Assembly (NCBI RefSeq): GCF_002848345.1
Contig: NZ_CP025429.1
Span: 4,402,001 to 4,466,000 of the forward strand
Direction: 5' to 3'
From: Chromobacterium sp. ATCC 53434
GTDB lineage: Bacteria > Pseudomonadota > Gammaproteobacteria > Burkholderiales > Chromobacteriaceae
Length of the DNA: 64,000 nt
Every line of letters begins with the position of its first letter. Positions within the stretch are counted from its first letter, which is position 1. Shown here in pieces: positions 1-64,000 of the stretch. Under the pieces are notes generated by a model that was not told the origin of the DNA, searched no databases, and saw only the letters and a program-made list of their open reading frames with translations. The translations under genes were made by a program, and so were the position numbers.

Positions 1-100
1 AAACGGCGGCCTCGCCCACCATTTCATATTTAAAATCAGACTAACCTTATATTAAAAATACGGCCGTTGTTATCGCATCCGATGCGAAACCGCCCCGCCA

Positions 101-128
101 ATGAAAAAAGCCGCCCGTGGGCGGCTTT
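101..128 (-). terminator. Rho-independent terminator of pyrC
   Basis: A 10-bp perfect stem (107-116 with 119-128) closes over a 2-nt loop. On the minus strand it is followed by a run of six T, about 20 nt after the pyrC stop codon. Positions 1-100 hold no gene I can support, only AT-rich sequence and a short dyad around 73-87. Confidence 0.85.
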
Positions 129-149
129 GGCGCAATGATTTGGGCCGTA

Positions 150-1184
150 TCAGTCCCGCAGCCGCCAGGCCACGTTCTCGCCGGCGCGCAGCGGCACCAG
201 CGCGTCGCCCGGATACGGCAGCTCGGCCGGCACCGTCCAGCCCTCCTTGACCAGCTCGATCCGGTCGCCGTTGGCCGGCAGGCCGTAGAAGGCCGGGCCA
301 TTCAGGCTGGCGAAAGCCTCCAGCCGGTCCAGCGCGCCGGCGGCCTCGAAAGCCTCGGCATACAATTCGATCGCCGCGTTGGCGGTATACATGCCGGCGC
401 AGCCGCAGGCCGTCTCCTTGGCGCCCTTCGCATGCGGCGCGCTGTCGGTGCCGAGGAAGAACTTGGTCGAGCCGGACGTCGCCGCCTTCAGCAGCGCCTG
501 GCGATGCAGCTCGCGCTTCAGCACCGGCAGGCAGTAGTGGTGCGGGCGTATGCCGCCGACGAACAAGGCGTTGCGGTTCATCAGCAAGTGATGCGCGGTG
601 ATGGTCGCCGCGACGTTGGCCGGCGCGGCGGCGACGAACTCGGCCGCCTCGCGGGTGGTGATGTGCTCGAACACCACCCTCAGCGTCGGCAGCTTCTGCA
701 GCAGCGGCTTCATCACCCGCTCGATGAACACCGCCTCGCGGTCGAACACGTCGATGTCGGCGTCGGTCACCTCGCCGTGCACCAACAGCGGCAGGCCGGT
801 TTCGGCCATCGCCTCCAGCGCCGGCATCGCGCGGGCGACATCGGTGACGCCGTGGTCGGAATTGGTGGTGGCGCCGGCCGGGTACAGCTTGACGCCGTGG
901 ACGAAGCCGCTGGCCTTGGCCAGGCGGATCTCGTCCGGGCTGGTCTTGTCGGTCAGATACAGCGTCATCAGCGGCTCGAAGCGGCTGCCGGCCGGACGGG
1001 CGGCCAGGATGCGCTCGCGATAGGCGGCGGCGGCCGCGACGGTGGTCACCGGCGGCTTCAGATTGGGCATCACGATGGCGCGGCCCATCTGGCGACAGGT
1101 GTCGGGCAGCACCGCCGCCAGCGCGGCGTCGTCGCGCAGGTGCAAATGCCAGTCGTCGGGACGGATCAGGGTGAGTGTCTGCAT
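150..1184 (-). CDS. pyrC: Dihydroorotase PyrC
   Basis: Catalyses reversible cyclisation of N-carbamoyl-aspartate to dihydroorotate, the third step of pyrimidine synthesis, in the cytoplasm. The 344-residue length fits the class II (E. coli PyrC) family. The metal-binding HLH motif is at residues 13-15, and the lysine that is carbamylated in the family lies in [13 protein letters not shown] at about residue 99. It is a single gene ending at a clear terminator. The TusA-like gene lies 63 bp upstream on the same strand, so the two could be cotranscribed. Confidence 0.97.
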
Positions 1185-1247
1185 GGTCGGGGCTTGGCGT
1201 GGCTATGAATAAAAGAATGGCGACGGGGACGCCGTCGCCAGGAATGC

Positions 1248-1478
1248 CTATTTGCGCTTGAGCACCATCCGGAACTTGCCTTCGCCGGTGGTGGTCGATT
1301 CCAGCAGGCCGTTGCCGGTCTGCCGGCAAAAAGCCTCGAAGTCCTTAGGCGCGCCGGGGTCGGTGGCGATCACCTCCAGCACGGCGCCGCTGGCCATGTC
1401 GGCCAGCGCCTTTTTCGCGCGCAATATCGGCAGCGGGCAGTTCAGGCCGGAAAGATCAATCTGCTTGTCGGGTGTCAT
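1248..1478 (-). CDS. TusA/SirA-like sulfur carrier protein
   Basis: A 76-residue protein of the TusA (SirA/YedF) family, small proteins that carry sulfur as a cysteine persulfide. The diagnostic N-terminal motif LxCPLPxLxxKKAL is present, with the conserved cysteine at residue 14. True TusA works in tRNA thiouridine synthesis, but the family also includes proteins in molybdenum cofactor and sulfur oxidation pathways, so the partner is uncertain. It is transcribed away from the NRDE gene, with a 124-bp divergent spacer containing a TACAAT -10-like element near 1505. Confidence 0.9.
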   Translation of the reverse strand: MTPDKQIDLSGLNCPLPILRAKKALADMASGAVLEVIATDPGAPKDFEAFCRQTGNGLLESTTTGEGKFRMVLKRK

Positions 1479-1602
1479 GGGCCGGTATCCTCAGCCATAT
1501 CGCGTTACAATGGAGAAATCCGGGCCTGCGCCGATCAGCGGACAGGCCGTAGCCGTATAGTTTACGCCAGTCGTCAAGCCTTACCCAAATCGGTCACGCA
1601 TC

Positions 1603-2367
1603 ATGTGCATCATCGCTTTCGCCTACAAAACGCCGGGCCTGGGCCAATTGGTACTGCTGGCCAACCGCGACGAATACTACGCCCGCTCCGCCGAGCCGCT
1701 GGACTGGTGGCCGGAATACCCGCACACGCTGGGCGGCCGCGACCTGCAGTCCGGTGGCAGCTGGCTGATGGTGGACGGCCGCAACCGCATCGCCGCCGTC
1801 ACCAACTTCCGCGACGGTTTTCCCGCCAAGGCCGAGCGCTCGCGCGGCGAATTGGTCCAGCGCTTCGTCAGCGGCGACGAGGACCCGTTCGCCTTCGCCG
1901 ACTGGCTGCGCGCCGAGTGCCACCGCTACGGGCCGTTCAACCTGCTGTTCGGCACCACCGCCGACCTGTTCTTCTTCCACAGCCCCGGCAAGCAAATCGC
2001 CCGCGTGACGCCCGGCATCCACACGCTGTCCAACGCCACGCTGGACACGCCGTGGTTCAAGAGCCAGCGCCTGGCGGAACGCCTGGGCGAACTCCGCCGG
2101 ATGCCGACCGAGGAACAGGCCTACGCGGCGCTGTCCGATCCGACGCCGGCAGGCCCGGGCCATCTGCCCAATACCCGCATCGGCCTCGCGCTGGAAAAGA
2201 CGCTGTCGCCGATCTTCATCCAGGGCCGCGACTACGGCACCCGCGCATCGATGCTGCTGACGGTGTCCAGCCGCGGCGACATCAGCTTTTCCGAACTGAG
2301 CTGGGGCCTGGCCGGACGCGAGACCGGCCGTCGACATTACAATCTGCGCGCCGGACAGGCGCGCTGA
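1603..2367 (+). CDS. NRDE family protein (TANGO2-like)
   Basis: A 254-residue protein starting MCII, with the eponymous Asn-Arg-Asp-Glu motif at residues 21-24 (LLANRDE). Its N-terminal cysteine and overall fold class resemble Ntn hydrolases. The family is widespread, and its eukaryotic member TANGO2 has been linked to haem and lipid handling, but the bacterial role is not settled. The ATG start puts Cys at position 2, as expected. It is followed after 11 bp by the CNP1-like gene, so the two probably form an operon. Confidence 0.9.
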   Translation: MCIIAFAYKTPGLGQLVLLANRDEYYARSAEPLDWWPEYPHTLGGRDLQSGGSWLMVDGRNRIAAVTNFRDGFPAKAERSRGELVQRFVSGDEDPFAFADWLRAECHRYGPFNLLFGTTADLFFFHSPGKQIARVTPGIHTLSNATLDTPWFKSQRLAERLGELRRMPTEEQAYAALSDPTPAGPGHLPNTRIGLALEKTLSPIFIQGRDYGTRASMLLTVSSRGDISFSELSWGLAGRETGRRHYNLRAGQAR

Positions 2368-2378
2368 GGAGCATACCG

Positions 2379-2891
2379 TTGAATATCCGTTTCACCATCG
2401 CGCCGGCCGCGCTGGCCTTGTGCCTGAGCCTGACGGCGCAGGCCGAGGGCCGCGTCATCAAGAACTACAACTACGCGATCGACGACGACAAGCCCTGGCA
2501 GGAAGAGGACTACGCCTTGCCGCCGTACCCGCAGACGGCGGACTGGGTGGAAGTGAAGCCCGACTGGCTGCAGCAGAACCGTTATTTCGTCGACGCCGGC
2601 TCGCTGAGCATCGGCAAGGACGGCGTGGTGCGCTACATCAGCAAGGTGCTCAGCAGCGGCGGCGTCGAGAACCTCAGCGCCGAAGGCATACTGTGCAAGG
2701 ACAACAAGTACCGCGCCTACGGCTTCGGCGACAGCGTCAATCACCGCTGGATCGAGCCGATGCGGCCGCTGTGGCAGGACATCGTCTTCGGCGACAAGCT
2801 GCGGCGCGAATTGCGCGAGCGCCTGTGCCCGGACCACCTGGCGCCGCGCGACATCGGCACCGCCCAGCGGGCGCTGCGCAGCGGCGGCTGA
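2379..2891 (+). CDS. CNP1-like exported protein
   Basis: A 170-residue protein with an N-terminal signal peptide (about residues 1-22, ending in AQA). It resembles the CNP1-like family of beta-proteobacterial exported proteins of unknown function. Conserved-looking features include the ExDYxLPxYP stretch after the signal and two cysteines in the second half. I chose a TTG start at 2379 because GAGGA lies 8 bp upstream and only this start gives a signal peptide. The reading frame stays open far upstream, but there it only shadows the NRDE gene. Confidence 0.8.
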   Translation: MNIRFTIAPAALALCLSLTAQAEGRVIKNYNYAIDDDKPWQEEDYALPPYPQTADWVEVKPDWLQQNRYFVDAGSLSIGKDGVVRYISKVLSSGGVENLSAEGILCKDNKYRAYGFGDSVNHRWIEPMRPLWQDIVFGDKLRRELRERLCPDHLAPRDIGTAQRALRSGG

Positions 2892-2960
2892 GCCTGCCGC
2901 GAAGCTGCCCGGCGGATGTTCTAGAATGAAGACATCTGTCTTGCATTCGCGCGGGCGCCG

Positions 2961-3560
2961 ATGGATCAGCAAACTCAGCAGGAAAACCGGGAAAGGGAGT
3001 GGGTCAGGCGGCTGTTCGAGCAGAAAGGCATGGAGCCGCTCGACATGCAGTCGCTGAAGTGCCCGGCGCCCGACGTCGGCGTCAAGCTGCCCGACGGTCG
3101 CCTGCTGGCCATCGAGGTGACCGAGGTGCTGGCCGGCGAGCACACCCGCCGCCACAGCCGCAAGCGCGAGGCCCACTCGACGCTGCAGATCGCCGGCGGC
3201 ATCGGCTCGCTGTTCTCGCTGCCGGCCAACGCCCTCGACGTCGCCTGCCGCATCGAAGCCAAGGTCGGCAAGGACTACCAGGTCCCGTCCGGCCATCAGC
3301 TGCACCTGCTGCTGGCGGCCGGCACGCTAGAGCACGGCGCGGCGGCCTGGACCCTGCCGCTGGCCATCTCCATCCAGGAACTGAACCGCCTGACCGACGG
3401 CATGCTGGCGCGCTCGCGCTACCAGCACGCCTATCTGCATCTGCAGCGCGGCCGCGACCTGTACGAGTGGAACCGCCACGACAGCTGGCACGAGATCCAC
3501 TCGCTCGCCGTCCACGCCGACGGCTACCTCCCGCTGCAGCCGCAGGAGGCGGGCAAATAG
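2961..3560 (+). CDS. Unrecognised soluble protein with possible nuclease-like core
   Basis: A 199-residue protein I do not recognise. It has no signal peptide or membrane segment. Residues about 35-56 read PDVGVKLPDGRLLAIEVTEV, an Asp followed after a beta-hairpin-like stretch by Glu-x-Thr. This recalls the D...ExK core of PD-(D/E)XK nucleases, with Thr in place of the usual Lys. A charged N-terminus (QENREREWVRRLFE) could be a helix. The function is unknown and the nuclease idea is only a fold-level guess. It is a lone gene between the CNP1-like gene and a transporter; a TAGAAT -10-like element lies near 2923. Confidence 0.75.
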   Translation: MDQQTQQENREREWVRRLFEQKGMEPLDMQSLKCPAPDVGVKLPDGRLLAIEVTEVLAGEHTRRHSRKREAHSTLQIAGGIGSLFSLPANALDVACRIEAKVGKDYQVPSGHQLHLLLAAGTLEHGAAAWTLPLAISIQELNRLTDGMLARSRYQHAYLHLQRGRDLYEWNRHDSWHEIHSLAVHADGYLPLQPQEAGK

Positions 3561-3589
3561 CCCGGCGGCGGCGCCTCATGCCAATGTTG

Positions 3590-3598
3590 TGATATAGT
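3590..3598 (+). promoter_or_regulatory. Possible extended -10 promoter of the AEC transporter
   Basis: TGATATAGT forms an extended -10 element (TG, one base, TATAGT) about 55 bp before the transporter start. No good -35 is visible, so this rests on the extended -10 alone. Confidence 0.35.
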
Positions 3599-3651
3599 CG
3601 CAGACCCCGCGCGCCGGCACGCCGCCGCGCGCCGATCGCAACCTCGAGCTG

Positions 3652-4536
3652 ATGCCTGGCATGTCGATTTCCCTGTTCGCCCCCTTGCTCTACCTGCTGC
3701 TGGGCCTAGGCCTGGGCCGCGCGCCGTTCGACATCAAAAGCCGCGCGTCGGCGCTGCTGACCAAATTCGTCATTCCGCTGGTCATCATCTACAACATCGC
3801 CGCCCACCGGCCCGGCGTGTTCGCCGTCATGGCCGGCACGATGGCGATGATGGCCGCCCTGCTGCTGCTGAGCCGGCTCTCGACCCGGGATCCGGTGCGC
3901 AATCTGTGCTTCAGCTATCTGAACATCGGCTGGCTGGGCATGCCGGTAGCCAGCACGCTGTTCGGCGACGGCGCGGCGACGGTGTTCATCGCCGCCTATG
4001 TCGGCAGCTCGCTGCTGGGCAATTCGGTCGGCGTCGGCCTGATGGCCGGCGGCGGCAGCCTGAAGGCGCGGGCATGGGAGACGCTGAAGGCGCCGCCGGT
4101 GTGGGCGCTGCTGGCAGGCGTGGCGCTGATGCCGTTCGGCCCGCAGTTGCAGGCCTACGCCCGACCGGGCTACGAGGTGCTGAAATTCCTGATGAGCCTG
4201 CTCGGCATGTCGATACTCGGCATCTGGCTGTCCGCCACCCGGCTCGGCGTCGCCGATTTCGGCCGGGCGCTGCGGCTGTCGGCGCTGCGCGCCGCCGCGA
4301 TCTGCGTCCTGCTCGCGCTGTTCGTCGCGATCTGCCGCCAGCTGGACATCCGGCTGGTGCTCGACAATCAGCCGGCGCTGTATCTGATGTGCCTGCTGCC
4401 GCCGGCGGCGAACATCATCGTGCTGGAAACCCACTATATGAAAAACGGCCGCTCGGCCGGGCCCATCGCCTGCGGCACTTGCATCAGCATCGTCGCCATC
4501 GGCGTCTACGCGACGGCGACGCTGCTGCTGCGCTGA
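3652..4536 (+). CDS. AEC family transporter
   Basis: A 294-residue integral membrane protein with about ten hydrophobic segments, of the auxin efflux carrier (AEC)/malonate transporter family. Bacterial members move small carboxylates or amino acids, and the substrate cannot be read from sequence. A mid-protein NIGWLGMP stretch and a late PPAANIIVLETHY region match family-typical Asn/Pro-rich helix breaks. The start could be the ATG at 3652 or 3661. The stop codon abuts the moaC stop codon on the other strand with no gap, so the genes converge without room for a separate terminator. Confidence 0.85.
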   Translation: MPGMSISLFAPLLYLLLGLGLGRAPFDIKSRASALLTKFVIPLVIIYNIAAHRPGVFAVMAGTMAMMAALLLLSRLSTRDPVRNLCFSYLNIGWLGMPVASTLFGDGAATVFIAAYVGSSLLGNSVGVGLMAGGGSLKARAWETLKAPPVWALLAGVALMPFGPQLQAYARPGYEVLKFLMSLLGMSILGIWLSATRLGVADFGRALRLSALRAAAICVLLALFVAICRQLDIRLVLDNQPALYLMCLLPPAANIIVLETHYMKNGRSAGPIACGTCISIVAIGVYATATLLLR

Positions 4537-5019
4537 TCAGCCGGCGCGCCAGCTGCCGCTGTTGCCGCCGTCCTTCTCCAGCAGGCGCACGCCGTCGATG
4601 ACCATGCCGCGGTCCACCGCCTTGCACATATCGTAAATGGTCAGCAGGCCGACGTTGACCGCGGTCAGCGCCTCCATCTCGACGCCGGTCTGGCCGGCGC
4701 ACTCGGCGGTCACTTCCATCCTCACCGCGGACTCGTCGTCCCTCAGTTCGAAGTCCACCGCCAGCCGCGTCAGCGAGATCGGATGGCACAGCGGGATCAG
4801 GTCCCAAGTCTTCTTCGCCGCCATGATGGCGGCGACGCGGGCGATGCCCAGCACATCGCCCTTCTTGTGGCCGCCGCCCTTCACCAGCGCGAAGGTGGCC
4901 GGCTGCATGCGGATCAAGCCTTCGGCGACCGCGCGACGGGCGGTCACGGCCTTGCCGCCGACATCCACCATATGGGCCTGGCCGGCTGCGTCGAAATGGG
5001 TCAGTCGGGTCATGGGCAA
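4537..5019 (-). CDS. moaC: Cyclic pyranopterin monophosphate synthase MoaC
   Basis: Converts the MoaA product, 3',8-cyclo-7,8-dihydro-GTP, to cyclic pyranopterin monophosphate in molybdenum cofactor synthesis. It is 160 residues long, as in the family. The conserved [11 protein letters not shown] segment, [19 protein letters not shown], the MEALTAV stretch and the late YDMCKAVD motif are all visible. No other molybdopterin gene lies nearby. It runs on the same strand as the downstream end of the dcw cluster, about 30 bp after the small membrane protein gene. Confidence 0.97.
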
Positions 5020-5050
5020 TCAATCCTTCAATGCAAAACGCCCGCGGCGC

Positions 5051-5233
5051 TCAGCGCAGCAGGCGGAAAATCAGCCAGAAGCAGGAAACGACGAGCAACA
5101 GGCCGCCGCTCCAGCGGACGACGACCAGCACGCGGCCCAGATGGCGGCGGTCGCGGGTCAGCGCGAAACACAGCACTCCCCACCCTATCGCCAGTATCGT
5201 CGCCAGCAGCCACAGCCGCCAGAAGCCGAACAC
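5051..5233 (-). CDS. Small two-helix membrane protein
   Basis: A 60-residue hydrophobic protein with two predicted membrane helices (about residues 5-25 and 37-57) joined by a basic loop (TRDRRHLGR). I do not recognise the family. It starts 4 bp after the lpxC stop codon, so it looks like the last member of the dcw-lpxC transcript. A gene of this size could be missed in annotation; codon use like its neighbours and the tight spacing support it being real. Confidence 0.65.
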   Translation of the reverse strand: MFGFWRLWLLATILAIGWGVLCFALTRDRRHLGRVLVVVRWSGGLLLVVSCFWLIFRLLR

Positions 5234-5237
5234 GGCC

Positions 5238-6152
5238 TCACTCCTCTGGCGGCAGCTGGTGGAAGCTGGACGGCGCGTCCAGCGGATCGTCGAAGCTGGC
5301 GTATTCCCAGGCCTCCGGCGTCTCCAACAGCTTGCGCAGCAGCTTGTTGTTCATCGCGTGGCCGGACTTGTGGCCGGAGAAGGCCGCGATCAACGGATGG
5401 CCGACGATGTAGAGATCGCCGATCGCGTCCAGGATCTTGTGGCGGACGAACTCGTCCGGGAAGCGCAGGCCTTCCGGATTCAGCACGTATTCGTCGTCGA
5501 TGACGATGGCGTTGTCCAGACTGCCGCCGCGGCCCAGGCCGTGGTTGCGCATGTACTCGACCTCGTGCATGAAGCCGAAGGTCCGCGCGCGGCTGATTTC
5601 GTCGGTATACGAATGATGGGCGAAGTCGACTTCCACCGTCTGCGGCGCGCGATTGAACGCCGGATGGTTGAACTCGATCGACAGCGTGATCTTGAAGCCG
5701 TCGTGCGGGTCCAGCCGGACCCACACGCCGCGGTCTTCCACCATCACGGTCTGCTTGACGCGGATGAAGCGCTTCTTCTGGTCTTGCTCGATCACCCCGG
5801 CCGCCTGCAGCAAGTACAGGAAGGGGGCGGCGGAACCATCCATGATGGGGATTTCCGCCGCCGTCACCTCGACGACCAGGTTGTCGATACCGAAGCCGGC
5901 AAACGCCGACATCAGATGCTCGATCGTGCCGACACGCACGCCGGTATCCGTCACCAGCGTGGAGGAGAGGCGCGTGTCGTTGACGAGCGAAGGTTCCACC
6001 CTCACGTCGACCGGCTCGGGCAAGTCGGTACGACGGAAGATGATGCCGGTATCGGGCGGCGCCGGCAGCAGGGTGAGCTTCACCCGCTCGCCGGAATGCA
6101 GACCGACGCCCGTGGCGCTGATCGCTTGCTTCAGCGTGCGCTGCAAGATCAT
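5238..6152 (-). CDS. lpxC: UDP-3-O-acyl-N-acetylglucosamine deacetylase LpxC
   Basis: Zinc-dependent deacetylase that commits UDP-acyl-GlcNAc to lipid A synthesis in the cytoplasm. It is 304 residues long, as expected. HSGERV near residue 19, EHLMSAFAG around residue 77 and RHKILDAIGDL with its conserved His and Asp near residue 237 are visible, as is the late AFSGHKSGHAMNNKL segment. It closes the dcw cluster behind ftsZ, the standard position in proteobacteria. FtsH-mediated turnover is the known control in E. coli; nothing in this sequence tests that. Confidence 0.97.
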   Translation of the reverse strand: MILQRTLKQAISATGVGLHSGERVKLTLLPAPPDTGIIFRRTDLPEPVDVRVEPSLVNDTRLSSTLVTDTGVRVGTIEHLMSAFAGFGIDNLVVEVTAAEIPIMDGSAAPFLYLLQAAGVIEQDQKKRFIRVKQTVMVEDRGVWVRLDPHDGFKITLSIEFNHPAFNRAPQTVEVDFAHHSYTDEISRARTFGFMHEVEYMRNHGLGRGGSLDNAIVIDDEYVLNPEGLRFPDEFVRHKILDAIGDLYIVGHPLIAAFSGHKSGHAMNNKLLRKLLETPEAWEYASFDDPLDAPSSFHQLPPEE

Positions 6153-6188
6153 TTCAGGCTACTCAACCAAACGGGAAAACCCGATTCT

Positions 6189-6209
6189 AGCATAGCGACT
6201 GCCTATGCT
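6189..6209 (-). terminator. Weak hairpin between ftsZ and lpxC
   Basis: A 7-bp perfect stem (AGCATAG with CTATGCT) and 7-nt loop in the 109-bp ftsZ-lpxC spacer. A T-rich stretch is only seen a dozen bases later on the minus strand, so it may be a partial terminator or an RNA stability element, not a full stop. Confidence 0.35.
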
Positions 6210-6261
6210 TTATTGATTGATTCGCTTTCATGAATAGCGTTTATCTATCCGCGTCCCTCGC

Positions 6262-7449
6262 TCAATCGGCCTGCTTGCGCAGGAAGGCCGGAATGTCGTA
6301 GCTCTCGCTGACTTCCGGATTGGAGAAGTCCAGCGACGGCGACGCGCGACGGCGGCCGGTGCGCATGATGGCCGGCGCGTCCAGGTCCTCGTAGTTGACC
6401 ATCTCGACGGCGCGGTCGTCGGTGCCGGTCTTGACGATCTTGATGTATTCCGGACGGTCTTCGTTGCGGACCGCCTTCTTCTGGCCGAGGCCGGTGGCGA
6501 TCAGCGTCACGCGGATGGTGTCTTCCGGCATGTCGGCCACTTCGGCGGTGCCGAACTTGATCTGGGCGTCCTCGTCGGCGTACTGGCGCACGATGCTCAT
6601 GATCTCGCGGTACTCGCTCATCTTCAGGCAACCCGGCGCGGTCGAGATGTTGACCAGCACGCCGCGCGCGCCTTCCAGCGTGATGTTGTCCAACAGCGGG
6701 CTGGCCACGGCCTGTTCGGCGGCCACGCGGGCGCGGTCGATGCCGGAGGCGTAGGCGGAACCCATCATCGCCAGACCCATCTCGCCCATCACGGTGCGCA
6801 CGTCGGCGAAGTCGACGTTGATCAGGCCCGGGCAGGTGATCACTTCGGCGATGCCGGCCACGGCGCCCTTCAGCACGTCGTCGGCGGCGCGGAACGCTTC
6901 GCGCATGGTGACGTCGTCGCCCAGCACTTCCATCAGCTTCTCGTTCGGGATCACGATCAGCGAGTCGACATGCTTCTTCAGATCCTCGATGCCGTTCTGC
7001 GCGACCTTCATCCGCTTGCCTTCGTGCTCGAACGGACGGGTGACCACGCCCACCGTCAGGATGCCCATTTCCTTGGCCACTTCGGCCACAACGGGCGCCG
7101 CGCCGGTGCCGGTGCCGCCGCCCATGCCGGCTGTGACGAACACCATATTGGCGCCGCGCAGCGCCTCGGCGATGCGTTCGCGGTCTTCCAGCGCGGCGCT
7201 GCGGCCGACTTCCGGATTCGCGCCGGCGCCGAGGCCGCGGGTCAGATTGGTGCCCAGCTGCAGTTTCTGCGGCGCGCTATTGCGCTGCAGCGACTGCGCG
7301 TCGGTGTTGGCGCAGATGAATTCCACGCCGTGCACATGGCCGGTGATCATATTGTCGATGGCGTTGCAACCGCCGCCGCCGACGCCGATGACCTTGATGA
7401 CGGCCGAGCTGGCCGTTTCCTGCATCACTTCAAAAATCATTCCGCTCAT
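6262..7449 (-). CDS. ftsZ: Cell division protein FtsZ
   Basis: Tubulin-like GTPase that polymerises into the Z ring at midcell. The 395-residue protein has the N-terminal GVGGGGCNA nucleotide loop (about residues 22-30) and the tubulin signature GGGTGTG at about 110-116. The C-terminal DIPAFLRKQAD is the conserved peptide that binds FtsA and ZipA. The ATG at 7449 follows a strong purine-rich ribosome site (GAGGAGAGGG). It lies 92 bp after ftsA, an unusually long gap for this cluster, filled by a large hairpin. Confidence 0.98.
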   Translation of the reverse strand: MSGMIFEVMQETASSAVIKVIGVGGGGCNAIDNMITGHVHGVEFICANTDAQSLQRNSAPQKLQLGTNLTRGLGAGANPEVGRSAALEDRERIAEALRGANMVFVTAGMGGGTGTGAAPVVAEVAKEMGILTVGVVTRPFEHEGKRMKVAQNGIEDLKKHVDSLIVIPNEKLMEVLGDDVTMREAFRAADDVLKGAVAGIAEVITCPGLINVDFADVRTVMGEMGLAMMGSAYASGIDRARVAAEQAVASPLLDNITLEGARGVLVNISTAPGCLKMSEYREIMSIVRQYADEDAQIKFGTAEVADMPEDTIRVTLIATGLGQKKAVRNEDRPEYIKIVKTGTDDRAVEMVNYEDLDAPAIMRTGRRRASPSLDFSNPEVSESYDIPAFLRKQAD

Positions 7450-7508
7450 TTCCCTCTCCTCAACATAAGATGAGCTACGACTAACCGTGTGTACTACGCC
7501 CGAATTGC

Positions 7509-7535
7509 CGCGCCGCCGCGCCTCGCGGCGGCGCG
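7509..7535. other. 12-bp GC hairpin in the ftsA-ftsZ spacer
   Basis: A perfect 12-bp inverted repeat (7509-7520 with 7524-7535) with a 3-nt loop, almost entirely G+C. It lacks a T tract on the minus strand, so it does not look like an ordinary terminator for the ftsA-ftsZ direction. It starts 6 bp after the ftsA stop codon and about 60 bp before ftsZ. Confidence 0.7.
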
Positions 7536-7541
7536 TTTCTA

Positions 7542-8798
7542 CTAGAAGTTCCCGGCGAACCAGGCCTTCATCTTGCCCAGCAACTGGCCCACGCCGGCGG
7601 ATTCCACCTTGCCGCTGGGGCCCGAATAACCCTGAATCTGATCCTTGCCGTACAGCAGCAAGCCGACGCCGGTCGAGAAGCGCGGCGTCTTCACCACCTC
7701 GGCCAGGCCGCCGACGTACTTCGGCACGCCGACGCGGACCGGCAGGTGGAACACCTCCTCGGCCAGCTCCACCATGCCCGGCATCAGGCTGGCGCCGCCG
7801 GTCAGCACCATGCCGGACGACAGCAATTCCTCGAAGCCGCTGCGGCGCAGCTCCTGCTGCACCAGCTGGAACAACTCCTCGACGCGCGGCTCGACCACCT
7901 CGGCCAGCGTCGCGCGCGACATCTGGCGCGGACCGCGCTCGCCGACGCCCGGCACCTCTATCATCTGCGCCGGATCGGCCAGACCCACCAGGGCGACGCC
8001 GTGCTGGATCTTGATGTCCTCGGCCTCCTTGGTCGGGGTGCGCAGCGCCATCGCGATGTCGTTGGTGATCTGGTCGCCTGCGATCGGGATCACCGCCGTG
8101 TGGCGGATCGCGCCGCCGACATAGACGGCGATGTCAGTGGTGCCGCCGCCGATGTCGATCAGGCAGACGCCCAGATCCTTCTCGTCCTCGGACAGCACCG
8201 CGATGGCCGAGGCCATCGGCTGCAACACCAGGTCGGACACTTCCAGGCCGCAGCGGCGCACGCACTTGGTCACGTTCTGCGCGGCGGATACCGCGCCGGT
8301 GACGATGTGCACCTTGGCTTCCAGCCGCACGCCGCTCATGCCCAAGGGCTCCCGCACGCCTTCCTGGCCGTCGATGCTGTATTCCTGGGTCAGGATGTGC
8401 AGCACCTGGTGGTCCGGCGGGATGGTCACCGCGCGCGCGGTCTCTATCACCCGGTCGATGTCCATCTTGGTGACTTCGCGATCCTTGATCGCCACCATGC
8501 CGTGCGAGTTCACGCTCTTGATGTGGCTGCCGGCGATGCCGACGAACACCTCGTGAATCTTGCAGTCGGCCATCAGCTCGGCCTCTTCCAGCGCACGCTG
8601 TATCGCCTGCACGGTGGACTCGATGTTCACCACCATGCCGCGTTTCAGGCCGCGGGACGGGGTATGGCCCATGCCGACGATGTTAAGCTGGCCGTCTTCC
8701 AGCACTTCCGCCACGATCGCCACGATCTTGGAGGTGCCGATGTCCAGGCCGACCAGCATGCTCTTGCTTTCCTTTGGTTTGCTCACCTGTCGCTCCAA
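7542..8798 (-). CDS. ftsA: Cell division protein FtsA
   Basis: Actin-like ATPase that tethers FtsZ to the membrane and recruits later division proteins. It is 418 residues long, as in the family. The phosphate-binding motif GLDIGTSKI is near residue 18, and a second actin-type motif (LIDIGGGTTD) is near the middle. The C-terminus (LLGKMKAWFAGNF) is an amphipathic membrane-targeting helix. It starts 7 bp after the ftsQ stop codon. Confidence 0.97.
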   Translation of the reverse strand: MERQVSKPKESKSMLVGLDIGTSKIVAIVAEVLEDGQLNIVGMGHTPSRGLKRGMVVNIESTVQAIQRALEEAELMADCKIHEVFVGIAGSHIKSVNSHGMVAIKDREVTKMDIDRVIETARAVTIPPDHQVLHILTQEYSIDGQEGVREPLGMSGVRLEAKVHIVTGAVSAAQNVTKCVRRCGLEVSDLVLQPMASAIAVLSEDEKDLGVCLIDIGGGTTDIAVYVGGAIRHTAVIPIAGDQITNDIAMALRTPTKEAEDIKIQHGVALVGLADPAQMIEVPGVGERGPRQMSRATLAEVVEPRVEELFQLVQQELRRSGFEELLSSGMVLTGGASLMPGMVELAEEVFHLPVRVGVPKYVGGLAEVVKTPRFSTGVGLLLYGKDQIQGYSGPSGKVESAGVGQLLGKMKAWFAGNF

Positions 8799-8805
8799 CG
8801 CCTAA

Positions 8806-9531
8806 TCACTTGTTTCCCTTGGCCGGCGGCGCCTTGTAATCGGGCATCCGCACGGCGAATCCGTTCGGGTAGCGCATGTCGACGTATTCGATGTGATACG
8901 GCAACCGCGCCAACCTGCTCTTCCAATAGCCGGCGAAGCGCTCCGCGCGCATCGCCGCGTCATTACGTCCCAGCTCCAGCTGCAACTGGTTGTCCAGCAC
9001 CACTTTCCACGCCCGCCGCGACGACAGCCACAACTCGCGCGGCGCCAGGCCCGACGGCTGCAATGCCTGCCGCAACTGCGTCAGCATCGCCGTCATGTCC
9101 TTCTCGGCGCCGGCCGGGCCGTAGAACACCGGCAGCTTCGCGTCGCTGGCGGCGTCGAAACGCTCGCCGCGGGTGTTGACCAGGCCGTTCTCCCCCCAGC
9201 GCGCCAGCGCCGCGTGCTCCTCCACGGTGATGTCCAGCGCGTCCGGCCAGCGCCGCCTCACCTGCGCGTCGCGCACCCACGGCAACTTGCCGAAGGCGGA
9301 CCGCGTCTTGTCGATGTCCAGCGTGAAGAAGGTGCCGGACAGCTCGTGCTCCGCGATGAACTTCAGTTGCTCCGCCGTCACCCGGTTCATGTCGCCCTGA
9401 ATCCGTATCTTCTTCACCGGGAATACCGGCGCATGCGTCAGCCAGAATCCCCCCGCGTACAGCAACATCAGCGCTGCAGCGCCCAGCATCAGATTGGCCA
9501 GGCTCCGGAGCAACCGATAGTTATCCCACAT
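8806..9531 (-). CDS. ftsQ: Cell division protein FtsQ
   Basis: Bitopic inner-membrane protein linking early and late divisome parts through the FtsQLB complex. The 241-residue protein has a short cytoplasmic N-terminus, one membrane helix (about residues 14-32), then a periplasmic POTRA domain ([18 protein letters not shown]...) and the FtsQ beta domain. Its start overlaps the end of ddlB by 11 bp, which suggests translational coupling. Confidence 0.95.
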
Positions 9532-10429
9532 GCACCGTATCCAATACCTTCAGACACAGGTCTTCGTAACTGATGCCCTCCGCCCGCGCCGCCATCGGCA
9601 CCAGGCTGTGGCTGGTCATGCCCGGATTGGTGTTGGCCTCGAGCAGATACACGCCGCCGGCCTCGTCCATCAGGAAATCCACCCGGCCCCAGCCCTGGCA
9701 GCCCAATACCTTGAACGCCTTCAGGCACAATTCGCGCGCCCGGCTTTCCGCGTCGCCGGCGAGGCCGGGGCAGCGGTAGACGGTATCGTCGCGGAAGTAC
9801 TTGGCGTCGTAGTCGTAGTACTCGGTCGCCGGCTCGATCTTCACCGTCGGGTAGGCGGTATCGCCTATCACCGCGCAGGTGTACTCGCCGGCGCCGATGA
9901 ATTGCTCGGCGATGACGATGTCGTCGTAGCGGCTCGCTTCCTGGTACGCCGCCTTCAGGCCGCCCGGCATCTTGACCTTGGTCACGCCGATGCTGGAGCC
10001 CTCGGTCGACGGCTTGACGAAGATGGGCAGGCCGAGCGCCTTCTCGATCGCGTCGAAATCGCTGTCGTCGCTCAACAGCTCGAACGCCGGAATCGGCAGG
10101 CCCGCGCCCTTCCACAACAACTTGGTGCGCCACTTGTCCATGCAGATCGCCGACGCCATCACGCCGCAACCGGTATACGGGACGCCCAATGCCTCCAGCG
10201 CGCCCTGCAGCGTGCCATCCTCGCCGAACGGGCCGTGCAGCACATTGAACACGCTGTCGAAACCCTCGTCCTTCAGCGCAGCCAACGGCTTCTCGCTCGT
10301 ATCGAACTTGTGGGCGTCCACTCCCTTGGCCAGCAGTGCCGCCAGCACGCCGGCGCCGCTCATCAGCGACACTTCGCGCTCAGCCGAGCTTCCGCCCATC
10401 AACACCGCCACCTTGCCGTACTGCTTCAT
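9521..10429 (-). CDS. ddlB: D-alanine--D-alanine ligase DdlB
   Basis: ATP-grasp ligase making D-Ala-D-Ala for the peptidoglycan pentapeptide. The start at 10429 gives 302 residues, the normal length; the frame stays open upstream but that part only shadows murC. The family motifs [20 protein letters not shown] at the N-terminus, [12 protein letters not shown] and the late [11 protein letters not shown]...EANTNPGMT segment (metal and nucleotide binding) are visible. It lies between murC and ftsQ in the usual dcw order. Confidence 0.96.
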
Positions 10430-10476
10430 CTGTCTATCCTCTGCGTGTCCGCGCCGACGGCGCGGACCAAATCCTG

Positions 10477-11871
10477 TCAAACAGCCAGCGCCAACACCTT
10501 GGCCGGCACCGCGCCGACCGAGCCGGCGCCCATCGTCACCACCACGTCGCCGTCCCTCGCCGCGTCGACGATGGCCTGCGGCAGATCGGCGATATCCTCG
10601 ACGAACAGCGGCTCCACCTTGCCGCCGACGCGCACCGCGCGCGCCAGCGCCCGGCCGTCGGCCGCGACGATCGGCGCCTCGCCGGCGGCGTACACCTCGG
10701 ACAGCAGCAAGGCGTCGACGCCGGACAGCACTTTGACGAAGTCCTCGAACAGATCGCGGGTGCGGGTGTAGCGGTGCGGCTGGAAGGCCAGCAGCAGCCG
10801 GCGTCCCGGGAAGGCGCCGCGGACCGCGGCCAGCGTCGCGGCCATTTCCACCGGGTGGTGGCCGTAATCGTCGACCAGCGTGAAGCTGCCGCCGTCCTTC
10901 GCCTTGACCTCGCCGTAGCGCTGGAAGCGGCGGCCGACGCCGGCGAACTCGGACAGACCCTTCTGGATCGCCGCTATGCTGGCGCCGCACTCCAGGCCGA
11001 TGGCGATCGCCGACAGCGCGTTCAGCACGTTGTGGCGGCCCGGCAGGTTCAGCACCAGCGGGAAGCGGGTGATGGTGCCGTTCTTCACCACCACGTCGAA
11101 ATGCATCTGGCCGGCCGCCGCGCGCACGTTCTCGGCGTAGATGTCGGCCGATTCGTCGAGGCCGTAGGTGGTCACCGGCTTGGTGACGCGCTCGCGGATC
11201 TCGCGCACATTGATGTCGTCTATGCACAGCACCGCGCGGCCGTAGAACGGCATCCGCTGCAGGAAATCGACGAAGGCCTGCTTCAGCTTGTCGAAGCTGT
11301 GGTCGTAGGTGTCCATGTGATCGGCGTCGATATTGGTCACCACCGCCATCACCGGACTCAGATGCAGGAAGGACGCGTCCGACTCGTCGGCCTCGGCCAC
11401 CAGGAATTCGCCCAGGCCCAGCTTGGCGTTGGTGCCGGCGGCGGTCAGCTTGCCGCCGATGACGAAGGTCGGATCGAGCCCGGCCGCGCCCAGCACCGAC
11501 GCGGTCAGGCTGGTCGTCGTCGTCTTGCCGTGGGTGCCGGCGATGGCGATGCCCTGCTTGAAGCGCATCAGTTCGGCCAGCATCATCGCGCGCGGAATCA
11601 CCGGGATGCGCTTGTCGCGCGCCGCCAGCACTTCCGGATTGTCGGCCTTGACCGCGGTCGAGGTGACCACCACGTCGGCGCCCTCGATATAAGTGGCGTC
11701 ATGGCCGAAGAACACGCGCACGCCCTCGGCGGCCAGCCGCTTGGTGGTGGCGCCGTCGGCCATGTCCGAGCCGGACACGGTATAGCCCAGGCCGTGCAGC
11801 ACCTCGGCGATGCCGCACATGCCGACACCGCCTACGCCGACGAAATGTATGTGTTTGACCCTGTGTTTCAT
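10477..11871 (-). CDS. murC: UDP-N-acetylmuramate--L-alanine ligase MurC
   Basis: Adds L-Ala to UDP-MurNAc, the first amino acid of the peptide stem. The 464-residue length fits. An N-terminal Rossmann [14 protein letters not shown] near residue 12 and the ATP-binding [10 protein letters not shown] near residue 115 are clear, and the DDYGHHP segment of the C-terminal domain is present. It is separated from murG by 37 bp and from ddlB by 47 bp, both on the same transcript. Confidence 0.97.
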
Positions 11872-11908
11872 GTCTGTGTCTCTGCTGGGACGCTCGTTCG
11901 GCGCCCTG

Positions 11909-12991
11909 TCATTCCCCGGCCAGCTGCCGGCACAGCGCGGCCACTCGGCCCGCGGCGCCCGGACGGGCCTGCGCGCGGGCGCGCTCGGCCTTGTCCAGCA
12001 ACTGTTCCCTGTCCAGCCCCGCCAACAGGCCAGCCAGCCTGTCAGCGCTCAATTCCTTTTGCGGCACATGCCAGGCCGCGCCTTCCTTTTCCAGCCACTC
12101 GGCGTTGTCGCGCTGGTGGCCGGTGGTCGACACAACCAGCGGCACCAGCACGCTGGCCACGCCGGCCGCGCACAACTCGCTGACGGTGATCGCGCCGGCG
12201 CGGCAGATCACCAGATCGCACTCGGCCAGGCGCCGCGGCATGTCGTCGACGAAGGGCAGCAACTCCACCGCGTCCGCCAGGCCGGCGGCCCGATAGACCG
12301 CCTCGACCGCGGCGAAGTTCGCCTCGCCGGTCTGATGCGTCAATAGCGGCCGCTGGTCGGCCGGCAAGCGGGCCAGCGCCTGCGGCAGCGTTTCGTTCAA
12401 TACCCTGGCGCCCAGACTGCCGCCGACGACCAGCACCTTCAGCGGACCGGAACGACCGGCGAAACGCTCGGCCGGCGGCGCCATGCCCTCGATCTCTCCG
12501 CGCACCGGATTGCCGGTGACCTGCGCCTTGGCCGCGCTCGCCGCGCCGCCGTCGAAACCGCAGGCCAGCGTCTTGGCGAACGGCAGCAGGGCCTTGTTGC
12601 TCAGCAGCAGGCTGGCGTCGGCGTTGACCAGCACCAGCGGCTTCCACAGCAGGCCGGCCATCACGCCGCCGGGCAGGCAGACATAGCCGCCCATGCCCAG
12701 CACCACGTCCGGCCGGTGGCGCAGAATCAACGCCGCGCTGCCGAAAAAGGCGCCGACCAGTTGCAGCGCGCCCTTGACCGAGCCCAGCAGACCCTTGCCG
12801 CGCACGCCGTGGAAATTCAGCCTCTCCAGCGGAATGCCGGTCGGCGGCACCAGCTTGTTCTCCATGCCGCGACGGGTGCCCAGCCACACCACCTTCCAGC
12901 CGCTCTGCTGCAACTCCCTGGCCACGGCGAGGCCGGGGACGATGTGTCCGCCGGTGCCTGCCGCCATCACCATGACCGTTCGATTCACCAT
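11909..12991 (-). CDS. murG: Lipid I GlcNAc transferase MurG
   Basis: GT-B glycosyltransferase that converts lipid I to lipid II at the inner face of the membrane. The 360-residue protein has the diagnostic N-terminal loop [13 protein letters not shown] (about residues 12-24), [11 protein letters not shown], and the C-terminal UDP-GlcNAc site with [11 protein letters not shown] and [14 protein letters not shown]. The 165-bp spacer to ftsW, rich in hairpins, is the largest gap in the cluster. Confidence 0.97.
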
Positions 12992-13007
12992 TTACCTTCT
13001 TCCCATG

Positions 13008-13176
13008 AGGCGGAAGCCCTAAGGGCCTCCCGCCTATTCATCACTGTTCATCCGCGCATGACGCGCCGGTTTTTGCTTCGCCCTTCGGGCTCGCAGAAAC
13101 CGAAGGAAACGGCGCTGAAGCGCCTGGAAAGGCCTACAGCCTTTCCTTATGCGGGGCTAAACCTTATAGCCCCGCA
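13008..13176. other. Hairpin-rich murG-ftsW spacer
   Basis: The 165-bp gap between ftsW and murG carries at least three inverted repeats: 13008-13013 with 13030-13035 (plus inner pairs), 13126-13133 with 13139-13146 (8 bp perfect), and 13150-13159 with 13167-13176 (10 bp perfect, overlapping the ftsW stop codon). None is followed by a good T tract on the minus strand. There is no convincing ORF in it. Confidence 0.65.
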
Positions 13177-14314
13177 TAATCCTTCGATTTTCGTAATCAA
13201 CCCGCAGCAGCACCGCCACCGCGATCAAATTCATCAGCATCGCCGAACCGCCGAACGACATCAGCGGCAGCGTCAGACCCTTGGTCGGCAGCAGGCCCAT
13301 GTTCACGCCGATGTTGAAGAACACCTGGATGCCGAGCCAGATGCCCACGCCCTGCGCCACCAGCGCCTGGTAGTAGCGCTCCAGCTTTTTCGACTCGACG
13401 CCGATGTGGAAGGCGCGACGCACGATCCAGGCGTACAGGCCGATCACCACGCAGATGCCGGCGAAGCCGAACTCCTCGGCGATCACCGCCATGATGAAGT
13501 CGGTATGCGCCTCCGGCAGGTAGAACAGCTTCTCTATGCTGCCGCCCAGACCGACGCCGAACCATTCGCCGCGGCCGATCGCGATCAGCGAGTGGGACAG
13601 CTGATAGCCCTTGCCGTACGGGTCGTCCCACGGATCCATGAAGCCCAGCACCCGCTTCAGCCGGTACGGCGAGGAAATGATCAGCACCACGATCGCCCCC
13701 ACCGCCATCACCGCCAGGCCGGAGAAGATGCGCATATTGATGCCGCCGAGGAAGAGCAGGCCCATCGCGATGCTCATCACCACCATCAGCGCGCCGAAGT
13801 CCGGCTCGCGCAGCAGCAGGAAGGCCACCACCACCATCGCCATGAACATCGGCAGAAAGCCTTCCTTGATGCTGTGCAGCAGATGGCTCTTGCGCACCGT
13901 GTAGTCGGCCGCGTACAGCACCACCGCGAACTTCATCACCTCCGACGGCTGCAGATTCAGCACCAGCAGGTTGATCCAGCGGCGCGAGCCGTTGACCACC
14001 TTGCCGATGCCCGGAATCAGCACCAGCACCAGCATCACCAGCCCGATCAGGAAGATCTTCCCCGAGTACTTCTGCCAGAAGCCGGTCGGAATCTGGAAGG
14101 CCATGTACGCCGCCGCCAGCCCGATCACCATGAACACCACGTGGCGGATCAGGTAGAAGTAGCGGTTCTGCGTCGCCGCGTCGGCCTCGGCGTAGGCGAT
14201 CGACGCCGAGTACACCATCACCAGGCTGATCGACAGCAGCAAGGCCAACGCCCAGGCCAGCGCCTCGTCCAGCGGAGTGATCGCCGTGTAGCGGCGTGCC
14301 GGATTGGCGTTCAT
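13157..14314 (-). CDS. ftsW: Lipid II glycosyltransferase FtsW
   Basis: SEDS-family polytopic membrane protein that polymerises lipid II at the septum together with FtsI. The start at 14314 gives 385 residues and a 4-bp overlap with murD (ATGA); the longer open frame upstream only shadows murD. About ten membrane helices, the [10 protein letters not shown] motif, the large periplasmic loop region with [23 protein letters not shown], and the LPEAHTDFI and [10 protein letters not shown] motifs are typical of the family. Confidence 0.96.
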
Positions 14315-15675
14315 GGCCGCGCCGCCTTTACCGCCGCGACGGTGTCGATGAATACCTGCGCCCGGTGCGCGTAGTTCCTGAACATGTCCAGGCTGGCGCA
14401 GGCCGGCGACAGCAGCACCACGTCGCCGGAACGGGCCAGCGCCGCCGCGCGGCGGGTCGCGTCCTCCAGCGTGTCGTGGCGCTCCAGCGCCAGGCCGCTG
14501 CCGTCCAGCGCGGCCGCGATCTTGTCGGCGTCGCGGCCGATCAGCAGCACCGCGCGGGCGATGCGCCGGCAAGCCGGCATCAGCGGCGCGAAGTCCTGGC
14601 CCTTGCCGTCGCCGCCGGCGATCAGCACCACCGGCCGGGTCATGCCGTTCAAGGCCGCCTCGGTGGCGCCGACATTGGTGCCCTTGGAATCATCGATAAA
14701 CGCGACGCCGTCGAATTCGTCTACCAGCTCGACGCGGTGAGCCAGGCCGCGGAAGGTCTTCAAACCGTCCAGCAGCTTCTCCAGCGGCAGGCCTATGCCC
14801 TGGCACAGCGCCAGCGCGGCCAGCGCGTTGGCGGCGTTGTGCAGGCCCTGCAGCTGCATGTCGGCGCAGTCGAACACCGTTTCGCCGGCGACGCCGAGAC
14901 CGTAGCGCTCGCCGTCGCGCGCCAGCGCGTAGTCGGCGGCGCCGCTCAGCGAGAACCACTTGTGCGCCTGGCCCGGCCGCGCCATCGCGCGCACCAGCGC
15001 GTCGTCGCGGTTCAGCACCTGCACGCCGCGGCCGTTGAACACCCGCGTCTTGGTGTGCGCGTAGTCCAGCAGGTCGGCGTAGCGGTCGAGGTGGTCCTCG
15101 GAAATATTCAGCACGGTGGCGGCGTCGGCCTCCAGCGAGTAGGTCGATTCCAGTTGGAAGCTGGACAGCTCCAGCACCCACACGTCGGGGCGCTTGCCGC
15201 TCCGCTCTCTCTCCAGCTGCGCCTCCAGCACCGCCAGGCCGATATTGCCGGCGACGACGGTGTCGAGACCGGCGGCCTCGCACAGATGGCCGACCAGGCT
15301 GGTGACGGTGCTCTTGCCGTTGGAGCCGGTGATGGCGATCACCTTGCTGCCGTCGTTCCGGATCGCGCGCGCCAGCAACTCGATGTCGCCGACCACCTCG
15401 CCGCCGGCGCGGCGGAAGGCGGCGACGGCCGGATTGGCCAGCGGCACGCCGGGGCTGAGCACCAAGAGCTCGGAGCCGGCGAAGGTCGCGTCGTCGAAGG
15501 CACCGGCGATCACCTCGGTGCCCGGCAGATGACGTTCCAGCTCGGCCAGCCGCTCGTCGGACGGCCTGGCGTCGGCGACGCGCACGCGCGCGCCGTGGGC
15601 GGCCAGGTAGCGCGCGGCCGCCAGGCCCGAGCCTCCCAGTCCCACCACCGTCACATGTCGATTGGCGTAATCCAT
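14311..15675 (-). CDS. murD: UDP-N-acetylmuramoylalanine--D-glutamate ligase MurD
   Basis: Adds D-Glu to UDP-MurNAc-L-Ala. The 454-residue protein starts with the [17 protein letters not shown] nucleotide fold, has the ATP loop [11 protein letters not shown] near residue 118, and ends with the family-typical [20 protein letters not shown] segment. It overlaps ftsW by 4 bp and begins 11 bp after mraY. Confidence 0.97.
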
Positions 15676-15686
15676 CTATTCCGTCC

Positions 15687-16772
15687 TCAGCGCAGCTTCA
15701 GCGTCGACAAGCCGATCAGCACCAGCATCATGGTGACGATCCAGAAACGCACGACCACCTGGGTCTCCTTCCAGCCCTTCAATTCAAAATGGTGATGCAG
15801 CGGCGCCATGCGGAACACGCGCTTGCCGGTCAGCTTGAACGAGGTCACCTGTATCATCACCGACAGCGCCTCCATCACGAACAGACCGCCCATGAAGAAC
15901 AGCACGATCTCCTGGCGGACGATCACCGCCACGGTGCCGAGCGCGGCGCCGAGCGCCAAGGCGCCGACGTCGCCCATGAAGACCTGGGCCGGGTAGGCGT
16001 TGAACCACAAAAAGCCGAGGCAGGCGCCGCACATCGCCGCGCAGAACACCACCACCTCGTGGGCGCCCGGGATGAAGGGCAGGCCCAGATACTTGGAGAA
16101 CACCGCGTGGCCGGCGACGTAGGCGAAGATGGACAGGCCGGCCGACACCAGCACGGTCGGCAGCGCCGCCAGGCCGTCCAGGCCGTCGGTCAGATTGACG
16201 GCGTTCGAGGTGCCGACGATCACCAGATAGGTCAGCACGCAGAAGCCGATCGCGCCCAGCGGGTAGGCGACGGTCTTGACGAAGGGCAGGATCAGCTCGG
16301 TCGAGGCCGGCAGCTTGGCGGTGACGATCAGGAACACCCCGGCGCCGATGGCGATGGCCGACTGCCAGGTCATCTTGAACTTGGCGGACACGCCCTTCGG
16401 GTCCTTGTACACCACCTTGCGCCAGTCGTCGTAGAAGCCCAGCGCGCCGGTGCCCAGCATCACCGCCAGCAGCAGCCAGACGTATTTGTTCGACAAATCG
16501 GCCCACAGCAGCGTGGTCAGCGTGATCGCCAGCAGAATCAGCGAACCGCCCATGGTCGGCGTGCCGGCCTTGACCAGATGGGTTTGCGGACCGTCGTTGC
16601 GCACCGCCTGGCCGACCTTCAACTCGGTCAGTTTGCGGATCACCCACGGCCCCAGCAGCAGCGAGATCGCCAGCGCGGTCAGCGCGGCCATCACCGCGCG
16701 CAGCGTGGTGTAGTTGAAGACATTGAAGGCCCGGATATGCGAACCCAACAGATCAGCCAGCCAAAGCAGCAC
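15687..16772 (-). CDS. mraY: Phospho-MurNAc-pentapeptide transferase MraY
   Basis: Membrane enzyme that moves phospho-MurNAc-pentapeptide onto undecaprenyl phosphate to give lipid I. It is 361 residues long with about ten membrane helices. The aspartate motif [31 protein letters not shown] and the [13 protein letters not shown]is motif are all visible. It abuts murF with a single base between the coding regions. Confidence 0.98.
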
Positions 16773-16773
16773 C

Positions 16774-18135
16774 TTAAACTCCTTCTTTCTTTGCTTGCAT
16801 CAGGTGTTCCACCACCCGTTCCATGCGCATGAAGCGCGAGCCCTTGACCAGAACGGCGGTACCCGAAGCCAGCCGGCTATCCAGGCACTCCAACAACTCG
16901 TCAATCGAATCGAAACCCTGTCCGGCGGCGCCGAAGGCCGTCGCCGCGCGGCGCGAAACCTCGCCCAGCGCGAAAAACTGCTCGATGCCGCGCGCGCGCG
17001 CATGCTCGCCGACTTCGGCGTGCAGCGCCGGCGCGCCCTCGCCCAACTCGCCGATATCGCCCATCACGAAGCAGCGCGGCGCCGGCAGGCCGGCCAGCAC
17101 GTCTATGCCGGCCTTCATCGAGTCCGGGTTGGCGTTGTAGCTGTCGTCTATCACCGTCAGGCCGCGCGGACTCTGCTTGATCTGCAGCCGGCCCTTGGCG
17201 CCGGCGAAAGCGGCCAGGCCCGCGGCGATGGCGGCCAGCGGCACGTCCAGCGCCAGCGCGACGGCGGCGGCGGCCAGCGCGTTGCGAACGTTGTGCTCGC
17301 CCGGCGTCGGCAGCGATACCTCGATTTCGCCGGCCGGCGACAGCAGCGTGAAGCGGCTGCCCAGCGCCGACAGCGCCAGATCGCTCACGCTCACATCGGC
17401 CTGCTCCAGGCCGAAGCTCAGCTGGCGATGCGAAGCGGCCGCGGCGCAGAACAGCGCCAGATTGGCGTCGTCGGCGTTGACGACGGCCACGCCGTCGCCG
17501 CTCAGTCCCTCGAAGATCTCGGCCTTGGCGCGGGCCACCTCGGCGGTGGAGCCGAAATGGCCGAAGTGGGCGCGCATCGCGTTGTTGACCAGCGCCACCT
17601 GCGGCCGGGTCAGCCCGGTCAGGTAGCTGAGCTCGCCGTGGTGGTTCATGCCCATTTCGATCACGGCGTAGCGGTGTTGCGGTTTCAGCTGCAGCAGCGT
17701 CAGCGGCAGGCCGATGTCGTTGTTGAAATTGCCGGCGGTGGCCAGCACGGCGTCGGCGCCGGCATGGGCGCGCAGTATCGCCGCCAGCATCTCCTTGACC
17801 GTGGTCTTGCCGTTGGAGCCGGTGATGCCGATGCGGACGGCCGGCTGCGTCTCGCGCCAGCCGGCGGCCAGACGGCCCAGCGCCAGCCGGGTGTCGTCGC
17901 CCGCCTGGATCAGGCTGGCGCCGGCCAATTCGAAGCCGTCGCGCACCAGCGCGGCGGCGCCCTTGGCCACCACCTCGGCGACGAAATCATGGGCGTCGAA
18001 GCGCTCGCCCTTCAACGCGACGAACAGATCGCCCGGCTGCGCCAGGCGGCTGTCGGTGATCACCCGCGACACTTCGCCGTCGGCGCCGGCGAGGCGGCCG
18101 TTGGCGAGGCGGGCGGCTTGGCTCAGCGTCATCAT
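16774..18135 (-). CDS. murF: UDP-MurNAc-tripeptide--D-Ala-D-Ala ligase MurF
   Basis: Adds D-Ala-D-Ala to the tripeptide, completing the cytoplasmic precursor. The ATG at 18135 gives 453 residues and a 4-bp ATGA overlap with murE; a second ATG follows directly. The ATP loop [12 protein letters not shown] (about residue 105), [12 protein letters not shown] and the late [12 protein letters not shown] region fit MurF. The upstream open frame is a shadow of murE. Confidence 0.96.
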
Positions 18136-19613
18136 GGCCGCTTCCCCCACGCCGTCAGCGCTTCCTCGGCGACGCGGAAATCGGAGAACGGCCGCTTGAC
18201 GCCGGCGATGTCCTGGTATTCCTCGTGGCCCTTGCCGGCCACCAGCACCACGTCGCCGACGCGGGCCTGGCTCACCGCCCAGTGGATGGCGGCCTCGCGG
18301 TCGGCCTCGACATGGGCGCGCGCGGCGTCCATGCCGGCCAGCACGTCGCGGATGATGGCCTGCGGGTCCTCGCTGCGCGGGTTGTCGCTGGTCAGCACCG
18401 CCACGTCGGCGTATTTCTCGGCGACGCCGCCCATCATCGGGCGCTTGCCCGGATCGCGGTCGCCGCCGCAGCCGAACACGCAGAACAGCCTGCCGCCGGT
18501 CGGGCGGATGTCGGACAAGGTCGCCAGCGCCTTCTCCAGCGCGTCTGGCGTGTGGGCGTAATCGATCACCACCAGCGGTTCGTGGGTGCCGCCCACGCTC
18601 TGCATCCGGCCGCGCGCCGGCTGGATACGCGCCATCACCGCGGCGGCTTCCTGCAGGCCGATGCCGTTGACGCACAGCGTGGCCAGACAGGCCAGCAGAT
18701 TGGCGGCGTTGAAGCGGCCGACCAGGCCGGTGCGCACGTCCACCGTGCCCCACGGCGTGGCGACGGTCAGTTGCAGGCCTTCCAGCGTCGCGGCCAGCGC
18801 CAGCGGGCGCACATCGCCCTGCTCCAGGCCGTAGCTGACCACCCGGGTCAGCTTGGGATCGATCTCGGCGGCCAGCTGGCGGCCGAAGGCGTCGTCGGCG
18901 TTGATCACCGCGTGCTTCAGGCCTTCCCAGAAGAACAGCTTCTTCTTCGACTCGCCGTAGGCCTCCATCGAGCCGTGGTAGTCCAGGTGGTCGCGGGTCA
19001 GATTGGTGAACACCGCGGTGGCGAACTCGACGCCGTTGACGCGGAACTGGTCCAGGCCGTGGCTGGACACCTCCATCGTCACCACGTGCGCGCCCTGGCG
19101 GCGGTATTCGGCCAGCTTCTGCTGCACCGTCACCGGGTCCGGCGTCGTGTGGGTGGTTTCGGTCAGCTGGCCGTAGAAACCGTTGCCGACGGTGCCGATC
19201 AGCGCGGCCTTCTGGCCCAGCAGCGAGAAAGCCTGCGCCAGCCAGTGCGAGATCGAGGTCTTGCCGTTGGTGCCGGTGATGCCGACCACGGTCAGGTCGC
19301 GCGACGGCAGGCCCAGCACCTGGGCGGCGACGATGCCGGCGCGCTCGCGCAGATTCGGCACCGCCAGATTCGGCACGGTCCACTCCGGCTGCCAGGCGAA
19401 ACCATCGGCGTCGTCCCACAGCACGGCGGCGGCGCCCTTTTCCAGCGCGGCCGGGATGAAATCGCGGCCGTCGGCGTACTCGCCGCGGCAGGCGAGAAAC
19501 ACATCGCCCGGCAGCACGCGGCGGCTGTCGGCCTCCACCCTTTTGATCGGGAGGCCCAGCTGTTGCAACAAGGCCGGATCCCAGTCCGGCAACGCAGTCA
19601 AACGGCTCTTCAT
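18132..19613 (-). CDS. murE: UDP-MurNAc-L-Ala-D-Glu--meso-DAP ligase MurE
   Basis: Adds the third stem amino acid. The 493-residue protein has the ATP loop GTNGKTSISHW near residue 113 and the C-terminal TSDNPRSEDP segment. The DNPR motif is the signature for meso-diaminopimelate rather than lysine, as expected in a Gram-negative. It starts 4 bp after the ftsI stop codon and overlaps murF by 4 bp. Confidence 0.97.
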   Translation of the reverse strand: MKSRLTALPDWDPALLQQLGLPIKRVEADSRRVLPGDVFLACRGEYADGRDFIPAALEKGAAAVLWDDADGFAWQPEWTVPNLAVPNLRERAGIVAAQVLGLPSRDLTVVGITGTNGKTSISHWLAQAFSLLGQKAALIGTVGNGFYGQLTETTHTTPDPVTVQQKLAEYRRQGAHVVTMEVSSHGLDQFRVNGVEFATAVFTNLTRDHLDYHGSMEAYGESKKKLFFWEGLKHAVINADDAFGRQLAAEIDPKLTRVVSYGLEQGDVRPLALAATLEGLQLTVATPWGTVDVRTGLVGRFNAANLLACLATLCVNGIGLQEAAAVMARIQPARGRMQSVGGTHEPLVVIDYAHTPDALEKALATLSDIRPTGGRLFCVFGCGGDRDPGKRPMMGGVAEKYADVAVLTSDNPRSEDPQAIIRDVLAGMDAARAHVEADREAAIHWAVSQARVGDVVLVAGKGHEEYQDIAGVKRPFSDFRVAEEALTAWGKRP

Positions 19614-19617
19614 GATC

Positions 19618-21369
19618 TTAGAAATCCACCGGAACCGGGGTCGATTCCGGCAATAAAGTGTTGTTGGATGGCTCGTCCGGCGTGACGTTCAATATGCGCA
19701 GCGCGCCGCCCGCCACCTGCGAGAACACCGGGGCCGACACGGCGCCGCCGTAATACTTGCCCGCCGTGGGTTCGTCTATCATCACCGTCACGATCACCCT
19801 GGGCGCGTGGCCCGGCGCGAAGCCCATGAACAGCGCGCGGTGCTTGTTGGCCACATAGCTGCGGCCCTCCAGCTTGCGCGCGGTGCCGCTCTTGCCGCCT
19901 ATGCTGTAGCCGATGATGCGGCCGCCGACGGCGCCGCCGCCCGGCTGGCTGTTGGCGATCAGCAGGTCGCGCATCTCGTGCGCGGTCTTCTCGTTGAGCA
20001 CCCGCTTGCCCGGCATCGGATTCGACGTCTTGTACAGCGAGATCGGCAGCATCACGCCGTCGTTGGCGAAAATGGTGTAGGCGCGCGCCATCTGGATCAG
20101 GCTGACCGACAGGCCGTAGCCGAAGGACATCGTCGCCTGCTCGATCGGGCGCCACTTGTGCCAGTCGCGCAGCCGGCCGCTGGCCTCGCCGGGGAAGCCG
20201 GTTTCCGGCGCGCGGCCGAAGCCCAGCGCGTCGTAATGCTTCCAGGACTCTTCCGGGCTGTTCATCAGCGCCAGCTTGCTGGTGCCGACGTTGGACGACT
20301 TCTGGATGATGCCGAGAATGTCCAGGCTGGGACGCGGCGCCACGTCGCGTATCGTCGCCGGCCCTATCATGTAAGTGCGGGTATCCAGCACGGTGTTCAG
20401 ATTGGCCTTGCCGTGCTCCAGCGCCAGCGAGATCGACAGCGGCTTCATCGTCGAACCGGGCTCGAACAAGTCGATCACGCCGCGGTTGCGCATCATCTCC
20501 GGCGTCACGCCGACGCGGTTGTTCGGGTTGAACGACGGATAATTGGCCAGCGCCAGCAATTCGCCGGTCTTGGCGTCCAGCACCACCACGCTGCCGGCCT
20601 TGGCCTTGTTGGCCTCCACCGCGGCCTTGATCTCGCGGTAGGCCAGGTACTGGATGCGGTGGTCCACCGCCAGCGCCAGCTTCTGGCCGTCGCGCGGCGG
20701 CTCGATGGCGGCGACGTCCTCGATGATGTGGCCGCGTCTGTCCTTCAGCACCACCCGGCGGCCGTCCTTGCCCGCCAGCATCTTCTCGCGGGCCAGCTCG
20801 ACGCCTTCCTGGCCCTTGCCGTCCACGCCGGTGAAGCCGATGATGTGCGACACGATCTCGCCGGCCGGGTAGAAGCGGCGGTATTCCTGCTGCTTGGCGA
20901 TGCCGGGTATGCCCAGCGCCATCACCTTGTCGGCCTGCTCCGGACTGATCTGGCGCTTGATGTAGACGAATTCCTTCTTGCGGTCGGACAGCTTGGCCGA
21001 CAGCTCCTCCGGCGACAGGTCCAGCAGGCCGGCCAGCTCGCGCAGCTTGGCCGGCGGCACCGGCTCCATGTCGGTCGGACTGGCCCAGATGGTCTGCACC
21101 GGCGAGCTGATCGCCAGCGGCTCGCCGTTGCGGTCGGTGATCACGCCGCGGTTGGCTTCCAGCGTCAGCGTGCGGCGGAAACGCGCCTCGCCCTGGTTCT
21201 GCAGGAAGTCCTGCTGCACCACCTGCAGATAGACCGCGCGGCCGATCAGCGCCAGGAACAGCAGCGCGAGCACCAGCAGCACGCAGCGCACGCGGGTGCT
21301 GGTCATCCGCAGCGCCGGGCTGGCCGGCACCGGGCGGGTGCGCACGCTGTAACTGGAACCGGCGCGCAT
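19618..21369 (-). CDS. ftsI: Septal transpeptidase FtsI (PBP3)
   Basis: Class B penicillin-binding protein that crosslinks septal peptidoglycan. The 583-residue protein has a short cytoplasmic tail, one membrane helix (about residues 27-48), a pedestal domain, then the transpeptidase domain with the active-site STMK (in EPGSTMKPLS), SSN (KSSNVGTSK) and KSG (GKSGTARK) motifs. Its ATG shares one base with the ftsL stop codon. Confidence 0.97.
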   Translation of the reverse strand: MRAGSSYSVRTRPVPASPALRMTSTRVRCVLLVLALLFLALIGRAVYLQVVQQDFLQNQGEARFRRTLTLEANRGVITDRNGEPLAISSPVQTIWASPTDMEPVPPAKLRELAGLLDLSPEELSAKLSDRKKEFVYIKRQISPEQADKVMALGIPGIAKQQEYRRFYPAGEIVSHIIGFTGVDGKGQEGVELAREKMLAGKDGRRVVLKDRRGHIIEDVAAIEPPRDGQKLALAVDHRIQYLAYREIKAAVEANKAKAGSVVVLDAKTGELLALANYPSFNPNNRVGVTPEMMRNRGVIDLFEPGSTMKPLSISLALEHGKANLNTVLDTRTYMIGPATIRDVAPRPSLDILGIIQKSSNVGTSKLALMNSPEESWKHYDALGFGRAPETGFPGEASGRLRDWHKWRPIEQATMSFGYGLSVSLIQMARAYTIFANDGVMLPISLYKTSNPMPGKRVLNEKTAHEMRDLLIANSQPGGGAVGGRIIGYSIGGKSGTARKLEGRSYVANKHRALFMGFAPGHAPRVIVTVMIDEPTAGKYYGGAVSAPVFSQVAGGALRILNVTPDEPSNNTLLPESTPVPVDF

Positions 21370-21641
21370 CAGAGCGGCCCTCCCGGTGCGATGACCTGGA
21401 TCTGGCGCGGATCCGGCGTATGCATGCCGAGGCGGGTCGACGCGGCTTTCTCAATCACCGCGTGCGCGCCCCAGGTGCTCTGCTCCAGCTGCAACTGGCC
21501 GAACTCGACCTCCAGTTGCTGGCCCGACTTGGTTTCCTTCTGCAAGTCGCCATAGAGCTTGCGCGACACGTGGGTGGACGTCACCACCGACCAGGCGGAG
21601 AACACCGTCATCACCAACAGCATCGCGTTGAGCTTGTTCAT
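21369..21641 (-). CDS. ftsL: Cell division protein FtsL
   Basis: A 90-residue bitopic protein that forms the FtsQLB complex. It has one N-terminal membrane helix (about residues 4-22) and a periplasmic coiled-coil region ([23 protein letters not shown]). The ATG at 21641 gives a 4-bp overlap with rsmH; an in-frame start six codons earlier lies inside rsmH and is less likely. FtsL is poorly conserved, so the call rests on size, topology and position. Confidence 0.93.
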
Positions 21642-22600
21642 GCGTCGCCCTCCCGCCACGGCGCCGCCGTGCGCTCGGCGACGCGCATGATGGCGCTGCG
21701 GGCGCGCGGGTTCTCACGCACCTCCTCGTCGCCGGAGCGGATCGCCTTGCCCACCAGCGCGATCGGCGGCTTGGCCATGTCGGCCGCGCGCACCATCGCC
21801 CAGGCCGGCAGCTTTTCCTCGCTGCTGACGTCGCGCAGGTAGAGCTTGACGATGCGGTCCTCCAGCGAGTGGAAGCTGATCACCGCCAGCCGGCCGCCTT
21901 CGTTCAGTAGCCGCGCCGCCTGCGGCAACACCGCCGTCAGCTCGTCCAGCTCGCGGTTCACAAAGATCCGGATCGCCTGGAAGGTGCGCGTGGCCGGATC
22001 CTGGCCCGGTTCGCGAGTACGGACGTTTTGCCCAACGAGCACAGCGAGCTCGCGGGTGGTCGTGATGGGAGTTTCCCCCCGTTGCGCAACAATGGCTGCT
22101 GCGATCTTGCGAGCAAACCGCTCTTCACCATAAGTCTTGATGACCTCTCTGATATCGGCCTCATCGGCCGTTGCCAACCACTCGGCGGCCGTCATGCCGC
22201 GGGTGGTATCCATGCGCATGTCCAGCGGCGCGTCGAAACGGAAGCTGAAACCGCGGCTGCCGTCGTCTATCTGCGGCGACGACACGCCCAGATCCATCAA
22301 CACGCCGTCGACGCCGGCCACGCCGAGGCGGGCCAGCTCGGACGACAGCGTCTCGAAACCGTTGTGCACAATGCTGAAGCGGGCGTCGTCGGCGGCCAGC
22401 CGCTCGGCGACGGCGATGGCCTGCGGATCCTTGTCGAAGGCGATCAGCCGGCCCGACGGGCCGAGCTTCGACAGGATCAGCCGGCTGTGGCCTCCGCGCC
22501 CGAAGGTGCAGTCGACGTAGACGCCATCGGGGCGGATGGCCAGCGCGTCGACCGCTTCGGTCAGCAATACCGTGCGATGCACGAAGGTGGGGGTGCTCAC
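21638..22600 (-). CDS. rsmH: 16S rRNA (cytosine(1402)-N4)-methyltransferase RsmH
   Basis: SAM-dependent methyltransferase acting on C1402 of 16S rRNA in the P site (formerly MraW). A GTG start at 22600 gives 320 residues beginning with [19 protein letters not shown], the family N-terminus, and a 4-bp overlap with mraZ. The SAM motif [22 protein letters not shown], and [17 protein letters not shown] are visible. The open frame upstream of GTG only shadows mraZ. Confidence 0.96.
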
Positions 22601-23043
22601 AGCGTGAAATCTCCAAGGTGTTGCGCCAGGTCGGCCTGATCGATCGCCAGCGCGTCGGCGGTCTGGCTGTCCCATTCCTCGGCATTCCACAATTCGAAGC
22701 GGTTGCCCATGCCTACCAGGGCAACGTCCTTGTCCAGCGCGGTCAGTTCGCGCAGGCGGGCCGGCAGCAGCACGCGGCCGGCGGAGTCCATCTCCAGCGT
22801 CTCGGCATGGCCGAGCACCAGTCGTTGATAGCGTTTCAGGGTGGGATTGCCGGTGGGAAGGGCCAGCAGACGGGCCTCGACCGGGCGCCAATTGGGTTCG
22901 GGATACAGCAGCAGATGGTCTTGGGATTCGAGGGTGACGATCAACTTGTGGCCGAAAGCGGACAGCAGCGTCTCGCGGTGCTTGGCCGGAATAGCCAAGC
23001 GCCCCTTGCTATCGAGAGACAAGATACTGACGCCACCAATCAT
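22597..23043 (-). CDS. mraZ: Transcriptional regulator MraZ
   Basis: First gene of the dcw cluster. It encodes a 148-residue AbrB/SpoVT-like DNA-binding protein with two tandem MraZ domains (about residues 5-50 and 75-125), each with the DSKGRLAIP / DSAGRVLLP type signature. In E. coli MraZ represses its own promoter by binding spaced TGGG repeats; matching repeats lie just upstream here. The ribosome site before the ATG is weak (AGCGGG). Confidence 0.96.
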
Positions 23044-23090
23044 GATTTGAACCCGCTGACCGAGAAAACAGAGCCGTCGCTCCGGGGGGC

Positions 23091-23130
23091 AGTTACCCCA
23101 CTTTCACCCACTTTACCCCACTTTTCGCCA
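23091..23130 (-). promoter_or_regulatory. Four MraZ-binding boxes
   Basis: Read on the minus strand, four TGG[G/C]G units follow each other at an exact 10-bp period, ending at 23130, 23120, 23110 and 23100, with A-rich spacers (for example TGGGGTAAAG). This is the MraZ-box arrangement known from E. coli (TGGGN with 5-nt spacers). The first unit overlaps the -10 element, so binding would block RNA polymerase. Confidence 0.88.
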
Positions 23131-23158
23131 CTATAAGAAAGAACGGCCCCACGGTCAA
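23130..23158 (-). promoter_or_regulatory. dcw cluster promoter upstream of mraZ
   Basis: On the minus strand, TTGACC (23153-23158) and TATAGT (23130-23135) are separated by exactly 17 bp, a near-consensus sigma-70 promoter. The expected start would be near 23123, giving an untranslated leader of about 80 nt that contains the MraZ boxes. Confidence 0.8.
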
Positions 23159-23383
23159 CATCGGAATTCCCTAATTCGCCTTTTGCGACAATGACTTACG
23201 GACAGGCATAAAAATGGAATCCCTGATAAATCAGCAACTTAAAATCAACGATGAAAGTGGGACATGAATATCGGGCATCGCGGCGGGGGCGGCGTGGCGG
23301 CAATCATTAGCGCTGGAACTGTTTGAACCACAAGCATCTTTAAGAAAAGCAACAAATTACCGGCGACAAACCACCGGGTGTAT
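23159..23383. other. Non-coding spacer upstream of the dcw promoter
   Basis: Between the mraZ promoter and the gatB terminator I see no ORF worth reporting. The stretch is more AT-rich than the genes and holds one isolated plus-strand GAAAGTGGGA near 23250 that resembles a single MraZ box. Confidence 0.5.
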
Positions 23384-23385
23384 TT

Positions 23386-23419
23386 AAAAAACGACATGGC
23401 GGCCATTGCGGCCGCCATG
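23386..23419 (-). terminator. Rho-independent terminator of gatB
   Basis: A 10-bp perfect stem (23395-23404 with 23410-23419) and 5-nt loop is followed on the minus strand by TCGTTTTTT. It lies about 20 bp after the gatB stop codon and should end the gatCAB transcript. Confidence 0.88.
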
Positions 23420-23439
23420 CGCGTTTTCCAGACTCCGGT

Positions 23440-24867
23440 TTAAAGCAGCTTCTGGCGCAGGATATCCTGCACTTGCGCCGGATTGGCCTTGCCCTTGGAC
23501 GCCTTCATCACCTGGCCAGCCAGCGCGTTCAGCGCCTTTTCCTTGCCGGCGCGGAATTCCTCCACCGCCTTCGGATTGGCTGCGATCGCCTCTTCCACCA
23601 TCTTCTCGATGGCGCCGACGTCGGACACCTGCTTCAGGCCGTCGCGCTCGATGATGGCGTCGGCCGACAGATCGCTGTCCCACAGCGCCTCGAACACCTG
23701 CTTGGCCAGCTTGCTGGACAAGGTGTTGTCGGCGATGCGGACCAGCAGGCCGGACAGGCGCTCCACCGAAATCGGGCAGTCGGCGATGTCGGCGCCGTCG
23801 CGGTTCAGTCGCGCGGCGATCTCGCCGTTGATCCAGTTGGCGGCCAGCTTGCCGTGGCCGGACGCCTTGGCGGCGGCCTCGAAGTATTGCGCCTGCTTGA
23901 GGCTGGACGTCAGCAGCGCCGCGTCGTAGGCCGACACGCCGTAGCTTTCGATGAAGCGGGCCTGCATCGCGGCCGGCAGCTCCGGCATCTCGCCCTTGAT
24001 GCGGGCGATCTGCTCGTCGGAGATGCGCACCGGCAGCAGGTCCGGATCCGGGAAGTAGCGGTAGTCGTGCGCGTCTTCCTTGCTGCGCATCATCCGCGTC
24101 TCGCCGGTGTCCGGATCGAACAGCACGGTGGCCTGCTGAATCTTGCCGCCGTCTTCCAGCGTGTCGATCTGCCACTGGATCTCGTACTTGGCGGCCTGCT
24201 CCAGGAAGCGGAAAGAGTTCAGGTTCTTGATCTCGCGGCGGGTGCCGAAGGCCTGCTGGCCTTCCGGGCGCACCGACACGTTGACGTCCATGCGGAAGCT
24301 GCCTTCCTGCATGTTTCCGTCGCAGATGCCCAGCCAAGTCACCAGCGAGTACAAGGCCTTGACGTAGGCCAGCGCCTCGTCGACCGAACGCATGTCGGGC
24401 TCGGACACCACTTCCAGCAGCGGCGTGCCGGCGCGGTTCAGGTCGATGCCGGACAGGCCCTGGAAGTCTTCGTGCAGGCTCTTGCCGGCGTCTTCTTCCA
24501 TATGGGCGCGGGTCACGCCTATCACCTTCTCCTGATCGCCGACCAGGATCTTCAACCGGCCATGCTCGACGATGGGCAGTTCCATCTGGCTGATCTGGTA
24601 GCCCTTCGGGAGGTCGGGATAGAAGTAGTTCTTGCGGGCGAACACGTTCTTCTGGTTGATGCCGGCGTCCAGCGCCAGGCCCAGGCGGATCGCCTTGTCC
24701 ACCACCGCGCGGTTCAGTACCGGCAGCACGCCGGGCAGCGCCAGCTCCACCGCGGAAGCCTGGGTGTTCGGCTCGGCGCCGAAGGCGGTGCTGGAGCCGG
24801 AGAAAATCTTGGAGACGGTATTGAGCTGCACGTGCACCTCGATACCGATGACGACTTCCCATTTCAT
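23440..24867 (-). CDS. gatB: Asp/Glu-tRNA amidotransferase subunit B
   Basis: The tRNA-binding kinase subunit of GatCAB, which activates the misacylated Glu-tRNA(Gln) or Asp-tRNA(Asn) for amidation. The ATG at 24867 (475 residues, starting [16 protein letters not shown]) fits the family N-terminus and has AAGGA 10 bp upstream; a start seven codons earlier (24888) is possible. The N-terminal catalytic cradle, the NRAGTPLLE segment and a C-terminal YqeY-like tail ([14 protein letters not shown]) are visible. Confidence 0.96.
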
Positions 24868-25000
24868 GGTCGGAAAATCCTTATTCATGCCAGGACGCAG
24901 CCAGAGCTGCGCCCTCGAAAACGTAAACTTTCAGTCGGCGTGCGAGCGGCGCGAAGGCAAGCGCGCCCAACGCGGCATTCGCGTCGCGCGGCCGCCGGCG

Positions 25001-26452
25001 TTACAGCGCCGGCGCCTTGGCGTGCCAGTCTGTCGCCTGCTGGAACTGGTGCGCGACGTTCAGCATCTTCGCCTCGGCGAAATAGTCGCCGATGATCTGC
25101 AGGCCGATCGGGCGGCCGTTGGCGGCGAAGCCGGCCGGCACGCTCATGCCGGGCAGGCCGGCCAGGTTGACCGACAGCGTGTAGACGTCGGACAGATACA
25201 TCTGCACCGGGTCGGACGACATCTGGCCCAGATCGAAGGCGGCGGTCGGCGCCACCGGTCCCAGAATCACGTCGCACTGGCCGAAGGCGGCCTTGAAGTC
25301 GTTGGCGATCAGCCTGCGTATCTTCTGCGCCTTGATGTAGTAAGCATCGTAATAGCCGTGGCTCAACACATAGGTGCCGACCATGATGCGACGCTTGACC
25401 TCGTCGCCGAAACCTTCGGCGCGGGTCTTCTCGTACATCTCGACCAGGTCCTTGTAATCGTTGGCGCGATGGCCGTAGCGGACGCCGTCGTAGCGCGACA
25501 GATTGGTCGAGGCCTCGGCCGGCGCGATCACGTAATAGGCCGGAATCGACAGCTCGGTGTTCGGCAGGCTGATCTCGACCGCCTCGGCGCCCAGCTTCTT
25601 CAATTCGCTCACCGCATTGTCGACGGCGCGCGCGACGTCGGCGTCCAGACCGGCGGCGAAGTACTCCCTGGGCAGGCCGACCTTCAGTCCGGCCAGCGAG
25701 CGGTTCAGATCGCGGCTGTAGTCCTCCGTGGCGCGCTCCAGGCTGGTGGAGTCGCGCGCGTCGAAGCCGGCCATCACGTTCAGCATCAGCGCGCAGTCCT
25801 CGGCGGTCTGCGCGATCGGGCCGCCCTGGTCCAGCGAGGAGGCGAAGGCCACCATGCCGTAGCGCGACACCGCGCCGTAGGTCGGCTTGATGCCGGTGAC
25901 GCCGCAATGGCTGGCCGGCTGGCGGATCGAGCCGCCGGTATCGGTGGCGGTGGCCACCGGCGTCAGACGCGCGGCGACGGCGGCGGCCGAGCCGCCGGAG
26001 CTGCCGCCCGGAATCGCGTTCAGGTCCCACGGGTTCTTCACGGCGCCGTGGAAGGAATTCTCGTTCGACGAGCCCATCGCGAACTCGTCCATATTCGCGC
26101 GGCCCAGCGTCACCATGCCGGCGGCGGCGCACTGCTCGACCACGTGGGCGCTGTACGGCGAGACGAAGTTGTCCAGCATCTTCGAGCCGCAGCCGGTCTT
26201 CCAGCCTTGCTGGCAGAACAGGTCCTTGTGCACCAGCGGCACGCCGGTCAGCGCGCTGGCGGCGCCGGCGGCGATGCGGGCGTCGGCGGCGGCCGCCTCG
26301 ATCAGCGTCTTCTCGCGATCGACGGTGACGATGGCGTTGAGCCGCGGGTTCAGCGCCTCGATGCGGTCCAGGTACTGGCTGGCCAGCTCCACGCTGGAGA
26401 CCTCTTTGGCCGCCAGCTGTTGCGACAATTGCTTGAGGGTGGCTTGTGTCAT
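25001..26452 (-). CDS. gatA: Asp/Glu-tRNA amidotransferase subunit A
   Basis: Glutaminase subunit of GatCAB, of the amidase signature family. The protein of about 483 residues has the catalytic lysine in [10 protein letters not shown], the glycine-serine-rich [16 protein letters not shown] with the cis-Ser, and the nucleophile serine in [16 protein letters not shown] prefer the ATG at 26452; a TTG three codons earlier is also open. A GC hairpin (24993-25000 with 25007-25014) spans the stop codon. Confidence 0.97.
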
Positions 26453-26537
26453 TTCGATCAAATCTTGCTATCGGGATAGTCTGGCCCGGCAATCGGCGTC
26501 CCGCTGGGAACCAATCTCGCCGGGGCGGCTCAGAGGC

Positions 26538-26825
26538 TTACTCGATCACTTTGGGAACGAGGAACAGGCCTTTTTCCACCTGCGGCGCAACCGCCTGGAA
26601 AGCCTCGCGCTGATTGGTTTCGGTGACGACGTCTTCGCGCAGCCGCAACGAAACATCCTGCGGATGCGCCATCGGTTCGATGCCGTCGGTGTTGACCGCC
26701 TGCATCTGTTCGATCAGGCCGAAAATATTGTTGAGCTGCTCCGCGGTGGCGGCGATTTCCGCTTCGCCGACCTCGATGCGGGCGAGCTTGGCGATCCGTG
26801 CGACATCCTGGTGCGTCAGCGACAT
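26538..26825 (-). CDS. gatC: Asp/Glu-tRNA amidotransferase subunit C
   Basis: Small subunit that stabilises GatA in the GatCAB complex. The 95-residue length, the N-terminal [17 protein letters not shown] and the [24 protein letters not shown] core are typical. A good ribosome site (GAGGAAG) precedes the ATG. It is the first gene of the gatCAB operon and is divergent from mreB across a 292-bp spacer. Confidence 0.96.
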
Positions 26826-28161
<1,336 letters not shown>

Positions 28162-28191
28162 ACTTCCAGCAACGAACTTAACCCGAGCGAA

Positions 28192-28214
28192 CGCCGCGCC
28201 GTCAAGGCGCGGCG
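28192..28214 (+). other. 9-bp GC hairpin between mreB and mreC
   Basis: A perfect 9-bp stem (28192-28200 with 28206-28214) with a 5-nt loop lies 30 bp after the mreB stop codon. Its 3' arm overlaps the purine-rich region just before the mreC start codon. No T tract follows, so it is more likely an mRNA processing, stability or translation-control element than a terminator. Confidence 0.65.
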
Positions 28215-28223
28215 GTTGTGGCC

Positions 28224-29132
28224 ATGGATTTCGCCAACACCCCCAGCTTCTTCCGCTCCGGGCCGCCGCCGGGCGCGCGCCTCGCCATGAGCGTGGTCGC
28301 GTCCATCGCGCTGCTGATAGGCGATAGCCGCTACGGCCTGATGGAACAAGCGCGCGAGGCGCTGTCGCTGGCGCTGTACCCGGTGCAGCGCGCGGTCAAC
28401 CTGCCGGCGCAGGCGATGCGCCACGCCGGCGACTACCTGACCTCGCAGACCGAGCTGAAGCAGGACAACACCGAACTCAGGGCCCGCCAACTGCAGATGT
28501 CGGCGCAGCTGTCGCGGCTGCAGACGTTGGAGCGCGAGCTGAACGAGTTGCGCGCGCTGAACCGCATCCGCGCCCAGCGCGACGACGCGGCCCAGATCGC
28601 CGAGACGCTTTACACCGGCCGCGATCCGTTCTCGTACAAGATCATCATCGACAAGGGCGACGACGCCAAGCTGCAAGCCGGCCAGCCGGTGGTCGACGGC
28701 CAGGGCCTGCTGGGCCAGGTGACCCGCGTGCAGCCGCTGACCGCCGAAGTGACGCTGATCATAGACAAGAACCAGATGGTGCCGGTGATGATAGCCCGCA
28801 CCGGCGAGCGCGCCATCCTGTACGGCTACGGCGGCGGCATCGAGCTGCGCTACCTGCCGCAGAGCTCGGACGTCAAGGAAAACGACCGGGTGGTGACCTC
28901 CGGTCTCGACGGCGTGTTCCCGGAAGGCATCCCGGTGGCGGTAGTCAGCAAGGTCGACCGCAACGCCGGCGCCGCCTTTACCCGCGTCAGCACCCAGCCG
29001 CTGGCCGGCGTGCAGCAGACCCGCTACGTGCTGGTGCTGCAGGCCAGGCAGACGCCGGCGCGTCCGGCGGAACCGCCGGCGCTGCCGGAGAAGAAGACCA
29101 AGGGCGGCAGGAAGGCCGCCGACGAGGAGTAA
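28224..29132 (+). CDS. mreC: Rod shape-determining protein MreC
   Basis: Bitopic periplasmic scaffold of the elongasome that activates PBP2-RodA. The protein of 302 residues (ATG at 28224; a GTG two codons earlier is open) has one membrane helix (about residues 20-38), a coiled coil (about 70-115) and the beta-barrel MreC domain. The Lys-rich C-terminal tail (EKKTKGGRKAADEE) is probably disordered. Confidence 0.95.
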   Translation: MDFANTPSFFRSGPPPGARLAMSVVASIALLIGDSRYGLMEQAREALSLALYPVQRAVNLPAQAMRHAGDYLTSQTELKQDNTELRARQLQMSAQLSRLQTLERELNELRALNRIRAQRDDAAQIAETLYTGRDPFSYKIIIDKGDDAKLQAGQPVVDGQGLLGQVTRVQPLTAEVTLIIDKNQMVPVMIARTGERAILYGYGGGIELRYLPQSSDVKENDRVVTSGLDGVFPEGIPVAVVSKVDRNAGAAFTRVSTQPLAGVQQTRYVLVLQARQTPARPAEPPALPEKKTKGGRKAADEE

Positions 29133-29138
29133 GCCGCG

Positions 29139-29642
29139 ATGTCGTTGGACCGCCCCAAGGAATTGCTCAAGCCGGTCAAGCGCCGCTTCATCATGACCAC
29201 CTTCGTGATCGCGGTGTTGATCGAGCTGGTGCCGCTGCCGCACGGCAGCACGCGCTGGCTGCCGGACTTCATCGGCCTGTTGATACTGTACTGGGTGATC
29301 AATCAGCCGCGACGCGTCAATATCGGCATCGCCTTCATGATGGGCATCGTCGCCGACGTGTCCACCGCCGGCCTGTTCGGCCAGCACGCGCTGGCCTATT
29401 CGGCGACCGCCTTCCTGGCGCTGAGCCGCCAACGCCAGCTGGTGATGTTCAACCTGGGGCAGCAGGCGCTGGTGGTGCTGGGGCTGATGCTGACCAATCA
29501 GCTGATCATGGTGGTGGTGCGGATGCTGACCGGTTCGGCCTTCGTCGGCTGGAGTTATTTCATGCCGCCGTTGATCGGCGCGCTGCTGTGGCCGCTGTTG
29601 ACCAAGCTGATGCTGATTCCCTACCGCCACAATTCGGTATGA
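29139..29642 (+). CDS. mreD: Rod shape-determining protein MreD
   Basis: A 167-residue integral membrane protein of the elongasome with about five membrane helices; its exact role is not known. The WLPDFIGLLILYWV segment, an early proline-rich loop and MMGIVADVSTAGLFGQHAL match the family. It starts 6 bp after mreC and is followed by mrdA after 14 bp. Confidence 0.94.
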   Translation: MSLDRPKELLKPVKRRFIMTTFVIAVLIELVPLPHGSTRWLPDFIGLLILYWVINQPRRVNIGIAFMMGIVADVSTAGLFGQHALAYSATAFLALSRQRQLVMFNLGQQALVVLGLMLTNQLIMVVVRMLTGSAFVGWSYFMPPLIGALLWPLLTKLMLIPYRHNSV

Positions 29643-29656
29643 GATCCGACTGACCC

Positions 29657-31597
29657 ATGCGCCGCCCGTCCCGCCTCAAGAACCCGCAAACCGAAGAAGA
29701 ACAGTTCGAGTTGCGGCTGGTCATCGCCTACGCGCTGATCATCCTGATGTTCCTCACGCTGCTGGCGCGCTTCGTCTGGCTACAAGTGCTGCAGCACGAC
29801 CATTTCTCGACGCTGGCGCAGAACAACCGCATCTCGCTGGTGCCGATACTGCCTAACCGCGGCCTGATCCTGGACCGCAACGGCGTGGTGCTGGCGCAGA
29901 ACTACTCGGCCTACACGCTGGAATTGACGCCGAGCAAGATCGCCGACCTCCCCGCCACCATCGCCAAGCTGAAAAAACTGGCCGACGTCAGCCCGCGCGA
30001 CGAGAAGCTGTTCAAGAAGCTGCTGGCCGAGAGCAAGAACTTCGAGGCCATCCCGCTGAAGGTCAAGCTGACCGACGAGGAGGCCGCCCGCGTCGCCGCC
30101 AACGCCTGGCAATTCCCAGGCGTCGAGGTGAAAGCCCGCCTGTTCCGCGACTATCCGTACAAAGAGATGACCAGCCACGTGCTGGGCTATATCGGCCGGA
30201 TCAACCAGAAAGACCAGGAGCGCCTCGCCGACGAGGACAAGACCACCAATTACAAGGGCACCAACTACATCGGCAAGACCGGCCTGGAGGAAGTCTACGA
30301 GGACGATCTGCACGGCCAGGTGGGTTTCGAGGAAATGGAAACCGACTCCGGCGGCCGCGCGGTGCGCAGCCTGCGCCGGACGCCGCCGGTCAACGGCAAC
30401 ACCTTGAAGCTGGCGCTGGACATCCGCCTGCAGGAAATGGCCGACAAGCTGTTCGGCGACCGCCGCGGCGCGCTGGTGGCGATAGACCCGTCCACCGGCG
30501 GCGTGCTGGCCTTCCTGTCCAAGCCCGGCTTCGACCCCAGCCTGTTCATAGACGGCATCGACAGCCAGACCTGGGCCTCGCTGAACACCGACTGGCAGAA
30601 GCCGCTGGTCAACCGCGCGCTGCGCGGCACCTATCCGCCCGGCTCGACGTTCAAACCGTTCATGTCGATGGCGGCGCTGATGACGCACAGCATCGGCCTG
30701 CACGATATGCGCGGGGCGCCCGGCTACTTCACGCTGCCCGGCTCCAGCCACCAGTTCCGCGACAGCAAGAAGAGCGGCAACGGCGTGATCAATCTGCAGC
30801 GCGCGATCACCGTGTCCAGCGACACCTTCTTCTACAAGCTGGCCTGGGACATGGGCATAGACAAGATCCACCCGGTGGTCGGCTCCTTCGGCCTGGGCAG
30901 CAAGACCGGCATCGACCTGGACGGCGAGGCCACCGGCGTGCTGCCGTCCAAGGAGTGGAAGGAAAAGCGCTTCGCCCGCTACAAGCCCGAAGTGCGGCGC
31001 TGGTATCCGGCCGACGTGGTCAGCGTCGGCATCGGCCAGGGCTTCAACGCCTACACGCCGCTGCAGATGGCCAACGCCACCGCCATCATGGCCAATAACG
31101 GCCAGGTGTTCAAACCGCACCTGGTGCAGCAGGTGGTGGACTCCAAGACCGGCCAGACCCGGCTGATCGAGCCGAAGCCGCTGCGGCAGCTGCCCTATCC
31201 GCAGGAATACTTCGACTACATCAAGGAAGGCATGCACGGCGTGATGATCTCCGGCACCGGTCGCCGCGTCGGCATCGGCCTGCAGTACTCGATGGCCGGC
31301 AAGACCGGCACCGCCCAGGTGGTGGCGATCAAGCAGGGCGCCAAGTACAACGCCGCGTCGCTAGCCGAGCAGTACCGCGACCACAGCTGGTTCATCGCCT
31401 TCGCGCCGGTGGAGCAGCCGAAGATCGCCGTGGCCATCATCGTCGAAAACGCCGGCTTCGGCGCGGCGGCGGCGGCGCCGGTGGCGCGCGGCCTGTTCGA
31501 CTACTATCTGCTGGGCAAGGTGCCCAATGATCTGGCCGGCCTGCTGAAGACGGTGCCGATGGAAAACGGGGAAGCGCGTGAAGAGTCCGCTGATTAA
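29657..31597 (+). CDS. mrdA: Elongation transpeptidase PBP2 (MrdA)
   Basis: Class B penicillin-binding protein crosslinking side-wall peptidoglycan together with RodA. The 646-residue protein has one N-terminal membrane helix (about residues 22-42), a pedestal domain, and the active-site motifs STFK (in PPGSTFKPFM), SSD (TVSSDTFFYK) and KTG (GKTGTAQV). Its last 20 bp overlap rodA in another frame, so the two are probably translationally coupled. Confidence 0.97.
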   Translation: MRRPSRLKNPQTEEEQFELRLVIAYALIILMFLTLLARFVWLQVLQHDHFSTLAQNNRISLVPILPNRGLILDRNGVVLAQNYSAYTLELTPSKIADLPATIAKLKKLADVSPRDEKLFKKLLAESKNFEAIPLKVKLTDEEAARVAANAWQFPGVEVKARLFRDYPYKEMTSHVLGYIGRINQKDQERLADEDKTTNYKGTNYIGKTGLEEVYEDDLHGQVGFEEMETDSGGRAVRSLRRTPPVNGNTLKLALDIRLQEMADKLFGDRRGALVAIDPSTGGVLAFLSKPGFDPSLFIDGIDSQTWASLNTDWQKPLVNRALRGTYPPGSTFKPFMSMAALMTHSIGLHDMRGAPGYFTLPGSSHQFRDSKKSGNGVINLQRAITVSSDTFFYKLAWDMGIDKIHPVVGSFGLGSKTGIDLDGEATGVLPSKEWKEKRFARYKPEVRRWYPADVVSVGIGQGFNAYTPLQMANATAIMANNGQVFKPHLVQQVVDSKTGQTRLIEPKPLRQLPYPQEYFDYIKEGMHGVMISGTGRRVGIGLQYSMAGKTGTAQVVAIKQGAKYNAASLAEQYRDHSWFIAFAPVEQPKIAVAIIVENAGFGAAAAAPVARGLFDYYLLGKVPNDLAGLLKTVPMENGEAREESAD

Positions 31598-32675
31598 ACA
31601 AATCTGGCAGCAGATCAAGGAGCCGCTGGACGGCTGGATGATGCTGTTCCTCGGCCTGATCTTCGCGGTCAGCATGGTGCTGCTCTACTCCGCCAACAAC
31701 CAGTCCTTCGACAAGATAGACAACAAGCTGGCCTACACCGTGCTGGCGCTGGCGGTGATGTGGGTGATCGCGCGGATGCGGCCGCAGAGCGTGATGAACT
31801 TCGCGCCGCCCATCTATGTGCTGGGCGTGCTGCTGCTGGTGGCCGTGCACTTCAAGGGCATCACCGTCAACGGCTCCACCCGCTGGCTGAGCCTGGGCGT
31901 CACCCGCATCCAGCCGTCGGAGATACTGAAGATCGCGCTGCCGATGATGCTGGCCTGGTTCTTCCAGAAATACGAGCTGTCGCTGCGCTGGTGGCACTAC
32001 CTGGTCGCCGCCGCGCTGGTGCTGGTGCCGGTGGGCCTGGTGCTGAAGCAGCCCGACCTGGGCACCGCGCTGTTGATCACCGCCGCCGGCTTCTTCGTGC
32101 TGTTCTTCGCCGGCCTGCCGTGGAAGGTGATCTTCGCCGGCGCCGCGCTGTTCGCCGCCAGCCTGCCGGTGGTGTGGAACCATCTGCACGACTACCAGCG
32201 CAAGCGGGTGCTGACGCTGATAGACCCGACCACCGACCCGCTGGGCACCGGCTACCACATCATCCAGTCGATGATAGCGATCGGCTCCGGCGGGCCGTGG
32301 GGCAAGGGCTGGCTCAACGGCACCCAGACCCATCTGGACTATATTCCTGAGCGGACGACTGACTTCATCTTCGCCGTCTACTCCGAGGAGTTCGGCCTGG
32401 CCGGCAATGTGGTGCTGCTGGTGCTCTACCTGCTGATCCTGAGCCGGGCGCTGATGATCACCGCCAGCGCCCAGACGCTGTACGGCCGGTTGATGGCGGC
32501 GTCGATCACGATGTCCTTCTTCGTCTACGCCTTCGTCAACATGGGCATGGTGTCCGGCATTCTGCCGGTGGTCGGCGTGCCGCTGCCCTTCATGTCCTAC
32601 GGCGGCACCGCCTCGGTGACGCTGTTCATCGGCATGGGAATGTTGATGGGCATCAGCAACCTGCGCCGGCTCTGA
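31578..32675 (+). CDS. rodA: Peptidoglycan glycosyltransferase RodA
   Basis: SEDS-family polymerase of the elongasome and partner of PBP2. A GTG start at 31578 gives 365 residues and overlaps mrdA. About ten membrane helices, RIQPSEILKIA, KGWLNGTQTHLDYIPERTTDFIF and the late PLPFMSYGGTASV motif are typical. The stop codon TGA (32673-32675) is also the left flank of the repeat element that follows. Confidence 0.97.
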   Translation: MKSPLIKQIWQQIKEPLDGWMMLFLGLIFAVSMVLLYSANNQSFDKIDNKLAYTVLALAVMWVIARMRPQSVMNFAPPIYVLGVLLLVAVHFKGITVNGSTRWLSLGVTRIQPSEILKIALPMMLAWFFQKYELSLRWWHYLVAAALVLVPVGLVLKQPDLGTALLITAAGFFVLFFAGLPWKVIFAGAALFAASLPVVWNHLHDYQRKRVLTLIDPTTDPLGTGYHIIQSMIAIGSGGPWGKGWLNGTQTHLDYIPERTTDFIFAVYSEEFGLAGNVVLLVLYLLILSRALMITASAQTLYGRLMAASITMSFFVYAFVNMGMVSGILPVVGVPLPFMSYGGTASVTLFIGMGMLMGISNLRRL

Positions 32676-32851
32676 GAGCCTGTTTACGATCTTTTTACGA
32701 GCAGCGCAGGCCAGCCCTTCGGGACGGTTTTCTGCCGGCGCATGGCTTTGTCAAACGTCCCTTGCAGTGAGCGACACTGCCGCGGGCCGTTTTTCGTGCC
32801 CTGCATCCGGCAGAATACCGTCGATGCCGCAAAAAGATCGTAAACAGGCTC
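32676..32851. mobile_element. 176-bp MITE-like element with perfect 21-bp terminal inverted repeats
   Basis: The ends (32676-32696 and 32831-32851) are perfect inverted repeats of 21 bp, beginning GAGCCTGTTTACGATC. The element is bounded on both sides by the trinucleotide TGA, which fits a 3-bp target duplication. A second, internal inverted repeat (GACGG...TCTGCCGG near 32722 with its complement near 32807) makes it fold back further. It has no plausible transposase ORF. The form suggests a non-autonomous derivative of an insertion sequence, possibly the IS5 group (IS1031-type TNA duplications); the family is an inference. Confidence 0.75.
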
Positions 32852-32852
32852 T

Positions 32853-32954
32853 GAGCCACTGGCAAAATCCCCGATCCTGCATTGCGCCTCCTTGCCGTAC
32901 TATGTGTACTGCCTGCGTCGGCGCGCCTTGGCTCAGGGATTTTTCCAGCGGCTT
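32853..32954. repeat. Imperfect 100-nt fold-back repeat
   Basis: The outer arms (about 32855-32871 and 32937-32953) match as inverted repeats at roughly 16 of 18 bases (CACTGGCAAAATCCC against GGGATTTTTCCAGCG). The apex is GTAC-TATGT-GTAC. It lies directly beside the MITE-like element and may be a remnant of a second repeat family. Confidence 0.55.
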
Positions 32955-32980
32955 GGCGTTAAGCGCGTCGTCTAGAACCG

Positions 32981-33085
32981 ACGTGGGCAAGCATGCTTGC
33001 CCACCCTACGGCGCCAACGCACCTTGGCCCGGACATCTCGTCATCCGATACCGGTAGGGTGGGCAAGGCCCGCCTTGCCCACGCG
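32981..33085. repeat. Paired GTGGGCAAG palindromes
   Basis: A perfect 22-bp palindrome (32981-33002, GTGGGCAAGCATGCTTGCCC...) is followed by a second hairpin with the same arm (around 33060-33083, GTGGGCAAGG / CCTTGCCCAC). The segments CTTGCCCACCCTAC and GTAGGGTGGGCAAG also form a larger inverted repeat across the block. This looks like a dispersed REP-type palindromic unit. Nothing coding is visible from 32855 to 33125. Confidence 0.6.
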
Positions 33086-33125
33086 GCGGTGTGTCGTCGA
33101 GAATGCGGCGTTTCGCCGCCCCGCC

Positions 33126-34265
33126 TCACCCGCCTTGCTGATCCGGCTGCGCCGTCTCCGCCGCGTCGGCCGGCGGCGCGCTGTCCGGCAGCGGCTTGCC
33201 GTCCCGGCCGAACAGGCGCAGCTGGCGCGGCAGGTCCTGGTCGTCGGCCATCTTCACGCCTACGCCCAGCAGGCGCACCGGCCGGCCGCCGCGCGCGTGG
33301 CCGGTGCGCAGCAGCTGGCCGAAGGCGGCCATCGATACGACATAGCCTGGCTGCTCGACCGTGGTCTGGCTGAAGTCGTCGAACTTCAGCTTGACCGACA
33401 GGCCCTTGAAATCCGGATTGCCATTGCGGGCCAGCCTGGCCTGCAGCCTATCGGCCAGCTCCGGCAGCTTGGCCAGACAACTGGCCAGGTCCGGCAGATC
33501 CTGCGCGTAGGTTTCCTCGACGCTGATCGATTTGCGGCCGCGATCGGTGGACACCGGCCGCTCGTCGCGCCCCTCGGCCAGCGCCAGCAGTCGCTCGCCG
33601 AAGCTGCCGAAATGGCGGAACAGATCGGCCGGCGACCAGTGCCTGAGATCGCCGCAACTGCGGATGCCCAGCCGGTGCAGCCGCTCGGCGGTGACCCGGC
33701 CGACGCCGTGTATCTTCTCCACCGGCAGCGTGACGACGAAGGCGTCGACGTCGCGCGGGCGGATCAGGAACTGGCCGTCCGGCTTGTTCCAGTCGCTGGC
33801 CACCTTGGCCAGGAATTTGTTCGGCGCGATGCCGGCCGAGGCGGTGATGCCGACCTCGTCGCGGATCTGCCGCCGTATCGCCTCCGCCATCAGCGTCGCG
33901 CTGCCTTGCTCGTGCGGCTGGCCGGTGACGTCCAAATAGGCCTCGTCCAGCGACAGCGGCTCGATCACCTCGGTATAGCGCTGGTAGATGGCCATGATCT
34001 GCTGGCTGGCCAGCCGGTAGCGCGCCATGTCCGGCGGCACGATCAGCAATTCCGGGCACAGCCTGAGCGCGCGCGCCGACGACATCGCCGAATGGATGCC
34101 GTAACGGCGGGCGATGTAATTGCAGGTGGCCACCACGCCGCGCGTTTCCGGCCGGCCGCCGACCGCCAGCGGCCGCTCGCGCAGGCTGGGGTCGTCGCGC
34201 ATCTCGATCGCGGCGTAGAAGCAATCGCAGTCGATGTGGATGATCTTGCGCTGGACGGCGTTCAT
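33126..34265 (-). CDS. dinB: DNA polymerase IV DinB
   Basis: Y-family translesion polymerase. The 379-residue protein has the metal-binding IDCDCFYAAIE (Asp near residue 12), the SLDEAYLDVT catalytic pair near residue 106, helix-hairpin-helix GVGRVTAERLHRLGI, and the little-finger domain. The C-terminus is somewhat longer than E. coli DinB and ends in a low-complexity tail with LRLFGRDGKPLPD, which resembles a beta-clamp binding peptide (QLxLF type, here RQLRLF). No LexA box was recognised upstream. Confidence 0.95.
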   Translation of the reverse strand: MNAVQRKIIHIDCDCFYAAIEMRDDPSLRERPLAVGGRPETRGVVATCNYIARRYGIHSAMSSARALRLCPELLIVPPDMARYRLASQQIMAIYQRYTEVIEPLSLDEAYLDVTGQPHEQGSATLMAEAIRRQIRDEVGITASAGIAPNKFLAKVASDWNKPDGQFLIRPRDVDAFVVTLPVEKIHGVGRVTAERLHRLGIRSCGDLRHWSPADLFRHFGSFGERLLALAEGRDERPVSTDRGRKSISVEETYAQDLPDLASCLAKLPELADRLQARLARNGNPDFKGLSVKLKFDDFSQTTVEQPGYVVSMAAFGQLLRTGHARGGRPVRLLGVGVKMADDQDLPRQLRLFGRDGKPLPDSAPPADAAETAQPDQQGG

Positions 34266-34272
34266 CGCGGCG

Positions 34273-34575
34273 TCAAGGACGGTCGCTGTGTCCCAGCGGC
34301 TTGTCCGGCGCGATGCGGTCGCGCAGGCGCTGCTTGAGGATTTTCAGTTCGGGAAAGCCGTCTTCCGCCTTGCGGTCCCACAGCAGCTCGCCATCGACCT
34401 CGACGCGGAACACGCCGCCGCTGCCGGGACGCAGCGCGACTTCGGACAATTCTTTTTCAAAGGTGGTGAGCAGTTCCTGCGCCAGCCAGCCGGCGCGCAG
34501 CAGCCAGCGGCAGCCGGTGCAGTAATGGATGACGACGCGGGGCAACGGGGGCAGTGGGGAATCGGCGCTGATCAT
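34273..34575 (-). CDS. SelT/SelW/SelH family (Rdx) protein
   Basis: A 100-residue thioredoxin-like protein of the selenoprotein W-related family, with CTGC as the CxxC redox motif (residues 19-22, after a first beta strand HY). The family uses Cys or Sec here; this one has two Cys. The cellular role in bacteria is not established. The ATG at 34575 is my choice; a TTG seven codons earlier is open. It lies 7 bp upstream of dinB on the same strand, so they may be cotranscribed. Confidence 0.85.
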   Translation of the reverse strand: MISADSPLPPLPRVVIHYCTGCRWLLRAGWLAQELLTTFEKELSEVALRPGSGGVFRVEVDGELLWDRKAEDGFPELKILKQRLRDRIAPDKPLGHSDRP

Positions 34576-34867
34576 GACAAAAGACAATGCGGACAAAAAC
34601 AGAGCATAACGCAGAAAATGGCCGCCGCCCCCTGTCTTTAGCTTGTTTTCGGGTGCAAGGCACCCGCTCCTCCATCGTTTCTCTTGTAGTGGCAGACTTG
34701 GCGCAGTACCGATTGCGGGGGGCGGCAGCCGATGGCGTCTTGTTCAAAGCTCATTGCCAGGCCCAGTTTGCCCAGCGCGCCACGGGCTGTAAAGCGAATG
34801 CTCGGGCTCCGCCAGCTTGCTGCAAAGCACCATGTAACTTCGGCGCAACGCCGCCGCAAAGCGAATA
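34576..34867. other. Intergenic stretch without supported gene
   Basis: About 290 bp between the SelW-like gene and the terminator of the copper chaperone gene. Short open frames here have many rare Cys and Trp codons and no ribosome sites; I support none of them. Confidence 0.5.
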
Positions 34868-34903
34868 AAAAACAGCAGCTTGTCCGTCTGGCGGGCAAGC
34901 TGC
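34867..34903 (-). terminator. Rho-independent terminator of the copper chaperone gene
   Basis: Arms 34875-34886 and 34892-34903 (GCAGCTTG...CAAGCTGC with one mismatch) form a long stem. On the minus strand it is followed by TGTTTTTTATT. It lies about 40 bp after the stop codon. Confidence 0.82.
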
Positions 34904-34940
34904 CGTTCATCGTTCCCGCCGGCTCATCGGCCGGCGCCGG

Positions 34941-35402
34941 TCAATGGCTGTGGCTCTCGGCCGGCATGCCATCCTGCACCACCACGTCGACGACGATGCT
35001 GCCGGCCTTCTCGAAGTTCAGCGTCAGCGGGAAGCGGTCGCCGGCCTTCAGCGGCTGCTTCAGGCCCACCAGCATCACGTGGTAGCTGCCCGGCGCGAAC
35101 TTGACGGTCTGGCCCGGCGCGATCTCGACGCCGCCTTCGACCTTGCGCATGCGCATCACGCCGTTGTCGTTGACGTGGGTGTGCAGCTCGGCGCTGGCGG
35201 CGCGCGGCGTGCTGGCCGACACCAGGCGGTCGGCGCCCTTGCCCTGGTTTTCCAGCGACAGGTAGACGCCGCCGGTCGGGCTGGCGATCGGCATCGCGCG
35301 GCTCCACGGATGGCCGATGTGGATGGAGCCGAGTTGGAAGGAATGGGCGGCGGCCAGGCCGGACAGGCACAGGGCGAACAGGGCGGCGGCAAAACGTTTC
35401 AT
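34941..35402 (-). CDS. Periplasmic copper chaperone PCu(A)C
   Basis: A 153-residue protein of the PCu(A)C family, which carries Cu(I) in the periplasm, often to cytochrome c oxidase. Residues 1-19 form a signal peptide (ending AAA). The copper ligands expected of the family are visible as His in GHPWSRAMP, the HTH segment after AELH, and VMRMRKV (Met ligands). The C-terminus ends in HSH. The ATG at 35402 has GGAG upstream. It is divergent from the MarC-family gene. Confidence 0.9.
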   Translation of the reverse strand: MKRFAAALFALCLSGLAAAHSFQLGSIHIGHPWSRAMPIASPTGGVYLSLENQGKGADRLVSASTPRAASAELHTHVNDNGVMRMRKVEGGVEIAPGQTVKFAPGSYHVMLVGLKQPLKAGDRFPLTLNFEKAGSIVVDVVVQDGMPAESHSH

Positions 35403-35601
35403 CGCGGACTCCGGCGGATCGGGAAAGGGAAAAAACGCGCCACTGTAACACAGCGCGCCGCAGCCCGGACGCGACAAAATGTCGCAGTCGTGGCGCCCGC
35501 CGCCACACCTTGCCATGCCGCTGGTCTAAAGCGCAGCCCCCCGCTACCCCGCCGCAACGTAAGCCTCTACAATCGCATGGCTACACAATCGGCCCGTACC
35601 C

Positions 35602-36249
35602 ATGTTTAAGACGCTGTCGCTGCAATTCCTGTTTGGCGGTCTGCTCAGCCTGATCACCATCACCAATCCGCTGTCCAAGATTCCGCTGTTCATCACGCTG
35701 ACGCGCGAGATGAACGACGTCCACCGCGACTCGCAGGCCAAGCGCGCCTGCGTGTTCGCCGCCGCCATCATGGCGGTCAGCCTGCTGGCCGGCAACCTGA
35801 TCATGGCCGCCTTCGGCATTTCCTACGGCGCGCTGCGCATCGCCGGCGGCTTCGTCGTCGCGGTGCTCGGCTACCGCATGCTCTTCCTGTCGCAGGACCC
35901 GGGCCAGGCGCCCAGGCAGTCCGGCGAGCGCGAGGACTACGCCTTCTTCCCGCTGGCGATGCCCGGCATCAGCGGCCCCGGCACCATCGCGGTGGTGATA
36001 GGCATCTCCACCGAGATCGCCGAACTGACCACCGTGCCGGCCAAGGCGCTGGCCTTCGCGATGACTTTCGCCGCCATCGGCCTGACCTGCGCCGGCATGT
36101 GGCTGACGCTGAAATCCTCGCTGCTGATCTCGGAGCGACTGGGCCGCGGCGGCCGCGAGGTGATGACGCGGCTGATGGGCTTCATGCTGATCTGCATCGG
36201 CGTGCAGTTCGTCGGCTCCGGCATCCGCACCTTCATGGCCGGTTCCTGA
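35602..36249 (+). CDS. MarC family integral membrane protein
   Basis: A 215-residue protein with six predicted membrane helices, of the MarC (UPF0056) family. The conserved ITNPLSKIPLFITLT near the N-terminus and FPLAMPGISGPGTIAVVI in the middle are the family hallmarks. Some homologues have been suggested to export amino acids, but the substrate is not firmly known. MarC itself is not involved in multidrug resistance despite its name. It is followed by the AraC regulator. Confidence 0.9.
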   Translation: MFKTLSLQFLFGGLLSLITITNPLSKIPLFITLTREMNDVHRDSQAKRACVFAAAIMAVSLLAGNLIMAAFGISYGALRIAGGFVVAVLGYRMLFLSQDPGQAPRQSGEREDYAFFPLAMPGISGPGTIAVVIGISTEIAELTTVPAKALAFAMTFAAIGLTCAGMWLTLKSSLLISERLGRGGREVMTRLMGFMLICIGVQFVGSGIRTFMAGS

Positions 36250-36320
36250 ACGGGATCGCGGCGCGCACAAGCCGCGCCGCCTCTGCCACAATGGACCGAT
36301 CGCCACCGCCGGTCCATCCG

Positions 36321-37154
36321 ATGTCCGCCCTTCCCGCCGAACGCTCCCTGCTGTTCCGCGCCGACGATCTCGGCGCGCTCGAATGCCTGGACGCGCAGTA
36401 CGCCCGGCGAACCTTCCCGCCCCATTTCCACGAACAGTTCGTCGTCAACACGCTGACGCTGGGCGCCCAGTCCTACCGCCATCGCGGCGGCCTGCACCGC
36501 GCCGGCGTCGGCGCGCTGGTGCTGATCAATCCCGGCGAAGTGCACACCGGCGAGACCGCGCACGAGAACGGCTGGGCCTATCGCGGCTTCTATCCGGACG
36601 CCGAGATGATGCGCCGCCTGGCCGCCGACCTGGGCGGCGGGACCGCGCTGCCGTATTTCCGCGACACCGTCGTCGTCGATCCCGGTCTGGCGGACCGGCT
36701 CGACCGCCTGCACCGGCTGCTGCGCGACAGCCGCGACGCGCTGCGGCGCGAATCGGCGCTGACCGCCGTCTTCGGCGAGCTGCTGTTGAAACACATGCGG
36801 CTGCGCCCGCGCGAACAGGCGGCCGCCCCCGCCGCCGTGGAAACCGTCAGACAAATGCTGGCCGACGACCCGGCCGCCAACCATTCGCTGCAGCAGCTGG
36901 CCGCCGCGGTCGGCCTGTCGCCGTGGCAGCTGTGCCGCCAGTTCAAGCGGGAGACCGGCCTGCCGCCGGTCGCCTGGCGCAACCAGCTCAGAGTGGCACG
37001 GGCGCGCCGGCTGCTGGCCGCCGGCATGCGGCCCGGCCCGGTGGCGCTGGAACTGGGCTTCGCCGACCAGCCGCACCTGACCCGCGCCTTCCAGCAGGCG
37101 CTGGGCCTGACGCCGGCCGCCTACCAGAAGGCGGTGGGCGCCCGCGCCGGCTGA
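36321..37154 (+). CDS. AraC family transcriptional regulator
   Basis: A 277-residue protein (ATG at 36321; another ATG at 36291 is in frame). The N-terminal half is a cupin-like AraC ligand-binding domain (FPPHFHEQFVVNTLTLG...INPGEVHTG). The C-terminal about 100 residues carry two helix-turn-helix motifs (SLQQLAAAVGLSPWQLCRQFKRETGLPPV and VALELGFADQPHLTRAFQQALGLTPAAYQ). Regulators of this type often sit next to azlCD or lysE-type exporters, so azlCD is the likely target. Confidence 0.93.
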   Translation: MSALPAERSLLFRADDLGALECLDAQYARRTFPPHFHEQFVVNTLTLGAQSYRHRGGLHRAGVGALVLINPGEVHTGETAHENGWAYRGFYPDAEMMRRLAADLGGGTALPYFRDTVVVDPGLADRLDRLHRLLRDSRDALRRESALTAVFGELLLKHMRLRPREQAAAPAAVETVRQMLADDPAANHSLQQLAAAVGLSPWQLCRQFKRETGLPPVAWRNQLRVARARRLLAAGMRPGPVALELGFADQPHLTRAFQQALGLTPAAYQKAVGARAG

Positions 37155-37251
37155 ACCGGCCGCAAAATCGTTCAAGACAGCTCCGGCCGTCTGTTCCATC
37201 ATCAGGAACAGGGCGCCGATGTTCGGCCCCGCCGCAACGCAGGACTCATCG

Positions 37252-37963
37252 ATGCCCTCCTTACACCACCGACGCCGCTGGCTGCTGGACGGCGCGCGCG
37301 ACACCATCCCGATGATGGTCGGCGCGGCGCCGTTCGGCGTGATCTTCGGCACGCTGGCCGTCGCCGCCGGCCTGTCTCCGGCCGCGACGGCGGCGATGTC
37401 GCTGCTGGTCTTCGCCGGCTCCTCGCAATTCATCGCCGTCAGCCTGGTCTCGGCCGGCGCCGCCGTGCCGGTGATCTGGCTGACCACCTTCGTCGTCAAT
37501 CTGCGCCACGCGCTGTACAGCGCGACGCTGCTGCCGCACGCTCGCGCCTGGCCGCTGTCCTGGCGCTGGCCGCTGGCCTTCTGGCTAACCGACGAGACCT
37601 TCGCCGTGGTCGAACACCGCTTCCGCAGCCTGGGCGCCGACGGCGGCCAGTGGTACTGGGCTGGGCTCGTCGCTGGCGATGTATCTGAACTGGCAGCTGT
37701 GGACGCTGGCCGGCGTCGCGCTCGGGCGCTCGGTGCCCGGACTGGACAAGCTGGGACTGGATTTCGCGATGGTGGCCACCTTCGCCGCCATCGTCGCGCC
37801 GCAGTTGAAGAAGCGGCCGACGCTGGCCGCCGCGGCGACCGCCGGCGCCGTCGCGCTGTTGGCGCGCGGCCTGCCGTACAAGCTGGATCTGATGTTGGCG
37901 GCGCTGGCCGGCGTCGCCGCCGGCATGACCGTCGAGGCCTGGAAACAAAGGGAGGCGGCATGA
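37252..37963 (+). pseudogene. azlC: AzlC-type branched-chain amino acid exporter subunit, frameshifted
   Basis: The large membrane subunit of an AzlCD exporter, in two frames. The first frame runs from the ATG at 37252 (AGGA upstream) through TLAVAAGLSP, FAGSSQFIAVSL and NLRHALYSATLLPH to QWYW near 37658. The family sequence then continues in the +1 frame (LGSSLAMYLNWQLWTLAGVALG...) to the stop at 37961-37963. Removing one base in the TGGGCTGGGC stretch at 37657-37666 would restore one 236-residue protein. It is either a real frameshift or a sequencing error; the downstream part is undecayed, so it is recent if real. Confidence 0.85.
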
Positions 37964-38286
37964 GCGAATGGCAACACTGGGCGGTCATCGCCGGCATGCT
38001 GGCGGCCACGCTGGCAATACGCGCGAGCTTCCTGGTCTTCGGCCAGCGGCTGGCCTTCCCCGGCTGGCTGAACCGCGCGCTGCATTACGTGCCGGCGGCG
38101 GTGCTGTCGGCGCTGGTGGCGCCGATGGCGCTGGCTCCGGCCGGCAGCATCGACCTGTCCTGGCGCAACGCCTATCTGGTCGGCACCATCGTCGCCATCG
38201 CCGTCGCCGTCGCCTGGAAGAACGGCAAGACGCTGCTGGCCATCGTCGTCAGCTTCGCCGTCTACGGCGCGCTGCGCTGGCTATAG
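37960..38286 (+). CDS. azlD: AzlD-type branched-chain amino acid exporter subunit
   Basis: A 108-residue protein with four hydrophobic helices, the small partner of AzlC. The ATG overlaps the azlC stop codon (ATGA), the normal coupled arrangement, which shows that the second frame of azlC is the original one. The RASFLVFG and LHYVPAAVLSALVAPMAL segments are typical of the family. Its stop overlaps the convergent NSS transporter gene by 6 bp. Confidence 0.92.
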   Translation: MSEWQHWAVIAGMLAATLAIRASFLVFGQRLAFPGWLNRALHYVPAAVLSALVAPMALAPAGSIDLSWRNAYLVGTIVAIAVAVAWKNGKTLLAIVVSFAVYGALRWL

Positions 38287-39594
38287 ATTGTAAACCAGCA
38301 CCAAGCCGATCAGCAGCGGCGCCAGCCAGCGGCAGGCGACGCGCATCAGCGCGGCGGCCGGCGCCGACAGCCGCAACTCGTCCCGCACCGCCGGCCAGGC
38401 CACCCGCCCGGCGAACAGCGCGGTGCCGATGCAGCCCAGCGGCAGCAAGACATTGGACGCGGCATAGTCCATCAGCTCGAAGGCGTTGCGGCCGAACAGC
38501 CTGTAATCGGCCAGCGGGCCGAAGGACAGCGCCGCCGGCACGCCGGCCAGGAAGGCCAGCGCGGCGACCGCCAGCGTGGTCTTGCGCCGGTCCGCACCGA
38601 ATTCGTCTATCGGCAGGATGGCCACCACCTCCAGCAGCGACACCGCCGAAGTCAGCGCCGCCATCAGCAGCAGCGCGAAGAAGGCCGTCGCGAACAGCTG
38701 GCCGTACGGCAGGTGGTTGAACACCACCGGCATCACCATATAGGTCAGGCCGGGACCGGCTTGCGGGTCAAGCCCGAAGGCGTAGATCGCCGGAAAAATC
38801 ATCAGGCCGGCCAGCACCGAGGTCAGCGCGGTCAGCCCGGTCACCCACAGCGCGGAATTGCCGAGCCGGGTGTCCGGCCCCAGATAAGAGCCGTAGGCCA
38901 GCATGCAGCCGGCGCCGACCGACAGCGAGAAGCAGGCCAGGCCCAGCGCCTCCACCAGCATCGCCGGCGTCAGCCTGGCGAAATCGGGCCGGAACAGCGC
39001 CTCGACGCCGGCCATCGCGCCCGGCAACGTCAAGGCGCGGACGAGCAGCGTCAGCATCAGCAGGAACAGCAGCGGCATCAGCAGCTTGCCCATGCGTTCG
39101 ATGCCCTTCTGAATCCCGCCCGCCACCACCAACAGCGTCAGACCGGCGAACAGCGCGTGGGTCAGCAGCGCCTCGGCGGGATTGCCGACGTACTGGCCGA
39201 ACAAGGCGCCCAGCGCGCCGACATCGTCGCTCATCACCCGGCCGTCCAGCGCGCGCAGCAGATAGCCCAGCGTCCAGCCGCCTACCACGCTGTAAAAGGA
39301 AAATATCAGAAAGCAGCACAGCACGCCGCCGTAGCCCAGCAGCTTCCAGCGCGGCGAGCCCAGCCGGGCAAAGGCGCCGACCGCGCCGCAAGCGGCGGCC
39401 CGGCCCAGCGCCAGCTCGGCCTGCAACAAGGCGAGGCCCAGCGTGAAGGTGAAGGCCAGATAGACCAGCAGGAAGGCGCCGCCGCCGTTCATCGCGGTGA
39501 CGTAGGGGAATTTCCAGATCGAGCCGAGGCCCACCGTGGCGCCGGCCGAAGCCAGAATGAAACCGAGGCGGGAACCCCATTGCGTGCGTGGCAT
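38281..39594 (-). CDS. NSS-family sodium-dependent transporter, probably for tryptophan
   Basis: A 437-residue neurotransmitter:sodium symporter family protein with about eleven membrane helices. Helix 1 carries the family motif SAGATVGLGSIWKFPY (about residues 16-31), which forms the sodium and substrate sites. Bacterial relatives such as LeuT, MhsT and TnaT import hydrophobic or aromatic amino acids with sodium. The gene's leader encodes a peptide with three Trp codons, so tryptophan is the likely substrate. The ATG at 39594 follows AGGAG, which sits in a small 6-bp dyad (39597-39602 with 39605-39610). Confidence 0.92.
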   Translation of the reverse strand: MPRTQWGSRLGFILASAGATVGLGSIWKFPYVTAMNGGGAFLLVYLAFTFTLGLALLQAELALGRAAACGAVGAFARLGSPRWKLLGYGGVLCCFLIFSFYSVVGGWTLGYLLRALDGRVMSDDVGALGALFGQYVGNPAEALLTHALFAGLTLLVVAGGIQKGIERMGKLLMPLLFLLMLTLLVRALTLPGAMAGVEALFRPDFARLTPAMLVEALGLACFSLSVGAGCMLAYGSYLGPDTRLGNSALWVTGLTALTSVLAGLMIFPAIYAFGLDPQAGPGLTYMVMPVVFNHLPYGQLFATAFFALLLMAALTSAVSLLEVVAILPIDEFGADRRKTTLAVAALAFLAGVPAALSFGPLADYRLFGRNAFELMDYAASNVLLPLGCIGTALFAGRVAWPAVRDELRLSAPAAALMRVACRWLAPLLIGLVLVYNL

Positions 39595-39644
39595 GACAAC
39601 TCCTGAGTTGAAACGATTTGCCGCCGCACGGGGAGAAAAACTGG

Positions 39645-39762
39645 ATACGACAAGGCCGCCCGTGACGGCGGCCTGGAAAGCGGATGTGAACACTCCTGGC
39701 GCGCCGGCTTAGCCGCGCCACCACCAATATTGGGTCTGGAGTGAAATAATCTGCTTCATCAT
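39645..39762 (-). promoter_or_regulatory. Putative tryptophan attenuator of the NSS transporter
   Basis: On the minus strand, a short leader ORF with Trp-Trp-Trp codons is followed by a hairpin starting in the Trp codons (GGCGCG with CGCGCC, 39702-39718 region). About 30 nt later comes a perfect 8-bp hairpin (39653-39660 with 39667-39674). This is the order of a ribosome-stalling attenuator. The last hairpin lacks an immediate T run; a TTTTT appears about 12 nt later, so termination strength is uncertain. A TTGACG -35-like element is at 39793-39798. Confidence 0.7.
39709..39759 (-). CDS. Trp leader peptide MKQIISLQTQYWWWRG
   Basis: A 16-residue ORF (17 with an ATG one codon earlier at 39762) ending in TAA, with three consecutive TGG codons followed by Arg-Gly. 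This matches the form of trp-operon leader peptides and is too short for routine gene finders. It lies about 115 bp upstream of the NSS transporter start and 50 bp after the aroP stop codon. Trp is the rarest codon in these genes, so three in a row in a 16-codon ORF is unlikely by chance. Its ribosome site is weak. Confidence 0.75.
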   Translation of the reverse strand: MKQIISLQTQYWWWRG

Positions 39763-39813
39763 GGTTCAAGCATGCCGGTTAACGCCCTCAAGCGTCAAGT
39801 CCGGCATGCGCGC

Positions 39814-41185
39814 TCAGACGCTCTCATTCGCCAGCCGGGCTTCGGCCGGCCGGGACTTTTTTAGCCGGAAGCCCACCCACAGCAAGACCAGCCAGACCGG
39901 CAGCACATAGACCGACACCGCCATGCCCGGCGTGAACAGCAGGATGCCGAGTATCATCACCATGAAGGCCAGGCAGACCCAGTTGGACAGCGGGAACCAG
40001 AGCGACGGGAACACCAGTTTCTGGCCGCTCTTCGCGCGGCGGAACTTCAGGTGGGTCAGGCTGATCATCGCCCAGTTGGTCACCAGCGCCGCCACCACCA
40101 GCGACATCAGGATGCCGAGCGCCTCGCCCGGCAGCAGGTAGTTCAGGATCACGCAGGCGAAGGTCGCGACGGCGGAGAACAGCGTGGCGTTGACCGGCAC
40201 GCCGCGCTTGTCCAGCCGGCTCAGCGGCTTCGGCGCGTTGCCCTGCTGCGCCAGGCCGAACAACATCCGGCTGGTCGCGTAGACGCAGCTGTTGTACACC
40301 GACAGCGCCGCCGTCAGCACGACGAAGTTCAGCGCGTGCGCGGTGAAGCCGGCGCCTATCTGCTGGAAGATCATCACGAAGGGGCTGCCGCCGGCGGCCA
40401 CCTTGTTCCACGGGTACAGCGACAGCAGCACCACCAGCGAACCGATGTAGAAGATCAGGATGCGGTAGATCACCTGATTCACCGCCTTCGGGATGGTCTT
40501 CTGCGGATCGGCCGCCTCGGCCGCGGTCATGCCTATCAGCTCCAGACCGCCGAAGGAGAACATGATCACCGCCATCATCATGAACAGGCCGCCGAAACCG
40601 TGCGGGAAGAAGCCGCCGTCGTTCCACAGATTGCTGACCGAGGCCTGCGGGCCGCCGGTGCCGGACAACAGCAGATAGCCGCCGAAGGCGATCATGCCGA
40701 TCACCGCCGCCACCTTGATCAGCGCGAACCAGAATTCGGTCTCGCCGTACGATTTGACGTTGGCGAGGTTGATGCCGTTGATGCAGACGAAGCACACCAG
40801 CGCCGTCAACCAGGTCGGCACATGCGGCCACCAGTACTGGACGTAGGCGCCGACCGCGGTCAGCTCGGCCATGCTGACCAGCACGTACAGCACCCAGTAG
40901 TTCCAGCCGGACAGGAAGCCGGCGAAACTGCCCCAGTAGCGGTAGGCGAAGTGGCTGAACGAACCGGCCACCGGCTCCTCGGCCACCATCTCGCCCAGTT
41001 GGCGCATGATCAGGAAGGCGATGAAACCGGCGATGGCGTAGCCGAGTATCATCGAGGGGCCGGCCGCCTTCAGCACGCTGGCCGAGCCGAGGAACAGGCC
41101 GGTGCCGACGGCGCCGCCCAGCGCGATCAGCTGGATGTGTCGGTTTTTCAGCCCCGCGCTGCAAACCGGTGTGGGCTTCGCTCAC
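39814..41185 (-). pseudogene. aroP: Aromatic amino acid permease AroP, N-terminal frameshift
   Basis: An APC-family permease closely resembling E. coli AroP, with LGEMVAEEPVAGSFSHFAYRYWGSFAGFLSGWNYWV and SFGGLELIGMTAAEA segments and about twelve helices. The only good start is the GTG at 41185 (AAGGAG 8 bp upstream), giving SEAHTGLQRG. The family sequence LKNRHIQLIALGGAVGTGLFLG then continues in another frame. One extra base in the GGGG run (41152-41155, CCCC on the plus strand) explains the shift. An open frame of 420 residues starts after the shift but lacks helix 1. It is a real mutation, a phase-variable tract or an error. Confidence 0.85.
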
Positions 41186-41442
41186 TATCAATTCTCCTTG
41201 TTTGGACGGGCGGCGCTCGCCTCCCGCGAAAGTGCTGCGACATCTAACCATCGCCGGCCGGGCAGCGTCAAACCCCGGTATCAAAATAAAATATCCAAAT
41301 TATGACTTTTGGTTTTATTTTATTGATTAAATTCTACGTTTATTGGAATTTATACAAATAAATTGCCAGTCATCGTTCATCATCCTGCGAAATATGGCCG
41401 CAACTGCCTGCCTGGCGGCAATCTCCTGTATTTGCCGCCGAC
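41186..41442. other. AT-rich spacer between the monooxygenase and aroP
   Basis: This spacer is far more AT-rich than its surroundings. It contains an inverted repeat (CCAAA at 41295-41299 with TTTGG at 41308-41312, extended by A/T-rich arms). It probably holds the aroP promoter and possibly a regulator site; I could not assign a known operator. I looked for TyrR-type TGTAAA-N6-TTTACA boxes and did not find one. Confidence 0.45.
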
Positions 41443-43131
41443 TCAGCGATAGTCGTAGCGGCAGCGCATCTCGTCGAGCGGATTGCCGGCCGCCAGCTCG
41501 CCGCCGCAGCTGCGTATCACCGCGCAGGCGCTGTTGATCCCGGTCTGCACCGCGCCCTCGACCCAGCCGCCGGTGAAGGAACTGCCGCAGCCGGCCAGGT
41601 AGACGCCGCAATCGTCGGCGCGGCCGGCCGACTGGAACTGGAAGAACAGATCGCGCGAGTAGCCATCCTCGCCCGGATAGTTCAGCTTGAAGGCACCCAG
41701 GGCGTTGGGATCGGAAATCCAGTCGTATTCCTGCACGTGGCGCTCGTAGTCGTCGTCCAGCGGCCGCAGATGCCGGGCGAACTCGGGGTTGCACACCGCC
41801 AGGTCCTCCACCAGCCGCCGACAGCGCGCCGCCTTGCCGGCCAAGGCCAGCAGCTTGTGCGAATCGTCCTCCCAGGTATAGCTGATCAACACCACGCCCC
41901 AGCCGTCCGGATCGTCCGGCTGGTAGTCCAGGCAGTACACGCCCTTGACCAGCGTGTCGGTCTGGATAGTGTACGGCAGGCCGTGGTCCAGCCAGAACTT
42001 GCGCCGCGTCAGGATGAACAGCTTGGACGAGCCGACCAGGTGGGTCTCGTTGATCGCGCGGCCGACGTCGGCGTCGAACCAGTGCCCGCCCTGGGTCAGC
42101 TTCAGATTGACCTGCATCGAGCGGTTGGTGCAGGTGACGATCAGCCGGTCGAAATCGAGCGCGCCGCCGTCCTCCAGCAGGACGCGTACCGCGCCGTCGC
42201 CGCGCGCCACCCCACACACCCTGGCGTTGCGGACCCGTTCGCCGACGCTGCGTCCGTCGAACACCTCGGCCGCCAGCCGGCCGGACAGCGCCGAGATGCC
42301 TTCCGGGATCAGCCGCTGGTCGGTCTCCAGCGCGTTGACCACCAGCCGCATGATCTCGATGAACGACGCCCGGAACACCGGCTGGAAGCCGCCGGAACCG
42401 ATGCCCAGCGAGCCGAACAACTGGAAATCGTCCGGCTTGCGCCAACGCTCCCCGCCCGGCGGCAGCCGGCCACAGAAGATTCTGACCAGCGCGGAATAGA
42501 AGGACAGATCGCCGCAACTGTCCAGATAGCGCTGCCACTCGTCCCGCGCCTCCTCGTAGCGGCCGTCGGCCAGCAGCGTGGTCAGCCGGTGCGGCGCGGC
42601 CAGCCTGATGCCGTCGTCCAGCTCGACGCCTTCGTCGAGGAAGGCGCGCCAGCCCCGGTGCACGCGCTGGAACAAGGCCGGCGGCGGCTGGTTGGCGGCC
42701 CAGGCGTAGCCGCGGCCGCGGTAGTGGATTTCGGTGTCGACGACGCCCGGATCCGGAAACACCGAGCTGGTGGCGATGCCGAAGCGGCGCAGATAATGGA
42801 ACATCCCGACCTCGCTGGGCGGGAAGCGCATCGCGCCGAGTTCGGCGACAAAGCGCGGCTGCTCGACGCAAAAGGCCTTGGTATAGGCGCGGCCGCCGAT
42901 GCGGCCGGGCTCCGCCTCCAGCAACGTCACGTCGCGCGCGCCGGCGCGCAGCAGCTCGTAGGCGGCGACCAGGCCGCTGATGCCGGCGCCGACGATGCCT
43001 ATCCTGGCGCCGGCGGCGTCGGCGCCCAGCCGGCCGATCCCGGCGTCGGCCGACTCGAGAAAGGAACCGTAGTCGTACAGCTGATCGATGAAGGCGAAAT
43101 GCCTCTCCGGCTTGGGCGTGGACGGCTGCAT
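41443..43131 (-). CDS. Flavin amino acid monooxygenase, tryptophan 2-monooxygenase-like
   Basis: A 562-residue FAD-dependent amine oxidase family protein. The N-terminal Rossmann motif IGIVGAGISGLVAAYELL (about residues 44-61) is followed by GRIGGRAY and AELGAMRFPPSEVGMFHYLRRFGI. This pattern is shared with bacterial tryptophan 2-monooxygenase (IaaM) and related lysine or phenylalanine 2-monooxygenases. The C-terminal FAD segment VYLAGCGSSFTGGWVEGAVQTG is present. Such enzymes turn an L-amino acid into the amide plus CO2, or act as oxidases. The position beside aromatic permeases favours tryptophan; no amidase (IaaH) gene is adjacent. Confidence 0.85.
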   Translation of the reverse strand: MQPSTPKPERHFAFIDQLYDYGSFLESADAGIGRLGADAAGARIGIVGAGISGLVAAYELLRAGARDVTLLEAEPGRIGGRAYTKAFCVEQPRFVAELGAMRFPPSEVGMFHYLRRFGIATSSVFPDPGVVDTEIHYRGRGYAWAANQPPPALFQRVHRGWRAFLDEGVELDDGIRLAAPHRLTTLLADGRYEEARDEWQRYLDSCGDLSFYSALVRIFCGRLPPGGERWRKPDDFQLFGSLGIGSGGFQPVFRASFIEIMRLVVNALETDQRLIPEGISALSGRLAAEVFDGRSVGERVRNARVCGVARGDGAVRVLLEDGGALDFDRLIVTCTNRSMQVNLKLTQGGHWFDADVGRAINETHLVGSSKLFILTRRKFWLDHGLPYTIQTDTLVKGVYCLDYQPDDPDGWGVVLISYTWEDDSHKLLALAGKAARCRRLVEDLAVCNPEFARHLRPLDDDYERHVQEYDWISDPNALGAFKLNYPGEDGYSRDLFFQFQSAGRADDCGVYLAGCGSSFTGGWVEGAVQTGINSACAVIRSCGGELAAGNPLDEMRCRYDYR

Positions 43132-43343
43132 GCGTCTCCTCTCGGTCGAATGGCGTCAGCGCGGACGGCCGATGGCGGCGCCGCGCTACCCGTTCAGCAT
43201 ATCACCGCCGCCGGCCGACGCGTCGACCGGAAATATTCGGTTACCTGCGGTGACAAACGGAAAACACAACTGTTGCAACTGTTTATCGATAATCGCAGTC
43301 GAAGACACAAGCGACCCAGTGTGTCGTTTTCAGGGAGAGAACA

Positions 43344-44033
43344 ATGAAACAATCGTTATTGATCGCCGGCATGCTCGGCGGCGGCATCGCGCTCGGCGCG
43401 GTCGGCGTGGCCGGCATCCAAGCGCTGAAATCGTCCAAGGCGGAAACCGCCGTCGTCGCCAGCGCGCCGCTGGCCCAGGCCTCCGCTCCCGCCATGCAGG
43501 CGCTGGCGCCCAGCGCCGCCTCGACGGTGGCCGTCCAGCCGGCGTCGCAACCGGTCGCCGTCGCGGCGGTTCCGGCCGCCCCGCCGAAACCGGTGCACGC
43601 GACCCATGCCCGCATCCTGTCGGTGACGCCGATCCGCGAGGCCGGCAGCGAGCCCAAGCAGGTCTGCCACCAGGAACAAGTGGTGCACCAGGCCCCGGTG
43701 CAGGATGAAAACCGCATCGCCGGCTCGGTGCTCGGCGGCGTGGTCGGCGGCTTGCTCGGCAATCAGGTCGGCGGCGGCAACGGCAAGAAGGCCGCCACCG
43801 TGATCGGCGCGCTGGCCGGCGGCTACGCCGGCAACCGGGTGCAGGAGGGCATGCAGCAACGCGACCAGGTGGCCAGCACCCGCACCATCTGCAACACCGA
43901 GGACGTGAAGACCGAGAAGATCGTCGGCTACAACGTGCGCTACTCGCTGGACGGCAAGACCGGCACCGTGCGCATGGACCAGAAGCCGAAGGGCAAGACG
44001 CTGCCGGCCAGGGACGGCAAGCTGCTGGTCTGA
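43344..44033 (+). CDS. Glycine zipper 2TM domain protein
   Basis: A 229-residue protein with an N-terminal signal or anchor helix (residues 5-25), an Ala/Pro-rich linker (about 40-85), then a glycine-zipper domain (IAGSVLGGVVGGLLGNQVGG and VIGALAGGYAGNRVQEG, about 132-172). Related proteins (SlyB, 17-kDa antigen type) are in the outer membrane or periplasm, but this one has no lipobox. The C-terminal part has two Cys (VCHQEQ and TICNTED). The role is unknown, probably envelope-related. A good GGGAGAG ribosome site precedes it. Confidence 0.85.
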   Translation: MKQSLLIAGMLGGGIALGAVGVAGIQALKSSKAETAVVASAPLAQASAPAMQALAPSAASTVAVQPASQPVAVAAVPAAPPKPVHATHARILSVTPIREAGSEPKQVCHQEQVVHQAPVQDENRIAGSVLGGVVGGLLGNQVGGGNGKKAATVIGALAGGYAGNRVQEGMQQRDQVASTRTICNTEDVKTEKIVGYNVRYSLDGKTGTVRMDQKPKGKTLPARDGKLLV

Positions 44034-44061
44034 TCGAGGCTGGTTGGTCAAAGCCAAAGAC

Positions 44062-44088
44062 AAGGCCCGGCGATGCCGGGCCTTTTTC
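44062..44088 (+). terminator. Rho-independent terminator
   Basis: A 9-bp perfect stem (44063-44071 with 44075-44083) and 3-nt loop, followed by TTTT on the plus strand, 30 bp after the glycine-zipper gene. The stem also precedes A residues on the other strand, so it may serve the convergent desaturase gene too. Confidence 0.87.
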
Positions 44089-44099
44089 CATTCAGGGCG

Positions 44100-44984
44100 T
44101 CAGGCCGCCGCCCGCCTAGCGGCGCCGGCGCGCTGCCGCTCGGCCACCTTCTCCGCCGCCTCCGGCGGTCCGAACAGCACCGTCAGCCGGTCGCACCAGC
44201 CGTCGGCGCGCCAGGCCTCGGCCAGCATGTCGCGCCACTCCACCAGACTGACCCACAGCGGATTGAAGCTGTCGACCGGCTTGACCGTGCCGTAGTCGCA
44301 CGGCTCGTCGTCCCGCTCCTCGACGTAGCTGCCGAACATCCGGTCCCAGATCACCAGCACACCGGCGTAGTTGTGGTCGATGTAGCGCGGGTTCTTCGCG
44401 TGGTGGCCGCGGTGTATCGACGGCGTGTTGAACACGTATTCCAGCCAGCCGAGCTTCGGCGCGGCCTGGGTGTGGACGAAGAACTGGAAGGCCAGGTTCA
44501 GCAACACCACCGCCACCACCTGCTCGGGCGGGAAGCCCACCCAGGCCAGCGGCAGCCAGAACGCCCACATGCCGGCCAGCGGATACATCAGGCTCTGGCG
44601 GAAGGCGGTGGTGAAATTCATCCGCGTCGAGCTGTGGTGGACGCTGTGCGCCGCCCACAGCCAGCGCACGCGGTGGCTGACGCGGTGGAACCAGTAATAG
44701 AGGAAGTCCTGGCCGAGAAACAGCAGGAAGAAGCTCAGCCAGCCGGCCGGGAAGTCCAGCAGCCGGTGGTGCTGGTAGATCCAGCCGTACAAGGGCAGCA
44801 CCAGCACCCAGGCCAGCTTGTCGGCGCCCTGGTGCAGCAGGCCCAGCGCCGCGCTGCATACGGAATCGCGCCAGTCGTAGCGGGTCAGCCGGCCCTGGCG
44901 CCGGAACAGCCACAGCTCCCAGGCGACGCAAAGCAGAAAGACCGGCGCCAGCGCCAGCAGTATCAGTTCAACCGGAAATTTCAT
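44100..44984 (-). CDS. Sterol desaturase / fatty acid hydroxylase family protein
   Basis: A 294-residue integral membrane di-iron protein. The His clusters are complete: FHRVSHR, HSVHHSS and HRGHHAKN, with FVHTQ and HNYAG supplying further ligands. About four membrane helices surround them. Bacterial members hydroxylate or desaturate lipids such as ornithine lipids; the substrate here is not evident. The ATG at 44984 is chosen over one eight codons earlier because family proteins start near the first helix. Confidence 0.9.
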   Translation of the reverse strand: MKFPVELILLALAPVFLLCVAWELWLFRRQGRLTRYDWRDSVCSAALGLLHQGADKLAWVLVLPLYGWIYQHHRLLDFPAGWLSFFLLFLGQDFLYYWFHRVSHRVRWLWAAHSVHHSSTRMNFTTAFRQSLMYPLAGMWAFWLPLAWVGFPPEQVVAVVLLNLAFQFFVHTQAAPKLGWLEYVFNTPSIHRGHHAKNPRYIDHNYAGVLVIWDRMFGSYVEERDDEPCDYGTVKPVDSFNPLWVSLVEWRDMLAEAWRADGWCDRLTVLFGPPEAAEKVAERQRAGAARRAAA

Positions 44985-45101
44985 CGCGACCCACCGCAGA
45001 GCAAACACTTGATTGGAGTTTAGGCTCTATACCGGTCACGCTGTCAATCTCCGCCGCCGGCCCGGCGCGCTTTCCCCGCCGGCTGTGGCGGGAAAGCCAT
45101 A

Positions 45102-45752
45102 TCAGCCGCGGCGGGCCATCAAGGCCGCCAGCGACGCGTCGCGCTCTGCCCAGACGCGGGCCACGCTCTGGCGCTCGCCTAGACGCCGCAGATAGTCGGA
45201 ACAGCCTTCCATCCGCTGCGTCATGTCCTCGCCGAGAAAAGTCTGGCTCAAGCGCGCCACCACCGGCAGGATGCCGGCGGCGCTCAGATCGGCGAAGCTG
45301 AAGTCCTCGCCGGCCAGCCACGGCCGGCGCTGCGCCAGCTTGGCCACCGCGCCGATGCCGCGCGCCACCGCCTGGCGGATCTCCTCGGCCTGCTCCGGCT
45401 CCGGCCGCGTGCCTTTCAGCATGTGGCGGATCAGCGGACTGGCCGGCAGCATCACGTACAGTTCCAGCATCGACGTCAGCTCGCGCGCCAGCGCGCGGCC
45501 GTTCGGCGTCGGCGGCAGCAGCGAAGCGGTCGGATAGGCGTCCTCCAGCCACTCCAGGATCACCGTCGACTCCGCCAGCGGATGGCCGTTGATCTCGACG
45601 AAGGGAATCTTGCCCATCGGGCTCTTTTCCAGCAACTCCTCTTCCTGCGACGGAGTCGTCACCACTTCCTGGAAATTGACGCCCTTCTCCAGCAAGGCGA
45701 TCTTCACCTTGTTGTAGTAGGGCGACAACGGAATACCGTGCAGTCTGATCAT
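45102..45752 (-). CDS. Glutathione S-transferase family protein
   Basis: A 216-residue soluble protein with an N-terminal thioredoxin-like domain (residues 1-80, including PYYNKVKIALLEKGV and the glutathione-binding MGKIPFVEINGHPLAESTVILEWL) and an all-helical C-terminal domain. The position of a catalytic Ser or Cys is not obvious; Ser at SPYYNK is the usual place. Substrate unknown. It is a single gene on the minus strand downstream of the patatin-like gene. Confidence 0.92.
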   Translation of the reverse strand: MIRLHGIPLSPYYNKVKIALLEKGVNFQEVVTTPSQEEELLEKSPMGKIPFVEINGHPLAESTVILEWLEDAYPTASLLPPTPNGRALARELTSMLELYVMLPASPLIRHMLKGTRPEPEQAEEIRQAVARGIGAVAKLAQRRPWLAGEDFSFADLSAAGILPVVARLSQTFLGEDMTQRMEGCSDYLRRLGERQSVARVWAERDASLAALMARRG

Positions 45753-45811
45753 GCCGTCTCCAAGGGAAATGCGCGGGCGGCCCGGCGGCCCGCCCGCCGG
45801 ATCATAGTCCC

Positions 45812-46705
45812 TTATTTGGTCAGCGTCAGGCTTTTCTGCTGCAGCAGTTTGCGGATTTGCGGCAGCATTTGCTGCGCCGCTTTCTCGCCTTCCAGTATCG
45901 CCTGGTTGCGGGCGTCGAAATCGGCGGAGCCGATATTGAGCACATTCGGATGGATCACCACATCGGCCTGTTGCAGCTCCTGCGTCAGCGCCGGGCCGTT
46001 CATGATGCTCAGGCTCTGGTCCAGCATCGACAGGAAGCCGGTGGCGCGGCCGCTCTTCGGCCGGCCGGTGATGTCGACGGCGATGACGAACTGGCCGCCC
46101 ATCTCGCGCGCGGCGCTGACCGGCACCGGGCTGACCAGGCCGCCGTCGACATAGCTCTTGTTGCCTATCTTCACCGGCAGGAAGACATTGGGGATGCTGG
46201 CGGAGGCGCGCACCGCCTGGCCGGTGTTGCCGACGCGGAACACCACCTTGCGGCCGGAATCCAGCTCGGTCGCCACCGCGGCGAACGGCTTGCTCAGTTT
46301 CTCCAGCGGGCGGTTGCCGACCTGGGCGTTGATCCAGTTCTGCAGCTTCTCGCCCTTGATCACGCCCTTGGTCGACAGCGTCCAGTCGGTCAGGTCGGCC
46401 TGGTCGAGCGCGATCGCGCGCTGTTGCAGCTGCATGCCGTTCAAGCCGGACGCGTACAGGCTGCCGACCACGCTGCCGGCGCTGGTGCCGACGACGATGT
46501 CGGGCACGATGCCGGCGGCTTCCAGCACCTTGATCACGCCGATGTGGGCGAAGCCCTTGACCGCGCCGCCGCCCAGCGCCAGCGCGATCTTGGGCCGGGC
46601 CGCCTGTTGCGGCTGCGGCGTCGGCGCTATCGTGGTGTTGCAGGCCGCCAGCAGCGCGGCGGCGCCGGCCAGTAGGACCGGACGCAAAATGTTTCTGCTT
46701 ATCAT
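45812..46705 (-). CDS. Patatin-like phospholipase lipoprotein
   Basis: A 297-residue protein of the patatin/RssA family. The signal peptide ends in a lipobox (LLAAC, Cys22), so it should be a lipoprotein. The oxyanion-hole GGGAVKG (45-51), the nucleophile elbow GTSAGS (Ser75) and the catalytic DGG motif (YVDGGLVSPVP) are intact, which predicts an active Ser-Asp hydrolase. Substrate and physiological role are unknown. It lies 15 bp downstream of the GNAT gene on the same strand. Confidence 0.93.
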   Translation of the reverse strand: MISRNILRPVLLAGAAALLAACNTTIAPTPQPQQAARPKIALALGGGAVKGFAHIGVIKVLEAAGIVPDIVVGTSAGSVVGSLYASGLNGMQLQQRAIALDQADLTDWTLSTKGVIKGEKLQNWINAQVGNRPLEKLSKPFAAVATELDSGRKVVFRVGNTGQAVRASASIPNVFLPVKIGNKSYVDGGLVSPVPVSAAREMGGQFVIAVDITGRPKSGRATGFLSMLDQSLSIMNGPALTQELQQADVVIHPNVLNIGSADFDARNQAILEGEKAAQQMLPQIRKLLQQKSLTLTK

Positions 46706-46720
46706 GGTTTCATCAGACTT

Positions 46721-47272
46721 TCAGTACAGGCGGCCGGCGTCGTCGTCGGCCGTCACAACAGGCGCATCCAGCATCACGTAATTCAGATGACGCGCGCCCT
46801 CCAATTCGAAATGCCATTCGCCGTGGACCGCCATGCCCATCCGGCGATAGAAGGCGATCGCGCGCGCGTTGCGATGCCACACCGTCAGCCACAGCCGCGG
46901 CTGGCCGGCGAGGGAGGACGCCCATTGCCGCGCCGCCATCGTCAGGCGCCGTCCCAGGCCGCGCCCGGTATGGCTCTCCGACAGGTAGAGTCGTTCCATT
47001 TCCAGCGCGGGACCGTCGAAACCGTCGCAGGGACTGTCCAGCTTCAGCTGTGTGTAGCCCAGCAGATGGCCGTTTAATTCGATCACCAGCAGCCGGCGCG
47101 CCGGATCGGCGATCAGCGCCGCCAGCTTCGCCGGCGTGAACGCGTCGAACACATAGTCGGCCAAGGCCTGGCGGACGCCGTCGACGGCATAGGCGCTCAG
47201 CCACACCTGGATGGACAGCGCGGCGAGGCTGCTCGCGTCTTCCGGGCGCGCGGCGCGGATCTCCCCTTCCAT
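46721..47272 (-). CDS. GNAT family N-acetyltransferase
   Basis: A 183-residue acetyltransferase-fold protein. The acetyl-CoA-binding region is in MERLYLSESHTGRGLGRRLTMAARQWA (about residues 92-118) with the Q/RxxGxG/A-type loop TGRGLG. WLTVWHRNARAIAFYRRMGM is the typical next strand and helix. The substrate is unknown. The start at 47272 avoids a longer frame overlapping bioC, which lies 23 bp upstream. Confidence 0.88.
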   Translation of the reverse strand: MEGEIRAARPEDASSLAALSIQVWLSAYAVDGVRQALADYVFDAFTPAKLAALIADPARRLLVIELNGHLLGYTQLKLDSPCDGFDGPALEMERLYLSESHTGRGLGRRLTMAARQWASSLAGQPRLWLTVWHRNARAIAFYRRMGMAVHGEWHFELEGARHLNYVMLDAPVVTADDDAGRLY

Positions 47273-47295
47273 CACGGCTCTCCCCACCGCGCCGC

Positions 47296-48204
47296 CTATT
47301 CGGCCCGCGGCGCCTTCTTGACGAACTCGATCACCTGGCGGCCGTCGTCGCTCATCTTGGCCAGCTTCTTGCCGGTGCCCTTCCACGCGTGGCCGTACAC
47401 CACCTCGTAGCTGGCCGGCAGCTTGCCGCCCTGGCGGTACTGCTCGTAAGTCTGCTCGACGCCGCGCCAGGCCTGCTTGCCCATCAGGCCGCGGCCGCGG
47501 CCGGCGGTGGCGTTGTGCGCGCCTATCGCCTTCAGGTCGCGCATCACGCCACGGGCGTCGTCATAGGTCAGCACGATCTTTTCCATGTCCATCACCGGCT
47601 CGGCGAAGCCGGCGCGCATCAGCGCGTCGCCGATGTCGTGCATGTCGATGAACTGATTGACGTGGGTGGCGCCGTCGACGCCGGCGAAGGCCGCCCGCAA
47701 CTCGAACAGCGTGTCCGGCCCCAGCGTCGAGAACATCAATAGACCGTCCGGTTTCAGCACCCGGCGCATCTCGGCGAACATCCGGTCCGGCTCGTTGATC
47801 CACTGTATGGTCAGATTGGACCAGATCATGTCGACGCTGGCGTCGGCCAGCGGCAGCCGTTCGATGTCGGCGTTGATCTGCCACGGCAGGCTGGGCTTGA
47901 ACAATTTCTTCAGCAGGCCGTCGCCGGCGCGGCCGCGCTCGCGCGAGGCCAGCAGCATCGCGTGCGCCAGATCCAATTCGACCACCCGCGCCTGCGGGTA
48001 GCGCCGCCTGAGCTCGGCCGAGCCGTAGCCGGTGCCGGCGCCGGCGTCGAGGATCACCGCCGGCTGGTGCTTGATGTAGTCCAGCCGCTCCGCCATGCGG
48101 TCGGAGACTTCGCGCTGCAGCACCGCGGCGGAGTCGTAGCTGGCCGCGGCCTTCTCGAACGAGGCGCGCACCCGCGCCTTGTCGGTGTAAAACGCTTCAC
48201 TCAT
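47296..48204 (-). CDS. bioC: Malonyl-ACP O-methyltransferase BioC
   Basis: Methylates malonyl-ACP so that fatty acid synthesis can build the pimeloyl chain of biotin. The 302-residue protein has the SAM motif VILDAGAGTGYGSAEL (about residues 50-65), MIWSNLTIQW and KPDGLLMFSTLGPDTL. The longer C-terminal part and pairing with bioH support BioC over a general methyltransferase. It overlaps bioH by 4 bp. Confidence 0.93.
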   Translation of the reverse strand: MSEAFYTDKARVRASFEKAAASYDSAAVLQREVSDRMAERLDYIKHQPAVILDAGAGTGYGSAELRRRYPQARVVELDLAHAMLLASRERGRAGDGLLKKLFKPSLPWQINADIERLPLADASVDMIWSNLTIQWINEPDRMFAEMRRVLKPDGLLMFSTLGPDTLFELRAAFAGVDGATHVNQFIDMHDIGDALMRAGFAEPVMDMEKIVLTYDDARGVMRDLKAIGAHNATAGRGRGLMGKQAWRGVEQTYEQYRQGGKLPASYEVVYGHAWKGTGKKLAKMSDDGRQVIEFVKKAPRAE

Positions 48205-48965
48205 GCCTGCTTTTCCAGATGCTCGGCAAGCGCGCGCACGAAGTCCTGTTCATGCGACAGGAAGGGGGCGTGCGAGGCCTGCGGGAATTCGTAAAGGACT
48301 GCGTCGCCCAGGGCCGCCGCCAGCCAGCGGCCGGCGCCGATCGGGGTGATGGCGTCGCGCGCGCCGCAGAACAGCGCGGCCGGGCAGCGGATGTCGGCGG
48401 CCAGCGCGCGCGCGTCGGCCTCCAGCAACAGCTCCAGCGCCGGCAGCAGGCCCTGCGGCCGGCCGTGGGCGAACAGCTCGCCGCGCAGCGCCTTCAAGGT
48501 GTCGCGCGCGGCCGGCGCGCCCATCATCTGCAGCGCGAGAAAGCGCTCCAACGTCTGTTCGAAGGCGGTGTCCAGACTCTGCGCGACGGCCTCTATCGCC
48601 TGGCGCTGCTGCGCGTGCGGCCAGCTGTCGTCGCGGACGAAGCGCGGGCTGGTGGACACCAGCGCCAGGCTCGCGACCTTGTCCGGATGGCGCGCCGCCC
48701 AGTGCTGGGCGATCAGCCCGCCCAGCGACCAGCCCAGCACATGGACCGGCAGCGGGAAGTGCGCGTCCAGCAGATCGGCGACCGCGTCGGCGTCGAAACG
48801 CGTCAGCGCCGGCGAGGCGCCGTGGCCGGGCAGGTCCACCAGATGGACGCAGAAGCGGTCGGCCAGCTGCCCGGCCACGCGGGCGAACACGCCGCCGTGC
48901 AGGCCCCAGCCGTGCAGCATCACCACGTCCGGGCCCCGGCCCAGCGTTTCGACAAACAGATTCAT
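48201..48965 (-). CDS. bioH: Pimeloyl-ACP methyl ester carboxylesterase BioH
   Basis: Alpha/beta hydrolase that removes the methyl ester from pimeloyl-ACP to end the BioC cycle. The 254-residue protein has HGWGLHGGVF (oxyanion region), the nucleophile elbow GWSLGG (Ser near residue 82), and the catalytic His in ASHAPFLSH near the C-terminus. It overlaps bioC by 4 bp, which confirms the pair. Confidence 0.95.
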   Translation of the reverse strand: MNLFVETLGRGPDVVMLHGWGLHGGVFARVAGQLADRFCVHLVDLPGHGASPALTRFDADAVADLLDAHFPLPVHVLGWSLGGLIAQHWAARHPDKVASLALVSTSPRFVRDDSWPHAQQRQAIEAVAQSLDTAFEQTLERFLALQMMGAPAARDTLKALRGELFAHGRPQGLLPALELLLEADARALAADIRCPAALFCGARDAITPIGAGRWLAAALGDAVLYEFPQASHAPFLSHEQDFVRALAEHLEKQA

Positions 48966-48989
48966 GAACGGACAAATTGGGCGAAAACC

Positions 48990-49607
48990 TTATTTTCGCA
49001 AGAGTGCGATGCGAAAGAAACCTCCAAAGCCGGCTTCTTCGTCGTGAATGCGTTGCAATTTGGTGACGGCGACGATGTCGCCCAGCTTGCGGTTGACGTC
49101 GGTGGCCACCGCCCGCGCCAGCAGATTGCCGGCGCGGCGCCACAACGGCGCGCGCGCGCCGTCCGGCAGGAATTTGTCGAACACCGTCGCGCGGCCGCCG
49201 GGCTTCAACACCCGCTCCACCTCGAGCAGGCAGGCGCGCGGGTCCGGCACCACCGCCAGCGCCAGATGCAGCACCACCGCGTCGAAGCTGGCGTCGGGAA
49301 AATCCAGCCGCTGCGCATCCATCTCGCGCGCGTCGACGTCCAGCCCCAGCCGAGCGGCTCGCTGGCGCAAGGTCGACAGCATGGCCGGCGCGATGTCGAT
49401 CGCGGTGACGCGACGGCAACGCACCAGGAAGTCGAGATCCAGCCCGGTGCCGGCGCAGACCAGCAGCAGGCGTTCGTCGGGTTGCGGATTCAGCAGGCCC
49501 AGCGAGCGGCGGCGGTGGGCGGCGAAGCCCTGCGCCAGCCTGTCGTACAGCGGCGCGTACAGATCGTAGCGCCAGCGGTTGAAACGATTGGCCCAGTCAC
49601 GCGGCAT
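48990..49607 (-). CDS. Class I SAM-dependent methyltransferase
   Basis: A 205-residue soluble protein with a UbiE/COQ5-like fold. The SAM loop is CAGTGLDLDFL (about residues 51-61), with AIDIAPAMLSTLRQRA as the next acidic motif. LHLALAVVPDPRACLLEVERVLKPGG fits the family. The substrate is unknown. The gene lies inside the biotin region but is not a known biotin gene; it overlaps the GGDEF-EAL gene by 11 bp, suggesting a shared transcript. Confidence 0.88.
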   Translation of the reverse strand: MPRDWANRFNRWRYDLYAPLYDRLAQGFAAHRRRSLGLLNPQPDERLLLVCAGTGLDLDFLVRCRRVTAIDIAPAMLSTLRQRAARLGLDVDAREMDAQRLDFPDASFDAVVLHLALAVVPDPRACLLEVERVLKPGGRATVFDKFLPDGARAPLWRRAGNLLARAVATDVNRKLGDIVAVTKLQRIHDEEAGFGGFFRIALLRK

Positions 49608-52446
49608 CGCGCATTTCCTGTTCGAAGCGCGCCAGCCTCGCCCAGTCCAGCCCCCAGGCCGGCGCCGGCGCGGCGAAGTAGAAGCCCTGCAGCTTGGCGC
49701 AGCCCATTTCCCGCAGCATCGCCAGCTGGCTGGCGGTCTCGACGCCCTCGGCCACCACGTCCAGGTCCAGCGCGCGCGCCAGCGCCAGGATGGCGCGGAC
49801 GATGGCGGCCGACTCCTCCTTGCGGTCCAGGTCGAAGACGAAGGACTGGTCTATCTTCAGCACGTCGAAACGGTAGCGGTGCAGATAGGACAGCGCCGAG
49901 TAGCCGGTGCCGAAATCGTCCAGCGCCAGCCTGACGCCAAGGCCGTGCAGCGCCTGCATCGTCGTCGCGGCGGTGTCCGGCTGGTCTATCAGCGCGCTCT
50001 CGGTGATCTCCAGATGCAGCATCGCCGGCGGCAGCTGGTAGTGGGCGATGCGGCCGCCTATCCAGCCCGCCAGGTCCGGATCGTGGAAATTGGCCGACGA
50101 CAGATTGATGTGCAGCGCGATGTCCTCGCCGACCTGGCCGTCGGCGCGCCAGGCCTGCAGCTGGGCGCAGGCGGCGTTGACCATGTAGCGGTCCAGCCGG
50201 GTGATCAGCCCGCTCTCCTCGGCCATCGGCAGGAACAGCGCCGGCGAGATCAGGCCGCGCTGCGGATGCTGCCAGCGCACCAGCGCCTCGAAGCCGGACA
50301 GCTTGCCGTTGCCGGCGTCGATGAAGGGCTGGTAATACGGTATCAGCTGGCCCTCCTCCTCCAGCGCGCGCCTCAGCTCGCTCTCCAGCGCCAGTTGGTC
50401 GGCCTGGTCTATCCGCAGCTGGTGGCTGAACAGCGTGTAGCCCTGGCGGCCCTGCTGCTTGGTGCAATACATCGCGTGGTCGGCGTCGCGCAGCAGGTCC
50501 TCGGCCTTGCGGTAGTGCTCGCGGTCGGCCAGCACCACGCCGACGCTGGCGGTGGAGAACACCTCGCGGCCGGCCAGGATCACCGGCCGCTCGAATTCGC
50601 TGACGATGCGGCGGGCGATGGTCTCGCACTCGTCGACCGCGTCCATGCCGAACATCAGCACGGCGAACTCGTCGCCGCCGAGGCGGGCCAGGAAATCGTA
50701 ATGGCGCAGGCAGGCCCGGATGCGGGCGCCGGCCTCGAACAGCAGATGGTCGCCGGCCAGGTGGCCCAGCGTGTCGTTGACCAGCTTGAAGCGGTCCAGG
50801 TCGATGAAGACCACGGCGAAGCGGTCGCCGTTGCCGGCCAGGTAGGCGTCCCAGGCGCGGCGCAGCGCCTTGGACAGATAGCTGCGGTTCGGCAGCTTGG
50901 TCAGCGGATCGTGCAGGCTGTCGAATTCCAGCTGGGCGTTGACCGCGTCCAGCTCGCTGGTGCGCTCGCGCACCCGCTGCTCCAGCTCGGCATAGGCCAG
51001 CTGCAGGCTTTCCAGCGCGCGCACCCGCGCCAGCGCGGCGCCGATATTGTTGGCGACGAACTCCAGCACCTCCTGGTCGCGGAAGTTGTACACCACGTCG
51101 CTTTCGTAGCTCTGCACCGCCAGCACGCCCAGCAGCTCGTGGCCGCAATACAGCGGCACGCCCAGCCAGCTTTTCGGCCGGATGGCGCCGTCGTCGGCGT
51201 CGCCCGCGCCGGCATCGCCGCCGTACGGATCTATCAGCAGCGGCCGGCCGCTGTGCAGCACCTGCTCGATATAGCCCTTGCCGGGCTTGCGGGGCTGCAG
51301 CGACTGCGCGTGCTCGTCGGCGCAGTAGGGGAAGGCGATGCAGTCGTTGACGGTGTCGTACAGCGCCACCAGACAGTTGCGCGCCGCCACCATCTCCGAC
51401 AGCAGCCGGTGCAGGCCGCTGAGGAAGGCCTCCAGCGACAGGCTGGTATTGGACAATTCGGCGATGCGGAACAGCACGTCCTGGAATTTTTCGGCGCGCT
51501 TGCGGCCGGACACCTCGGCGCGCAGCCTGGCGTTGGCGCCCTCCAGCTCGCTGGTGCGCAGCCACACCTGGCGCTCCAGCTGGCTGCGGTACAACACCCG
51601 GTCCAGCGCGAAGCCTACGTGGCGCGCGGCGAACATGAACAGCAGCTGTTCGGCCGACGAGAACGGCGTCTGCTCGTCGTACAGCTGCAGCACCACGGCG
51701 CCGATCAGATTGCCGGCGGCGTTGACCAGCGGCGCCCCCATCCAGAACGACGCCGACAGCAGCGGCTGGGCCAGTCCGTGTTGCCGGCAGATTTCCAGGA
51801 TGCGCTCGCGGGTCAGCACCATGGGCTTGCCGCCGCGTATCAGCCAGGCGGTCAGCGAGCTGTTGGCGCCATTGACCGGAAACACGCTGTCGGACGCCGG
51901 CGGCGCCGGATCGTGCCGATCGACGTAGAACGGGAAGCGCAGCGTGGCGCACTCCTCGTCATACAGCGCGATGTAGAAATTGCTGGCGTCCATCAGCCGC
52001 GACATCAGCTTGTGCAGCCTCGGCAGTATCCGCTCCAGGCCGTCGCCCTCGCCGGCCAGCAGGCTGATCTCCAGCATCGTCTCGTTGGCGACGCGGGCGG
52101 CGGCCTGTTCGTCGCGCAGCGCCGCGCAATACAGATGGCCGGCCAGCAGGGCGGCGATATCGGCCACCGTCTCCGGCGCGCGGCCGCGCCACACCAGCCA
52201 GCCCAGGCGCTGGCCGGCGGCGGTCAATTCCAGCGCGCCGCCGTCCGGGCCGGGCAAACGGCCCTTGTCCAGCGCGTCGGCCGCCGGCAAGCCGGCTGCG
52301 GCGCCGCTGCCGGCAAGTTGACGCCAGACCACTCCCTCCCGAATCCATACCGCGGCGGCGGATAGCCCGCCGGTTTGCTGCAGCATGGCCAAGGCCCGCC
52401 CCGCGGCCTGCTCCGGGGTTTCCAGATATTCAGCCGTGCTCATCAT
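49597..52446 (-). CDS. GAF-GAF-GGDEF-EAL cyclic di-GMP protein
   Basis: A 949-residue cytoplasmic sensor and c-di-GMP enzyme. Two GAF-like domains (about residues 120-290 and 320-480) precede coiled-coil stretches (for example LESLQLAYAELEQRVRERT), a GGDEF domain (motif at about 590-594) and an EAL domain (motif EALVRW at about 720). The GGDEF motif is intact and has an RxxD inhibitory site (RHYD) five residues before it. The EAL domain keeps NLSS, LEITES, DDFGTGYS, LKID and EGVE motifs, so both activities are possible. There are no membrane helices. Start codons at 52446 and 52443 are equally plausible. Confidence 0.93.
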   Translation of the reverse strand: MMSTAEYLETPEQAAGRALAMLQQTGGLSAAAVWIREGVVWRQLAGSGAAAGLPAADALDKGRLPGPDGGALELTAAGQRLGWLVWRGRAPETVADIAALLAGHLYCAALRDEQAAARVANETMLEISLLAGEGDGLERILPRLHKLMSRLMDASNFYIALYDEECATLRFPFYVDRHDPAPPASDSVFPVNGANSSLTAWLIRGGKPMVLTRERILEICRQHGLAQPLLSASFWMGAPLVNAAGNLIGAVVLQLYDEQTPFSSAEQLLFMFAARHVGFALDRVLYRSQLERQVWLRTSELEGANARLRAEVSGRKRAEKFQDVLFRIAELSNTSLSLEAFLSGLHRLLSEMVAARNCLVALYDTVNDCIAFPYCADEHAQSLQPRKPGKGYIEQVLHSGRPLLIDPYGGDAGAGDADDGAIRPKSWLGVPLYCGHELLGVLAVQSYESDVVYNFRDQEVLEFVANNIGAALARVRALESLQLAYAELEQRVRERTSELDAVNAQLEFDSLHDPLTKLPNRSYLSKALRRAWDAYLAGNGDRFAVVFIDLDRFKLVNDTLGHLAGDHLLFEAGARIRACLRHYDFLARLGGDEFAVLMFGMDAVDECETIARRIVSEFERPVILAGREVFSTASVGVVLADREHYRKAEDLLRDADHAMYCTKQQGRQGYTLFSHQLRIDQADQLALESELRRALEEEGQLIPYYQPFIDAGNGKLSGFEALVRWQHPQRGLISPALFLPMAEESGLITRLDRYMVNAACAQLQAWRADGQVGEDIALHINLSSANFHDPDLAGWIGGRIAHYQLPPAMLHLEITESALIDQPDTAATTMQALHGLGVRLALDDFGTGYSALSYLHRYRFDVLKIDQSFVFDLDRKEESAAIVRAILALARALDLDVVAEGVETASQLAMLREMGCAKLQGFYFAAPAPAWGLDWARLARFEQEMRDAA

Positions 52447-52545
52447 GTCATTATCGTAGTACGAGTTAGCCGGAAAATCCGTGTCCGACCCCGCGGTCCC
52501 CTTCCCCAGGGACCGGCGGCCTTGGCGTCTGTTCGACCCCATAGG

Positions 52546-52570
52546 CAAAAGCCCGGAGCGGACTCCGGGC
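52546..52570 (-). terminator. Rho-independent terminator of bioF
   Basis: An 8-bp stem (52551-52558 with 52563-52570) and 4-nt loop, followed on the minus strand by TTTTG. It lies between bioF and the GGDEF-EAL gene, so the latter probably has its own promoter. Confidence 0.82.
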
Positions 52571-52627
52571 CTGCGTCGTCACAGTAGCGACCTCATGCCA
52601 CGATAGCTTCCCCGCCGGCGGCGGAAA

Positions 52628-53782
52628 TCAGGCTTCGGCCAACAGCAGCATGGCGTCCAGCAGCGCGTCCAGCTGCGCCAATTCATGGCGCGCCGACAGC
52701 GAGATCCGCAGACGAGCGCCGTTCTCCGGCACCGTCGGCGGACGGATGGCGGGCACCCAGTAGCCTTGCTGCCGCAAACCATGGGCCAATCTCATGGCAT
52801 GAGCATCGCCGCCTATGATAAATGGTTGAATCGGGGTGCGGGAAGCCCCCGTGGAGAAACGGCTGCCGGCCAAGCGCTCGCGGCAGCGCGCCACCAGCTG
52901 CGCCAGCCTCGCCCGCCGCTCGTCGCCGTCGGCGATCAGCCGCAGGCTGGTCGGCACCGCGGCCGCCAACGCCGGCGGCTGGGCGGTGCTGAAGACATAG
53001 GTGCGGCCGCGGTTCAGCAGCCACTCCACCAGCGGACGCGCGCCGGCGACGAAGGCGCCGGCGAGGCCGGCCGCCTTGCCCAGCGTGGCCATATAGATCA
53101 GCCGCTCGCTGGACAGATCATGTTCGGCCAAGGCGCCGCGACCATGGCCCAGCACGCCGAAACCGTGGGCGTCGTCGACGTAGAGCCAGGCGTCGAAGCG
53201 CTCGGCCAGCGCCAACAGCGCCGGCAGCGGCGCCTCGTCGCCGTCCATGCTGTACACGGCGTCCACCGCGATCAGCTTGGTGCTTGCCCGGCTGGCGGAC
53301 AGCAATTGCTCCAGGTGCTCGAGATCGTTGTGGCGGAAGCGCTGGAAGTCGGCGCGCGACAGCAGACAGCCGTCGTTCAGCGACGCGTGGTTCAGCTTGT
53401 CGGCGAACACCGCGTCGCCGCGGCCAACCAGGCTGGTGATCACCGCCAGGTTGGCGGCGTAGCCGGAGCCGAACAATAGCGCCGCCTCGCGGCCGACGAA
53501 ACGCGCCAACGCCTCCTCGGCCTCCTGGTGGGCCCGGCTGTGGCCGGTCAGCAGATGGGAGGCGCCGCTGCCCGCCCCCCACCGGTCGGCGCCCTGCTGC
53601 AGCGCGCGCACCAGCGACGGATGGTCGGCCAGGCCGAGGTAGTCGTTGCTCGCAAAAGACAGGTATTCCTCGCCGTCTACGACGATCTCCACGCCTTGCG
53701 GCGATTCGAGCGTCGCCCGTTGACGGCGGCGGTGGCTGGCGTCCAGTTCCAGCAATGCTGCGGACAGGTCTTGCAGGCGCAT
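52628..53782 (-). CDS. bioF: 8-amino-7-oxononanoate synthase BioF
   Basis: PLP enzyme joining pimeloyl-ACP with L-alanine in biotin synthesis. It is 384 residues long with the start at 53782. The motifs SFASNDYLGLADHP, GAGSGASHLLTGH, YVDDAHGFGVLG (Asp and His of the PLP pocket), and the PLP lysine in YMATLGKAAGLAGAF are all present. It follows bioB on the same strand after a 114-bp gap. Confidence 0.95.
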   Translation of the reverse strand: MRLQDLSAALLELDASHRRRQRATLESPQGVEIVVDGEEYLSFASNDYLGLADHPSLVRALQQGADRWGAGSGASHLLTGHSRAHQEAEEALARFVGREAALLFGSGYAANLAVITSLVGRGDAVFADKLNHASLNDGCLLSRADFQRFRHNDLEHLEQLLSASRASTKLIAVDAVYSMDGDEAPLPALLALAERFDAWLYVDDAHGFGVLGHGRGALAEHDLSSERLIYMATLGKAAGLAGAFVAGARPLVEWLLNRGRTYVFSTAQPPALAAAVPTSLRLIADGDERRARLAQLVARCRERLAGSRFSTGASRTPIQPFIIGGDAHAMRLAHGLRQQGYWVPAIRPPTVPENGARLRISLSARHELAQLDALLDAMLLLAEA

Positions 53783-53896
53783 GGCGGGTTGCACTCTTTT
53801 ACGTTGTTGACCAAACCGCGGCAGCGGGCCGCCCCGGCACGACACACTATATATATGTTTCCATTTAAGACCACACGGCGGAATTGCTAATGTTTT

Positions 53897-54880
53897 TTAC
53901 AGCGCCTGCAGATCCAGCTTGGCCATCAGCGACTGGTCGGCCAATACGTCCGGATTGCCGGTGGTCAGCAGCTTGTCGCCGTAGAAAATCGAATTGGCGC
54001 CGGCCAGGAAGCACAGCGCCTGGGTCGCCTCGTCCATTTCGCGCCGGCCGGCCGACAGCCGCACATAACTTTTCGGCATCGTGATGCGCGCCGCCGCGAT
54101 GGTGCGGACGAACTCGGTCCAGTCCAGCCGCTCGGCGTTCTGCAGCGGCGTGCCGATCACCTGCACCAGATTGTTGACCGGCACCGACTCCGGCTGCGGG
54201 TCCAGATTGGCCAGCTGGACGATCAGACCGGCGCGGTCGCGCCGGGTCTCGTTCATGCCGACGATACCGCCGCAACATACCGACAGTCCAGCCCGGCGAA
54301 CCTTGCCCAGCGTGTCCAGCCTGTCCTCGTACTCCCGGCTCTGGATGATGTCGGCGTATTTGTCCGGCGCGGTGTCCAGATTATGGTTGTAATAGTCGAG
54401 GCCGGCGTCCTTCAGCTTCTCCGCCTGGCCGTCGCGCAACAGGCCGAAGGTCGCGCAGGTCTCCATGCCCAGCGCCTTCACCTCGCTGACCATCCGCAGG
54501 GTCTGCTCCAGATCGGCGTCCTTCGGACCGCGCCAGGCGGCGCCCATGCAGAAGCGGCCGGCGCCGTTGGCCTTGGCCTGGCGCGCGGCGGCCACCACCT
54601 CGTCCACCGTCATCATCGGCTGATCGGTCACCGGCGTGTCGTGGTGCACCGACTGCGGGCAATAACCGCAATCCTCCGGACAGCCGCCGGTCTTGATCGA
54701 CACCAGCGTCGACAGCTGCACCCGGGTCGGATCGAAAAACTGGCGATGGATTTCGGCGGCGCGGAACACCAGCTCCATGAAAGGCAGGCCGAGCAGCGCC
54801 TCCACTTCCTCCACACTCCAGTTGGCCTGTTCCGGGTGCGGCCGGGACGGACGCTTGAACTCCATCGTTGCAGAATGCAT
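53897..54880 (-). CDS. bioB: Biotin synthase BioB
   Basis: Radical-SAM enzyme inserting sulfur into dethiobiotin. The protein has the [4Fe-4S] motif CPEDCGYC (about residues 55-62), [10 protein letters not shown] before it, and [16 protein letters not shown] and [15 protein letters not shown], with Cys and Arg for the second cluster. I chose the ATG at 54880 because GGAG lies 6 bp upstream; an ATG at 54892 is equally in frame. The gene is followed by bioF; bioA and bioD are not in this window. Confidence 0.96.
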
Positions 54881-54959
54881 CGTATGCTCCATTACCGTTG
54901 GTCATTGTGATGAAGGACCTGCCGGTCCGTCACCCTGCCCGCTTGGGCAGGCCGGCAAA

Positions 54960-54988
54960 ATCTTGGAGCGAGAGCGCGATGCTGTCAA
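54960..54988 (-). promoter_or_regulatory. Possible bioB promoter
   Basis: On the minus strand TTGACA (54983-54988) and CAAGAT (54960-54965) are 17 bp apart, about 80 bp upstream of bioB. The -35 is perfect and the -10 weak. A TGTCAA/TTGACA dyad overlaps the -35 and could be an operator; it lies within the comF coding start. Confidence 0.4.
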
Positions 54989-55689
54989 ACCTGATATCGC
55001 CATTAATTGACAACTGCACAATTTTTAATCAACCGTGCATCTTGTGCGGCGCGTCGGACGCCCGTGGCGGCCTGTGCGGCGGCTGCCGCGACATGCTGCC
55101 GACGCTGCCGGCCGAACGCTGTCCCCGCTGCGCCGAACCAACGCCGGGCGGCGTCTGTTGCGGCCACTGCCAGCGGCGCGCGCCGGCCTTCGACGCGCTA
55201 CACGTTCCTTATCTGTTTGGCTACCCCCTGAACGGACTGATATACGCGTTCAAGTACGGCCGGCGCTTACAATTGGCCGGCGTCCTGGCCGGTCTGCTCA
55301 GCGATTTCGCCCGTTGTCAAGCCCCGTCATACGACCTTGTCATTCCCGTTCCATTGGCAAATGAAAGACTTGCGGAAAGAGGCTTCAATCAGAGTTCCGA
55401 GCTCGCCCGGGCGTTCGCTGTTACAATAAACAGCCGTTTTTCGGACCGCATGTGTTGGCGAAAATGCAACACATTGCCGCAGGCCTCGCTCGGCCGCGAC
55501 GAAAGACGGCGAAACGTACGTCATGCATTCGGCGTAAAACGCCGCTGCGACGGGCTTTGCATTGCCATCATCGATGATGTCGCCACCAGTGGCGCCACCC
55601 TGTCCTCGCTCGCTCTCGAGCTGAAAAAACAGGGGGCAAAACGGGTCGACGGATGGGTGCTTGCCCGGGCGTTTTCCCCAAAAACTTGA
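54979..55689 (+). CDS. comF: ComF family protein
   Basis: A 236-residue protein with an N-terminal double zinc-ribbon-like region (four CxxC pairs between residues 17 and 60, for example CILCG, CGGC, CPRC, CGHC) and a C-terminal phosphoribosyltransferase-like domain with the PRPP loop IIDDVATSGATLSSL. ComF is required for DNA uptake in naturally competent bacteria, but many species carry it without proven competence. The start at 54979 fits the family; the upstream frame is shadow sequence. It is divergent from bioB with overlapping promoter regions. Confidence 0.92.
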   Translation: MLSNLISPLIDNCTIFNQPCILCGASDARGGLCGGCRDMLPTLPAERCPRCAEPTPGGVCCGHCQRRAPAFDALHVPYLFGYPLNGLIYAFKYGRRLQLAGVLAGLLSDFARCQAPSYDLVIPVPLANERLAERGFNQSSELARAFAVTINSRFSDRMCWRKCNTLPQASLGRDERRRNVRHAFGVKRRCDGLCIAIIDDVATSGATLSSLALELKKQGAKRVDGWVLARAFSPKT

Positions 55690-55729
55690 CCAAGATTTTG
55701 ATTCCTTGGAACAATCCAGCCTGCCAACG

Positions 55730-56194
55730 ATGTTCACTGTTGTTCTATTTCAGCCGGAAATTCCGCCCAACACGGGCAATGTGATTCGTTTATGTGCCAA
55801 CACCGGCTGTGAACTGCATCTGGTCAAACCAATGGGCTTCCCGCTTGAGGATGCCAAGTTGCGGCGCGCAGGACTCGATTACCACGAGTATGCCCGCGTC
55901 GTCGTCCACGAAGATTGGTCCGCTTGCCTGCGGGCCCTTCAGGGACGGCGGATATTCGCCGCGACGACGAGGGGCGCCACGCGCCATGACCGGATTTCCT
56001 ACCAACCCGGGGACGTATTTTTGTTCGGTCCCGAATCCCGCGGCTTGCCGCAAGATGTGCTGGCTGCCCTGCCGGCGCAACAACGGATTCGCTTGCCGAT
56101 GCGTCCCGAGTCGAGAAGTCTCAATCTCTCCAATGCTGTCGCCGTGACGGTATTCGAGGCTTGGCGCCAGCTCGATTTCGCCGGGGGGGTATAG
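55730..56194 (+). CDS. trmL: tRNA (cytidine(34)-2'-O)-methyltransferase TrmL
   Basis: SPOUT-family enzyme methylating the wobble ribose of tRNA-Leu. The 154-residue protein has PEIPPNTGNVIRLCANTG near the N-terminus and the SPOUT knot motifs FLFGPESRGLP and IRLPMRPESRSLNLSNAVAV. The start at 55730 follows the comF stop codon by 40 bp. Same-strand order comF-trmL suggests an operon, without known functional link. Confidence 0.95.
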   Translation: MFTVVLFQPEIPPNTGNVIRLCANTGCELHLVKPMGFPLEDAKLRRAGLDYHEYARVVVHEDWSACLRALQGRRIFAATTRGATRHDRISYQPGDVFLFGPESRGLPQDVLAALPAQQRIRLPMRPESRSLNLSNAVAVTVFEAWRQLDFAGGV

Positions 56195-56231
56195 CGGTTC
56201 ACAAGGTTGGCCCAACAGCATAGGGAGGTTT

Positions 56232-57110
56232 ATGCAACCTGTACTCCGATGGCTGTGGCTTCTATTTGTCAGTCTCGTGCTTGTGGCCTGTTCCACCGTG
56301 AAGACGGCCAGTGCCACAAACCAGTCGGCGTCGCCGACCAACAAGAAGTCCGTCGCCAAAAACGGAGCTTATTTCCAGAACGACGGTCCGGCCGATCATA
56401 TCCCGGTCAACCTGAATCTGGTCCCGGATGCCGTGCCGCAGGACGAGCCGCTGATCAAGTCGGCCAACCTGCCTTACTCGGCCCTGGGAATGAGCTTCCG
56501 TCCCGATGTGCGTGAAAAGCCTTATCACGCCACCGGCCGTGCCTCATGGTATGGCAAGCAGTTCCATGGACGCAGGACGTCCTCGGGCGAACGCTACGAT
56601 ATGTTCGCCATGACCGCAGCGCATCCGACGCTGCCGATCCCGAGCTATGCCCGGGTGACCAACTTGACCAACGGCAAGTCGGTGGTGGTCCGCGTCAACG
56701 ATCGCGGTCCGTTCCACAAGAGCCGTTTGATGGACTTGTCGTACGCAGCCGCCTACAAGCTCGGCTTCATCCAGCAGGGCAGCGCCAAGATCGCGATCGA
56801 TCGCGTCTGGCCGGCCGCCGACAACACCTTCTCCGCGTCAGCGCAGCCGGCCACCATGCCGGTAGCCCGCGAGTTGCGTGCAGGCGACAATCCGAAGTAC
56901 CTGCAGCTGGGTTCGTTCAGCACGCTGGCCAACGCCGAGGCGCTGCTGCAAAGAACGCTGGACGAGCTGGACGACAAGTACGATTCCAAGCTCGGCATCG
57001 TCAACCAGCAGGGGGTGTACAAGGTACGGCTTGGGCCGTTCCCGTCGGACGAGGCGGTGCGCAGCGCCGCCGAAAACCTGCACGTGGAGACCGTGATCAC
57101 CAGCCTGTAA
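56232..57110 (+). CDS. rlpA: RlpA family septal ring lipoprotein with SPOR domain
   Basis: A 292-residue lipoprotein: signal peptide with lipobox LVAC (Cys20), a double-psi beta-barrel domain with GRASWYGKQFHGRRTSSGERYDMFAMTAAHPTLP (about residues 98-133) and RVNDRGPFHKSRLMDLSYAAA, and a C-terminal SPOR domain (KYLQLGSFSTLANAEALLQR, about 218-290) that binds denuded septal peptidoglycan. Pseudomonas RlpA is a lytic transglycosylase; the catalytic Asp and Glu region is retained. A strong GGGAGG ribosome site precedes it. Confidence 0.94.
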   Translation: MQPVLRWLWLLFVSLVLVACSTVKTASATNQSASPTNKKSVAKNGAYFQNDGPADHIPVNLNLVPDAVPQDEPLIKSANLPYSALGMSFRPDVREKPYHATGRASWYGKQFHGRRTSSGERYDMFAMTAAHPTLPIPSYARVTNLTNGKSVVVRVNDRGPFHKSRLMDLSYAAAYKLGFIQQGSAKIAIDRVWPAADNTFSASAQPATMPVARELRAGDNPKYLQLGSFSTLANAEALLQRTLDELDDKYDSKLGIVNQQGVYKVRLGPFPSDEAVRSAAENLHVETVITSL

Positions 57111-57144
57111 TGGCTGTCAGCTGAACCGTATGGCAAAGGGCGAA

Positions 57145-57176
57145 AGGCGAAGGATGCATCCTTCGCCTTTTTTCAT
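57145..57176 (+). terminator. Rho-independent terminator of rlpA
   Basis: A 10-bp perfect stem (AGGCGAAGGA with TCCTTCGCCT) around TGCA, then six T on the plus strand, about 35 bp after the rlpA stop codon. Confidence 0.9.
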
Positions 57177-57205
57177 GCCTGCGGGATACGCGCCTTGAAC
57201 AGGCG

Positions 57206-57235
57206 GCAAGAAAAAGCCCCGGCCTGGGCCGGGGC
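57206..57235 (-). terminator. Rho-independent terminator of engB
   Basis: A 9-bp GC stem (57216-57224 with 57227-57235) followed on the minus strand by TTTTT, about 85 bp after the engB stop codon. With the rlpA terminator 40 bp away, this closes two convergent transcripts separately. Confidence 0.85.
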
Positions 57236-57320
57236 AATGCCTGGATATCAACGATTCAGGCCCCGCTCAGGGAGCCAAGCGGGAGGTGTGAACACCTGCA
57301 GCTTAGGCGCGGGCCCCGAT

Positions 57321-57944
57321 TCAAAGTTCCTGCCCGGCGACGTCGTCCACCGGCGGCAGCGCGTCGAACCAGCCCTTGACCACTTGCTCCACCTCGTCGA
57401 CGCCGGCCTTCTTCAGGCTGGAGAACATCTGCACGCTGACGGCCGGATAGTCGGCCAGCTCGCGCTTCACCAGCGCCAGCACCTTGTTCTGATCCTGGCG
57501 CGACAGCTTGTCGGCCTTGGACAACAGAATGTGCACCGGCCGTCCCGCCTTGCGGAAAAATTCCAGCATTCTGCGATCCAGGTCCTTTAATGGATGACGA
57601 GCGTCCATAATCAACAAAAGGCCGATCAGGCTCTGCCGCGTCTGCAGGTAGCGGCCCAGCAGCTCCACCCAGTGGGCGCGCACCGCTTCCGGCACCTCGG
57701 CGTAGCCGTAGCCGGGCAAGTCCACCAGAAAACATTCGTCGCCCAGCTCGAAGAAATTGATGTGCTGGGTCCGGCCCGGCGTCTTGGAGACGTAGGCGAG
57801 CCGGGTGCGGTTGGCCAGCGTGTTGATGGCGCTGGACTTGCCGGCATTGGAGCGACCGACGAAGGCGACCTCGGCGCGGGTGGCCGGCAGGTCCTTCATA
57901 TGATTGACGGTGGTATAAAAACGGGCGTTCTGAAAAATCGACAT
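57321..57944 (-). CDS. engB: Ribosome biogenesis GTPase EngB (YsxC/YihA)
   Basis: Essential GTPase in large ribosomal subunit assembly. The 207-residue protein has the G1 motif [14 protein letters not shown] (about residues 30-43), G3 [11 protein letters not shown], and G4 SKADKLS, all characteristic of EngB. The N-terminal [12 protein letters not shown] is typical of the family. The ribosome site is weak. It is divergent from the cytochrome c4 gene. Confidence 0.97.
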
Positions 57945-58036
57945 GGTAGTAAGGTTGAAATCAGTTGGTATAGAATAACAGGTTTGGAATTGCTACTTTT
58001 ACAGATATTTTAGGGATCCCCCCTAAAGGAGCGACC

Positions 58037-58651
58037 ATGAGACGTAAAATGCTGTTGGCGATGGCAACCCTGATCCTGGCCGGCAATGCGCTGGCGGCGG
58101 CACAGGAGGTGAAGGGGGACCCGGCGAAAGGCAAGCCGACCGCCGAGACGGTCTGCGCGGCCTGCCACGGCCCAGACGGCAACAGCGCGGCGGCGACCTA
58201 CCCGGCGCTGGCCGGCCAGAACCCGCATTATCTGTATAGCCAACTGCAGGCGTTCAAGAAGGGCGAGCGCAAGGACCCGACGATGCTGGGCATGACCGCC
58301 GCGCTGTCCGACGACGACATGCGCAATCTGGCCGCCTACTTCAGCCAGCAGAAGCCGAAGGACCGCGAGGCCGCCGACAAGGCTCAGATGCCGCTGGGCG
58401 CCAAGATCTACCGCGTCGGCAACGCCGCCACCCACGTGCCCGCCTGTATGGCCTGCCACGGACCGGCCGGCAAGGGTCTGCCCGACCAGTTCCCGCGCCT
58501 GGGCAGCCAGCATGCCGCTTACGTCGCCAAGCAACTGGCCGATTTCAAGGCCGGCACCAACCGCAAGAACTCCGTCATGGCCGACATCGCCAGCCGGATG
58601 ACCGACGCCGAAATGAAGGCGGTGGCCGAATACATCTCCGGCCTGCGCTGA
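58037..58651 (+). CDS. Dihaem cytochrome c4
   Basis: A 204-residue periplasmic electron carrier. Residues 1-20 form a signal peptide, and two cytochrome c domains each have one haem motif: CAACH at 40-44 and CMACH at 137-141. The later Met ligands (MTAALSDDDM and MADIASRMTD segments) fit the c4 class, which passes electrons to terminal oxidases. A strong AAAGGAG ribosome site precedes it. The neighbouring genes mature such cytochromes, so the grouping is functional. Confidence 0.93.
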   Translation: MRRKMLLAMATLILAGNALAAAQEVKGDPAKGKPTAETVCAACHGPDGNSAAATYPALAGQNPHYLYSQLQAFKKGERKDPTMLGMTAALSDDDMRNLAAYFSQQKPKDREAADKAQMPLGAKIYRVGNAATHVPACMACHGPAGKGLPDQFPRLGSQHAAYVAKQLADFKAGTNRKNSVMADIASRMTDAEMKAVAEYISGLR

Positions 58652-58742
58652 TCCCCGCCATGCCGGCCGCCGCGCAGCACCCGCATTCGTCGCTGACGCT
58701 CAGCCCGGCAGGCCGCCGCAACTTCGCCGCTCAGGCGCGTTC

Positions 58743-58774
58743 AAAAGGGAAGCTCCAGGCGGGCTTCCCTTTTT
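58743..58774 (+). terminator. Rho-independent terminator between cytochrome c4 and resB
   Basis: An 11-bp perfect stem (58743-58753 with 58763-58773) and 9-nt loop; the 3' arm itself ends in a run of five T (TTCCCTTTTT). It lies about 90 bp after cytochrome c4. The resB start is only 13 bp later, so readthrough or a promoter inside the spacer must supply resB. Confidence 0.75.
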
Positions 58775-58786
58775 GCCTATCCGAAC

Positions 58787-60805
58787 ATGAAAAACCAACA
58801 CCGCCATACCATCCGCCACGCGCTATACGAACTGCTCAGCTCGATGCGCTTCGCCATCGGCCTGCTGACGATACTGGCAATCGCCTCCATCGTCGGCACC
58901 GTGCTGAAGCAGAACGAGCCCTATCCGAACTACGCATTTGAATTCGGCCAGTTCTGGTTCCAGGTTTTCGAACAGCTGGGATTGTACGACGTCTACCATT
59001 CCGCCTGGTTCCTGACCATCCTGGCCTTCCTGATGTTGTCGATCACGCTGTGCATCATCCGCAACGGCCCCGGCTTCATCCGCCAGATCCGCGGCTATCG
59101 CGAGAAGGCCAGCGACGCCTCGCTGGCGGCGATGTCGCACAGCCAGGTCTTCGCCGCCGAAGCCGCCGCGCCAGAGCCGCTGCTGGCCTATCTGCGGGCG
59201 CAGGGCTTCCGCTGGCGCGAGGCCGAACGCGGCGACGGCGGCCGCCTGATCGCCGCCAAGAAGGGCGCGGCCGGCAAGCTGGGCTATTTCTGCGCCCACG
59301 CCGCGCTGGTGGTGATCTGCATAGGCGGCTTGCTGGACGGCAATCTGCCGCTGAAGCTGGCCGAGCTGGCCGGCCGCGTGGTGCCGGAAACCCGCGACCT
59401 GCCGCAAAGCCAGATTCCGGCGCCCAGCCGGCTGTCGGCCGGCAATCTGTCGTTCCGCGGCAACGTCAACGTCGCCGAGGGCAAGAGCGCCGACGTCATC
59501 TTCCTGAATTCCGGCAACGGCTATCTGGTGCAGGAACTGCCCTTCATCGTCACGCTGAAGAAATTCCACGTCGACTACTACAGCAACGGCATGCCCAAGC
59601 TGTTCGCCAGCGACATTGTCGTCACCGACAAGCAAAGCGGCAAGGTCACCGAGGCGACGGTCAAGGTCAACCACCCGCTGATCGTCGACGGCATCGCCAT
59701 CTACCAGGCCTCCTTCGGCGACGGCGGCTCGCCGCTGCGGCTGAGCGCCTGGAACCTGGCCACGCCGCAAAGCGCGCCGGTGCCGCTCTCCGGCGTGTCG
59801 ATGAACAGCCAGCCGCTGCGCGCCAACGGCAAGGACTACGCGCTGGAGTTCGGCGAGCTCAGGGTGTTCAACATCGAGAACATCGGCAAGCCGGGCGACG
59901 GCGAGGCGACGCTGACGCAGCGGATGCACGACGCCCGCGAGGTCAAGCAGACCCACGAGCTGAAGAACTTCGGCCCGTCCATCGCCTTCAAGCTGCGCGA
60001 CACCCAGGGCCAGGCGGTGGAATACGTCAACTACATGTCGCCGATAGAGCAGGACGGCGCCAGCTACATGATGGCCGGCATGCGCAAGACGCCGGCCGAC
60101 CCGTTCCAGTATCTGCGCCTGCCGCTGGACGACGACATGAAGCTGGACCGCTTCATGCGCCTGTACGCCGCGCTGCGCGACCCGTCGCTGTATGAACAGA
60201 TCGCCGCGCGCGCCACTCGCAAGGCCCGCCAGGGCGGCGTCATCGACGAGAAGCTGGCCCGCCAGTTCGGCGACAGCGTCAAGGGCGTGCTGCAACGCTT
60301 CGCCCAGGGCGGCTTCGACGGACTGGAGCAATTCCTGGACCAGCGCGTGCCGGCCGACAAACGCCAGGCGGTGGCGCAGACCTACATCAAGATATTGCAG
60401 GGCGCGGTGATCGACGTGATGGCGGTGGCCGACGACAAGGCCGGCGCCAAGCCGCTGGCGGCCGACGCCGCCCACTACCGCTTCCTGCTGGACGGCCTGG
60501 TGGCCGCCAGCGGCCTGCAGGACTACGGCGCGCCGGTATTGCTGCAGCTAGAGGGCTTCGACCAGGTACAATCGTCCGGCCTGCAGCTGACCCGCTCGCC
60601 GGGCAAGGCGCTGGTCTACCTGGGCTCGATCTTGCTGGTGCTCGGCATCGTGCTAATGTTCTATGTGCGCGAGCTGCGGCTGTGGATACGGCTGGACGGC
60701 GACCAGGTGCGGGTGGCGATGGCTTCGAACCGCCACAACAGCGATCTGGACCGAGACTTCCAGCGTCATCTCGACGCGATAAAACAGCTGACACGGGGAA
60801 CATGA
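58787..60805 (+). CDS. resB: Cytochrome c biogenesis protein ResB (CcsB)
   Basis: Membrane part of the system II cytochrome c synthase, which carries and attaches haem in the periplasm with CcsA. It is 672 residues long. Three N-terminal helices (about residues 17-40, 70-92 and 160-180), a large periplasmic domain with the beta-rich region [26 protein letters not shown], and a last helix near 610-630. The [31 protein letters not shown] start is typical for beta-proteobacteria. It overlaps ccsA by 4 bp. Confidence 0.95.
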
Positions 60806-61950
60806 TGGAACTGGCAACCACGACATTCGACCGCCTGCCGCTGTGGCGCCGGCTGGACCGCCGCGACTGGGCGTACGCGCTGCTGATCGCCGTCGCCGCC
60901 GGCTACGCCTTCGGCCTCTACCATCACGCGATGGACGGCTACGAGCAGGCGATACTGGCCGGCTCGGCGCTGGGACTGATCGCGCTCGGCTGGTTCTGGA
61001 AGGCCTGGCGCTGGTACTTCCTGCTGTCCGGCGGCCTGGCGCTGCTCGGCATCCAGTTGTACCAGCACGACCTGGCCCGCGGCCAGAGCGCGTTCTGGCT
61101 CAAATACGCGCTGTCCAGCCAGTCCGCCATCATGTGGATGTGCACGTTGTTCTTCCTGGCCACCGCGGTGTACTGGATCGGCCTGGCCCGGCGCGCCGAG
61201 ACGCTGTACCGGATGGGCGCCGGCCTGAGCTGGGCGGCCGCGGTGATGGGCCTGGCCGGCCTGTTCGTCCGCTGGTACGAGAGCTATCTGATCGCGCCCG
61301 ACGTCGGTCACATCCCGGTGTCCAATCTGTACGAGGTCTTCGTGCTGTTCACGCTGATCACCTCGCTGATGTATCTGTACTACCAGGCCAAGTTCGCCGC
61401 CGGCCCGGCCGGCGCGCTGGTGCTGCCGGTGGTCAGCGCCGCGGTCGGCTTCATCCTGTGGTACAGCCTGGACCGCCAGGCGCACGGCATCCAGCCGCTG
61501 ATCCCGGCGCTGCAGTCGTGGTGGATGAAGATACACGTGCCGGCCAACTTCGTCGGCTACGGCGCCTTCTCGCTGGCGGCGATGCTGGGCGTCGGCGAAC
61601 TGCTGGTGCAGAAGGGCTGGCTGCGCGACCGCCTGCCGCCGGCCGAGGTGCTGGACGAGATGATGTACAAGGCGATCTCGGTCGGCTTCCTGTTCTTCAC
61701 CATCGCCACCATACTGGGCGCGATGTGGGCGGCCGACGCCTGGGGCGGCTACTGGAGCTGGGACCCGAAGGAGACCTGGGCGCTGATCGTCTGGCTGAAC
61801 TACGCTGCCTGGCTGCACATCCGGCTGGTCAAGGGCTGGCGCGGCGCGCCGCTGGCCTGGTGGTCGGTGATAGGCCTGGTGGTCGTCACCTTCGCCTTCC
61901 TCGGCGTCAATATGTTCCTGTCCGGCCTGCATTCCTACGGCGGGCTGTAA
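60802..61950 (+). CDS. ccsA: Cytochrome c biogenesis protein CcsA
   Basis: Haem-handling partner of ResB in system II. The ATG at 60802 overlaps the resB stop (ATGA) and gives 382 residues; a second ATG follows directly. About eight membrane helices carry the haem-binding tryptophan-rich motif [19 protein letters not shown] (about residues 315-333) and conserved His at [11 protein letters not shown] and WLHIRL. Naming of CcsA and CcsB differs between sources; this is the WWD-domain protein. Confidence 0.95.
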
Positions 61951-61966
61951 GCGAAGCCACCCCGCA

Positions 61967-61992
61967 AGCCCGGCCGAAGCGCCGGGCTTTTT
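61967..61992 (+). terminator. Rho-independent terminator of ccsA
   Basis: An 8-bp stem (61967-61974 with 61981-61988) with loop CGAAGC, followed by TTTT on the plus strand, 17 bp after the ccsA stop codon. No manganese (yybP-ykoY) riboswitch-like fold was recognised in the short spacer to the TerC-type gene. Confidence 0.87.
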
Positions 61993-62081
61993 GCATTTTC
62001 CCTACCCGCCGCGCCGGCATTTGGTATGCTTGTAGCGCTTTTACCGCTTTTTTATATCGCACAGGAACGCTTTACACCATC

Positions 62082-63665
62082 ATGGACTTTTCATGGCTGT
62101 CCGACCCCGCCGCCTGGCTGGGCCTCTTGACGCTGATCATCCTCGAGATCGTACTCGGCATAGACAACCTGATCTTCGTGGCCATCCTGGCCGAAAAACT
62201 TCCACCAGAACAACGCGACCGCGCCCGCATCGTCGGCCTGTCGCTGGCGCTCGTCATGCGCCTCTTGCTGCTGGCCAGCGTCTCCTGGCTGGTCACGCTG
62301 ACCACGCCGCTGTTCTCGGTCATGGGCGTCGGCTTCGCCGGCCGCGACCTGATCATGCTGGGCGGCGGCGTCTTCCTGCTGTTCAAGGCCACCACCGAGC
62401 TGCATGAGCGGCTGGAGGGCGTAGACCACGTCAAGAGCGGCAGCCAGCGCGCCTACGCCGCCTTCGCCACCGTCGTCGCGCAGATTCTGGTGCTGGACGC
62501 AGTGTTCTCGATCGACTCCGTCGTCACCGCCATCGGCATGTCCGAGCACCTGCCGGTGATGATGCTGGCCGTCATCGTCGCGATGATATTGATGATCGCC
62601 GCCAGCAAGCCGCTGACTTCCTTCGTCAACGCCCATCCGACGGTGGTGATGCTGTGTCTGGGCTTCCTGTTGATGATAGGCTTCAGCCTGGTCGCCGACG
62701 GTTTCGGCTTCCACATACCGAAGGGCTATCTGTACGCGGCCATCGGCTTCTCGGTGCTGATCGAGGCCTTCAACCAGGTGTCGCAGGCCAACCGCATCCG
62801 CTACATGAACCGCTCGCAGAGCTTCCGCGAGCGCACCGCCAACGCGGTGCTGAGCCTGATGGGCAGCCGGCTGTCCGACGCCGCCAACGCCGAGGCCAAG
62901 CCCGAGGCCGGCCCGCAGCAGGTGGAGGACGCCGCCTTCGGCCACAACGAGCGCGCGATGATACACAGCGTGCTGACGCTGGCCGAGCGACCGATCCGCG
63001 TGATCGCCACCCCGCGCGCCGACATCCACCGCCTGGACCTGAGCCAGCCGGAAGCGGCGCAGCGCAAGGCGCTGCGGGACAGCCCGTACTCGCGCCTGGT
63101 GGTGATACGCGACGGCAGCATAGACGAGCCGCTGGGCATCGTCGCCCGCAAGGACCTGCTGGCCCAGCTCCTGGACGGCCGCCCGCTGGACGTGGACGCC
63201 GCGCTGCGCCAGCCGCTGGTGCTGCCGGAGACCGTCACCGTGCTGAAGGCGCTGGAAAGCTTCCGCCAGCACGCCGCCGACATGGCCTTCGTCGTCAACG
63301 AGTTCGGCAGTCTGGAAGGCATCGTCACCCAGAAGGACCTGATGGAGGCGATCGCCGGCGAATTCCCGGAAGAGCACGAGCGTCACGAACTGCCGGCCAT
63401 CGTCGCCAACGCCGACGGCAGCTACGACGTCGAGGGCAGCCTGGAATTGGTGACGCTGGAGCAGTATCTGACGCTGGGCGATTTCGAGGACGAGGACTTC
63501 CACACCGTGGCCGGCCTGCTGATGGACTGCCTGGAGCGCATCCCGCGCGAGGGCGACGAAGTCGGCATCGGCGAATGGAAGCTGCGCGTCACCGCGCAGA
63601 AGGGCAACCGCACCGAACGGGTGCTGATCAGCCCGCAGTCCGACAGCTTCGATGCCGGCATCTGA
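62082..63665 (+). CDS. YoaE-type TerC/CBS/CorC membrane protein
   Basis: A 527-residue protein matching the E. coli YoaE/YegH architecture: an N-terminal TerC domain with seven helices (about residues 1-225; [21 protein letters not shown] and [16 protein letters not shown] hold the conserved Asp of the family), a CBS-domain pair (about 300-430) and a C-terminal CorC/HlyC domain (about 445-520). TerC proteins export metal ions, for manganese in studied cases; CorC domains regulate transport. The ion here is not shown by sequence. The end overlaps the GIY-YIG gene by 14 bp. Confidence 0.93.
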
Positions 63666-63951
63666 TCCGGCCCAGGGCCTTCCCCGGCCCTGGTTCCTCT
63701 ACGTGCTGCGCTGCGCCGACGGCGCGCTGTACACCGGCGTCAGCACCGATGTCGCGCGCCGCTACCGCCAGCACCAGGCAGGCAAGGGCGCGCGCTACAC
63801 CCGTTTGAACCCGCCGGTCGCCGTCGCACTGATCGTCGAATACCCCGGCCGCTCCGCCGCGCTGCAGGCCGAACACGCGTTCAAGCAGCTGTCCGCCGCG
63901 GCCAAGCGGGATTTCCTGGGCCGCCACGGCGACGCCGCCGTCCCGGCCTGA
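63652..63951 (+). CDS. GIY-YIG domain protein
   Basis: A 99-residue protein of the UPF0213/YhbQ type, a stand-alone GIY-YIG nuclease domain. The motif appears as [17 protein letters not shown] (about residues 16-32), followed by the conserved Arg in [10 protein letters not shown] and Glu in AEHAFKQLS. The GIY variant YVL...YTG is usual for this group. Its role is unclear, with single-strand DNA damage and repair functions suggested. The ATG at 63652 lies within the preceding gene. Nothing is seen in the last 49 bp. Confidence 0.9.
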
Positions 63952-64000
63952 GCCGCCGGCGCTCCCCCTCTTTTCCTCCGACGCTGGCCTAGCCCGCGCG

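Follow-up and report, generated by a model that had tools for sequence, protein, structure and literature searches.

A tryptophan-codon leader and probable attenuator before an NSS symporter gene of Chromobacterium, with kindred leaders before trpS and sister transporters

By what means might a sodium symporter gene be controlled when a short open reading frame (ORF) ending in three tryptophan codons lies ahead of it? The question arises in the window analyzed here, a 64,000-nucleotide stretch of the genome of Chromobacterium sp. ATCC 53434, where an initial annotation had proposed a trp-type, ribosome-stalling attenuator that acts on a transporter rather than on biosynthesis. The conserved Trp codons and stems, together with an antiterminator-like fold found in 15/15 Chromobacterium leaders, support that proposal, and the locus is very probably a ribosome-mediated transcription attenuator of the trp type that would answer to the supply of Trp-tRNA and act on a Trp-importing NSS symporter. 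Sequence comparison shows the ORF with its Trp codons, as well as three alternative helices that recur; a start site, termination, stalling and a substrate are what we infer.

The gene behind the leader (38281-39594, minus strand) is an NSS transporter, as annotated, since it matches PF00209 (NSS/SNF) at 203.9 bits against a gathering cut-off of 27. It is MhsT-like, its best solved relative by sequence being MhsT (4us3; E 3.4e-95), and it is a proposed Trp importer on the strength of this kinship, the PF00209 match, its place in a tree and a residue of transmembrane segment 6 (TM6), both described below. A Shine-Dalgarno sequence, AGGAG, stands at 39600-39604, and the same genome carries two other NSS genes, which share 58% and 40% identity with this one. 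Upstream of the leader, in the same direction, lies aroP; in this aroP-like permease gene (39814-41185, minus strand) the N-terminal part is in a different frame from the remainder. Beside the aroP and NSS genes is a gene for a flavin amine oxidase (PF01593; 41443-43131, minus strand), possibly an aromatic amino-acid oxidase, for which no NCBIfam model scored above its cut-off. Elsewhere in the window, the Rfam model RF02837 (anti-hemB sRNA) matches at 57209-57286 on the minus strand (51.4 bits; cut-off 49.5).

The leader ORF itself (39709-39762, minus strand) begins with ATG and encodes MMKQIISLQTQYWWWRG; it comprises 17 codons plus TAA from the first ATG, or 16 from a second ATG at 39759, and its first base lies 168 bases upstream of the symporter's start codon (ATG at 39594). 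The three Trp codons, at 39718-39726, are the proposed stall site; tandem codons for the regulating amino acid within a short leader ORF are a mark of trp-type attenuators, and this leader has them. Unlike E. coli trpL, no Shine-Dalgarno sequence is visible upstream of the window's leader ORF. The annotated ORF, with its three Trp codons and stop, is confirmed. When the 250 bases ahead of the symporter gene were shuffled 20000 times with dinucleotides preserved, no comparable ORF arose (ATG start, 8-32 codons, WWW among the last seven residues), and an accidental ORF was rejected. In the 15 Chromobacterium leaders, the Trp codons are kept and the residues ahead of them vary freely, and the C-terminus consists of the Trp codons followed by Arg and one or two residues. 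It has to be considered whether the hairpins downstream are merely the terminator of aroP, which does lie upstream in the same direction, with the ORF there by accident; we give this almost no credence, in view of the shuffles, of Trp codons that are kept while the other peptide residues vary, and of the recurrence of this plan at trpS and at NSS genes in tandem.

Three helices, formed by four strands of the leader RNA, are predicted on the minus strand. Hairpin 1:2 (39697-39723) has an energy of -15.7 kcal/mol for the piece; helix 2:3 (39666-39706), the proposed antiterminator, reaches -20.1 kcal/mol; and hairpin 3:4 (39653-39674), the proposed terminator, with the tail TGTCGTAT, reaches -18.3 kcal/mol. 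Hairpins 1:2 and 3:4 confirm the two strong hairpins that had been annotated downstream of the leader ORF, while helix 2:3 was not described at that time. Between the stop codon and the end of strand 3, CGGCG-GCC-GG... pairs with ...CC-GGC-CGCCG in all 15 Chromobacterium leaders, and 2:3 is the minimum-energy fold of the piece with strands 2 and 3 in the same 15. Judged by energy, 2:3 and 3:4 are predicted to be mutually exclusive in 15/15 leaders of the genus and in the nine other NSS leaders folded. The arms of 1:2 are invariant in the genus and those of 3:4 across 24 NSS leaders, for which the median z against shuffles was -1.77 (1:2), -1.81 (2:3) and -3.88 (3:4); for 53 trpS leaders, the values were -2.79, -1.63 and -3.65, respectively.

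Covariation was sought in the same helices. Within the genus, no pair of 1:2, 2:3 or 3:4 has changes on both sides, because the paired bases hardly vary there, and of the conserved, covarying stems that the initial annotation had called for, the conservation is thus present in 15/15 genus orthologues and the covariation is not. With RNAalifold on MAFFT alignments, 2/16 pairs changed on both sides in the 24 NSS leaders and 0/8 in the 53 trpS leaders, where 3:4 was missed. When the arms of 2:3 were exchanged between genomes, a leader's own arm was the better one in 8/13 NSS and 13/19 trpS leaders; this is a weak control, as foreign arms pair almost as well. The helices are therefore argued for by their energy, by their position and by the recurrence of the same plan, written in other letters, at trpS. 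The U-tract after hairpin 3:4 is weak in the window, as had been annotated, and a terminator scan did not call the window hairpin; leaders of the Iodobacter type, and many of those at trpS, have a good U-tract.

In the attenuator proposed here, RNA polymerase would start at the leader ATG or a few bases from it, and a ribosome would load on the leaderless end. With Trp-tRNA scarce, this ribosome would stall on UGG-UGG-UGG and cover strand 1, strand 2 would be left to pair with strand 3, and transcription would run on into the transporter gene; with Trp-tRNA ample, it would come to the stop codon and cover strand 2, and hairpin 3:4 would end transcription. RNA that is not translated would fold into 1:2 and 3:4 and would also be off. 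The outputs of such Trp-tRNA sensing would be import, through the symporter, and charging, through trpS.

A start at the ATG is suggested by the promoter region. A candidate -35 element read by eye, TTGACG (39793-39798, minus strand), lies 36 nt before the first leader ATG, and a candidate -10 element, CATGCT (39769-39774, minus strand), lies 18 nt after TTGACG; CATGCT shares only three of six letters with TATAAT, so its assignment as a -10 is tentative. The best promoter candidate is thus upstream of the leader, and a transcription start downstream of 39709, which the initial annotation had named as a finding that would undo its reading, is not what the sequence points to. The distance from the start of TTGAC to the leader ATG is 36-37 nt in 57/57 family trpS leaders, and that to the nearest suitable ATG is 36-40 nt in 28/28 distinct NSS rows, whose selection partly required TTGAC (the Trp-type label demanded it 33-40 nt before the ATG). 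No such condition applied to the trpS set or to 20 of the NSS leaders, all of which have TTGAC at such spacing. This spacing places the putative transcript start on the leader ATG or within about four bases of it, and the leader ORFs are therefore probably leaderless, as in Sinorhizobium trpL. Evidence against the leaderless reading comes from a sigma-70 consensus scan of 39560-39900, which called no promoter at the window leader. An inverted repeat, GCATGCCGG - 22 nt - CCGGCATGC (39770-39809), surrounds the candidate promoter, is largely kept in the genus and could be an operator; an exact search found this dyad at one place in the genome, and its use as an operator elsewhere was rejected.

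The leader recurs before the same transporter throughout the genus. An NSS match at the threshold used is present in 18/19 Chromobacterium genomes and an orthologue of the symporter, 77-100% identical, in 15, and all 15 orthologues keep the leader ORF with at least two Trp codons (WWW in 12; one each has WRW, GWW or AWW). These leaders show no variation in TTGACG, in CATGCT, in the arms of the hairpins or in AGGAG. The alignment proposed in the initial annotation bears out Trp codons and stems alike, in this genus and in others, and the refuting case named there, a lack of such conservation in related species, did not arise. The group-B NSS paralogues lack the leader in 15/15 rows fetched.

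A covariance model of the 15 genus leaders was run on 61 family and 399 order genomes, and among the family-genome matches those made into loci were inspected. Outside the genus, leaders precede the same transporter in G029-G032, G036, G038, G289, G318 and G191. Elsewhere in the family, 6/6 testable group-A genes (at least 63% identity) were found to have a leader with two or more Trp codons, a count that leaves aside G040, whose contig ends at the transporter gene; in a second family, that of G289, a related leader precedes the transporter in 3/6 genomes. Two of these three, the leaders of G191 and G318, have one Trp codon only, preceded by a Tyr codon. Named records supplied leaders at five Iodobacter-type loci (L216, L217, L226, L230 and L234), at two of which, L217 and L234, about 160 extra bases of similar sequence separate the attenuator from the symporter gene. 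Fluviispira multicolorata possesses the transporter (64%) and lacks the leader. Model matches at L053-L055, L058, L059, L062, L067-L072 and L200-L208 were inspected and rejected as leaders; the match at L066 (G428) is a candidate leader. A second model, run on 369 class genomes, gave seven further matches at E <=0.01, none of which was taken as a leader.

The same plan stands before a tryptophanyl-tRNA synthetase gene, trpS, where matches to the covariance model were also located. Upstream of the gene for a 340-residue TrpRS, a leader with WW and then Arg is found in 57/58 family genomes, and WWW in 37; G030 is the exception, and G029, G031 and G032 are without this TrpRS. The trpS leader of the Chromobacterium genome studied here encodes MKIAPAFAIRFWWWRLS, and in the family of G289 a trpS leader occurs in 3/6 genomes. 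A model trained on the NSS leaders alone finds the trpS leader of this genome (E 0.003), and the pattern TTGAC-30..34-ATG-15..45-TGGTGGCG matches at two places in it, before trpS and before the symporter gene, while the reversed control gives one match. No such leader was seen at the four second-type TrpRS genes examined (L102-L105), and trpE of this genome has no leader of the trpS and symporter form. Upstream of trpE at L175 and L182-L192 there is a conserved ORF start, MAFLP..SWRWRR or MRFLPAPTRWRWRH, with two Trp codons; this ORF lies at -172 of the PF04715 match in 12/18 trpE loci of the genus (L175-L192) and is possibly a separate Trp leader.

Leaders for other amino acids accompany the sister clades of the Trp-type transporter, where they are Tyr-rich at nine loci and Phe-rich at two. 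At L078, L083, L231, L236 and L292-L296, such leaders come with terminators before NSS paralogues, some of them in tandem with a Trp-type gene. Examples of the Tyr-rich kind are MLLNSTPTYFSYYYLARQPAARWVAFI in Deefgea and MTNTHPAALCATYYYPVCDLAAGRIVCV in G032, and the Phe-rich ones are MNRNAVFFSFYFMVRPTRAARTVAHN in G030 and MNRDAVFFAFSFMVRPLRAAGTVASF in G031; each is followed by a stop. A GGCCGCC/GGCGGCC hairpin and a TTGAC placed 35-42 nt before the ATG used are present in 11/11 Tyr and Phe leaders, and strands 2 and 3 are predicted to form a helix in all 11, L231 included. Both TAT and TAC occur as Tyr codons, so it is the amino acid, and not the letters, that is kept. In G030 and G031, three tandem NSS genes have Tyr, Phe and Trp leaders, in that order.

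When 72 distinct NSS proteins were placed in a tree, all 28 Trp-leader rows came together with Fluviispira in a single group of 29 (support 100/98), the nine Tyr-leader rows, among them the G031 leader, which has YY only and was labelled by hand, form one group (100/95), and the two Phe-leader rows group together (100/100) beside one gene without a leader. Leader type changes four times on the tree, against a shuffled mean of 31.4. The TM6 residue aligned with the Met of MhsT and the Phe of LeuT is Ala in 28/28 Trp-leader rows, Thr in 9/9 Tyr-leader rows, Val in 2/2 Phe-leader rows and Leu in 15/15 group-B rows, and the symporter of the window, with Ala, differs here from MhsT, a transporter of multiple hydrophobic amino acids whose sensor residue is Met. 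M236 of MhsT and F259 of LeuT are described as a volumetric sensor of substrate (PMC9599917). These rows are related by descent and so stand for few independent events, though they agree with the leader codons. Among the proteins compared, leader type follows the transporter clade and the putative substrate-size residue in TM6. The symporter of the window would be an importer of Trp, a reading to which the sister clades, with leaders for Tyr and Phe, and the residue in TM6 lend indirect support.

Leaders of the tnaC type have a conserved Trp and then, at a distance, a C-terminal Pro, and tnaC controls an operon for Trp uptake and breakdown. A leader of this kind, which would sense free tryptophan and induce uptake when Trp is plentiful, therefore comes to mind for a transporter, but is highly improbable here: the peptide ahead of the Trp codons is free to vary, the leaders end in Arg plus one or two residues and lack the Pro of tnaC, Tyr and Phe versions exist, and control by charging would be natural for trpS.

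Downstream of the terminator, at 39620-39630 (minus strand), a fifth strand is predicted, whose complement lies in strand 3 and the terminator loop. In the swapped-arm test, a leader's own arms were better in 23/24 trpS leaders, with a mean gain of 4.4 kcal/mol, and in 9/13 NSS leaders; against shuffles, the 5% level was passed by 16/18 trpS and 8/11 NSS leaders, the latter count being made without L048 and L052, rows that caught the terminator of an upstream Tyr-type gene. Strand 5 and its partner change together in trpS leaders, for example in L086, L095, L097 and L160. As a predicted pairing partner of the terminator arm, strand 5 is well supported in the trpS leaders, and this pairing would be possible only after read-through, so strand 5 is not the antiterminator.

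Its position, 15 nt from the Shine-Dalgarno sequence of the symporter, bears on whether stalling at the Trp codons might instead control translation, through access to the ribosome site, and not the termination of transcription. Its capacity to pair with strand 3 would suit such control, as would the weak U-tract of the window; folds that reach the ribosome site differ among the 15 species, however, and the good U-tracts of Iodobacter-type and many trpS leaders also speak against it, so that control at this level is unlikely. The initial annotation had seen a hint of it in a dyad around the ribosome site (39597-39610), which finds no support: its energy is -2.6 kcal/mol, its left arm is not kept in L009-L012, and translational control through this dyad was rejected on both grounds.

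Among known systems, E. coli trpL has tandem Trp codons and four strands, with 2:3 set against 3:4, and shares this codon and strand plan with the window leader, but controls biosynthesis. A comparative survey of 2004 reportedly treated proteobacterial attenuators. The scan of Rfam for trp leaders suggested in the initial annotation placed no family over threshold at the window leader, with no match to an E. coli-type trp leader or to the T-box model, and a known Rfam leader or T-box at that level was rejected; the sole match was RcsR1 (RF02552), at 17.1 bits (E 0.31) against a family threshold of 60 bits. RcsR1 shares the position of rnTrpL, the trpL attenuator RNA of Sinorhizobium meliloti (PMC7143759), and rnTrpL begins at the trpL ATG (PMC7298713). 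Like the leader proposed here, rnTrpL is a Trp leader in a transcription attenuator, and its RNA starts at the leader ATG; unlike the window leader, it controls trpE(G) and belongs to Alphaproteobacteria.

Attenuators of trp operons, that of E. coli pheST and predicted ones of Streptomyces trpS are treated in the available part of PMC1262725, which does not report such attenuators for transporters. The Streptomyces trpS and E. coli pheST cases place an attenuator before a synthetase gene, as at trpS here, but in another phylum or for another amino acid. Similarly, the cysS attenuator uORFC-8-2 of Rhodobacterales has tandem regulatory codons before a synthetase gene, but for Cys instead of Trp and in Alphaproteobacteria (PMC8632094). 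The AroR leader of C. glutamicum (Phe-Tyr-Phe) has aromatic codons in its attenuator peptide, as here; it is said to respond to Phe and not to Tyr (PMC11802643), and, unlike the NSS leaders, controls biosynthesis. The words Chromobacterium, trpS, symporter and tryptophan are absent from the main text of a broad attenuator survey (PMC2965389). In the literature covered, which consisted of titles, abstracts and parts of texts and included few subscription papers, there was no NSS symporter under the control of a Trp, Tyr or Phe leader and no precedent for a Tyr-specific attenuator on a transporter.

In weighing attenuation, we counted in its favor the Trp codons kept in the genus and in 6/6 family genes outside it, the shuffles, the 2:3 fold, the same plan in other letters at trpS, the Tyr and Phe sister leaders, the fit of leader type with tree and TM6 residue, the RcsR1 match below threshold and the group-B paralogues without a leader, and counted against it the weak U-tract, the promoter scan, the missing covariation within the genus, the good pairing of swapped 2:3 arms, Fluviispira with its transporter but no leader, the one-Trp leaders of G191 and G318 and the lack of an Rfam family over threshold. 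On this balance, translational control, an aroP terminator and a tnaC-like sensor are each less likely than attenuation by Trp-tRNA.

Bacterial NSS symporters are relatives of neurotransmitter transporters, and their substrates are hard to guess from sequence. If the present reading is true, one kind of sensor would govern both the uptake of Trp and the charging of its tRNA in this Chromobacterium, with trpE left without such a leader. We lean, with some reserve, towards a broader picture for Neisseriales-type betaproteobacteria, namely a family of leaderless, five-stranded attenuators in which three NSS paralogues, at times in one tandem cluster, would each be paired with their own amino acid through Trp, Tyr or Phe codons, and TrpRS with Trp. 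The codons of a leader would change together with a single residue of the pocket, so that the leader would tell the substrate, and strand 5, which once the terminator is read through would pair with both its arm and its loop, would be a layer that the textbook attenuator is without. Such leaders would make up a naturally occurring series of attenuators, probably leaderless, that covers Trp, Tyr and Phe. Each paralogue seems to have its substrate spelled out in its leader, and the TM6 residue follows, which would make specificity in the NSS fold directly testable.
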